Program-made: the position numbers and the translations under genes
In this document: positions 1-35,349 of the stretch, one piece after another
Layout of the letters: each line of letters starts with the position of its first letter
How positions within the stretch are numbered: position 1 is the stretch's first letter
The notes under the pieces: generated by a model
What the model saw: only the letters and a program-made list of their open reading frames with translations
Database searches by the model: none
What the model was told of the DNA's origin: nothing
From: a virus
IMG/VR virus record: IMGVR_UViG_3300047469_000404
Coordinates: 1-35,349 of that record
Length of the DNA stretch: 35,349 bases
Strand: one strand, 5' to 3'

Positions 1-339
1 ATGAAGATAGATAACGAAATTCCGAAGGAACCCGAACTGCGTTGGGAATGGATCAAGTTTCAGCTGCGGGCTAAAGGTACTTCGCTGGCGCAACTGGCTC
101 GCCTACTCGGAGTTGAGCGTAACGCACTGAACAACGTAAAGCGCGTTGCCTATCCCCGCATGGAGCGAGCTATCGCCAAGGCCCTAGGCCTTACGCCTTT
201 TCAGATTTGGCCAGAGCGTTGGGATCAAAGTGGAGAACCGTTTCGTCAGCGACCAGGTCGGGCCGAAAAATCTTCGGAAATCGCGCAGAAGTCTAACGGT
301 TTATCGCCTAAAACACACCATCACGCAGGGAAGGCTTGA
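1..339 (+). CDS. ner: Ner/Nlp-type helix-turn-helix regulator
   Basis: 112-residue DNA-binding protein. A helix-turn-helix covers roughly residues 28-70 (LAQLARLLGVERNALNNVKR, then a second helix ending in ALGLTPFQIWPERW). The closing 'GLTPFQIWPERW' is typical of the Ner/Nlp family, in which phage Mu Ner represses early transcription and its own promoter. Mu Ner is about 75 residues; this protein has an extra polar, basic tail of about 35 residues (86-112) likely to be disordered. It sits directly upstream of the transposase and its TGA lies just before the transposase ATG, so the two are co-transcribed. The window opens exactly at its ATG, so its ribosome binding site and operator cannot be seen. 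Family call is firm; the exact regulatory target is inferred from Mu. Confidence 0.85.
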   Translation: MKIDNEIPKEPELRWEWIKFQLRAKGTSLAQLARLLGVERNALNNVKRVAYPRMERAIAKALGLTPFQIWPERWDQSGEPFRQRPGRAEKSSEIAQKSNGLSPKTHHHAGKA

Positions 340-341
340 GC

Positions 342-2381
342 ATGGCCAAGTCACTTGGATGGTTCACAGCTAAGGAGTTGGCTGGGCTTCCCGGTATGCC
401 GGGAAGTGACCGGGCAATTCAGATCCGGGGAAAGGATAGTTGGGAGTGGCGCAAGCGAGCAGGGACCAAAGCGGTCGAATACTCGCTTGGTTCTCTGCCT
501 GTCGAAACGCAACAGTTTTTACTCACCCGCGAAGTTGGTACTTCTGAACTAACTACCGATCTTCTGTTGGTTCATTCCGATTCGGAATTGATTGAGCGTG
601 ACGCTAAATCATCGTCACGCCTGAACAATAAACAACGAAATGTGATGCTTGCTCGTCTCTCATTCATTCGGGAGATCGAGCGTATCGGTGCGGTAACTAC
701 TCAGAAAAACGCCATCGACGTTCTGGTTAAACAGGCGAGAGACAATGCACTGAGCCCGTATCTCATGGAGCGCGTGGACCTTGCAAATGACCGAAAGACC
801 GGAAGTCGAGCATTGTCTGAGCGGACATTGAAACGTTGGTTGTCCGCATATCGTGCCCAAGGTGAAAGTGGGTTGGCGCCTCTTCGCCAGAGGCCTAACA
901 CTGATGTTCCTGAGTGGTCGGCGACGTTCCTTCGGTGCTACCAGAGACCAACAAAGCCTAGCGTAGCTGCAAGTTACGGAGAGTTCCTGACTCGCTACCA
1001 AGGCGAAACGCCTCCAAGCATCCACGCTGTGCAGCGGTTCTTAAAAAAACTGACGCCTGAGGCTCTCAACGTGGGGCGGATGAGCCCTCAGGAGTTGAAG
1101 GCGCTGCAACCGTTTCGTCGTAGGTCTACCAAGAATCTGTTTCCAGGGGATGTTTATACCGCTGACGGTCATAAGTTCGACGCTGAAGTACTTAATCCGC
1201 TTACCGGCAAGCCTTATCGCCCGGAAATTACAACAGTTCTGGACGTGGCGACCCGTCGTGTCGTTGGGATATCGGTTGGTGAGGCTGAATCAGCTATTGG
1301 CGTTTTGGACGCTCTGCGCGATGCGGTGGGTAAATGCATGTTCGCGATCTTCTACGTGGACAACGGTTCAGGGTTCGACAACGACACCGTACGAGAGGTT
1401 GTTGATCGTCTCGGCGGCACGATGACTCACTCTCTGCCCTACAACAGTCAGGCGCGAGGGTTGTCGGAACGAGGCCATCAAACGATCTGGGTACGTGCGG
1501 CCAAGAAGTTAGTTAGCTACATCGGTGCTGACATGGACAAGCACGCAGGAACCAAGGTGCATCGTATTGGACGTAGAGAACTCAAGAATACCGGCACTAC
1601 CAGATTGCTACCTTCTTTTGCCGAGTTCATGGCGGGCGTTGAGGAAGAAATTATTTCCTATAACAACACGCCGCACCGGGGGCTCGAAAAAATTAGAGAT
1701 GTTGAAACAGGCTCACTAAGACATCCAAGCCCTGATGAAGCATGGAATGCGGCGTACGCCGAGGGGTGGGAACCAATTGCAGCGTCACCGGAATTGGTTG
1801 AGTCGCTAATGAGGCCGCAAATCGTTCGTCAGACTCGACGTGGCGAAATTAATTGGCTTGGAAATAAATACTTTCTTAACGATCTACGCGGCTTGCACGG
1901 ACAAGAAATACGGTTGGCGTACGACGTTAGAGATGCTGGGCGTGTTTGGACATACACGTTAGACGGAGAGTTGATAGGCGAGGCAATTCTAGACGGAAAC
2001 TCCACTGATTATATGCCGATGAACATGCTGGAACGGAGCCGTGAGAAACGGGCTCAGGGGCAAGTCAAGAGGTCCATGGACAAGGTAGAGACGTTGACGG
2101 GGAATCGAGTGGAAATGATTGCTCCGACCAATGCTCCGTCGGCAACGCTTAGCCGAGAGCAATTAATTTCAGCTCATGAGTACGCAATTGCTCTTGAGGC
2201 AGCAGCGCCAGCGTTTCACGTTCCAGGCGATGACGTTTCACGTTATCGGTTGTGGGTAAAACTCAATGACCGTGTGAACGCAGGGGAAGAGTTGACCGCT
2301 GACGAAGCCAAATGGTGGGAAAGATACCCCGCACACCCGGACTTCGCAGCGATGCAACAAGTGTTTCAAAGCGCGGGCTGA
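342..2381 (+). CDS. A: Mu A-type DDE transposase
   Basis: 679-residue transposase that pairs the phage ends and performs strand transfer during integration and replicative transposition. The N-terminal part (to about residue 60) resembles the MuA winged-helix DNA-binding domain, followed by a helical end-binding region. The RNase H-fold core carries the catalytic triad: D275 (in YTADGHKF), D340 (in FYVDNGSG) and E376 (in GLSERGH), a D-D-35-E spacing close to MuA D269/D336/E392. A Mu-transposase C-terminal beta domain lies at about 490-570, and the tail (about 600-679) probably contacts the B protein. Length matches MuA (663). A TTG at 336 is in frame, but the AGGGAAGG sequence at 327-334 is better placed for the ATG at 342. 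Confidence 0.95.
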   Translation: MAKSLGWFTAKELAGLPGMPGSDRAIQIRGKDSWEWRKRAGTKAVEYSLGSLPVETQQFLLTREVGTSELTTDLLLVHSDSELIERDAKSSSRLNNKQRNVMLARLSFIREIERIGAVTTQKNAIDVLVKQARDNALSPYLMERVDLANDRKTGSRALSERTLKRWLSAYRAQGESGLAPLRQRPNTDVPEWSATFLRCYQRPTKPSVAASYGEFLTRYQGETPPSIHAVQRFLKKLTPEALNVGRMSPQELKALQPFRRRSTKNLFPGDVYTADGHKFDAEVLNPLTGKPYRPEITTVLDVATRRVVGISVGEAESAIGVLDALRDAVGKCMFAIFYVDNGSGFDNDTVREVVDRLGGTMTHSLPYNSQARGLSERGHQTIWVRAAKKLVSYIGADMDKHAGTKVHRIGRRELKNTGTTRLLPSFAEFMAGVEEEIISYNNTPHRGLEKIRDVETGSLRHPSPDEAWNAAYAEGWEPIAASPELVESLMRPQIVRQTRRGEINWLGNKYFLNDLRGLHGQEIRLAYDVRDAGRVWTYTLDGELIGEAILDGNSTDYMPMNMLERSREKRAQGQVKRSMDKVETLTGNRVEMIAPTNAPSATLSREQLISAHEYAIALEAAAPAFHVPGDDVSRYRLWVKLNDRVNAGEELTADEAKWWERYPAHPDFAAMQQVFQSAG

Positions 2382-2441
2382 ATCCCGCGTTCCAAAACGT
2401 TAAGTGTGCCTGCCAGCACAACCTAAAGGAGATACAACACA

Positions 2442-3164
2442 ATGAGTGTAACCAAGATTGTTCCGTTGACCAATGTGGGTTTGTTAGCGGGGGCTATCAA
2501 TCGCGCGCTCTCGCGTCCAGTTGGCCTACCCGGACTGGTGGCCATGTACGGGCCTAGTGGGTTTGGCAAAAGCGCAGCAGCTGCTTATTCAGCGAATTTA
2601 CATCGGGCGTATTACGTTGAATGCCGGGATGCTTGGAGCAAAAAAGCATTTCTGCTGGCCATCCTCCGGGAAATGTCGATTTTCCCTGCTCGCACAATGT
2701 CAGAAATGGTCGATCAAATTGCGGTTCAACTTTCGACCTCGATGCGCCCGCTGATTGTCGATGATGTTCAATATCTGTTGGATAAGGCAGTTGCTAATGC
2801 TTTGACCGATATCTACAACGCTAGTCAAGGCACTATCGTTTTGATAGGTGAAGAGCGTGTGCCGGCTTCATTAGCGAAGCTGGAAAGATTGCACAACCGA
2901 GTTCTTGAATGGGTTCCGGCTCAGGCTGCGACTCTGGATGATCTTCGGAAGTTGGCTCAGCTGAGCTATCCAAAGCTTGTATTTGCAGATGATCTGCTCG
3001 CCGATCTGAACCGAGCTACTCGTGGGTGCCTCCGCAGAGCGGCGGTTAATCTTTATAAAGTTCAGTCTGAGGCTTCGGCCATGATGCTGGATCGTGTGGA
3101 TCTTGAGGCCTGGGGTAAGCGTGGCTGGTTCACCGGTGAAGCTCCGTCCCGGAGGGCTCACTAA
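2442..3164 (+). CDS. B: MuB-type AAA ATPase, target-DNA activator
   Basis: 240-residue AAA ATPase. Walker A is GPSGFGKS at residues 37-44, and Walker B is PLIVDD at 103-108. In Mu, the B ATPase coats DNA, chooses target sites, stimulates the transposase and gives target immunity. Mu B is about 312 residues. This protein begins only about 35 residues before Walker A, so it lacks room for the N-terminal HTH domain of Mu B; shorter B proteins are known in B3-like Pseudomonas phages. A good ribosome site (AAAGGAG at 2425-2431) sits in a 60-bp gap after the transposase. It shares one base (TAATG) with the next gene, so translation is probably coupled. Confidence 0.9.
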   Translation: MSVTKIVPLTNVGLLAGAINRALSRPVGLPGLVAMYGPSGFGKSAAAAYSANLHRAYYVECRDAWSKKAFLLAILREMSIFPARTMSEMVDQIAVQLSTSMRPLIVDDVQYLLDKAVANALTDIYNASQGTIVLIGEERVPASLAKLERLHNRVLEWVPAQAATLDDLRKLAQLSYPKLVFADDLLADLNRATRGCLRRAAVNLYKVQSEASAMMLDRVDLEAWGKRGWFTGEAPSRRAH

Positions 3165-3904
3165 TGGGTAAGTCGGCTCAACTTCTCTTAATGGGTGACA
3201 AGGCGTCTCGCCAGTGCATGTGGGAAGCGGTTCGAGACAATCGGAGCGGCTTTACGTCGCGCCAGATTGCCAAGCAATCACGTCAAGCAGGTGTGAGTGT
3301 CGACAGCTACATACGCGCATTGAACAAAGCAGCCCTGATTGAACTGGTTGATGATGCGGGAAAGTTTGTCGATCATCGATGGCGCCTCATTCGAGATGAG
3401 GGCGCGGAATATCCGAGGGTTGCGAGCAACGGGAAGCGCTCGCGGCGTGGGCTGGGCTTGGAAAACCTTTGGCGTACTTTGCGCATTATGGGCGAAATGA
3501 CCGCAGCCGACGCTGCGGAAATGGCAAGTACCGGCGATGTAAAAGTCACCCAGACATATGCATTAAATTACTTCGAAGTGCTTGTTCGAGCGGGCTACCT
3601 AGTGGCGAGCGAATACGACTCCCAACGTGCTCAGACTTACAGGCTTGTTCCTGGGAGGGGGGCAGGGCCACGGTATCCGATAGTTCAACGAACTGAAGCA
3701 GTGCAGGTGTTCGATCCGAATTTGAATAAGGTCGTCTACTCGAATGTCGCTTCGGGTGGTGTGTCTGATGCGTCTGCCCCTGATAACAATATGCAGCAAG
3801 AGAACATTCGGCTTCGAGCTCTTCTGGCCGAGTTCATCGAAGTTGTGCCGAATCTCCCATCGACAAGTCTTCTTCAGCGGGCACAGTTGGAGTTGGCCGA
3901 ATGA
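3164..3904 (+). CDS. Early protein with winged-helix-like repeats, function unknown
   Basis: 246-residue protein. Residues about 15-65 read as a winged helix (SRQIAKQSRQAGVSVDSYIR, then strands ending in DHRWRL). A second similar unit lies at about 105-165 (TAADAAEMASTGDVKVTQTY through SEYDSQRAQTYRLVPG). The C-terminus (about 215-246) is a leucine-rich, possibly coiled helix. Two winged-helix-like halves suggest DNA binding, but no known family was recognised with confidence. It follows the B ATPase with a TAATG overlap and a GGAGGG ribosome site at 3151-3156, and overlaps the next gene by ATGA, so it belongs to the transposition operon. Confidence 0.7.
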   Translation: MGKSAQLLLMGDKASRQCMWEAVRDNRSGFTSRQIAKQSRQAGVSVDSYIRALNKAALIELVDDAGKFVDHRWRLIRDEGAEYPRVASNGKRSRRGLGLENLWRTLRIMGEMTAADAAEMASTGDVKVTQTYALNYFEVLVRAGYLVASEYDSQRAQTYRLVPGRGAGPRYPIVQRTEAVQVFDPNLNKVVYSNVASGGVSDASAPDNNMQQENIRLRALLAEFIEVVPNLPSTSLLQRAQLELAE

Positions 3905-4275
3905 CACAGGTCGATATTTCCGCTTGGGGTAACGAGCCCCCTCTCTTCGTCCGGCTGCTCGCAGCTGAAGTTGGCGCCAGTAACCGTACTCGTGCTGCTG
4001 AACGTGTTGGTATCAGCCGTACTGCAGTAAGCCTGGTCCTGGTGAACAAATACAGCAGCCCAAGTACGGCGGGTGTGGAACGTCGTGTCCTCGACTCGTT
4101 GGGGCGTATTGAGTGCGTCGCCGTTGGCGAAACCCTGACTATCGAGCAGTGCCAAAGCTACCGCGAAAAGCCAGCTCCGACGCATAACCCTCGAGCAATG
4201 CAGCATTGGCGCGCATGCCTGCACTGCCCAATGAATCCGAACTGCGCGGGAGGTGCCAATGCAACCGTCCACTGA
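3901..4275 (+). CDS. Small HTH protein with C-terminal cysteine cluster
   Basis: 124-residue protein. Residues about 18-62 form a helix-turn-helix (NRTRAAERVGISRTAVSLVL), a Cro/LacI-like recognition pattern. The C-terminus holds a cysteine cluster (C-x2-C-x5-C at about residues 109-118, CLHCPMNPNC) that could bind a metal ion. A sequence-specific DNA-binding role is likely; whether it regulates the early operon or acts in transposition cannot be told. The ATG overlaps the stop of the previous gene (ATGA), which points to coupled translation. Confidence 0.75.
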   Translation: MTQVDISAWGNEPPLFVRLLAAEVGASNRTRAAERVGISRTAVSLVLVNKYSSPSTAGVERRVLDSLGRIECVAVGETLTIEQCQSYREKPAPTHNPRAMQHWRACLHCPMNPNCAGGANATVH

Positions 4276-4441
4276 CAGTGTTCGTTCGCAAGTGCCCGTA
4301 GTGCAAATCTACATCTGCGGTCGCAGCTTAATCCGCCTCTACATAGACGACAAATGCGTCGGGTTTTCTGAGAGCTACAAGTTCGCTCAGATCCGTGCGG
4401 AAGAGTTGGCAAAGGCCGGGCGTCAACAGGAGGTGCATTGA
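4259..4441 (+). CDS. Hypothetical small early protein
   Basis: 60-residue protein of unknown function, mixed beta/alpha in appearance (VVQIYICGRSLIRLYIDD, then a C-terminal helix AQIRAEELAKAG). The ATG at 4259 is chosen over an in-frame GTG at 4253 because GGGAGG (4248-4253) is then spaced correctly. It overlaps the preceding gene by 17 bases and ends in TGATG with the next, so it is embedded in a translationally coupled run. No family recognised. Confidence 0.6.
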   Translation: MQPSTDSVRSQVPVVQIYICGRSLIRLYIDDKCVGFSESYKFAQIRAEELAKAGRQQEVH

Positions 4442-4932
4442 TGCGTACTCGATGCCCCAATTGTGGGACGACGCTCAGCTTGGATGCCTTGATTGCACAT
4501 GACGGCGCCCGCGATGCGCTTGGCGTGGCGTTCAAATTATCCGGCCAGCTTGGCAACGCGTTGATTCGCTATGTCGGTTTGTTCCGACCAGAAACCCGAG
4601 AGCTGACCATGGATCGGGTGGGCAAGATCCTCAATGAGTTATTGCCGGATCTGCAAGCCCAACGCATTGAGCGCAATGGTGCTGTGTTCAATGCGCCTGC
4701 TGCTTGTTGGGTTTGGGCCGTCGAACAAGCTGTCTCCGCTCGTGATGCGGGGCGACTGGTGACGCCGCTAAAAGGGCATGGCTGGCTGTACCAGGTCATG
4801 ACTCAGTGGCAAGGCGAAACAACGGCGGTGCTACTACCTGAAGCCACTCCTCCGAAGCAAGCCATGGTCAGCCGGCCAAGCCAGACAACGGCTGCTCTGG
4901 TGGCACTACAGGGGCGGCTGAATGGAGGGTGA
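4441..4932 (+). CDS. Early protein with N-terminal CxxC knuckle
   Basis: 163-residue protein starting with a half zinc ribbon (RCPNCGTTLSLDAL, C5 and C8); no second CxxC pair is visible, so metal binding would need dimerisation or other ligands. Residues about 20-105 are predominantly helical and contain 'FRPETRELTMDRVGKILNEL', a pattern that also appears in phage replication-accessory proteins. The tail (about 130-163) is polar and may be flexible. The ATG at 4441 is preferred to a TTG at 4438 because AGGAGG (4428-4433) is better spaced. Function unknown; a role in DNA metabolism is a guess from the context. Confidence 0.65.
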   Translation: MRTRCPNCGTTLSLDALIAHDGARDALGVAFKLSGQLGNALIRYVGLFRPETRELTMDRVGKILNELLPDLQAQRIERNGAVFNAPAACWVWAVEQAVSARDAGRLVTPLKGHGWLYQVMTQWQGETTAVLLPEATPPKQAMVSRPSQTTAALVALQGRLNGG

Positions 4933-5314
4933 CTGGCTACAGCGTGAGGTGATTGCGGGGCTCAGCGGGCTTGTCGCCCTGCGCCTCGACGGTGCGCCTG
5001 CTGCCGACGCTATCACTCACACACTCGATATATGGCTGGTGGCCTTGAAAAAGGCACAGCGCTGGAACGAAGAGACAGATGGAGCGCGGGTTAAAGCAGC
5101 TTTCGAAACGTTGTTCGCGAGCTGCGAGCGTTGGCCAGCACCGGCAATGTTGATTCGGGTGATACCGGTTCGGCAAAGCCAGCAGGCATTACCTAACCCC
5201 GCATTAACTGAAGAACAACGCGCCAATGGGCGTCGCCGGATCGGGGAGATTCTCGGCGCCTTGAAGTACAGCAATACCAAACATGAAACGAACATGGAGC
5301 AGGACAAAGAATGA
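4922..5314 (+). CDS. Hypothetical early protein
   Basis: 130-residue, mostly helical protein with no recognised domain. A run resembling 'LVALRLDGAPAADAITHTLD' leads into a helical core with conserved-looking tryptophans (WNEETDGARV, CERWPAPAMLI). The phrase 'WPAPAMLI' followed by 'LTEEQRANGRRRIGEIL' resembles small replication-module proteins of phages, but this is only an impression. It overlaps the upstream gene by 11 bases and the downstream DUF3164 gene by ATGA. Confidence 0.6.
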   Translation: MEGDWLQREVIAGLSGLVALRLDGAPAADAITHTLDIWLVALKKAQRWNEETDGARVKAAFETLFASCERWPAPAMLIRVIPVRQSQQALPNPALTEEQRANGRRRIGEILGALKYSNTKHETNMEQDKE

Positions 5315-5952
5315 ATATTCCAGAAGGATTTCGCCAAGATGCAAAGGGCCACTTGGTCCCGGTAAGCATGATCAAGCCGATTGATCTGGCACGCGACGAA
5401 CTGGTTATTGAGCTTGTCGACAAGGCCAAGGCCATTTCTCAGACGCTGGGCGCTTTTAAGGCATTGGCCTTTGGTGACATCAAAGCGTTCGTCGAAATGT
5501 CTGCGGAGCAGTACAAGGCCACCATCGGCGGTAAGAAAGGCAACGTCACTCTGTTGTCGTTCGATGGCCGTTACAAGATCGTTCATGCAGTACAAGACTC
5601 GATCAAGTTCGATGAGCGGCTACAGGCTGCCCGTGCATTGATTGATGAGTGTGCAGCTGAGTGGACGCAGGATGCTCGAAGTGAAGTTCGAGTGCTGGTT
5701 AATGAGGCATTTCGGACGGACAAGGTAGGCGAAATCAGCACCGGGCGTGTGCTTGCGCTTCGTCGGCTGGAAATTTCGGACTCGCGATGGCAGCGCGCAA
5801 TGCAGGCCATCAGCGACGCTGTGCAGGTTGTTGGCTCCAAGAGTTACGTTCGGATCTATGAGCGTATCGGTGATAGCGACCAATACGCCTCCATCCCGTT
5901 GGATATCGCCAGTGCCTTCGTCGCGGCCTCTGCGCCGTCGACGCTGCACTGA
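5311..5952 (+). CDS. DUF3164 family early protein
   Basis: 213-residue member of the DUF3164 family, common in the early region of Mu-like phages. The family signature is seen at the N-terminus (IPEGFRQDAKGHLVPVSMI), followed by a helical region and the central 'VTLLSFDGRYKIVHAVQDSI'. The molecular role is unknown; some databases label relatives as transporters, which the soluble sequence here does not support. The ATG overlaps the previous stop by ATGA. A 59-bp gap follows it, the first real gap since the B gene's leader. Confidence 0.85.
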   Translation: MNIPEGFRQDAKGHLVPVSMIKPIDLARDELVIELVDKAKAISQTLGAFKALAFGDIKAFVEMSAEQYKATIGGKKGNVTLLSFDGRYKIVHAVQDSIKFDERLQAARALIDECAAEWTQDARSEVRVLVNEAFRTDKVGEISTGRVLALRRLEISDSRWQRAMQAISDAVQVVGSKSYVRIYERIGDSDQYASIPLDIASAFVAASAPSTLH

Positions 5953-6011
5953 TCTGAATCCGTCACTGACCAACCCTCATTCAGCACTGAACGTACGAGA
6001 GCGAACAAATT

Positions 6012-6248
6012 ATGGCCAAGTTCCAAATCACCATCGAAGACAGCGCCGATGGCGTCTCTATCCAAGTCGACAACCAAACTCAACTGGGTGGTAGCAAAGC
6101 GGGACGCTTAGCGAGCGCGCTTATGACTGGCGTGCCAATGCTACTTACCCGGATTCCTGTGGACTTTGTAGTTGGGCATGCGGCGTGTGATTGCGAGATC
6201 TGCCAAGCCATGCACGAAAAGCAGATGACCAAGCCGACCATCCATTAA
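6012..6248 (+). CDS. Small cysteine-containing early protein
   Basis: 78-residue protein. The N-terminal half is beta-like (FQITIEDSADGVSIQVDN); the C-terminal half holds H-x2-C-x-C-x2-C (HAACDCEIC), a possible metal-binding cluster. Function unknown. The upstream gap (5953-6011) has no clear ribosome site beyond GAGCGAA and no obvious terminator. Its TAA (6246-6248) lies immediately before the first hammerhead ribozyme, so after ribozyme cleavage its mRNA would end in a hairpin with a 2',3'-cyclic phosphate. Confidence 0.65.
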   Translation: MAKFQITIEDSADGVSIQVDNQTQLGGSKAGRLASALMTGVPMLLTRIPVDFVVGHAACDCEICQAMHEKQMTKPTIH

Positions 6249-6311
6249 TGCGAAACCACCTCGGGTAACTGGGGTGGTCTATCCGGCGCGGTGGCCGGGT
6301 ACTGATGAGCA
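6249..6311 (+). ncRNA. Type II hammerhead ribozyme, copy A
   Basis: All invariant hammerhead parts are present in type II order (open stem II). Upstream core GAAA is at 6252-6255. Stem III pairs A6255-C6262 with G6271-U6278 (8 bp including the conserved A15.1-U16.1; loop of 8). The cleavage triplet GUC is 6277-6279, with predicted cut between 6279 and 6280. Stem I pairs 6280-6287 with 6294-6301 (8 bp; loop of 6). Downstream core CUGAUGA is 6302-6308. Stem II is only 3 bp (U6249-C6251 with G6309-A6311) and keeps the conserved G10.1-C11.1 pair. The element begins one base after the stop codon of the upstream gene. Strongly supported by pattern; activity untested. Confidence 0.9.
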
Positions 6312-6323
6312 GCCGAGGACGAG

Positions 6324-6740
6324 ATGGAACAAGCAGATTGGGATGCATTGAAGGAGCAGATGGCAAGCCCGTGGGGCTACATGAAGCTCATGTGTGATGG
6401 GTTTGAGATCAGCCTTTCGCAAGAGACTGACCGCACCAAAAAGAGTTGGTCGACGGTGGTCTACATTGATGGATTTTTGAAGGGCGCTTGGTTGGATTGC
6501 GACCACAAAAACGGTGAACCCGTGCATGAGGAAACTCGCCGTTTTTATCGCAAGGTGACTCGTGCCCTTCATACCAAAAAGGATATCGAGGTCTATCGGA
6601 AAATCTACGGCAAACGCAGGGCCGCCGAGATGGAGTTGGTCAAGTTTTTCACGTACGACTGGTGCTGGAAAAGCTTCAACTCCCTGAAAAAACATCTGCT
6701 ATCTAACAACACCAGCGTCACGCGCATTGCCGAAAATTGA
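6324..6740 (+). CDS. Basic protein of unknown function between two hammerhead ribozymes
   Basis: 138-residue protein rich in lysine, arginine and aromatic residues. Visible segments include 'SPWGYMKLMCDGFEISLSQE', a beta-like stretch (KKSWSTVVYIDGFLKGAWLD), and a strongly basic helical part (ETRRFYRKVTRALHTKKDIE, VYRKIYGKRRAAEMELVKFF) ending in 'WCWKSFNSLKKHL'. No family recognised. The charge is compatible with nucleic-acid binding, which is inference only. The start is ATG 6324 with GAGGA at 6315-6319. It is the only gene between the two ribozymes, so cleavage would leave it as a monocistronic RNA with a 44-nt leader and a 29-nt trailer. Confidence 0.75.
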   Translation: MEQADWDALKEQMASPWGYMKLMCDGFEISLSQETDRTKKSWSTVVYIDGFLKGAWLDCDHKNGEPVHEETRRFYRKVTRALHTKKDIEVYRKIYGKRRAAEMELVKFFTYDWCWKSFNSLKKHLLSNNTSVTRIAEN

Positions 6741-6800
6741 GCGAAACCGCTCCGGCAATCGGGGTGGTCTGCCCGGCGTAGTGGCCGGGTACTGACGAGC
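6741..6800 (+). ncRNA. Type II hammerhead ribozyme, copy B
   Basis: Second copy, about 80% alike to copy A. GAAA core is 6743-6746. Stem III pairs 6746-6753 with 6761-6768 (8 bp, loop of 7). GUC is 6767-6769, with cut predicted between 6769 and 6770. Stem I pairs 6770-6777 with 6784-6791 (8 bp, loop of 6). CUGACGA is 6792-6798. Stem II has only two adjacent pairs (G6741-C6800 and C6742-G6799), but 6736-6740 could pair with 6807-6811 across a 6-nt bulge, which would include the upstream stop and part of the next start codon. Stem differences from copy A all keep pairing through G-U exchanges, while both core strands are intact. Confidence 0.87.
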
Positions 6801-6809
6801 AGCTAATCA

Positions 6810-7088
6810 ATGACACAGGAAACCCCGGTCGAACGGAAACGCCGGCTTGCTCGCGAGCGGCAACAGCGCATGCGTGACGCTCGCACAGCAAAGCTTAAGG
6901 CGATGGGCGCATCGAAATTTAAGATGGAGATGTATTCGGGAACAAGTGCTGCCTTGGAGACCGTTCGGACGGCTGGGGAATTCGATGATGCGGCCGAGGC
7001 ACTGACGCTACTAATTCACGCGGCGGCCAAGCTGGCGAAGCGTGACCCGATGGCGTTCAGGAAGTTGGTCGAAGTGAGGAGAAAATGA
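6810..7088 (+). CDS. Small basic early protein, function unknown
   Basis: 92-residue protein with a highly basic N-terminal helix (ERKRRLARERQQRMRDAR) followed by a compact helical part (FDDAAEALTLLIHAAAKLAK). This design fits a small nucleic-acid-binding protein, but no known family was recognised. The ATG lies 19 bases after the end of ribozyme B's stem II strand and lacks a convincing Shine-Dalgarno sequence, so its translation may depend on coupling or on the ribozyme's state. It overlaps gemA by ATGA. Confidence 0.7.
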   Translation: MTQETPVERKRRLARERQQRMRDARTAKLKAMGASKFKMEMYSGTSAALETVRTAGEFDDAAEALTLLIHAAAKLAKRDPMAFRKLVEVRRK

Positions 7089-7498
7089 ATCGGCGCAATC
7101 TTGATCTATCAAAGATCCATATCGCCAAGAAGGATTTGGCACTGGATGAGGACACCTACCGGGCAATGCTCCAGAGAGTTGCTGGAGTGAGTTCGGCAAA
7201 GGATTTATCACCACTGAAAACCTCGGCCGTACTCACGGAGCTGGTGCGCTTGGGGTGGAAGCCAAAGAAAGCTAAGGTAGGTAGAGCAGCACCAAAAGTT
7301 GCACCTGATCGGGAAAAGTTGGTTAGCAAAATCGAAGCCTTCCTGGCCGAAGCTGGGCGTGAGTGGGCTTATGCCGATGGCATGGCTCTGCGAATGTTCA
7401 AGGTCGAACGGGTGGAGTGGCTGGATGCTCGTCAACTCGGGAGCATGGTGTCGGCGCTCACCTACGATGCCAAACGGAATGGGAGGCCGATACAGTGA
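7085..7498 (+). CDS. gemA: GemA/gp16 family protein
   Basis: 137-residue member of the GemA (Mu gp16, DUF1018) family. The family signature is clear at the N-terminus: 'IHIAKKDLALDEDTYRAML', then 'RVAGVSSAKDLSP' and 'LVRLGWKPKK'. The C-terminal half (about 75-137) is a second helical domain. Mu GemA modulates host gene expression and DNA topology (genes for gyrase-type functions); that role is carried over from Mu and is not visible here. Ribosome site GAGGAG at 7075-7080; start overlaps the previous stop (ATGA), and the end overlaps the GTG of the activator gene. Confidence 0.9.
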   Translation: MNRRNLDLSKIHIAKKDLALDEDTYRAMLQRVAGVSSAKDLSPLKTSAVLTELVRLGWKPKKAKVGRAAPKVAPDREKLVSKIEAFLAEAGREWAYADGMALRMFKVERVEWLDARQLGSMVSALTYDAKRNGRPIQ

Positions 7499-7938
7499 GC
7501 AATGACCAGTTATTTGCTGATGACAGTGACAAGCTTGATCCCAAGAAAGTCTTGGCCCATATGGAAGATCCAATCGTCTCCGCTCGATGGGAGGGGAATT
7601 TAAAGGAGATGGTGGAGCTCGCTGAATTTGAGCTGTTGAAAAGGCTTCCAGAAAAGCCCGAGGCTGTACCCGAAATCGCCCGTGCAGTCGTGTTCTCGAT
7701 CTGCTCCACCATGGGTGGCTCAGTGATTTATCTGCCGCGTGGAGAATCGCTCAAGCGGGCTATGCGAGACGCTGAAATCTACCGTGAATGGTTGGATGCC
7801 GGAGCACAACCTCATGAGCTGGTGCGCAAGTATCAGCTTTCCTCAGCCATCATCTACGGCATCATTAAGCGTCAACGGGGATTGCATAGACAGAACGGTC
7901 CTGACTTGTTTGGCTTTGAGCAGGAAACCATCCACTGA
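7495..7938 (+). CDS. mor: Mor/C-family transcription activator
   Basis: 147-residue activator of the Mor/C family, which binds promoters without good -35 boxes and recruits RNA polymerase to middle or late genes. The dimerisation region (about 55-95) contains 'GGSVIYLPRGESL' (74-86). A helix-turn-helix at about 105-128 (AQPHELVRKYQLSSAIIYGI) forms the DNA-binding end. Mu Mor is 129 residues. The GTG at 7495 is chosen because GGGAGG (7481-7486) lies 8 bases upstream and it overlaps the gemA stop; an upstream extension to 7363 would overlap gemA widely. No second Mor/C gene is seen, so this one activator may do the work of both Mor and C. Confidence 0.9.
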   Translation: MSNDQLFADDSDKLDPKKVLAHMEDPIVSARWEGNLKEMVELAEFELLKRLPEKPEAVPEIARAVVFSICSTMGGSVIYLPRGESLKRAMRDAEIYREWLDAGAQPHELVRKYQLSSAIIYGIIKRQRGLHRQNGPDLFGFEQETIH

Positions 7939-7941
7939 TAG

Positions 7942-7958
7942 CATTGCACCCTGCAATG
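7942..7958. promoter_or_regulatory. 7-bp perfect inverted repeat after the activator gene
   Basis: CATTGCA and TGCAATG are separated by CCC. The repeat sits between the activator stop codon and the intrinsic terminator. It could be an extra transcript-end hairpin or a binding site for a dimeric regulator such as the Mor-type protein. No experiment or homology separates these options. Confidence 0.4.
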
Positions 7959-7968
7959 TAAGTCCACC

Positions 7969-7994
7969 AAACCCCCGCCCGTGCGGGGGTTTTT
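7969..7994 (+). terminator. Intrinsic terminator ending the early operon
   Basis: A 10-bp stem (7969-7978 with 7983-7992, core CCCCCGC/GCGGGGG) with a 4-base loop and a run of five T at 7990-7994. It separates the early genes from the lysis and head genes, so transcription of the latter needs a new promoter in 7995-8072, presumably driven by the Mor-type activator. Confidence 0.9.
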
Positions 7995-8038
7995 CTTGTC
8001 TGAATAAGAAACTCGATCACTTCCTCTAAGGCGCGAAC

Positions 8039-8068
8039 CTAGCCCGGTACTTCTTACCGACGGGTTAG
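8039..8068 (+). promoter_or_regulatory. Imperfect dyad/hairpin just upstream of the first late gene
   Basis: The arms CTAGCCCGGTA (8039-8049) and TACCGACGGGTTAG (8055-8068) can form 11 pairs with a 3-base bulge and a 5-base loop. It ends four bases before the ATG at 8073, where a ribosome site would be expected, so it may be an activator site, an RNA leader structure limiting translation, or both. No good sigma-70 -10/-35 pair was found in 7995-8038. Confidence 0.4.
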
Positions 8069-8072
8069 CGCC

Positions 8073-8390
8073 ATGCCAGCTCCAGTTCCTACATCGCCGC
8101 GTGCATTCGCTGCTCAGATCCTTGAGGGCGTGTCGCCCTGCGAGTCGATTCTTGATCGCTGCCCAGTTGAATGGCGTGACCTGGTCATGGATCACGTTCG
8201 CGTGGCTCAGGACAGGCGAGACATGAACGTCGCCCGTCAGCAGAAGTTTCGGCCCCTGGCCAAAGCACCGAGCCCACAAACCACCACCTACCAGGAGCAG
8301 CACCTGGGGCGCGGCAATCCTGTAGTTGCAGCTGCGCACCTGGCCGCTGTCCGAGCCTCCCTCAACTCCAATCGAGTAACCACGCAATGA
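8073..8390 (+). CDS. Hypothetical protein at the start of the late operon
   Basis: 105-residue protein without a recognised family. The N-terminal half is helical (FAAQILEGVSPCESILDR, EWRDLVMDHVRVAQ); the C-terminal half is proline- and glutamine-rich and then helical (NPVVAAAHLAAVRASL). It occupies the place of Mu gene C but shows no Mor/C signature. It lacks a clear Shine-Dalgarno sequence and is preceded by a stable dyad. The following holin-like gene overlaps its stop by ATGA. Confidence 0.6.
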   Translation: MPAPVPTSPRAFAAQILEGVSPCESILDRCPVEWRDLVMDHVRVAQDRRDMNVARQQKFRPLAKAPSPQTTTYQEQHLGRGNPVVAAAHLAAVRASLNSNRVTTQ

Positions 8391-8680
8391 CCTTCCGAAA
8401 TTCTGGACGGCGTCCCCGTGCGCCGCGTATGACCGATTGGACGGTAATTACCGTCCTGCTGATTATCGCGCTGGGCATGATCGCGCCAACCAAGTTGGCA
8501 GTGATCCTTTATAAGGCCGGGTTGGTAACTGGTGGCGGCGTCCTGGGCTACTGGATCGACCGTGCGTTGTTCCCCTACGCCAGGCCGAACCAGGTCAACC
8601 GCACACATCAACCATGGGCCGGCCTGCGTCGGGCAATCGTGGTACTCGCTTGTGTTCTTGGCCTGACGCTGGGGCTTTGA
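8387..8680 (+). CDS. Putative holin
   Basis: 97-residue small membrane protein. Hydrophobic segments lie at about residues 18-35 (TVITVLLIIALGMI), 38-60 (LAVILYKAGLVTGGGVLGYW) and 82-97 (IVVLACVLGLTLGL). It resembles the putative holins of Mu-like phages and lies directly before a transglycosylase and spanins, so a role in timing membrane opening is likely. A second in-frame ATG at 8429 (residue 15) would drop the basic leader (RRPRAPR), an arrangement similar to dual-start holins in which the longer form inhibits. That last point is inference. Confidence 0.75.
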   Translation: MTFRNSGRRPRAPRMTDWTVITVLLIIALGMIAPTKLAVILYKAGLVTGGGVLGYWIDRALFPYARPNQVNRTHQPWAGLRRAIVVLACVLGLTLGL

Positions 8681-8682
8681 CT

Positions 8683-9315
8683 ATGAGGCGATACCTGTTT
8701 TTGATACCGGCTGCCGTTATCGGGCTAGTGATTGGGATGGCCTTTTGCGACGTGGCTCGTGCCGAAATCCCGATGCAGGCCGAACACTACCGGCGCGATC
8801 TGTCCCGCATTGCACAAGCAGAGTGGGGACTGGATGCACCAGTTGCCACCTTCGCTGCTCAGGTTCACCAGGAAAGCCGCTGGAAGTTTGATGCGAAATC
8901 TCCGGTAGGTGCGCAAGGCTTGGGCCAGGTGATGCCCTCGACCGCCACTTGGCTTGCTGAGCTGTTCCCTAAAGCGCTCGGCAAAGTTGAGCCTTACAAC
9001 CCCACCTGGTCACTACAGGCTTTGGTCAGTTACGACCGCTGGCTGGCTGACCGAATCAAGGCACGGACCCCGTGTGAGCAAGGCGGCATGTTTCTGTCTA
9101 GCTACAACGGCGGGCTGGGTTGGTTGATCCGTGACCGCAAGTTGGCATCGGCTAAGGGCGCCGATCCGCTGGCTTGGTTCGGCTCCATCGAGCGATTTAA
9201 CGCTGGCCGCTCTGCGGCGAACTTCAAAGAAAACCGGCAATACCCACGCCTCATCTTGCTGCGATGGGAACGCATCTATGTCGATGCCGGATGGGGTAAA
9301 GGGTTATGCCAATGA
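8683..9315 (+). CDS. Secreted lytic transglycosylase endolysin (SLT)
   Basis: 210-residue peptidoglycan-cleaving enzyme. It has a signal peptide or signal anchor (hydrophobic 4-22, possible cleavage after AFCDVARA at about 27). The catalytic glutamate is probably E64 in 'VHQESRWKF', followed by the SLT motif 'VGAQGLGQVMPSTATW' (75-90) and 'FLSSYNGGLGW'. In Mu the equivalent lysin (gp22) breaks the cell wall at lysis. The ATG at 8683 is chosen because an upstream extension would run through the holin-like gene and would place the signal peptide internally. The stop overlaps the i-spanin ATG (ATGA). Confidence 0.9.
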   Translation: MRRYLFLIPAAVIGLVIGMAFCDVARAEIPMQAEHYRRDLSRIAQAEWGLDAPVATFAAQVHQESRWKFDAKSPVGAQGLGQVMPSTATWLAELFPKALGKVEPYNPTWSLQALVSYDRWLADRIKARTPCEQGGMFLSSYNGGLGWLIRDRKLASAKGADPLAWFGSIERFNAGRSAANFKENRQYPRLILLRWERIYVDAGWGKGLCQ

Positions 9316-9941
9316 AGGAAACGCTTAAGTGGTTTGCGCCGCTGCTGATCGCGGTGGTTTTGATCTCCGCCGCTCTCCTGTTCATCGGGAACACCCGCCA
9401 GGCCGGTTATGACGAAGGGTACATAGCTGGGAAGGCCGAAGGCGCGGAGGCCTATCAAAAGCTTAAAGACGAGGTCCAGGGCGAACGCCTGGAGCTGGCA
9501 AGCGACGCTCTGGCGAAAGCTCAGGCCGCTGCCAAATCGCTCCAGGAGCAAACCAAGCGTGGCGATGACTTGGCCACCCGGCTCACCACCACCAAAGACG
9601 AGTTTCGCCGAAACACCGACAAGCTTACTGGGGAGATAAACCGTGTCACGACTCTATATCGCCGCACCTTGGATGCGCTGCCTGAGCCTCTGCCTACTGC
9701 TGTGTTCACTACCGGCTTTGTCCGCGTGTGGAACCAAAGCCTTAACCCAACCGCAGTGCGTGCCAGACAGCCCGCCAGCGGATCTGCTGCGACCTCCGGA
9801 GACCCCGGAGCCGCTGACGACCTCGACAGCGGAATAACTCCGGCTGTCCTTCTGAACAACCAAGTGCGCAACAGCGAGAAGCACGCCTCTTGCCGCGCTC
9901 AGCTCACAAGCCTGATCGAGTATTACACCCATGGACGTTGA
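9312..9941 (+). CDS. Rz-like inner-membrane spanin
   Basis: 209-residue protein with an N-terminal membrane anchor (about 9-27, PLLIAVVLISAALLFIG) and a long periplasmic coiled coil (about 40-115, for example LASDALAKAQAAAKSLQEQT). This is the layout of the Rz i-spanin, which joins an o-spanin lipoprotein to fuse inner and outer membranes in the last step of lysis. ATG 9312 is preferred to 9306 because the AAAGGG site (9298-9303) is better spaced and it overlaps the lysin stop. A lipoprotein gene is nested in another frame of its second half. Confidence 0.8.
   Translation: MKETLKWFAPLLIAVVLISAALLFIGNTRQAGYDEGYIAGKAEGAEAYQKLKDEVQGERLELASDALAKAQAAAKSLQEQTKRGDDLATRLTTTKDEFRRNTDKLTGEINRVTTLYRRTLDALPEPLPTAVFTTGFVRVWNQSLNPTAVRARQPASGSAATSGDPGAADDLDSGITPAVLLNNQVRNSEKHASCRAQLTSLIEYYTHGR
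9643..9837 (+). CDS. Rz1-like o-spanin lipoprotein nested inside the i-spanin gene
   Basis: 64-residue, proline-rich lipoprotein encoded in another frame of the i-spanin gene. It has a signal sequence with a lipobox LPALSAC (lipidated cysteine at residue 29), then a short proline-rich tail with PPADLLRPPETPEP. Size, lipobox, proline content and nesting all match Rz1-type outer-membrane spanins. The GTG start at 9643 is preceded by GGGGAG at 9630-9635, a good ribosome site located inside the host gene, which supports genuine translation. Confidence 0.85.
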   Translation: MSRLYIAAPWMRCLSLCLLLCSLPALSACGTKALTQPQCVPDSPPADLLRPPETPEPLTTSTAE

Positions 9942-10146
9942 TGACCGCGCCACCGAAGTTGAGGAAGCGCATCGAGAAGCCGCTTTAGCGGCGCATTTGG
10001 CACAAGCAAAACAACCCGCACGACCATCCTCTTTCCACTGTGAGGATTGCGGGGTCGCAATTCCAGAGCCGCGCCGCGTTGCTGTACCAGGTGTGTCGCT
10101 TTGCGTGGATTGCAAATCCATTCATGAGCACCTGGGGCGCAAATGA
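9931..10146 (+). CDS. TraR/DksA-type C4 zinc finger protein
   Basis: 71-residue protein with an N-terminal helix (ATEVEEAHREAALAAHLAQA) and a C4 zinc finger: C-x2-C, 17 residues, C-x2-C (HCEDCGVAIP ... SLCVDCKSIHE). This is the TraR/DksA short form, whose members bind the RNA polymerase secondary channel and change promoter choice; phage versions are common between lysis and packaging genes. The start overlaps the i-spanin end by 11 bases and its end overlaps the next ATG. The polymerase target is inferred from the family. Confidence 0.85.
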   Translation: MDVDDRATEVEEAHREAALAAHLAQAKQPARPSSFHCEDCGVAIPEPRRVAVPGVSLCVDCKSIHEHLGRK

Positions 10147-10451
10147 ACATGATCGAAATGCCGGTGTGGCAACTGATTGCCTCAGCCGTGACCTTGTTGG
10201 GGATGTTCGCTGGCCTGGTCAAGCTGTTGCTCTCGCAGATGGAAGGCCGTCTGGATGAGCGTTTCGAACTCGTCGCAAAGGACTCCGAGCGCCTGCGCCA
10301 GGTCGAACTCGGCTTGGAGCGACTCCGAGGTGAAATGCCGCTGCACTACGTGCGTCGGGAAGACTACGTGCGCAACCAAACAGTCATCGAGGCCAAGCTC
10401 GACGCCCTGGCCCTAAAGTTCGAAAACGTTCAGCTCAAAGGAAAATTGTAA
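10143..10451 (+). CDS. Membrane-anchored coiled-coil protein (Mu gp25-like position)
   Basis: 102-residue protein with one membrane segment (about 9-29, LIASAVTLLGMFAGLVKLLL) and a charged helical tail predicted to be coiled coil (MEGRLDERFELVAKDSERLR to 102). It resembles the short DUF2730-type proteins found at the Mu gp25 position, but the function is unknown. ATGA-type overlap with the zinc finger gene and TAATG-type overlap with the next gene show it is in the late operon. Confidence 0.7.
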   Translation: MNMIEMPVWQLIASAVTLLGMFAGLVKLLLSQMEGRLDERFELVAKDSERLRQVELGLERLRGEMPLHYVRREDYVRNQTVIEAKLDALALKFENVQLKGKL

Positions 10452-10762
10452 TGAACATCGATCACGCGAAGGTCCGCCGCGAAACGCTGCGTTGGTACAT
10501 CCTCCTCACGCTCAACACGTCCCGTCCGGTTGATCCGAATGAAGCGGTGGTGCTCTCGACGATCCAGGGTATCTATCCCGACGCCACGCAACTTGAGCTG
10601 CGCCGTGAGTTGGACTATCTGAAAGATCGTTCTCTGGCGACGCTGAAGAAACAGCCGAGCGGTGTGTGGATCTGCGGCCTGACCCACTATGGCGTGGACA
10701 TTGCCGAGTACACCATCGACTGCAATCCCGGCATTGCCCGGCCTGAAAAGTACTGGTCCTGA
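10451..10762 (+). CDS. Mu gp26-like small protein
   Basis: 103-residue protein with a winged-helix appearance: helix 'RETLRWYILLTLNTSRP', then 'LRRELDYLKDRSLATLKKQP' and the wing-like 'GVWICGLTHYGVDIAEYTID'. Position between the gp25-like protein and the small terminase matches Mu gp26, whose role is not established. A TAATG overlap joins it to the previous gene; three bases separate it from the small terminase gene. Confidence 0.7.
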   Translation: MNIDHAKVRRETLRWYILLTLNTSRPVDPNEAVVLSTIQGIYPDATQLELRRELDYLKDRSLATLKKQPSGVWICGLTHYGVDIAEYTIDCNPGIARPEKYWS

Positions 10763-10765
10763 CTT

Positions 10766-11278
10766 ATGCCTCCGCGTAGCAAAGTGGCCGCGCTGCCGGC
10801 CCAGGTGAAAACATGGCTCGATCACTCTTTGGTCGAGTCGAACTTTTCTGGCTATGAATCTCTTTCCGCTGAGTTGGAGAGCCGTGGCTACTCCATTGGC
10901 AAAAGCGCGCTTCACCGTTATGGGTCGGAATTTGAGGTAAAGCTGGCCTCGCTCAAGCTGGCTTCGGAGCAGGCAAAGGCCGTAGTCCAGGCGGCGCCCG
11001 ATGACGAAGGCGCGGTCAACGAAGCGCTCATGCGTCTGGTGCAGGAACACCTGTTCAAGTTGTTGATGGCCGATGATGGAAAGATGGATCTGCCCAAGGT
11101 GGCCAAGGCTGTTGCCGAGCTTGGCCGTGCATCTGTTGTCCAGAAAAAATGGCAAGCCGAGTTCCGGGACAAGGCCGAAGCGGCGGCCAGCAAGGTAGAG
11201 AAAATCGCGAAGAAAGGCGGCTTGAATCAAGCGACCGTCGATGAAATCCGGCGCGAGATTCTCGGGATGGCATCGTGA
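10766..11278 (+). CDS. Terminase small subunit (Mu gp27, DUF3486)
   Basis: 170-residue protein of the DUF3486 family. It starts with a basic DNA-binding region (PPRSKVAALPAQVKTWLDHS, then YESLSAELESRGYSIGKSAL), followed by long helices (about 60-145). It is the DNA-recognition subunit of the packaging motor, expected to select the pac site near the phage left end. It lies immediately upstream of the large terminase, whose GTG overlaps its stop. Length agrees with Mu gp27 relatives. Confidence 0.88.
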   Translation: MPPRSKVAALPAQVKTWLDHSLVESNFSGYESLSAELESRGYSIGKSALHRYGSEFEVKLASLKLASEQAKAVVQAAPDDEGAVNEALMRLVQEHLFKLLMADDGKMDLPKVAKAVAELGRASVVQKKWQAEFRDKAEAAASKVEKIAKKGGLNQATVDEIRREILGMAS

Positions 11279-12828
11279 GTTTTCCCCTAGTCCTGGACAG
11301 CACTGCGACTCTTTTAGCGCCGGCCGTGCTGCTGGACTATCAGAAAGAGTGGATCGGCATTCGTGCTCCGCTCAAGGTCGGCGAAAAATCCAGGCGGATC
11401 GGTCTCACCTGGGCGGAAGCTGCCGACAATGTGTTGGTGGCTGCCGCCGAAAAGCCAGCTGGTGGTCAGACGGTTTATTACTTGGGCTACAACCAGGACA
11501 TGACCGTGGAGTACATCCAGGCCTGCGCTATGTGGGCACGGGCTTACAACTATGCCGCCGAGGAAATAGAAGAAGGCATCTGGCCGGACAGTGACCCGGA
11601 CAAGCACATTAAGACCTACACCATCGCGTTTCCCAGCGGACACCGAATCGTTGCACTCACCAGTCGCCCATCTAACTTGCGTGGCCGTCAGGGTGTGGTC
11701 GTGATCGACGAGGCTGCGTTTCACCAGGATCTAGCCGAACTGCTGAAAGCCGCATTGGCTCTGCTCATCTGGGGCGGCGAAGTCCATGTCATTAGTACAC
11801 ACGACGGCACCGAGAACGCTTTTAACGAACTGATTAACGACATCCGAGCAGGCAAGCGCAAGGGGGCGCTGTTTCGCTGCCCTTTTCGTGAAGCTGTCGA
11901 GGACGGACTTTATCGGCGGGTATGTCTACGCAAGGGCATCGAATACGATCCCGAAGAGGAAGCCGAATGGGTCCAGGATGTCTACGACTTCTACGGCGAT
12001 GCAGCTGACGAGGAGCTGGACTGCATACCTTCTCAAGGTGGTGGTGCGTTTCTCAGCCTGGCCTTGGTCGAGCAGCGTAGTAACCGCGAAGTGCCAGTGT
12101 TACGCCTGGCATACCCGCAAGGGTATGAAACCACCGAAGAACACTTGCGCCTGGCTGAGTCGTTGGAGTGGTGCGAAGAGCATTTAAAGCCATTACTTGC
12201 AGCTATCCCACTGGACGTTCAAAGCTTCTATGGGATGGACTTCGGGCGCTCCGGCGACCTCTCTGTGATCTGGCCCTTGGTCAAAGAACAGAACCTACGC
12301 AAACGCACTCCCTTTGTGCTTGAGCTGCGCAACGTGCCGTTCAAGCAACAGCTTCAGATCAAGTTCTACATTCTCGATCGTTTGCCCAACTTCCATAAAG
12401 GTGCAGACGATGCCAGAGGCAACGGCTCTCAGCTGTCGGAAGACACTGCCATTAAGTACGGCTTCAATCGCATTGAACGCGTGATGCTGACCGAGGGTTG
12501 GTATCGGGACAACATGCCGCTGTTTAAAGCCGCGTTAGAAGACGACACCTTCTATGACATTCCGGCCGATAAAGATGTGGTGAGCGATGTGCGCGCCTTT
12601 CGCATGGTCAAGGGTGTGGCTCGTATTCCGGAAAAGCGCACCAACGAAAAAGGCGAAAAGGCCGGACCCAAGCGGCATGGTGACGCCGGTATCGCGGCCG
12701 TCCTTGCTGACTATGCCTCGCGTCAAGAAATTGAGATTTTCGAATATCACCGCGTCCCGCCCGCTGCTCAGCATGACCGCACGGTCAAGAGTGGTGCCGG
12801 ATGGCGCTCCAAGAAAGGCATCTGGTAA
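11275..12828 (+). CDS. Terminase large subunit (Mu gp28)
   Basis: 517-residue packaging motor. The ATPase half has an adenine/arginine region (KSRRIGLTWAEA, 38-49) and Walker B with catalytic glutamate (VVVIDEAAF, 141-149), then a coupling-type motif (VISTHDG). The nuclease half has the first acidic residue of the RNase H fold at D322 (YGMDFGRSGDLS) and a late acidic cluster near 'KRHGDAGIAAVLA'. It drives DNA into the prohead and cuts headfuls, so host DNA flanking the prophage is packaged as in Mu. The GTG start overlaps the small terminase stop. Length is typical of gp28 (about 550). Confidence 0.93.
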   Translation: MSFPLVLDSTATLLAPAVLLDYQKEWIGIRAPLKVGEKSRRIGLTWAEAADNVLVAAAEKPAGGQTVYYLGYNQDMTVEYIQACAMWARAYNYAAEEIEEGIWPDSDPDKHIKTYTIAFPSGHRIVALTSRPSNLRGRQGVVVIDEAAFHQDLAELLKAALALLIWGGEVHVISTHDGTENAFNELINDIRAGKRKGALFRCPFREAVEDGLYRRVCLRKGIEYDPEEEAEWVQDVYDFYGDAADEELDCIPSQGGGAFLSLALVEQRSNREVPVLRLAYPQGYETTEEHLRLAESLEWCEEHLKPLLAAIPLDVQSFYGMDFGRSGDLSVIWPLVKEQNLRKRTPFVLELRNVPFKQQLQIKFYILDRLPNFHKGADDARGNGSQLSEDTAIKYGFNRIERVMLTEGWYRDNMPLFKAALEDDTFYDIPADKDVVSDVRAFRMVKGVARIPEKRTNEKGEKAGPKRHGDAGIAAVLADYASRQEIEIFEYHRVPPAAQHDRTVKSGAGWRSKKGIW

Positions 12829-14372
12829 TGGCTCAGTCACGCATTGTCGACCAGCACGGTCGGCCAATCCAATTCGACCAGCTCACTGCTGAGCTTGCAG
12901 CTCCCAAAGTGACCGGAGTACGGCAAGTTTGGCACTCGTCAGTTGCCAGCGGCCTGACACCCGAGCGCCTCGCGAGAATCCTGCAGGACGCCGCCGAGGG
13001 CACAGCGCTGGACTATTTGACTTTGGCCGAGGAGATGGAGGAGCGCGATCTGCATTACGCCTCCGTCTTGGGCACGCGCAAGTTGGCGGTGGCGGGTCTT
13101 AATATTCGAGTGGAAGCAGCGTCCGACGAAACCGAGGACATCCGTCGGGCAGATGCCGTGCGTGAGGTGGTCTCTTCGGCCGAATTTGGCGAGCTGCAGA
13201 GCGAAGCTGTCGATGCCTTGGGCAAAGGCTATTCCGTAAGTGAGATCATGTGGGATCGAAGCGGTAAGACATGGATGCCCGACCGGTTCGAGACTCGGGA
13301 TCAGCGCTTCTTCCAGTTTGACCGCGAGACCGGTCGCGAGCTTCGGCTGCTCGATGAGGCCGATGTGCTCAATGGCATTGCGCTGGCCCCTTACAAGTTC
13401 ATCGTCCATTTACCCCGCATTCGTGCCGGGCTTCCAATCCGTGGCGGTTTGGCCAGGCTGGCGGCCGTCGCCTACATGTGCAAGGCATGGACCTGGAAGG
13501 ACTGGATGGGCTTCGCGGATATCTATGGCATTCCAATGCGCGTAGGCCGGTATGGTCCGAACGCAAGCAAGGATGACATTGGCGTCCTGCTTTCGGCTGT
13601 GGCCAACCTGGGCAGCGACGCTGCAGCGGTAATCCCGGACAGCATGAAGATCGATTTCCAGACGGCTGCAAACGTGGCCGGTGCCGGAGATTTCTTTAAA
13701 GGCTTGGCCGAATGGTGGGACAAGCAGGTCAGCAAGGCAGTCGTTGGCCAGACCATGAGTGCCGACGATGGTGCCAGCCTGGCGCAAGCCAAAGTCCACA
13801 ACGAAGTGCGGCTGGATCTGCTGGAAGCTGATGCCAAGGCGCTCAGCAACACCTTCAATCGGCAATTCGTTCGTCCGTTCTGTGATCTGAATTTTGCACC
13901 TGGTCGTCCTTACCCGAGGCTGATCGTCGATGTTCCGCAACCAGAAAATATTCAGCTACTTATAACGGCGCTGAAGGAGCTGGTGCCGCTTGGGCTTGAG
14001 GTAGAGCAGTCGGTCATCCTGGACAAGCTCAATTTGCCGTCCCCAGCTGAGGGCGCAAAGATCTTGGGCAAGGCTGCAGCGCCGACGCTTGCGACCGCGG
14101 CAAACCGAGAGCAGCCGACGAAGGTGGTCGATATAAAGGACGTGGTGGATAACCAGGTGAAGACTTTGGAGGCTGCAGCTGCAGCTCCTCTCGGCGATAT
14201 GGTTGACGCTATCCGCGAATTGCTTGATTCGGTCAGCAGCCTGGAAGAGTTTCGTGACCGCCTAATCGAGGTCTATCCCGATATGAATGCGGGTCAGCTC
14301 GCCGACGCGATGGCTGATGGGCTAGCTGCTGCCAGCTTGGCCGGCCGCTATGACGTGTTGAGGGGGCTCTAA
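12828..14372 (+). CDS. Portal protein (Mu gp29, DUF935)
   Basis: 514-residue DUF935 family portal protein forming the DNA gate of the capsid. The N-terminus (SRIVDQHGRPIQFDQLTAEL) and the central 'YMCKAWTWKDWMGFADIYGI' are typical of the family. The ATG at 12828 shares one base with the terminase stop (TAATG); an earlier in-frame start would overlap terminase. It ends in another TAATG overlap with the gpF gene, so terminase, portal and gpF are translationally linked. Confidence 0.93.
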   Translation: MAQSRIVDQHGRPIQFDQLTAELAAPKVTGVRQVWHSSVASGLTPERLARILQDAAEGTALDYLTLAEEMEERDLHYASVLGTRKLAVAGLNIRVEAASDETEDIRRADAVREVVSSAEFGELQSEAVDALGKGYSVSEIMWDRSGKTWMPDRFETRDQRFFQFDRETGRELRLLDEADVLNGIALAPYKFIVHLPRIRAGLPIRGGLARLAAVAYMCKAWTWKDWMGFADIYGIPMRVGRYGPNASKDDIGVLLSAVANLGSDAAAVIPDSMKIDFQTAANVAGAGDFFKGLAEWWDKQVSKAVVGQTMSADDGASLAQAKVHNEVRLDLLEADAKALSNTFNRQFVRPFCDLNFAPGRPYPRLIVDVPQPENIQLLITALKELVPLGLEVEQSVILDKLNLPSPAEGAKILGKAAAPTLATAANREQPTKVVDIKDVVDNQVKTLEAAAAAPLGDMVDAIRELLDSVSSLEEFRDRLIEVYPDMNAGQLADAMADGLAAASLAGRYDVLRGL

Positions 14373-15655
14373 TGGCGGTGTCCCACGGATCTCTGCCATT
14401 CCAGGAGCAGATCGACTATTTCAAAGGCAAGACCAATATCCCGACCCGCGCTTGGACGGATGTCTACAACGTTGAGCATGACTGGGCGTTCGTGGTCGCG
14501 GGCACCACCAAGCAGGCCCTGCTTGCGGATATGCGCGGTGCTGTCGAAAAGGCCATCACTAGTGGCCTCACCCTGGAGCAGTTCCGCGCCGGGTTTGACC
14601 AGGTCGTAAATAAGCACGGCTGGGAATACAACGGAGGCCGTGGCTGGCGTACCCGCGTGATCTACGAGACCAACCTGCGCCAGTCCTATAATGCCGGTCG
14701 TGAAACTCAGATGGCCGATCCCGAGCTACGCAAGCGCCGGCCATATGGGCTTTACCGCCACGGCGACAGCGCTTACCCTCGGCCACAGCACCTAGCGTGG
14801 AACGGCACGGTGTTGCCCCTGGACGATCCGTGGTGGAGCACTCACAGCCCCCAGAACGGCTGGGGCTGTAAGTGCAAGAAGTTCATGGTGGGCCAGCGTG
14901 ACCTCGACCGCCAAGGCCTGAAGGTAGGTCCGGCACCAGAGATTGAATATGAGGACCGCACCATTGGGGTGAACAGCCCGAATGGACCTCGCACGGTGCG
15001 GGTGCCAAAGGGTATTGATCCGGGCTTTGAGTTCGCACCTGGTCAATCGCGGTTGGCCACGGCCGTGCCACCGTTGCGCGCTTATGATCCGCTGCCTGAA
15101 CCAGGTGCGCGGTCGAGCAGCGTTCAGGGTGCAGGCTTGCCAAACAAGCGGCCACTTAGTGCTCTGCCTCCAGCGCGGGAGGTGTCTGCAGACAAGCTCT
15201 TGCCGGAAGGACTTCCGGATCAGACCTACGTTGAGCGCTTCCTGGCAGAGTTCGGCGCGTCCGACGCGGCACCGGTCTTGTTCAAGGATGTGACCGGCGA
15301 TGCCGTAGTGGTCGGTCGTGAGTTGTTCACTAATGCCAAAACCGGCGCTTTGAAGATCAAGAAACGTGGCCATGCCCGTGAGCTGCTGCTGCTCGCTGAG
15401 GCAATCAAAGACCCGGATGAGGTGTGGGTGCGGTTGGAATGGCTGTATGCCAAGAACAAGGCGGTCGTGCGGCGCCGTTATATCTCGCGCTACCAGATCG
15501 ATGGCGAGCCAGTTCCGGCGCTGTCAGTGTTTGAGGTTGGAGATGATGGTTGGGATGGTGTTACGACGTTCTCGCCGGATGCCAATAACCCAGAGTACCT
15601 GGAGCAACTCAGGATCGGGGTACGGCTGTATCGTCGGTCAACAATCGACGAGTAA
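14372..15655 (+). CDS. gpF-like minor head protein with C-terminal PBECR-type domain
   Basis: 427-residue fusion. Residues about 1-230 match the Mu gpF/SPP1 gp7 minor head family: 'VIYETNLRQSYNAGRETQM', and 'NGWGCKCKKFMV' with W164, C166 and C168. A linker rich in proline follows (about 225-275). Residues about 280-427 look like the PBECR2 nuclease-type domain (phage Barnase-EndoU-ColicinE5/D-RelE class): 'GHARELLLLAEAIKDPDEVW' and 'LRIGVRLYRRS'. Such C-terminal domains ride in phage heads and may be delivered into the host; activity is not shown. Head role sure, the C-terminal domain fairly sure. Confidence 0.88.
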   Translation: MAVSHGSLPFQEQIDYFKGKTNIPTRAWTDVYNVEHDWAFVVAGTTKQALLADMRGAVEKAITSGLTLEQFRAGFDQVVNKHGWEYNGGRGWRTRVIYETNLRQSYNAGRETQMADPELRKRRPYGLYRHGDSAYPRPQHLAWNGTVLPLDDPWWSTHSPQNGWGCKCKKFMVGQRDLDRQGLKVGPAPEIEYEDRTIGVNSPNGPRTVRVPKGIDPGFEFAPGQSRLATAVPPLRAYDPLPEPGARSSSVQGAGLPNKRPLSALPPAREVSADKLLPEGLPDQTYVERFLAEFGASDAAPVLFKDVTGDAVVVGRELFTNAKTGALKIKKRGHARELLLLAEAIKDPDEVWVRLEWLYAKNKAVVRRRYISRYQIDGEPVPALSVFEVGDDGWDGVTTFSPDANNPEYLEQLRIGVRLYRRSTIDE

Positions 15656-15685
15656 TAAAAAACCACGCGCCGCCACACGTGGTTT
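15654..15685 (-). terminator. Intrinsic terminator on the minus strand
   Basis: An 8-bp stem (AAACCACG 15660-15667 with CGTGGTTT 15678-15685) with a 10-base loop. Read on the minus strand it is followed by a T-rich run (TTTTTTATTA counting the stem end). On the plus strand no T-run follows beyond the stem. It could stop transcripts of the minus-strand gene at 16334-17563 after they have run antisense through gpG. Its place just after the gpF stop also makes it a candidate 3' hairpin for the plus-strand message. Confidence 0.55.
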
Positions 15686-15761
15686 CGCCCTGAGTGTAGG
15701 CCTGGAGGTCCTGGCGGGGACTGCTCACTCAATGGGCGTTCATTGATAGTAGGAGATGCAC

Positions 15762-16328
15762 ATGGCAGGCGCAATGCTCAATGTCGAAGTCGATGACAGT
15801 CGATCTGGTGCGGCGTTGGCCGAATTGGCAGAGCGATTGGAGAATCTTCGTGTACCGCTCAAGGACATCGCGGAGTACCTGCATCAATCCACGGACGAAC
15901 GCTTTCGAAAGCAGGTATCTCCCGACGGTACTCCATGGGCACCATTGGCTGCATCCACCATTGCACGGAAGAAGTCGAGCCAGATCCTGCGGCAGGATGG
16001 CTTTCTCCAAGACACCATGCGACACCGGATCAGCGGTAATGGGTTGGAATTTGGTACGGATCGGGTCTACGGCGGTATCCACCAGAACGGCGGCAAGATC
16101 GAGCAAGGCGCTCGTTCGCAGCAGGTTTACTTCAAACACAAGAATGGTGAGGTCGGAAATCGGTTTGTCAAAAAGAGGCAGTCCAACTTTGCCCAATGGG
16201 TGACCCGAGGTGCGACATCCACAGAGATGCCCGCTCGACCATATCTTGGACTGTCATCCGAGGATGACAATGAGATCTTCGCCATCGTTTCTGAGTACCT
16301 ATCCGAGCCATTCCAAGTCGGCGAGTGA
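15762..16328 (+). CDS. G: Virion morphogenesis protein (Mu gpG)
   Basis: 188-residue member of the phage virion morphogenesis family (Mu gpG), needed in Mu for joining heads and tails. Family features are 'DERFRKQVSPDGTPWAPLAA', 'LRQDGFLQDTMRHRI', 'YGGIHQNGGKI' and 'MPARPYLGLSSEDDNEI'. The ATG at 15762 is preferred to 15756 because AGGAG at 15751-15755 then has a normal spacing. A 106-bp gap with a hairpin separates it from gpF. It ends five bases before the stop of the convergent minus-strand gene, with no terminator between them. Confidence 0.92.
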   Translation: MAGAMLNVEVDDSRSGAALAELAERLENLRVPLKDIAEYLHQSTDERFRKQVSPDGTPWAPLAASTIARKKSSQILRQDGFLQDTMRHRISGNGLEFGTDRVYGGIHQNGGKIEQGARSQQVYFKHKNGEVGNRFVKKRQSNFAQWVTRGATSTEMPARPYLGLSSEDDNEIFAIVSEYLSEPFQVGE

Positions 16329-16333
16329 TTGCG

Positions 16334-17563
16334 CTATTGGCGAATTAAAAGGTAGCCTTTCGCGAATTCCTCTGGCCCACCCAGCAGTGTCTTGTTTGAT
16401 CGCTTTTCAGATTCTGCCGTAACCTCGAAAAAGCGTTCTGCAGGATTAAAGCCTCCGACTATCCGACTGATGAAGTAGGTAAACCCCTCTTGTACCACAT
16501 GGATAGAAGGAGAATCGGTGGCTGGACGCTCGTGTAGGGTGTGACCTGCATAGATGGGAGGAGGGTCAAACGGAATGTCTCTGGATGGTTCCCGGCGAGC
16601 ACTGCCGTGCTGCTGCTTTTTCAGAATGATGGATACAGCACGATCCAGGCAGTAGCGGGCGTTAGAGTCCGTAGCGTTACTTGCCCCGAAATCCGCGTCA
16701 TAGGTAACCGACCAACCTTGATTTACGCCTGTGCGGAAAACACTAGGGGTTAATCGTTGTAAATTGTGAAGTTCCACGGTGTGGATTCCCAGTTCCATTG
16801 CTTGAAAGCGCCAGTTCTGGTGATCTATCTGCACATAGTCCGTCGGCACTTTCACATGCTGTTCAATCCACTTGGCGTTACGAGTCCACTCCGGGGCTCT
16901 CCATCCACCACGTAAAGCAGATGAAAGTAAATTTTCCGGCTTTATGCCACCGTAGTCACGCCAGCCATAGATGCTGTACTCCGCCTCAAACTCGACAAAG
17001 ATTGCCTTACGCGTTTCTATCAAAGCGTCGAGGTAGCGCCGCTCTTTGATAGCCTGCTCAGCGGCTTTGAGAAGAGTTTTGGACTCGGCATCCTGGAGCA
17101 GGTTCGCAATGAATAAATCGCGGAGTGTATGACCTAGGACCGCTTGCGTCATCGAGGAAATGGCCTCCTGCGCAGCGGCGTAATATGTTCTCACCATCGC
17201 TGGCTCAGCAAGCTGTGCGTAGTGCTTGACCAAGACTCTTTGCTTATTAAGCGCCTTAAGGGTTCCTGAACGGGGCACGGCAACACCGGCAGCCTTTAAT
17301 TCCCCAAGGAGTTCATCGAAGCTCTTCCGTTCGAGGTTTTTTTCGTCATCGATGCCTCGTTCGAGGAGCAGAGCGTACAGGACGGCTTCTAGAGCATCTT
17401 GAAGAACTATTAAGCCCGTGGAGGCCAGGTATCTATCCTCCGTTGAGCACAATGGGTCAGCCTGTTCAAGCAGTGCTCGCGCAACTATAAGGGAATGCAG
17501 TGTTGATTCGCGCATATGACGCCTAATGTTGAGTTGAAGGTCCATGAGCCGAGAACGCATCAT
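16334..17563 (-). CDS. Reverse-strand cargo protein with HEPN-like N-terminal domain
   Basis: 409-residue protein encoded against the late operon. Residues about 15-140 are all-helical and include 'TLKALNKQRVLVKHYAQL', with an Rx4H motif (R109, H114) as in HEPN RNases; the residue after R is V rather than the usual N/D/H. A second helical segment (155-198, AIKERRYLDALIETRKAIFV) also looks HEPN-like. The C-terminal half (200-409) is mixed and unrecognised. Orientation, lack of a Mu counterpart and position between G and I mark it as an accessory gene. No clear ribosome site precedes the tandem ATGs at 17563 and 17560. A defence or abortive-infection role is a hypothesis. Confidence 0.75.
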   Translation of the reverse strand: MMRSRLMDLQLNIRRHMRESTLHSLIVARALLEQADPLCSTEDRYLASTGLIVLQDALEAVLYALLLERGIDDEKNLERKSFDELLGELKAAGVAVPRSGTLKALNKQRVLVKHYAQLAEPAMVRTYYAAAQEAISSMTQAVLGHTLRDLFIANLLQDAESKTLLKAAEQAIKERRYLDALIETRKAIFVEFEAEYSIYGWRDYGGIKPENLLSSALRGGWRAPEWTRNAKWIEQHVKVPTDYVQIDHQNWRFQAMELGIHTVELHNLQRLTPSVFRTGVNQGWSVTYDADFGASNATDSNARYCLDRAVSIILKKQQHGSARREPSRDIPFDPPPIYAGHTLHERPATDSPSIHVVQEGFTYFISRIVGGFNPAERFFEVTAESEKRSNKTLLGGPEEFAKGYLLIRQ

Positions 17564-17915
17564 AAGCTGCTGTTAGGTTTATGTGTGTTGCGGCTGTCAT
17601 ATCGAATGAGAATGACAAGTCAGGTCGAACGCAAACAGGACGTCAAGTGGAGTGCATCTGCCGATCCAACAGAATCGCGCTGACGGCGTTTTTAGGGGCT
17701 TACAGGTACAACGACGGCGGTAGGGGGTCGTAAGAAGCGTTAGACCGGCGTTAGATTTCCTCCAAGGGTCATGCCTGCATCATAGCGGTAGCCACAGTCA
17801 CCAAGATCCAGCCAAAATACCCGATTCCCGCAATTCCCTCGCACCAGGTTAAGACCCGAATTTCTTATTCGGGGCTGAAACTCCATCGCTGATCGATGCC
17901 GCTGAAACTAGCGGC
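17564..17915. other. 352-bp non-coding region between the cargo gene and the protease gene
   Basis: No convincing reading frame. It must hold the promoter of the minus-strand cargo gene near its left end, although no good -35/-10 pair stands out. It contains a direct repeat GCGTTAGA (17737-17744 and 17748-17755, one helical turn apart), a 7-bp hairpin (CCCGAAT/ATTCGGG, 17855-17873) and a second hairpin touching the next ATG. In Mu the strong gyrase site lies near this G/I junction, so this region is a candidate location; the sequence alone does not prove it. Confidence 0.6.
17898..17915 (+). promoter_or_regulatory. Hairpin abutting the protease start codon
   Basis: Perfect 6-bp stem GCCGCT/AGCGGC with loop GAAACT, ending at the base before ATG 17916. 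It takes the place where a Shine-Dalgarno sequence should be, and none is visible upstream. It may restrain translation of the protease/scaffold gene or act as a processing signal. Confidence 0.45.
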
Positions 17916-18884
17916 ATGAAAACATTACTCGCCCTCAATACCGACCTCTCTGCAGCGATTGCCAACGGCAAGGCGCCGGAATGGGTCGAGCTGATTCCAG
18001 CCGGTCCCGTCGTTGTCGGTCGTGATGGTCGTCAGTGGCTGTTCGATGAGCAAGCTCAGGAGATGGTGCTGAGCCTGTTCACGGCTCGGAACATCGAACT
18101 GCCTATCGACTGGGAACATGCAACCCAGCACCTAGCCCCAAATGGGCAAGCAGCGCCTGCAGCAGCTTGGATCACCGAGTTGGAGATTCGCTCGGGTGGC
18201 CTCTGGGGTCGAGTCAGCTGGACCCCTCGCGGTGACGCGCAAGTCGTCGCCAAAGAGTATCGCTTCCTTTCCCCTGTATTCGACTACGAGGCCGAAGGCG
18301 GACGCATCGTGCGCCTGGTCAGTGCTGGCCTCACCAACGTCCCGAATTTCCTCCTCACTGCTCTCAACCACGAAAACCCGGAGTTCAATGTGAAGCTCTC
18401 TCCTGCGCTATTGGCATTGCTCGGCCTGCCCGAAGCTGCCACCGAAGCCGACGTTCTTGCGGCGACTACCCAACTGAAGCAAGCGGCAAATACCGAAAAG
18501 ACTCCAAGCCTGGATCGTTTCGTACCGCGTGCGGATCACGACGCTCTGCAGCTTCGCGCCACCAACGCCGAGCAGGCATTGGCTACTCGCGTCAAAGCCG
18601 AGCGTGATTCGTCAGTTAACACCGAGATCGATGCAGCCCTGAAGCTCGGCAAGATTACCCCGGCTACCGCTGACTACCACCGCGCAGCCTGCCAAGAAGA
18701 AGGTGGTCTGGAGCGATTCAAGGCGTTCGTCGCTGCGGCGCCGGTTGTGGGCGAGCCGTCTGGCTTGGATGGCAAACCGAAACCAGTTCTCTCTACTGCC
18801 CTCAACGCTGAGCAGCAAGCCATGTGCGCGCAGCTGGGCGTTGATCCTGAGCAGTACGCCAAAACGCTTCAGAGCGAGGGCTAA
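17916..18884 (+). CDS. I: Head maturation protease with scaffold domain (Mu gpI/gpZ)
   Basis: 322-residue protein of the Mu gpI protease family. The N-terminal protease part (about 1-155) shows 'PEWVELIPAGPVVVGRDGRQ', 'IELPIDWEHATQHLAP', 'WTPRGDAQVVAKEYRFLSPV' and 'GLTNVPNFLLTALN'. The C-terminal part (about 159-322), rich in alanine, glutamate and helix, is scaffold-like. In Mu, gene Z encodes the scaffold as the C-terminal part of I. It is the first plus-strand gene after the reverse cargo gene and is preceded by hairpins instead of a ribosome site. A good internal start is noted separately. Confidence 0.9.
   Translation: MKTLLALNTDLSAAIANGKAPEWVELIPAGPVVVGRDGRQWLFDEQAQEMVLSLFTARNIELPIDWEHATQHLAPNGQAAPAAAWITELEIRSGGLWGRVSWTPRGDAQVVAKEYRFLSPVFDYEAEGGRIVRLVSAGLTNVPNFLLTALNHENPEFNVKLSPALLALLGLPEAATEADVLAATTQLKQAANTEKTPSLDRFVPRADHDALQLRATNAEQALATRVKAERDSSVNTEIDAALKLGKITPATADYHRAACQEEGGLERFKAFVAAAPVVGEPSGLDGKPKPVLSTALNAEQQAMCAQLGVDPEQYAKTLQSEG
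18390..18884 (+). CDS. Candidate internal-start scaffold protein (Mu gpZ-like)
   Basis: An in-frame GTG at 18390 (residue 159 of the protease) is preceded by GGAG at 18380-18383 with 6 bases between. Starting there would give a 164-residue protein beginning at the protease/scaffold border (KLSPALLALLGLPEAATEAD), just as Mu Z is made from within I. The start is deduced from position and ribosome site only. Confidence 0.5.
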   Translation: MKLSPALLALLGLPEAATEADVLAATTQLKQAANTEKTPSLDRFVPRADHDALQLRATNAEQALATRVKAERDSSVNTEIDAALKLGKITPATADYHRAACQEEGGLERFKAFVAAAPVVGEPSGLDGKPKPVLSTALNAEQQAMCAQLGVDPEQYAKTLQSEG

Positions 18885-18887
18885 ACC

Positions 18888-19283
18888 ATGCCGCTGACTC
18901 AAGACCGCAATACCTCAATGAAAGCCACCGACGTCTTGGTGATTGGCCTGGCAGCCAGCACCAAGATCTTCGCTGGCAGCCTGGTGATGCTCAATGCGGC
19001 CGGCTTTGCCGTGTCAGGTAGCACCGCGACTGGTTTGACCTACGCCGGTCGAGCTGAAGAGTTCGTCGATAACACCTCTGGCGCGGCTGGCGCGGCTCGC
19101 GTGGCGGTGCGTCGCAACAAGGCATTCAAGTGGACCAATGACGGTTCCATCGTTCAGGCCAATCTGCTGAAGAGCGCCTATGTGGTGGATGACGGAACTG
19201 TTGCGGCCACTGATGGGGGCGGAACTCGCTCCATCGCTGGCCGAATCGTTGGCATCGATTCCGACGGTGTTTGGGTCGAGTAA
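18888..19283 (+). CDS. Decoration-like head protein, probable
   Basis: 131-residue glycine/alanine-rich beta protein (for example AGFAVSGSTATGLTYAGRAE, GGTRSIAGRIVGIDSDGVWV). Position between protease/scaffold and the major head protein, small size and sequence style resemble capsid decoration or stabilising proteins (DUF2190-like). Mu itself has no gene here, whereas several Pseudomonas Mu-like phages do. GAGGG at 18876-18880 fits ATG 18888. Structural role probable, exact family uncertain. Confidence 0.7.
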   Translation: MPLTQDRNTSMKATDVLVIGLAASTKIFAGSLVMLNAAGFAVSGSTATGLTYAGRAEEFVDNTSGAAGAARVAVRRNKAFKWTNDGSIVQANLLKSAYVVDDGTVAATDGGGTRSIAGRIVGIDSDGVWVE

Positions 19284-19310
19284 CCCTCTATATATAGGAG
19301 CGCATTGCGC

Positions 19311-20219
19311 ATGCTGGTAAATAAAGCTTCGATTAACGCGGCGTTCGTCGCACTCAAAACGCTGTTCAACAACGCCTTTACTACCGCGCCCAGCAACTGG
19401 GAAAAGATCGCGATGAAGGTGCCGTCCAGCACGGGTAGCAACCTATACGCGTGGCTGTCGTCCTTTCCGCGTATGCGCCGCTGGATCGGCGAGAAACACA
19501 TTAAAAGCCTGAAGGCGTTCAAGTACACCGTCGTCAACGAAGACTTTGAGGCCACCGTTGAGGTGGACCGCAACGATATCGAAGACGATCTGCTGGGTGT
19601 CTACTCGCCTCAAGCGCAAATGGCAGGCCACTCGGCCAAGCAGTTGCCAGACGAAATCATTTTTGAAGTGGTCAACGCGGCTTTCACCAGCCCGTGCTAC
19701 GACGACCAATACTTCTTTGACACCGATCACCCCGTGGGCGATCAAAGTGTCAGTAACAAGGGGACCAAGAAGCTCTCAATTGCAACTCAGGCACTCGCTC
19801 AGGCCAGTTATGGCGCCGCACGTACGGCCATGGGTAAGTTCTTGGATGAAGATGGTCGCCCCCTGAACATCACGCCAACCGTTCTCCTGGTGCCAAAGGC
19901 GCTGGAAGACGTTGGCCGTGCCTTGCTCACGGCTGACCGCCTGGAAGACGGCAAGACCAACATCTATAAGGGGACCGCCGAACTGGTTGTCTCTGGTCGC
20001 CTGACCTCGGACACCGCGTGGTTTCTGCTCGATACCAGCCTCCCGGTGAAGCCGTTTATTTACCAGGAGCGCAAGGCTCCGGTGTTCGTCCAGCAGATTG
20101 ACGCCGAAGCGGATGATGTTTTCAACCGCAAGAAATTCAAGTTCGGTGCGGAAGCACGTGCGGCTGGTGGCTATGGCCTCTGGCAGACCGCTTACGGTTC
20201 CACCGGTACGGACGCCTAA
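19311..20219 (+). CDS. T: Major head protein (Mu gpT)
   Basis: 302-residue major capsid protein of the Mu gpT family. The N-terminus (MLVNKASINAAFVALKTLFN) is characteristic, as are 'WEKIAMKVPSSTGSNLYAWL', 'WIGEKHIKSL' and 'DDQYFFDTDHPVGD'. The ATG at 19311 aligns with the gpT N-terminus; a TTG at 19305 is closer to AGGAG (19296-19300) and remains possible. Expected to be the most abundant virion protein, folded as HK97 type with scaffolding by the I/Z protein. Confidence 0.95.
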   Translation: MLVNKASINAAFVALKTLFNNAFTTAPSNWEKIAMKVPSSTGSNLYAWLSSFPRMRRWIGEKHIKSLKAFKYTVVNEDFEATVEVDRNDIEDDLLGVYSPQAQMAGHSAKQLPDEIIFEVVNAAFTSPCYDDQYFFDTDHPVGDQSVSNKGTKKLSIATQALAQASYGAARTAMGKFLDEDGRPLNITPTVLLVPKALEDVGRALLTADRLEDGKTNIYKGTAELVVSGRLTSDTAWFLLDTSLPVKPFIYQERKAPVFVQQIDAEADDVFNRKKFKFGAEARAAGGYGLWQTAYGSTGTDA

Positions 20220-20223
20220 TCCC

Positions 20224-20517
20224 ATGGCCCTACTCATCAAAGCGTTGCGCGACGGCTTCCGTCGCGCCGGGATCGCTCACAGCAGTGCGGGCACTTATCA
20301 CGCCGATGATGCATTCAGCGAAGAACAGCTGGAAGCACTCAAAGGCGAGCCGCAACTAATCGTGATCGAGGGTGTTGAAGAACCGGAACAGGATGACGGT
20401 GATGAGAACGAGGACTCCGGGTTGGAAGGCAATGGCGCACAAGCAGGCTCGCCGGTTGGTGCGCAGAAGTCTGCGGCAGCTGGTGATAAGACCCGTCGTG
20501 TAAAGGCCTCCAAATGA
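20224..20517 (+). CDS. FluMu-N domain protein (HI1506-like)
   Basis: 97-residue protein. The N-terminal half is a FluMu_N-type domain (KALRDGFRRAGIAHSSAGTY, then FSEEQLEALKGEPQLIVIEG), as found in the HI1506 protein of the Haemophilus FluMu prophage and at the Mu gp35 position. The C-terminal half is acidic then basic, low complexity and likely disordered. Precise role unknown; the position suggests head or connector structure. Earlier in-frame starts would overlap the gpT gene. Confidence 0.8.
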   Translation: MALLIKALRDGFRRAGIAHSSAGTYHADDAFSEEQLEALKGEPQLIVIEGVEEPEQDDGDENEDSGLEGNGAQAGSPVGAQKSAAAGDKTRRVKASK

Positions 20518-21005
20518 ATCTCTCGCTACCTGGTGCGCTAGTTCTTATCGCTCGTTTCGGTGCGTCGGAGATGGCCAGTTTGGCCGTTCCCGACACCTTC
20601 AATCCCATTGAACCTGGTCTGCTGGAAGCAGCAGCCAGGGGCGACGATCTGACCGGCTGGGATGCCGATGATGTGGCGGCCGCCGTTGCGGCGCTGGCAC
20701 GGATTGCCGATGCCGCCACCCGCGCCCGGAGCGAGGTTCAGTTCTACCTACGTTATCGCCGACCAGGTGAAGACGCGCCGGATTGGGTGGCCGAAGATCT
20801 ACCTGAACTGACTCGGTTTCACTTGTACGGCGAGAAGGCCAATGCCGAATCGAGCGTGCGACTCCGTTACAAGGACATCATCAAGCGGCTGGAGAGCTTG
20901 GCCCTTGAAGACGAAAAGCGCGGGGCATCTGAGTCTGGCCAGTCGGGGTTGGGCATCACCCATGCGCCGCGACTGTTCAGCCGCAACACACTGAGTCGCC
21001 TTTGA
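20514..21005 (+). CDS. gp36-family protein (DUF1320)
   Basis: 163-residue protein of the DUF1320 family (Mu gp36), a likely head-tail connector. Family traits are 'LIARFGASEMASLA' and the acidic 'WDADDVAAAVAALARIADAA' followed by 'EVQFYLRYR' and 'RFHLYGEKA'. The ATG overlaps the preceding stop (ATGA) and its TGA overlaps the ATG of the next gene. Confidence 0.82.
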   Translation: MNLSLPGALVLIARFGASEMASLAVPDTFNPIEPGLLEAAARGDDLTGWDADDVAAAVAALARIADAATRARSEVQFYLRYRRPGEDAPDWVAEDLPELTRFHLYGEKANAESSVRLRYKDIIKRLESLALEDEKRGASESGQSGLGITHAPRLFSRNTLSRL

Positions 21006-21577
21006 TGCTGGGGGATCTGGAAGACGCCATTGAGGCCAGGCTTGCAGAGCTGAAAAAACAGCTCCCACGCCTGACGATCAAGACGTATGGCGGCGAGCTG
21101 AGTGATCCAGATCTGTTGGTTGATCTGATCAAGGGCACGCCCTCAGTGATGCTCACGACGCCTCGGGTGGTGTTTCGCCGTCAGAGCCAAACCAGCCGTC
21201 GATTCAGCGCCGCAGTGGTGTTCCGTCTGGTCATCTCTAGCAAGTCGGTCAGGGACGAGAAAGCCACTCGGCGCGGCACCGTCAGTGCCGATCCGGGCAG
21301 TTACTGGATCTGGGAAAGCTGCATGCGACTGCTGACAGGCTGGCAGCACAAGCCTGACGGGGCGCGTATTGCACCCACTGAGTTCGCCAACCTGGTCACC
21401 GGGAAATTCCAGTCCGATCACCTTTCGGTGCTTGGGCAGAGCTTTGCCATCGATCTGGATTGGGTGATCCCAGAAGAGCCGCTGCCCGACCTCGAAGGCA
21501 TTGATATTTCGTACCACGTTCCAGGCGACAACCCTGAGACAACCGCAACAGACAACATCGAATTGAGGGATCTGTGA
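21005..21577 (+). CDS. gp37-family protein (DUF1834)
   Basis: 190-residue member of the DUF1834 family (Mu gp37). Visible features are the N-terminal helix 'GDLEDAIEARLAELKKQLPR', 'TPSVMLTTPRVVFRRQSQTS' and the C-terminal 'VLGQSFAIDLDWVIPEEPLP'. In related tails this position holds a tail-terminator or neck protein, so a head-tail joining role is likely but not shown. ATG 21005 overlaps the previous stop. Confidence 0.8.
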   Translation: MLGDLEDAIEARLAELKKQLPRLTIKTYGGELSDPDLLVDLIKGTPSVMLTTPRVVFRRQSQTSRRFSAAVVFRLVISSKSVRDEKATRRGTVSADPGSYWIWESCMRLLTGWQHKPDGARIAPTEFANLVTGKFQSDHLSVLGQSFAIDLDWVIPEEPLPDLEGIDISYHVPGDNPETTATDNIELRDL

Positions 21578-21789
21578 TGCGCGTGATCGCCACAACAGAT
21601 CCGGTGCCTATGCCGCCGGATCAACTGAACAAGCAGGCGGGGTTCATTCAGCCTGAGCCTGCTGAGCCGGTAGTGGTTGAAAACACCTCCTACTACCAGC
21701 GCCGTATTGCTGCAGGCGAATTGCGTGTGATCGCAGAAACCAAAACGGCTGGTCGCGGTGCCAAACAAACCGCCAAAGGAGTCAAGTAA
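21577..21789 (+). CDS. gp38-family small protein (DUF2635)
   Basis: 70-residue protein with the DUF2635 pattern (RVIATTDPVPMPPDQLNKQA, then VENTSYYQRRIAAGELRVI), found at the Mu gp38 position directly before the sheath. Role unknown. GAGGGA (21565-21570) precedes ATG 21577, and the final TAA overlaps the sheath ATG (TAATG). Confidence 0.82.
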   Translation: MRVIATTDPVPMPPDQLNKQAGFIQPEPAEPVVVENTSYYQRRIAAGELRVIAETKTAGRGAKQTAKGVK

Positions 21790-22886
21790 TGGCTATCAGC
21801 TTCGACACAATTCCAGAGAGCATCCGCAAGCCGGGTGTGTACATGGAATTCAACACCAAGTTGGCGGTGCGTACTCTGCCGACCAATGCGCAAAGCATTT
21901 GCCTTGTCGTCCCCCTGGACGAAGAGGCAACCGCCACCGCTCTTGTTCCAAATCAGGTCTACAGCGCCGATGAGGCAAAAGCTCAGTTTGGCGACGTTGC
22001 TCAAGAAATGGTTGCTGCAGCGATTGCGACTTACCGTTACCTGGCTATCTCCTGCGTTGGTGTGACCGTGGCCGACGGTCAAGAGCCTGACATTAGCGCC
22101 GCGCTGGCTGCTACGGCGATGGGCAAGTTCACCATCCTGGTGCCTGCCTGGTTCAGTCAGACGGCGCTGACCGCCTTGCGTACTCACATCAACACCTACA
22201 CCGATTCGGTTGAACAACAGTCGATCCTCGGCGTCGGCGCAGTGACCTCGACCATCTCTGCAGCAACTGCGCTGGCCACTGCGCTCAACTCGGGACCGAT
22301 CACTCTGGCGCTTCTGCCAGGCACTGCATCGACGGCTCGCCAGGTGGCGGCGTCCTATGCGGCGCTGATCGCGTCAGAGGAAGATCCGGCTCGTCCGCTG
22401 AACACTCTGGTGTTGACCGGTATCCAGGTGCCGCCAATCGCCAGCCGGTTGGGTCGCACGGAACAAGAGACCTGCCTGGCCAACGGCATCACCCCTCTTG
22501 AAGTCGGTCCAGGTGACCAGGTGCAAATCGTCCGCGCCGTCAGCACCTACACGAAGAATGCCACCGGGGCCTCAGACGTCTCACTGCTCGATCTGACCAC
22601 CATGCGAACGCTGTACTACGTAAGACAGGCTTGTCGCGACCGCATTCGCCTGCGTTTCCCTCGCTCCAAGTTGTCCAGCAAAACCCCGGCCGCAGTACGC
22701 AGCGAGCTGCTCGATGTGCTCACCAAATGCGAAGAGTTGGAGATTGTTGAGGAGGTGACCGCGAATGCGCCCGCCTTGATCGTTGAGCGCTCGTCGCAAA
22801 GCGTGAGCCGCCTAAATGCCGCCATTCCGGCCGACGTTGTGAACGGCCTCCATGTGTTCGCCGGTCGTATTGACCTGCTCCTGTAA
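21789..22886 (+). CDS. L: Tail sheath protein (Mu gpL)
   Basis: 365-residue contractile tail sheath protein. The N-terminus 'ISFDTIPESIRKPGVYMEFN' is characteristic of the gpL family. The C-terminal 'ELEIVEEVTANAPALIVERS' leads to 'NAAIPADVVNGLHVFAGRID', also typical. Mu gpL is about 495 residues; this shorter version lacks part of the outer insert domains but keeps the conserved ends. It proves the virion is a myovirus, unlike the siphoviruses B3 and D3112. AAAGGAG at 21776-21782 is a strong ribosome site. Confidence 0.93.
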   Translation: MAISFDTIPESIRKPGVYMEFNTKLAVRTLPTNAQSICLVVPLDEEATATALVPNQVYSADEAKAQFGDVAQEMVAAAIATYRYLAISCVGVTVADGQEPDISAALAATAMGKFTILVPAWFSQTALTALRTHINTYTDSVEQQSILGVGAVTSTISAATALATALNSGPITLALLPGTASTARQVAASYAALIASEEDPARPLNTLVLTGIQVPPIASRLGRTEQETCLANGITPLEVGPGDQVQIVRAVSTYTKNATGASDVSLLDLTTMRTLYYVRQACRDRIRLRFPRSKLSSKTPAAVRSELLDVLTKCEELEIVEEVTANAPALIVERSSQSVSRLNAAIPADVVNGLHVFAGRIDLLL

Positions 22887-22901
22887 TCCGAGGCCGCACC
22901 T

Positions 22902-23273
22902 ATGTCAGATATCTATGTTGGGCAAATCGTCCTTTCCATCAATGGTGAGGACTACGAAATCAAAAGCCTTGAGCACACGCTCAAGACTGGTCGGACCGTC
23001 GTCAAGACCATGAACCGCAACAAGCGGCCTAAAGGCACTGCTGCAGGCGTCGAGGATTACGACCTGCGTGTATCCGTGGCTATTCCCAAGTCTGGCGAGC
23101 CAAACTGGCGTGCGATGCAGGACGCCAAAATTACCATCGAGCCGGTTGATGGTGGCGGTGATCGCGAGTCCTGGACAGGTGTCTCCCTCATCGAGATGGG
23201 CAGCAAATACAACCTCGAAGGCGAAGCCACTCGCGACCTGACCCTGTCAGCCTTGAACTATTACACGGAGTAA
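22902..23273 (+). CDS. M: Tail tube protein (Mu gpM)
   Basis: 123-residue tail tube protein of the Mu gpM family. Seen features are a beta-rich N-terminus (YVGQIVLSINGEDYEIKSLE), the positively charged 'TVVKTMNRNKRPKGTAAGVE' and the terminal 'YNLEGEATRDLTLSALNYY'. Polymerises inside the sheath to form the DNA channel. It follows the sheath with a 15-bp gap. GGAG at 23267-23270, in its last codons, serves the next gene. Confidence 0.92.
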   Translation: MSDIYVGQIVLSINGEDYEIKSLEHTLKTGRTVVKTMNRNKRPKGTAAGVEDYDLRVSVAIPKSGEPNWRAMQDAKITIEPVDGGGDRESWTGVSLIEMGSKYNLEGEATRDLTLSALNYYTE

Positions 23274-23277
23274 AACG

Positions 23278-23661
23278 ATGACGACTATCGATAAGCGTTG
23301 GGATGGTTTGACTGAGTCGGGAGACCTTGCCATTGGTGTGTATTTCGCTGGCACCCGTCACAAGCACTTTACCTTGCGCGTCCCGATGGCAGGCGACTTG
23401 GTCGGCGCTCAACAGGAATACCCACAAGGGCCGATGCAGCTGATTACGGTTGATGTGTTCCGTCGTCAGCTGATCGCCCTGGGAGATATCCCGGCTGAAT
23501 CGCTGACAACGGAGTTGCTCCTGGAGGAGCTGACTGAGACCGATCTGGCGCGGTTAGGCCAAGCAGATGAGGTGCTAGAAAAAAAGCTCGCGCCGCCGAG
23601 CGCGGTTCGAACGACTGGCGACGCATCGAGCACGCCCTTGTCCGACACGGCTACCGATTAG
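23278..23661 (+). CDS. Tail assembly chaperone, short form (Mu gp41-like)
   Basis: 127-residue tail assembly chaperone, located as usual between tube and tape measure genes. The helical core shows 'HFTLRVPMAGDLVGAQQEYP' and 'ESLTTELLLEELTETDLARL'. The chaperone coats the tape measure protein during tail assembly. The tail after the slippery site (residues 104-127) is low complexity (PPSAVRTTGDASSTPLSDTA), as expected if most evolutionary pressure is on the frameshifted product. Confidence 0.88.
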   Translation: MTTIDKRWDGLTESGDLAIGVYFAGTRHKHFTLRVPMAGDLVGAQQEYPQGPMQLITVDVFRRQLIALGDIPAESLTTELLLEELTETDLARLGQADEVLEKKLAPPSAVRTTGDASSTPLSDTATD

Positions 23662-23774
23662 ACGAAATCTGGTCGATGACCCGTCCAGAGATTGAGGTGC
23701 GCCTTGATCTTCTGGTGGGTCGTAAGAAGGACACCACTCGATACGTCAGCAAGCGCAAGGGCAAAAGAAAATGA
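23278..23774 (+). CDS. Tail assembly chaperone, -1 frameshift form
   Basis: Slippage at A_AAA_AAG (23580-23586) moves ribosomes into the -1 frame, giving a 165-residue protein. The added 62 residues start at 23586 and include 'NDWRRIEHALVRHGYRLDEI' and 'WSMTRPEIEVRLDLLVGRKK', a well-formed helical domain of the kind found in frameshifted chaperones (lambda gpGT, Mu gp41/42). Its stop overlaps the ATG of the next gene (ATGA), which supports genuine translation of this frame. The frameshift ratio cannot be judged. Confidence 0.82.
23580..23605 (+). promoter_or_regulatory. Programmed -1 frameshift site
   Basis: Heptamer A_AAA_AAG at 23580-23586, in the correct phase for slippage (zero-frame codons GAA AAA AAG). 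A GC-rich stretch at 23587-23605 can form alternative 4-5-bp hairpins; the one with arms CCGC and GCGG (23593-23605) is spaced 6 bases from the slip site. Confidence 0.82.
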
Positions 23775-24034
23775 CTCCAGTCGTGTACATCAGCCTTGAT
23801 TTGGTCACCTTCGAAGCGCTCGACGGGACCATGCGTGCCCATCGCGCCAATGCGCTGGCATCGCCCGATGCGAAGCCCCCAATGGAGGCATTCCAGGAAG
23901 ACCTGGTCATCGCAGCTAAGCGCCTCGGGTTCGTTCCGCCTGAGCCTGGCGTTTTCTGGATCAACATCCAACCAGGTGGCAGAAACACATTGTGTTGGAG
24001 TGACGGCCTTGAAGCCGGGCCTGCACAGAACTGA
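23771..24034 (+). CDS. Hypothetical protein before the tape measure gene
   Basis: 87-residue protein of unknown function. It begins with a beta strand (TPVVYISLDLVTFEALDGTM), has a helix with 'MEAFQEDLVIAAKRLGFVPP' and ends 'VFWINIQPGGRNTLCWSDG'. Coupled by ATGA to the frameshifted chaperone. The ORF has no own ribosome site, so it should be made only by ribosomes arriving in the -1 frame or by weak re-initiation. Confidence 0.6.
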   Translation: MTPVVYISLDLVTFEALDGTMRAHRANALASPDAKPPMEAFQEDLVIAAKRLGFVPPEPGVFWINIQPGGRNTLCWSDGLEAGPAQN

Positions 24035-24036
24035 CC

Positions 24037-24065
24037 AAAGGCCCGGAAACGCGCCTTTCTTCTTT
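24037..24065 (+). terminator. Terminator-like hairpin before the tape measure gene
   Basis: AAAGGC (24037-24042) pairs with GCCTTT (24053-24058); inside a C-C mismatch, CG/CG closes a GAAA loop. A T-rich tract follows (TTTCTTCTTT, 24056-24065). It resembles an intrinsic terminator weakened by one mismatch and would lower readthrough into the tape measure gene, or protect the upstream message. A palindrome CTTTATATAAAG follows it at 24062-24073. Confidence 0.5.
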
Positions 24066-24092
24066 ATATAAAGACGTGCGGGAGTTTCAAAC

Positions 24093-26348
24093 ATGAGTTC
24101 AGATCTGCGCGTAGCGCTCCGCATTGAAGCCTCGTCGGGCAGCAGTCGACGCGAGATCCAAGCCCTTGGGCAGGATCTGCGCAAGGCTGGCAAGGATGGC
24201 GCCAAGGCCTTGGCCGATGAGTCTGGGAAGGCAACCAGTGCGATCACCAAGACCGGCCAAGCCGGGGCAGCCAGCTACAAAATCATTCGCCAGGCCATGC
24301 GTGATGCCACTACCCAAGGCAGCGGCGTGTTTCGCCAAGGTGTTGTGCAGACGACGTCGGATCTTAAGCAACTCGGCCAGGTCGGGCGCCAGGCTGCCCG
24401 CGAAACCAAAGCTGAGCTGGTTCGTACCGCTCGCGAAGGCGTCGATCCTTTGCGTCAAAGCGTGGACCGTGCCGACACTAGCTTTCGCCGCTTGGCACAG
24501 AATGGCGGTCGTAATCTGCGCCTGTTGAAGAGCCTGGCGACTGGTGTCCGTGAAGAATTCAGCCGTATCAAAGGGCTCGGCAACTCGGTGCAAGGTAGGC
24601 TCGCGGGCCTTGGGGTTGGTGTCGGCGTTGCTGCAGGACTGACCGGCAGCGCCAGGCTGGACCGTCAACTGATCCGAACTAAGCAGACAGCCGGGATGAC
24701 TCCTGGACAGCGCGATGAGTGGCGCCAGGAAGGCTTTCGGATCGCGAAACTGTACGGCTTGGACCGTGCTGGTGTGGACAGCGGCTTCAATACCCTCATC
24801 GCTTCAGGCGTGAACTATGGCGCCGCCAAGCAGACTGCAGATGCCATCGGGCAAACCACAGCCGTCAGCGGAGCCGACTCAGCAATCTTGGGCAAGGCAA
24901 CGGTGGCCGGTGCCAGTGCGTTCAACATCGACCTGAACAAGGCCGGTGCTGCCCTCGATCTGCTGCAGAAGATGACAGTGGCCGGTCGTCTGGGTAACGC
25001 CGAGCTGGAGAACCTGGCCGACCTGTTCCCTAAAATTGGTGGATCTGCTCAAGCAGCGGGCATGGGCCTTTCTCAGGCGCTCGCATTCGTCGAGACGCTA
25101 TCGACCGTCGAGATGCAGCCGGATCGCCTGGGAACACTTGCTGACTCAACGCTTCGGGTCTTCAGCGTGAAGCAATACCGTGACCAGGTCACGAAAACCA
25201 GCGGCGTGAAGTTCTTCAATGGTGACGGCAGCTCGCGCAATCCAACTGACGTTATGGCCGATCTGAAGCGCAAATATGACGCCTTGAAGACGGACCAGCA
25301 GCGCGCTCAGTACATGGGCACGGTGTTCAAGTCGATGGACCAGGACACAGTCCGAGGCATGCGGATCATGCTCAGTGGCGACCGTCTCGCGACCTTCAAT
25401 GAGCAGACGGCGAAAATTAATGCTGCAGAACCAGTGCTCAATCGCGACTTGAAGGAAAACACTGAGAGTGCCACGGCTGTAGGCAATCGCATGAAGACCA
25501 CCTTGGGTGAGGCGATTGACCGTATGGCGCAACCACTCAACAAAGGGTTTGCTCAGTTCGGAAGTTACCTGCTCGATGACTTGAACCTGACCGGCGAGCA
25601 GATGCTGGGCGGTGGACTTGCCATGGGCGCTGGTGGGTACTACGCCGGACGTGGCGCCAAAGCGGGTGTCGGTTCGCTGTTGAACAAGTTTATGGGCGGT
25701 CCTGAGACCCTCCAGAAAATTGCGGTCGGTAAAGTGCTGGAAGAAGCAACAGGTGTCACGTCGGTATTTGTCACCAACTGGCCGAATAACATTGGCTCCG
25801 GAGGCGCGCCAGATATCTCGCTTGGTGCTGAAGGTAAGGGCGGCAGTAGCTTAGGGCAGTATGCCAAGTTGGCTTTCGGGTATGCGCTGAGCAAATCCCC
25901 TTACATCGCAGGTGCTTTGATTCCAGGCTCTACGCCTCAAGATGACAAAAGTCGCGAGGATCTTGCCCGACGTAGCAAGTTGCTCGACGGCGGTCAGCGA
26001 ACCTATCAGATGGCGTTCTATCGCAACCGTGGCGAACTGGCCAGCCAAAACCCCGATGCTTCTTCAGACTGGCTGTCGGAAAACGCCAGGCGCCTGGCCC
26101 AAGATCAAACCGGCCTGACGGCCACGGGCACGTCCGTTGCCGGTGCCAATAGCTGGGCTTCCGGTATGGCCGCCAAACTGGTCAACGCGGGCGTTGCTCC
26201 CATGAGTTCACCCGGTGCCAATCAGGCCGCTGAACAGCGCCTGAAATCGCTCCTGGAAAAACCACTAGTGATTGATCTGCGGTTTGACTCTGAGGCTTTT
26301 CAGGCCGAAATGGAGCGACGTATTGGCATTCAATTGAGGCGCGGATAA
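24093..26348 (+). CDS. Tail tape measure protein
   Basis: 751-residue tape measure protein that sets tail length and is thought to exit with the DNA. The first 180 residues are helical and basic (REIQALGQDLRKAGKDGAKA). The middle (about 190-420) shows the TP901-type tape measure core ('AVSGADSAILGKATVAGASA', 'LADLFPKIGGSAQAAGMGLS'). Hydrophobic glycine-rich stretches near 500-530 (QMLGGGLAMGAGGYYAGRG) may enter membranes. The length implies a tail near Mu size. GGGAG at 24080-24084 precedes ATG 24093. Confidence 0.92.
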   Translation: MSSDLRVALRIEASSGSSRREIQALGQDLRKAGKDGAKALADESGKATSAITKTGQAGAASYKIIRQAMRDATTQGSGVFRQGVVQTTSDLKQLGQVGRQAARETKAELVRTAREGVDPLRQSVDRADTSFRRLAQNGGRNLRLLKSLATGVREEFSRIKGLGNSVQGRLAGLGVGVGVAAGLTGSARLDRQLIRTKQTAGMTPGQRDEWRQEGFRIAKLYGLDRAGVDSGFNTLIASGVNYGAAKQTADAIGQTTAVSGADSAILGKATVAGASAFNIDLNKAGAALDLLQKMTVAGRLGNAELENLADLFPKIGGSAQAAGMGLSQALAFVETLSTVEMQPDRLGTLADSTLRVFSVKQYRDQVTKTSGVKFFNGDGSSRNPTDVMADLKRKYDALKTDQQRAQYMGTVFKSMDQDTVRGMRIMLSGDRLATFNEQTAKINAAEPVLNRDLKENTESATAVGNRMKTTLGEAIDRMAQPLNKGFAQFGSYLLDDLNLTGEQMLGGGLAMGAGGYYAGRGAKAGVGSLLNKFMGGPETLQKIAVGKVLEEATGVTSVFVTNWPNNIGSGGAPDISLGAEGKGGSSLGQYAKLAFGYALSKSPYIAGALIPGSTPQDDKSREDLARRSKLLDGGQRTYQMAFYRNRGELASQNPDASSDWLSENARRLAQDQTGLTATGTSVAGANSWASGMAAKLVNAGVAPMSSPGANQAAEQRLKSLLEKPLVIDLRFDSEAFQAEMERRIGIQLRRG

Positions 26349-27676
26349 TGAGCTGGTCAGAGACGCTGTTGGATGCCTCCTATCGTGGCGTTCCTTTAGA
26401 TGTGATCGATGAAAACCTGCAGGCGCAAAGGGCAATAGCTCAGCACGGCACGCCCTACCAGGACGGTGATTCGGTTGAAGACTTGGGGCGTGGAGCCCGA
26501 GCCTTTGCCATGCGAGTGGTGTTGTTCGGGACGAACTACGAAATAGCCCTGCAGACATTGCTCGCAGCCCTGGACACCATCGGACCAGGTGAGCTGGTCC
26601 ATCCGATTTACGGCAGCCTCACTGTCATAGCCTACAACTGGAGTGTTCAGCACACAGCTAACCGGCCTGATTACGCTGAGGTCTCCCTGCAGTTCATTGA
26701 GCAAAAGCCTGATGAACCGTTCTTCAAGCGCCAGTTTGTCTTTGTTGATGAGCCTGGTCTGATGTTGGGCGACGACTATTCATGGCAAGACGGTGTGTTC
26801 GACCTGTTGGCCAGCGTCGACTCCTTGGTGGCCGAAGTGCAGGGCTGGATTGGTGGTGGCTGGACCGGGCTGCTCGAAACAGCCCTCGGGCTGCCTGGTA
26901 TTGGTCTACGCCTTGAGCAACTGCGTTCGCAGATCATGGGCGTAGTGTCGGGCGTTGTCTCGATGGCCGACGGCGATCCACTATCAGCCTTTGACCCTCT
27001 GGTGGATCTGACCCGGACTCCCACGGAGATCAGGAGCGCGATCCAGAACAGTACTCCTACCAGCTCAAGCGATCTGTTGGCCCGCGATGGTGTCCCGGCA
27101 GCTATACCAGGTGCGTCCAGTCTGACCGGCGAAGCGGGGAATGCTGGAGCATCCTTGCTGGCTTCGGCGCGCCAAGGTCTGACGCCATCAGATGAGGCTC
27201 TGCCAGAGGCAATGCCTAGCGATCCATTGGCGGCATCGGGCATGGCGTTGGTGGTCCTGGTCATCACTGAGCTAGCCCTGTCACACGCACAGGCGGCATC
27301 GGTGGTGATCGAGGCCGAGGCCGAAAGTCCGACACTGAGCCCGGATCAACTGGAGGGTCTAGTGAACCTGGTGCGCTCGCTCATCCAGTCGGCAATCTTG
27401 CTGCAGCGCCATCTCTATGACATCGAGGACGCGTTACCGGTCATTGAGGGGCTTCGGAATATCGCTCACCTGGTTCAGGCCCGTGCCCGTTCCGTCATCC
27501 TGCAGAGTCCACCACTGATCGAGCGTACCGTCCAAACTCCAAGCAGTCTCCGCCTGTTGGCCTTTCGCTGGTACGCCGATCATTCGCGGGCAGCTGAGCT
27601 GCTCAGGCTTAATCCTGGGCTGACCCGGCCTTACAGTATTCCTGCAGGGGAGGTGCTGCGTGCCTACGCCAAATGA
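26348..27676 (+). CDS. N: gpN-like protein with DNA circulation N-terminal domain
   Basis: 442-residue protein of the Mu gpN family. The N-terminal DNA-circulation-type domain is clear (MSWSETLLDASYRGVPLDVI, then 'GRGARAFAMRVVLFGTNYEI' and 'GELVHPIYGSL'). The remainder is helical and alanine/serine-rich. gpN is a tail or baseplate component in Mu. Its start shares one base with the tape measure stop (TAATG) and its end overlaps gene P by 17 bases. Confidence 0.9.
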   Translation: MSWSETLLDASYRGVPLDVIDENLQAQRAIAQHGTPYQDGDSVEDLGRGARAFAMRVVLFGTNYEIALQTLLAALDTIGPGELVHPIYGSLTVIAYNWSVQHTANRPDYAEVSLQFIEQKPDEPFFKRQFVFVDEPGLMLGDDYSWQDGVFDLLASVDSLVAEVQGWIGGGWTGLLETALGLPGIGLRLEQLRSQIMGVVSGVVSMADGDPLSAFDPLVDLTRTPTEIRSAIQNSTPTSSSDLLARDGVPAAIPGASSLTGEAGNAGASLLASARQGLTPSDEALPEAMPSDPLAASGMALVVLVITELALSHAQAASVVIEAEAESPTLSPDQLEGLVNLVRSLIQSAILLQRHLYDIEDALPVIEGLRNIAHLVQARARSVILQSPPLIERTVQTPSSLRLLAFRWYADHSRAAELLRLNPGLTRPYSIPAGEVLRAYAK

Positions 27677-28778
27677 AGCCATCACCTTGACCATTGGCGG
27701 GCTGGCCCATGCGACGTGGGACGGCTGGTCGGTTGAATCGGATCTGCTGACCCCTTCCGATGCCTTTGAGATGGAGCTGTATACCCGCGAGACGCATCAA
27801 CTGCCGAGCGTCCTGGTCGAAGGTGCGCCGTGCATCCTGACCCTGGGCGGTGATCGCGTGTTGACGGGCCAGATCGATGAGTTTGAGCACGATATTTCCC
27901 GCCAGGGTATCGCCATCCGTATCAATGGCCGTGACGGTGCCGCGCCTTTAGTGGATTGCTCCTGTCCATTCGTGGCGATGCGTGAGGCTTCGCTGGCAGA
28001 TATCGTCAGCCAAGTGGTCAAGCCGCTGGGCGTGAGCAAAGTCGAGATCAGGGCCGCGTCAGCAAAGACGCGGCGGCGCATCCAGATCGAGCCAGGCCAG
28101 TCGGCCTGGGAGGCGCTCCTGCAGGTGGCCGAGGCAAACGGGCTTTGGCCATGGTTTGAGCCTGATGGCCGGCTAGTGATCGGCGGTCCGGACTACGCCA
28201 GTGCGCCAGTTCATGCGCTGGTGTTGAACTTGGACGGCCAAGGCAACAACGTTGAGCGGCTTTCAGTTAGGCGCTCCATCGCCAATCGGTACAGCCAGAT
28301 CACTGTCCTGGGACAACACGGTCAGTACGACAACGACGGCTACGATACGACGCGGTCTCACTTGCGTTCGGTCATCCAAGACGAGACGTTGGCCAAGCGC
28401 GGGATCTTCCGGCCGAAAGTGATCGTGGACAGTTCCAGTGAAAGCCAGGACATGGCCACTACACGCGCTCGCAAGCTGTTAGCCGATAGCCGCTTGGAAG
28501 GCTTCGAGATACGTGCCGTGGTCAAAGGCCACCGCTCTGCCAGCGGCATGGTGTGGGCACCTGGTCAGCGCGTCCAGGTGCGAAGCGAGCCGCATGGTCT
28601 GGATGGGACTTTCTTTTTGATGTCGCGCACCCTTCGCCTGACCCGTGGCCAAGGCGCCATTACTGAGCTGCGCCTACGCGAAGACAAAATGTGGGTGCTG
28701 GACGGCAATCCCGTGAAGAAGCACAAGGGCAAGTCGAACCAGGACGCCGCGTTCATCGAGCTGATTAAGGGGTTATGA
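27660..28778 (+). CDS. P: Baseplate hub protein (Mu gpP)
   Basis: 372-residue baseplate hub of the gpP/gpD late-control family (Mu gpP, T4 gp27-like). It starts 'PTPNEAITLTIGGLAHATWD' and has 'SAWEALLQVAEANGLWPWFE' and 'MVWAPGQRVQVRSEPHGLDG'. The GTG start (27660) has GGGGAGG at 27647-27653, six bases upstream; the gene overlaps gpN by 17 bases. Its stop overlaps gp45's ATG (ATGA). Confidence 0.92.
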   Translation: MPTPNEAITLTIGGLAHATWDGWSVESDLLTPSDAFEMELYTRETHQLPSVLVEGAPCILTLGGDRVLTGQIDEFEHDISRQGIAIRINGRDGAAPLVDCSCPFVAMREASLADIVSQVVKPLGVSKVEIRAASAKTRRRIQIEPGQSAWEALLQVAEANGLWPWFEPDGRLVIGGPDYASAPVHALVLNLDGQGNNVERLSVRRSIANRYSQITVLGQHGQYDNDGYDTTRSHLRSVIQDETLAKRGIFRPKVIVDSSSESQDMATTRARKLLADSRLEGFEIRAVVKGHRSASGMVWAPGQRVQVRSEPHGLDGTFFLMSRTLRLTRGQGAITELRLREDKMWVLDGNPVKKHKGKSNQDAAFIELIKGL

Positions 28779-29338
28779 CAATGTCGATGGCACGACTGAT
28801 GCGCGAGCAAGCGGCTCGCGAGCGGCAACAGTTCCGCCAGGCATTTCGCGCAGTGGCTGCCCGTAACAAGCACGGGAAGCTCATTGGGGTTGATATGCAG
28901 GGGCTTGCGGGTGAGACGGTCACTGGTGAGTTATTCCAGCACTACGGATTCACCTCGGCGCCTCTGGCTGGTGCCGAATACATTGCTATTCCGGTCGGTG
29001 GCAACAGCAAGCACACCGTTGTGGTGGCCAGCGAAGATGGTCGTTACAGAATCACGCTCAAGGATGGCGAGGTGGCCTTGTACAGCGACGAAGGCGATTA
29101 CGTTCACCTCAAGCGCGGTCGAGTGGTCGAGGTCGTAACGGAAACGCTCCTGGTCAAAGCCGGGACAAAGGTTCGCTTTGAAACGCCTCTGCTAGAGGTG
29201 ACGGGCGACGTTAAGGTAGATGGCAACATCAAGTCAGACGGCGAGATCGCCGATCACACTCGCGCCATGCAGGAAGATCGCGAACTCTACAACGGCCACG
29301 GCCACCCGAACGGTCCGGCGCCTACTCCTCAGCAATAG
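28775..29338 (+). CDS. Baseplate spike protein (Mu gp45)
   Basis: 187-residue gp45-family spike. The N-terminal part includes an OB-fold-like domain (LIGVDMQGLAGETVTGELFQ, EYIAIPVGGNSKHTVVVASE). Residues about 140-165 have the repeating beta-helix pattern of the spike (LEVTGDVKVDGNIKSDGEIA), and the end carries 'GHGHPNG', likely binding iron or another metal at the tip as in Mu gp45 and P2 gpV. It punctures the outer membrane when the sheath contracts. Confidence 0.92.
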   Translation: MTMSMARLMREQAARERQQFRQAFRAVAARNKHGKLIGVDMQGLAGETVTGELFQHYGFTSAPLAGAEYIAIPVGGNSKHTVVVASEDGRYRITLKDGEVALYSDEGDYVHLKRGRVVEVVTETLLVKAGTKVRFETPLLEVTGDVKVDGNIKSDGEIADHTRAMQEDRELYNGHGHPNGPAPTPQQ

Positions 29339-29360
29339 TCTTGCATATGCAGGAAACGCA

Positions 29361-29380
29361 GCCCCGCGCGCACGCGGGGC
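29361..29380. other. Very stable hairpin between gp45 and gp46
   Basis: An 8-bp stem of GCCCCGCG and CGCGGGGC with a 4-base loop. No T-run follows, so it is not a normal intrinsic terminator. It sits in the only non-coding gap (29339-29392) of the baseplate operon and may stabilise or process the message. Confidence 0.6.
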
Positions 29381-29392
29381 AATCTGCCTGGC

Positions 29393-29740
29393 ATGGACGC
29401 AGGCATAAACCCAACTACTGGCGATTTGACGGGTCAGCGCATTACGACGCTGGCGAACGCCGTCTATCTACGCCTCATGACTCCCCTCGGAAGCTATTGG
29501 GCCGCGCCTGAACTCGGTTCGCGTCTGCATGAGCTGAAGCGGGAAAAGGACAAGGCCCGCGTTAGTGGCCTTGCCATTCAGTACGCCAAAGACGCGTTGA
29601 ACCCTTTGATCGCTGACGGTCGAGCGACCGCTGTTGACATCACCGCAGAGCGCGCTGGTGACGGCTGGTTAAAGCTTTTGGTCGAGGTTTCTACCCCGGC
29701 AGGCAGGCAGACCTTTGAACATCTCGTGAGCGTAATCTGA
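29393..29740 (+). CDS. Baseplate wedge protein (Mu gp46)
   Basis: 115-residue gp46 family protein (T4 gp25-like). Visible features are 'MDAGINPTTGDLTG', 'AVYLRLMTPLGSYWAAPELG' and 'SRLHELKREKDKARV'. It forms part of the baseplate wedge and nucleates sheath attachment. It lacks a clear ribosome site after the strong hairpin, and ends in a TGATG overlap with gp47. Confidence 0.92.
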   Translation: MDAGINPTTGDLTGQRITTLANAVYLRLMTPLGSYWAAPELGSRLHELKREKDKARVSGLAIQYAKDALNPLIADGRATAVDITAERAGDGWLKLLVEVSTPAGRQTFEHLVSVI

Positions 29741-30807
29741 TGCCCTACGACGCTCCCAAATTCGATTCCATCCGAGCCCGCGCTTTGCGGGAAATTCGTT
29801 CACTTGAGTCGGACGCAGACATCACCAGCGACAGCGATAACTTCGTTCGCGCAAGCTCAACGTCGGCGATTGCCGAGGGCATTCATCAGCAAGGTTCTTG
29901 GACCGCAAGGCAGATATTCCCGGACACTGCCGACTTCGATGAGCTGAAGAAGCACGCCGCCACTCGCGGTGTTTATCCGAAGTTAGCTACCGTTGCTGGC
30001 AGTTCAATCGCAGTCAGCGGAAGCCCTGGTGTTCCGTTGCCAGTGGGCTCTCAGGTTCGCCTCATCGCTAAAGGGACGGTGTTGTTCACGACCGCCACTA
30101 TAACGATTGGATCTGATGGGACAGGCTCTGCTCCAGTCTCCAGCGTGGAGGTCGGCTCTTCGCTCAATGGCCTAGAAGGCGGTGCTGTCCTGACCAGCCC
30201 GCCACTCGGGATCGATGGAAACTGCACCCTTGCTGCCTTGGTTGGGGGCACTGACGACGAAATCCAAGAAAGTCTCCTTGGGCGTTACCTGGACGTTCTT
30301 CGTTATCCACCAAGCGGCGGATCGATTGCGGATTATCGCCGCTGGGCTTTGTCCGTAAACGGCGTCTCGACTGCCTTAATCATTCCAAAGCGTCGAGGCG
30401 GTAACTCGATTGACGTGGTGATCACGTCTGCGGGAAGCCCTTCTTCTGCAGCAGTCATCGCGGCGTGCCAAGCCTACATCGAAACAGTAGGTCCGGCCGG
30501 GGCGGATATATGGGTGTTCACACCTGCTGTCATTACCGTGGATCTGCAGGTACGGCTCAAGCTTCAGGTCGGGTTCGCCTTGGCCGATCTGCAAGAGCCG
30601 TCGGAACTTGCTGCTGCGCGAGTGATTAATCCTCTGGTCCCGTTGGAAACTCTCTACATCCTTCGCCTGACATCGGCATTCAGCAGTTTGGCTGGGGTTA
30701 TCGATCTTCAATTGGTGACTCCTCCAAACAATATTTCAGCGTCCGAAGATCCATCGATTGTGAAGTGGATTCGTCTCGGTGCGGTCACTTTGGAACCGAT
30801 GGCATGA
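29740..30807 (+). CDS. Baseplate J-like protein (Mu gp47)
   Basis: 355-residue baseplate J family protein (P2 gpJ, Mu gp47). Typical segments are 'SWTARQIFPDTADFDELKKH', 'LLGRYLDVLRYPPSGGSIAD' and 'YRRWALSVNGVSTALIIPKR'. It builds the outer wedge and links to the fibre-bearing proteins. Overlaps at both ends (TGATG, ATGA) show coupled translation. Confidence 0.93.
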   Translation: MPYDAPKFDSIRARALREIRSLESDADITSDSDNFVRASSTSAIAEGIHQQGSWTARQIFPDTADFDELKKHAATRGVYPKLATVAGSSIAVSGSPGVPLPVGSQVRLIAKGTVLFTTATITIGSDGTGSAPVSSVEVGSSLNGLEGGAVLTSPPLGIDGNCTLAALVGGTDDEIQESLLGRYLDVLRYPPSGGSIADYRRWALSVNGVSTALIIPKRRGGNSIDVVITSAGSPSSAAVIAACQAYIETVGPAGADIWVFTPAVITVDLQVRLKLQVGFALADLQEPSELAAARVINPLVPLETLYILRLTSAFSSLAGVIDLQLVTPPNNISASEDPSIVKWIRLGAVTLEPMA

Positions 30808-31409
30808 GCGAAATATTGATTGAGCAACTCCAGGCGTTGCTGCCGCCAGTTTCTTACGATCCAAACGGAAGGAACTTAAAGGCTCAGTTGGCTGGTGATG
30901 CTGCAGTTTTAGGTGATGCATTAGCCGGTCTTGAGGCCGTTGAGAAGGCGATTTTTCCGGAAACTGCTGGGGAGTTTCTCGCTGATTGGGAGCGTATATA
31001 CGGGCTGACTCCATCACCTGATGCGACCCAAGACGAACGGGTTCAAGACGTTCTCGCGGCCATGGGAGATCTTGGCGGGCAGTCCATTCCATATTTTATT
31101 CGTCTGGCCTCGTTGTTCGGTGTGTCTGCCTCCATCGAGACCTTCAGGGTTCCCGTCGTCGACCTGGTGAATACAGGTGACCCGATCTACTCCGGCGATT
31201 GGCCATTCACCTGGCGCGTCGATGCTCCGTTGTCCGCCTACGTCAGCGCCGCGATGGAAGCCCGGATCACTGAGCGCCGTCCTGGTAACACCGACGTGAT
31301 CTTTGGATACGGCAAAGAGGTCGTGGATGTCGTCACGGCTGCCGTCGATCAGTTGTTCAACTCCGTGAATTACGTCCTGCCTTCCAACTTGAGCGCAAAC
31401 AATGTCTGA
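30804..31409 (+). CDS. Baseplate protein (Mu gp48, DUF2313)
   Basis: 201-residue DUF2313/YmfQ family protein (Mu gp48). Features: 'EILIEQLQALLPPVSYDPNG' and 'ETAGEFLADWERIYGLTPSP', followed by 'DERVQDVLAAMGDLGGQS'. It is thought to connect baseplate and fibres. The ATG at 30804 overlaps the previous stop (ATGA); a longer in-frame start would run into gp47. It overlaps the fibre gene by 8 bases. Confidence 0.9.
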   Translation: MSEILIEQLQALLPPVSYDPNGRNLKAQLAGDAAVLGDALAGLEAVEKAIFPETAGEFLADWERIYGLTPSPDATQDERVQDVLAAMGDLGGQSIPYFIRLASLFGVSASIETFRVPVVDLVNTGDPIYSGDWPFTWRVDAPLSAYVSAAMEARITERRPGNTDVIFGYGKEVVDVVTAAVDQLFNSVNYVLPSNLSANNV

Positions 31410-33444
31410 TCTACCAACTATTGAAACTCTGGTCTCGTATGCAGGGGCTCTTTCAGAGGCGGCAGCTCAGGCCAATACCGCTTCGGCGAAACAGCATCAA
31501 CTCATTAACGGCGATGCTCAAACCGATGTTTTGACAGAGTCGGGTCCAGTGCCGTCGCATGCCAAACAGGCGCGGCTCTATCTTGAGGCAATCCCGGATG
31601 CTGTCTCTGACCTAAGCAGCCTGATGGCTGATGGGAAGATTCACGCAACTGTTGCCGCTGGATTACTTGCCACAGTAAACGATCAATCTTTTTATGTAGA
31701 AAGCGCTGACCCGTTAGCAAGTAGGGAGCTGTGGGTCAGGATCGATGCGAATACGGCTCGGTTTGTTTCAAGTGACCCATCTAAAGTGTTCGTCGGTGGG
31801 GTCTCCGATAAGTTGGCGGCGATCTCCGGTGACAATCCGGCTGAAGTCCCTCAGGTCTTTGAGAGTCTTGATGACAGTCTCCCTCAGTCGATGATCCTTT
31901 CACCCGCGCGCGCGATCCTGGCCCAGTTTCCAGACCCTCGTGTGAAAAGCCTGCAAGACACTGCTGTCATAAGTGATGTGTTCGAAAGCCTTGATCAGGC
32001 AGGCGAGGGAGAAGTTTGGATTCGTGATCCGTCTGGAAAAATTATTGCGCGGCTTGCATCGGCGTCAATTGCCACTGTAGTTGCTGCACTTACGGCGTCG
32101 ACAGCCCAGCTGGAAGGGGCGGCTGTTAAAAGCGAGTTTTACGAGTCGCTCGACCCCAAGGCGGGCATCCTGATCTTGGATGCGCATAACAAGGTAGTAG
32201 GTTCAGTTGCGTCTGTCGCGCCACTAGAGGCCGAACTGGCGAACGCAGCCGGGGCGCAGGTTTCATTGAGTGCCCGTCTGGCAAAGGGCATTACACCCTA
32301 TGGGGATGCGCTAGGCACCTATGCCAATCGCTGGTCCGTACGCGATGCGCGTATGCGCTTGGAAAGGCTGGAAGCTGGCGACGTGGTGCAATGGGTAATT
32401 GCGCTTCTTGGAGACAGCTACTCCAATGACCGAAGCTTCTATTCGCAGTCTTTGGCGAAGCGTTTGCAAGATCATTACGGCATGGCGGGTGTTGGCTGGG
32501 TCGGCTTTGGTTGGTACAGCGCGCCTATATCCGGCACTTGGACCACTAGCTTGCAGCCCGTTGGTGTGTCGGGTTCGGTTCGCTCCGATCTAGCCCCAAT
32601 CTGCCAGATCATTGGCACTTGGACCTGTGCCTACAATTCGCCAGCCAGCAACATGCCCGCGCTCTACAAGATCACCTCGTCGACTCCAGAGGATTATGTG
32701 CGATTCAGCGTGCCACCAGCTGGTGGTGCCAATGCCAACAGCTGTCGGTTGTTCTACAGCGGTGATGGTAGCGGAGTGATTGCGATCAGTTGGGACGATG
32801 GCTTGACCTATGGCGCCAACATCGCCCTGTCCACCGCAGGTGCTGACAACATTGCGCTCGCGGGTGTCCCCGCTGCCGGATGCGTAGCACGCCTTAAAGT
32901 GGTGTCCGGTAATGTGGGGCTCGGCGGTGTGGATCTTCAAAGTACCGCGCCCGGCGTTCGGGTCCACAAGTTGGGCAGCTCTGGTGCCCGCTCGGTTCAA
33001 TGGGCCGCCGTGGGTACTCCTTGGCGTGCGCAGATGCTCGCGCTTGGCAGTCATTGCCACCAAGTGATGCTAGCCACAAACGATCAGACGGACTCAAATC
33101 TGCCGTCGATGGTCGCGGGAAACTTTTCGACCATCTTCGCCAACTTGTTCGCGGTCCTGCCATACAGCGACAAAGTTCTCGTCATGCCAGCCGAAAACCA
33201 GCGAACCACCAATACGGTGGGTATGCCGCTATATGCACAAGCTGGACGTGAGTTCGCAGTTCCCAACGACATTGGGTTTGTCGATCTTCAATACGTGTTT
33301 GGATCGCCAGCCAACTTTGCCTCCGACTACGCGGCAAGTAATCCGGCCCGTCCCTGGTACGCCACTGATCTTATCCATCCGGCTGGTCAGACAGGTGGCC
33401 GGATCATCGCGAATGCACTTTTCAACTTCTATACAAAGTCTTAA
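31402..33444 (+). CDS. Tail fibre with SGNH-type esterase domain
   Basis: 680-residue fibre. Residues 1-310 are alanine/serine-rich and repetitive, with the related phrases 'VFESLDDSLPQSMI', 'VFESLDQAGEGEVWI' and 'FYESLDPKAGILIL', compatible with a fibrous shaft. Residues about 325-680 show SGNH/GDSL hydrolase blocks: G337-D338-S339 (LLGDSYSND), G528 in 'KLGSSGARS', N560 in 'LATNDQTD' and D656-x2-H659 (TDLIHP). Such fibre esterases remove acetyl or other esters from surface polysaccharides. Substrate unknown. The last baseplate gene overlaps its start. Confidence 0.85.
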   Translation: MSDLPTIETLVSYAGALSEAAAQANTASAKQHQLINGDAQTDVLTESGPVPSHAKQARLYLEAIPDAVSDLSSLMADGKIHATVAAGLLATVNDQSFYVESADPLASRELWVRIDANTARFVSSDPSKVFVGGVSDKLAAISGDNPAEVPQVFESLDDSLPQSMILSPARAILAQFPDPRVKSLQDTAVISDVFESLDQAGEGEVWIRDPSGKIIARLASASIATVVAALTASTAQLEGAAVKSEFYESLDPKAGILILDAHNKVVGSVASVAPLEAELANAAGAQVSLSARLAKGITPYGDALGTYANRWSVRDARMRLERLEAGDVVQWVIALLGDSYSNDRSFYSQSLAKRLQDHYGMAGVGWVGFGWYSAPISGTWTTSLQPVGVSGSVRSDLAPICQIIGTWTCAYNSPASNMPALYKITSSTPEDYVRFSVPPAGGANANSCRLFYSGDGSGVIAISWDDGLTYGANIALSTAGADNIALAGVPAAGCVARLKVVSGNVGLGGVDLQSTAPGVRVHKLGSSGARSVQWAAVGTPWRAQMLALGSHCHQVMLATNDQTDSNLPSMVAGNFSTIFANLFAVLPYSDKVLVMPAENQRTTNTVGMPLYAQAGREFAVPNDIGFVDLQYVFGSPANFASDYAASNPARPWYATDLIHPAGQTGGRIIANALFNFYTKS

Positions 33445-33458
33445 CCAGGAGTATCAAC

Positions 33459-34406
33459 ATGGCTCTACAAGGTTCTTTCGTACTTCAATCGCCTATCGCA
33501 TCCAGCGATACAACGCTGGAAGTCGCGGTTCGGGATGCTCTACTGCGCGGCGTAGTGAATAACGGCGTGCGCTTCATTGCTGACCTGGGCTTTGGTTTCA
33601 GTTATCCAGGAGGTCCTTTCAGTAGCCGTCTGGCTGCTGGAGCACCTGGGAATGGGGCATTGGTCGCAGACGTTGCGGAGCATGCAGACGGAAGTGTCGT
33701 GCTCGCCAGTGGGCAGGCCATTAGTTATGCGGGTGGTGGATTCGATTTTTCCGCAATCACACTGAAAGGCAACTATCTGGCCGTTCCGGCCGCAGTGGCC
33801 AGCGACATTTACACGCCGTTCGGTGGCCAATCTCAGCGGCCATTGGTTGTGGCTTACGTGAAGTTGCCAACTAAAGCCAATTGGAACACCGCGACGGCAA
33901 TTTTTCCCATGATTGCCTTTGCCGCTGCCAATGCCAGTCCCACTGCGGCGGACATGATCACCATTGGGCAGTCCTCGATTTCCTCTCGAATCGAAGCGAT
34001 CCGACAGACCGCTGGCTCAACCCTGGTCTCGATGAACGTGGCGGTCGCTGATGCGGATTACGGTCAACTTGCCCAGATCGTCTGGTGGCGCAATGCGGCA
34101 GGTACTGGACTGAGCTTAAAAACGGCTCGCGGTCGAACCACAACTTCGGGCGTGATAGGCGCAGACAACGCGTCCGATTTTAGTGCTCAAGTTGGTCGGT
34201 TTGGCATATGCGACACCTACTCGACCCCTGCTGCGCCTGGAAGTGGAAATTCCGTCAAGTTCCGTGCCTATCGCCTGTTCGTTGAGAATCTTGCGCGCAG
34301 TGGTCGCGATCCCTTGGTGGTGGCCGAAGCCGACTGGCTGCGCGTTCAAGCTCGGATTGCAGCGAGTGCGGCGGCCAATGGCGGCGTTTCGCAGGTATTT
34401 GCCTAG
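33459..34406 (+). CDS. Tail-associated protein, likely receptor-binding
   Basis: 315-residue beta-rich protein of unrecognised family, with 'VRFIADLGFGFSYPGGPFSS', 'AISYAGGGFDFSAITLKGNY' and 'VQARIAASAAANGGVSQVF' at the end. It lies between two fibre genes, and the beta-rich, aromatic-rich composition fits a virion surface or receptor-binding protein. AGGAG precedes the ATG at 33459. Function is inferred from the location only. Confidence 0.6.
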   Translation: MALQGSFVLQSPIASSDTTLEVAVRDALLRGVVNNGVRFIADLGFGFSYPGGPFSSRLAAGAPGNGALVADVAEHADGSVVLASGQAISYAGGGFDFSAITLKGNYLAVPAAVASDIYTPFGGQSQRPLVVAYVKLPTKANWNTATAIFPMIAFAAANASPTAADMITIGQSSISSRIEAIRQTAGSTLVSMNVAVADADYGQLAQIVWWRNAAGTGLSLKTARGRTTTSGVIGADNASDFSAQVGRFGICDTYSTPAAPGSGNSVKFRAYRLFVENLARSGRDPLVVAEADWLRVQARIAASAAANGGVSQVFA

Positions 34407-34482
34407 ACCTCCGGCAAACAAACTCGGTACCTCCGCAAGTCGCAGTGGTGCCTGTTCCTTTAGCCGCGCCTGAGTAAGTGAA

Positions 34483-35349
34483 ATGGAAAGAATCTCGGCT
34501 TTTACCGATTTGTGTACTCCCTTAGGATTGTTCCGCTATGGCACTGCGGCTGGAGGCGTGCCGCCTACGCCAGTCAAGGCTGAATGGCTCAACTTGGTCC
34601 AGGAAGAACTGTGCAACTTCATCAGGGCTTACCTACCGGCACTCGACGCTGAGGACAATACTCAGCTGCTAAAGGCCGTCCAGGCGTTGATCCTGAACTA
34701 TTACACCAAGCCTGAGACTGACAACCTTATCGCGGCTCTGGTCGATTCATCGCCGGGTGCATTGGATACGTTAAGGGAGTTGGCCGATGCGCTCGGCCGT
34801 GACCCGAACTTTGCTACGACGATAACCAATATTCTGGCGACTAAGGCGCCGTTGTCATCGCCTGCGCTCACTGATATTCCAACCGCGCCGACAGCCGCTT
34901 TCGGCGACAAAACCAAGCAGATCGCGAACACGGAGTTCGTGCAAGCCTCTTTGTCGTCTGGATATCCAGTGGGCAGTCTTTATTTCAACGCCTCTGTTGG
35001 TACAAACCCCGCAACCCTTCTTGGGTTCGGTACTTGGCAGGCGATTGGCGAAGGTAGGATGCTAATCGGTGTCGGCTCTGGCACTGACTCCAGAGGCGAG
35101 GCCCGGTCCTTTCCTCTGGGTAGTGCGGCTGGGGAATACAGCCATGTGCTGACGGTAGACGAGATGCCGGCTCACACTCATACAAGCCCTCAAGGTGCTG
35201 TGGCTGGGCCTCCCGGGAATCTTTCTTCCGGTGACGATGCGACAAGTGCGGCAATGTCTTACCCTGAATCGAGTTCAACTGGTGGTGGGGGGGCGCACAA
35301 CAATCTCCCCCCGTATCTGGCTGTGTATATCTGGAAACGGACGACTTGA
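34483..35349 (+). CDS. Tail-collar-type fibre protein
   Basis: 288-residue fibre with a C-terminal phage tail collar domain (about 165-288): 'YPVGSLYFNASVGTNPATLL', 'GFGTWQAIGEGRMLIGVGSG', 'VDEMPAHTHTSPQGAV' and 'HNNLPPYLAVYIWKR', the typical end. The N-terminal 130 residues would attach to the baseplate side (FTDLCTPLGLFRYGTAAGGV). The C-terminal histidine-rich repeats may bind metal. The window ends exactly at its TGA, so a chaperone or further fibre genes may follow. A 76-bp gap without a clear motif precedes it. Confidence 0.85.
   Translation: MERISAFTDLCTPLGLFRYGTAAGGVPPTPVKAEWLNLVQEELCNFIRAYLPALDAEDNTQLLKAVQALILNYYTKPETDNLIAALVDSSPGALDTLRELADALGRDPNFATTITNILATKAPLSSPALTDIPTAPTAAFGDKTKQIANTEFVQASLSSGYPVGSLYFNASVGTNPATLLGFGTWQAIGEGRMLIGVGSGTDSRGEARSFPLGSAAGEYSHVLTVDEMPAHTHTSPQGAVAGPPGNLSSGDDATSAAMSYPESSSTGGGGAHNNLPPYLAVYIWKRTT

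Follow-up and report, generated by a model that had tools for sequence, protein, structure and literature searches.

Clustered hammerhead ribozymes, type II included, have been described flanking single prophage genes or short gene blocks, where they occur as pairs and triplets, and arrays were named for Clostridium scindens, Azorhizobium, and Agrobacterium (ardA) (Perreault et al. 2011, PMC3088659). According to that report, in vitro assays were run on clustered hammerheads of prophages, and cleavage of one array was seen in E. coli; 4 of 18 hammerheads conforming to the consensus were inactive in vitro. The same work describes a pseudoknot between loop I and the tail of type II hammerheads, and such pseudoknots speed hammerhead cleavage. 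Work cited in PMC10085705 found an enrichment of both hammerheads and twisters in the vicinity of Mu-like phage genes and of other ribozymes. The role of bacterial and phage hammerheads is presented as an open question in the text of three papers (PMC3088659, PMC6155905, PMC10085705).

We examined the window (the whole 35,349-nt stretch of viral DNA analyzed here), for which a first-pass annotation, made from the letters alone, had proposed two type II hammerheads and had named the Rfam covariance models as the check. The search with RF02276 (Hammerhead_II) gave two end-to-end matches on the + strand, at 6248–6318 (71.3 bits, E 4e-13) and at 6739–6808 (63.6 bits, E 4e-11), both above the curated cut-off of 37 bits, and the proposal was thus borne out. 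No other Rfam family scored above its own cut-off anywhere in the 35,349-nt window. The features of the region are as follows.

6012–6248, + strand: orf78, the upstream gene (weak match to phrog_3652), ending in TAA at 6246–6248
6249–6315, + strand: type II hammerhead copy 1 (RF02276, fold, covariation of structure in 90 relatives), with stem II 6250–6251/6309–6310, GAA 6252–6254, stem III 6255–6264/6269–6278, C17 6279, stem I 6280–6287/6294–6301, CUGAUGA 6302–6308, and pseudoknot CGGU 6289–6292 with GCCG 6312–6315; predicted cut 6279/6280
6280–6769, + strand: predicted excised RNA of 490 nt with a hairpin at each end (coordinates and fold)
6315–6319, + strand: Shine-Dalgarno-like GAGGA of orfA, abutting the pseudoknot strand of copy 1 (sequence)
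6324–6740, + strand: orfA, the enclosed gene, 138 aa, phrog_5671
6733–6735, no strand: scar of a deletion of about 677 bp that took out the DUF2786 gene (blastn of the window against L005, L015, and L028)
6741–6805, + strand: type II hammerhead copy 2 (RF02276, fold), with stem II 6741–6742/6799–6800, GAA 6743–6745, stem III 6746–6754/6760–6768, C17 6769, stem I 6770–6777/6784–6791, CUGACGA 6792–6798, and pseudoknot UAGU 6779–6782 with GCUA 6802–6805; predicted cut 6769/6770
6810–7088, + strand: orf92 (phrog_4093), the first gene past copy 2
7085–7498, + strand: GemA (PF06252)
7504–7938, + strand: Mor transcription activator (PF08765)
7969–7992, + strand: terminator-like hairpin past mor (consensus scan only)

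In both copies, stems I and III are closed by loops and stem II is open, with a 2-bp GC/GC helix at the ends, which is the type II arrangement. With the first bases of the GAAA boxes at 6252 and 6743, the spacing of 491 bases given by the first-pass annotation is correct, as is its stem I length of 8 bp for both copies; its 8 bp for stem III has to be replaced by 10 bp in copy 1 and 9 bp in copy 2. The core (CUGANGA, GAA, A15.1–U16.1, and UH at the cut site) is intact in both copies. Its strands had been described as unchanged, but at N7 of the CUGANGA strand, a position without constraint, copy 1 has U and copy 2 has C; no other core base differs. The stem differences are indeed G-U exchanges that keep pairing. 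Missing from the earlier description was the 4-bp pseudoknot that both copies form between loop I and the 3' tail past stem II. Two of its four pairs are changed on both strands between the copies (C-G to U-A and G-C to A-U), and such two-strand changes are stronger evidence for the structure, at the level of sequence, than one-sided G-U exchanges.

Hammerhead cleavage leaves products that start with a 5'-OH and end with a 2',3'-cyclic phosphate. Since C17 lies at 6279 and 6769, the predicted products are an RNA ending at 6279, a 490-nt RNA spanning 6280–6769, and an RNA starting at 6770, exactly the three that had been foreseen.

Genes and ribozymes follow one another as orf78, ribozyme 1, orfA, ribozyme 2, orf92, gemA, and mor, in one + strand series. 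The series also holds a DUF3164 gene, a MuA-type transposase (PF09299 and PF02316), and a MuB-like ATPase (phrog_296), which together with GemA and Mor mark a Mu-like transposable phage. The link to Mu-like phages that the first-pass annotation had named is in print as the enrichment mentioned above, and the Mor gene, also named there, is present in the window, downstream of the pair. A consensus scan of 3800–8100 found no promoter-like site, and on the + strand the hairpin past mor was the sole terminator-like site besides a weak 5-pair match at 5130–5145; both ribozymes therefore probably lie within one transcript. The relatives that carry organism names come from Pseudomonas and Stutzerimonas genomes, which makes a host of the same family likely. 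The orfA product has no Pfam family, and its sole family assignment, phrog_5671, carries no annotated function; its AlphaFold2 model (pLDDT 76.9, pTM 0.61) gave no fold match in the PDB, the best one, with an E of 0.27 and a TM of 0.18 by query length, being too weak to interpret.

We compared the orfA loci. The gene is encoded in 29 further viral contigs and five bacterial genomes, giving 35 loci with the window. A type II hammerhead lies directly upstream of orfA in 35 of 35, while orfA protein identity falls to 53% among the relatives. A second type II hammerhead is present in 27 of the loci, window included, and was not seen in eight, one of which is a record that ends too soon to tell; no other ribozyme class was found in place of the missing copy 2 in L020, L022, L024, L031–L033, and L035. 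The core is intact in 62 of 62 Rfam-detected ribozymes of these loci, and the stem I segment is 22 nt long in all of them. Among Pseudomonadaceae genomes, 22 of 398 had a match. The arrangement of clustered prophage hammerheads, two or more of them in the same orientation around a single gene or a few genes, was found in the window, in the 27 orfA loci, and in 14 of the 398 genomes, where the same-strand pair lay within 1.2 kb.

The first-pass annotation had described the pair as bracketing one gene of the early operon. This is true in the window and too narrow in general, as the enclosed genes vary by relative: orfA alone, a DUF2786 gene alone (spacing about 745), orfA with a DUF2786/DUF7168 gene, as in many of the relatives that have a pair (spacing 1167), orfA with another gene of 104 aa (spacing 796), or an unrelated 113-aa gene. 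In the close relatives L005, L015, and L028 a DUF2786 gene stands between orfA and copy 2, and by this comparison the window has lost it through the deletion of about 677 bp. The right end of the deletion is 6 bp before copy 2, so that the junction of stop codon and ribozyme was preserved. Two relatives have a ribozyme between orfA and DUF2786 (L021 at 5420, 45.1 bits; L034 at 5419, 52.9 bits) with a CUGAGGA core strand, the one in L021 having a G-U pair in stem II; their near relatives L020 and L022 have neither DUF2786 nor a ribozyme at this place. Several relatives carry, upstream of the ribozyme slot, a 138-aa early gene like that at 4280–4696 of L004, which has a weak, sub-cut-off match to the SutA RNA-polymerase-binding domain (PF20661).

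The position of the ribozymes relative to genes follows a rule. In the window, copy 1 starts one base past the TAA of orf78 and copy 2 immediately past TGA 6738–6740, in agreement with the earlier remark that both begin after stop codons. Of 186 related hammerheads with enough flanking sequence, 153 have a frame of at least 60 codons whose stop codon ends −1 to +2 nt from their first base; at random positions within 1.5 kb this is the case in 1.7%. The next start codon is near as well, most often 8 or 13 nt past stem II. Among the matches listed, 63 pattern-found ribozymes had 3 kb of sequence downstream, and gemA or mor lay within 3.5 kb in 58 of these. A limited literature search found no paper tying stop-codon abutment to hammerheads.

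We then examined pairing in an alignment of 90 non-redundant ribozymes. The results showed that: (i) 97.2% of cells were paired, as compared with 77.9% in shuffles, (ii) two-sided changes occurred in 302 cells, as compared with 77 in shuffles, and (iii) sliding the partners by one to three columns lowered pairing to 29–48%. For the pseudoknot, 95.6% of cells were paired, and one of its pairs occurs as G-C, C-G, A-U, and U-A. Part of the 90 aligned are pattern matches listed, in which the pattern fixes the core, the GC stem II, and one tail base; pseudoknot column 48/72 is unaffected by these constraints. Because the core is forced in the pattern matches listed, these are a sample that cannot test core conservation, which the 62 Rfam-detected copies can. 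A first, looser pattern for viral contigs was set aside, as it gave mostly chance matches. By these comparative measures, the ribozyme structure is under selection.

The two copies of the window are less alike to each other (0.79) than copy 1 is to L028 (0.99) and copy 2 to L015 (0.97). In most cases a copy is nearer to its positional orthologue in another phage than to the second copy of its own genome. This indicates that the pair is inherited as two distinct sites, and concerted evolution of the copies was rejected as a rule. The exception is L017 (copies at 4930 and 6096), where stem III of copy 1 resembles that of copy 2; this is not so in its sister L018 (4929 and 6096), and the comparison suggests that copy 1 of L017 was converted by copy 2 within one genome.

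Type II hammerheads were also found in named phages and in one further viral contig.

JBD30 (L305), 5395–5466: type II hammerhead
D3112 (L306), 6440–6511: type II hammerhead
DMS3 (L307), 5951–6022: type II hammerhead
Alteromonadaceae phage B23 (L303), 2080–2144: type II hammerhead
Chromohalobacter phage YPCBV-1 (L304), 2167–2231: type II hammerhead
IMGVR_UViG_3300017605_000570 (G430; L299 = C1:8000-20000), contig 9932–17520, − strand: array of type II hammerheads, 45–72 bits, each between small genes

D3112, DMS3, and JBD30, which are widely used Pseudomonas aeruginosa transposable phages, have one element each (66.2 bits), which abuts a stop codon on its upstream side and is followed by the gene that precedes gemA. 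This is the same position as in the window, with a single copy in the genome stretches examined instead of a pair. The element is present in 120 phage records; in the records of these three phages that we examined it is not annotated as a ribozyme, and no paper on hammerheads in D3112 was found. For DMS3 and D3112, the annotated start of the gene that follows lies about 110 nt farther downstream. The early-region stretches searched of Mu and B3 held no type II hammerhead. In B23 and YPCBV-1, as in the window, a type II hammerhead fills the gap upstream of a distant orfA in the same operon; unlike the window, the stretch examined has one ribozyme in each, which lies two small genes ahead of orfA in B23 and one in YPCBV-1. 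By blastn alone, copy 1 also matched Burkholderia phage KS10, Rhodobacter phages, and Shewanella phage MuM16-1.

In the G430 array, 24 type II hammerheads lie within 7.6 kb, and for 21 the start is at −1 to +5 nt from the preceding stop codon. Genes for a terminase, a portal, and a tail sheath show that the record is from a contractile-tailed phage, not a Mu-like one. The other 59 pattern-found contigs, among the matches listed, had one to three hammerheads each when their records were searched whole, and a search for relatives of the array through its 342-aa gene returned the record itself only.

Taken together, we consider it probable that both elements are active type II hammerheads at which the early (A-B-gemA-mor) mRNA of a Mu-like phage is processed at gene boundaries. 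The identity of the ribozymes, their pseudoknot, placement, conservation, and covariation are shown by the sequences, whereas cleavage in vivo, separate mRNA stability, and gating by translation are inferred. Each ribozyme fills its intergenic gap, from 0–1 nt past a stop codon to just before the next ribosome-binding site, and the cuts at 6279/6280 and 6769/6770 would split a long transcript into mRNAs of one or a few genes. The upstream piece would close with the hairpin of stem III and a 2',3'-cyclic phosphate; the downstream piece would open with a 5'-OH and the hairpin of stem I. Exonucleases and the 5'-end-dependent RNase E should be resisted by ends of this kind, so each segment could have a lifetime of its own. 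Translation may gate the reaction: a ribosome terminating at the abutting stop should cover the 5' ribozyme strand, so that cutting would wait for gaps in translation. The possibility that cleavage unmasks the ribosome-binding site was rejected, since a fold model without the pseudoknot predicts the start regions to be no more unpaired after cleavage than before (0.67 to 0.55 and 0.56 to 0.44); a simple unmasking switch is thus not supported. Nor is processing at this place essential to the Mu lifestyle, given the eight orfA loci that show no second ribozyme and the Mu and B3 stretches without any.

A different reading is that the ribozymes are regulated switches, in which the ribosome at the abutting stop, a phage protein, or Mg2+ would control cleavage and so decide whether orfA and gemA-mor stay on one stable mRNA. 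The stop abutment in 153 of 186, which puts the 5' strand under a terminating ribosome, speaks for it, as does the GAGGA that touches the pseudoknot strand of copy 1; we nevertheless regard it as unlikely, because no aptamer-like insertion is seen, 186 of 187 unique ribozymes having a 22-nt stem I segment, and because the fold model did not raise accessibility of the ribosome-binding site upon cleavage. The ribozymes might instead be hitchhikers or decaying remnants that move with gene cassettes and bring no benefit of their own. Their location and number do track gene content (L021 and L034 as compared with L020 and L022), and copy 1 of L017 was seemingly converted from copy 2. However, intact cores in 62 of 62, compensatory changes that include the pseudoknot, and copies mostly closer to positional orthologues than to each other make this very unlikely.

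Cleavage followed by ligation, yielding a circle of the enclosed RNA or flanking mRNAs joined without orfA, is conceivable since each product pair rebuilds a hybrid type II hammerhead: the half-ribozymes are in the right order, they share the GC/GC stem II, and the pseudoknot lies wholly in the 3' half. Against this, many phages have one copy, so that a pair is not needed, and the text of Perreault et al. reports that spliced and circular array products were looked for and none detected (PMC3088659); we hold ligation to be the least probable of the readings weighed here.

If the elements are gene-boundary processing sites, as we favour, a broader claim can be made, to which we give slightly less than an even chance: type II hammerheads may be a general gene-punctuation device of phage operons, comparable to the tRNAs that punctuate mitochondrial transcripts. 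The portable unit would consist of stop codon, ribozyme, ribosome-binding site, and start codon, and the transcript would be chopped into separately stable mRNAs. If this is true, the window is a two-unit case and G430, with its 24 units in 7.6 kb, the extreme one, and in Mu-like phages the region upstream of gemA-mor is a retained slot in which such units exchange their genes. Three findings make the role of these hammerheads testable: the fixed placement rule, a slot that is conserved ahead of gemA-mor, and the occurrence of the element in the laboratory phages D3112, DMS3, and JBD30.

The first-pass annotation knew of no description of a hammerhead pair around a single open reading frame. 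In fact, the paired, flanking layout was described in 2011, and the window is a well-formed further case: as in the arrays of Perreault et al. (PMC3088659), several hammerheads flank a gene, and they are of type II with a pseudoknot between loop I and the tail. The window differs from the text of that paper in the abutment on stop codons (the phrase 'stop codon' is absent from its main text) and in its setting, the words 'Mu-like' and 'gemA' not being found there. PMC10085705, in the text concerned, gives the enrichment near Mu-like genes without a stated biological reason, whereas here the ribozymes occupy a defined slot upstream of orf92-gemA-mor in which the gene content changes. To the described systems, the present analysis adds the placement rule, the changing contents of the slot, the presence of the element in common phages, and the 24-fold array; of these, the unannotated copy in D3112, DMS3, and JBD30 and the phage with 24 hammerheads in a row look new.
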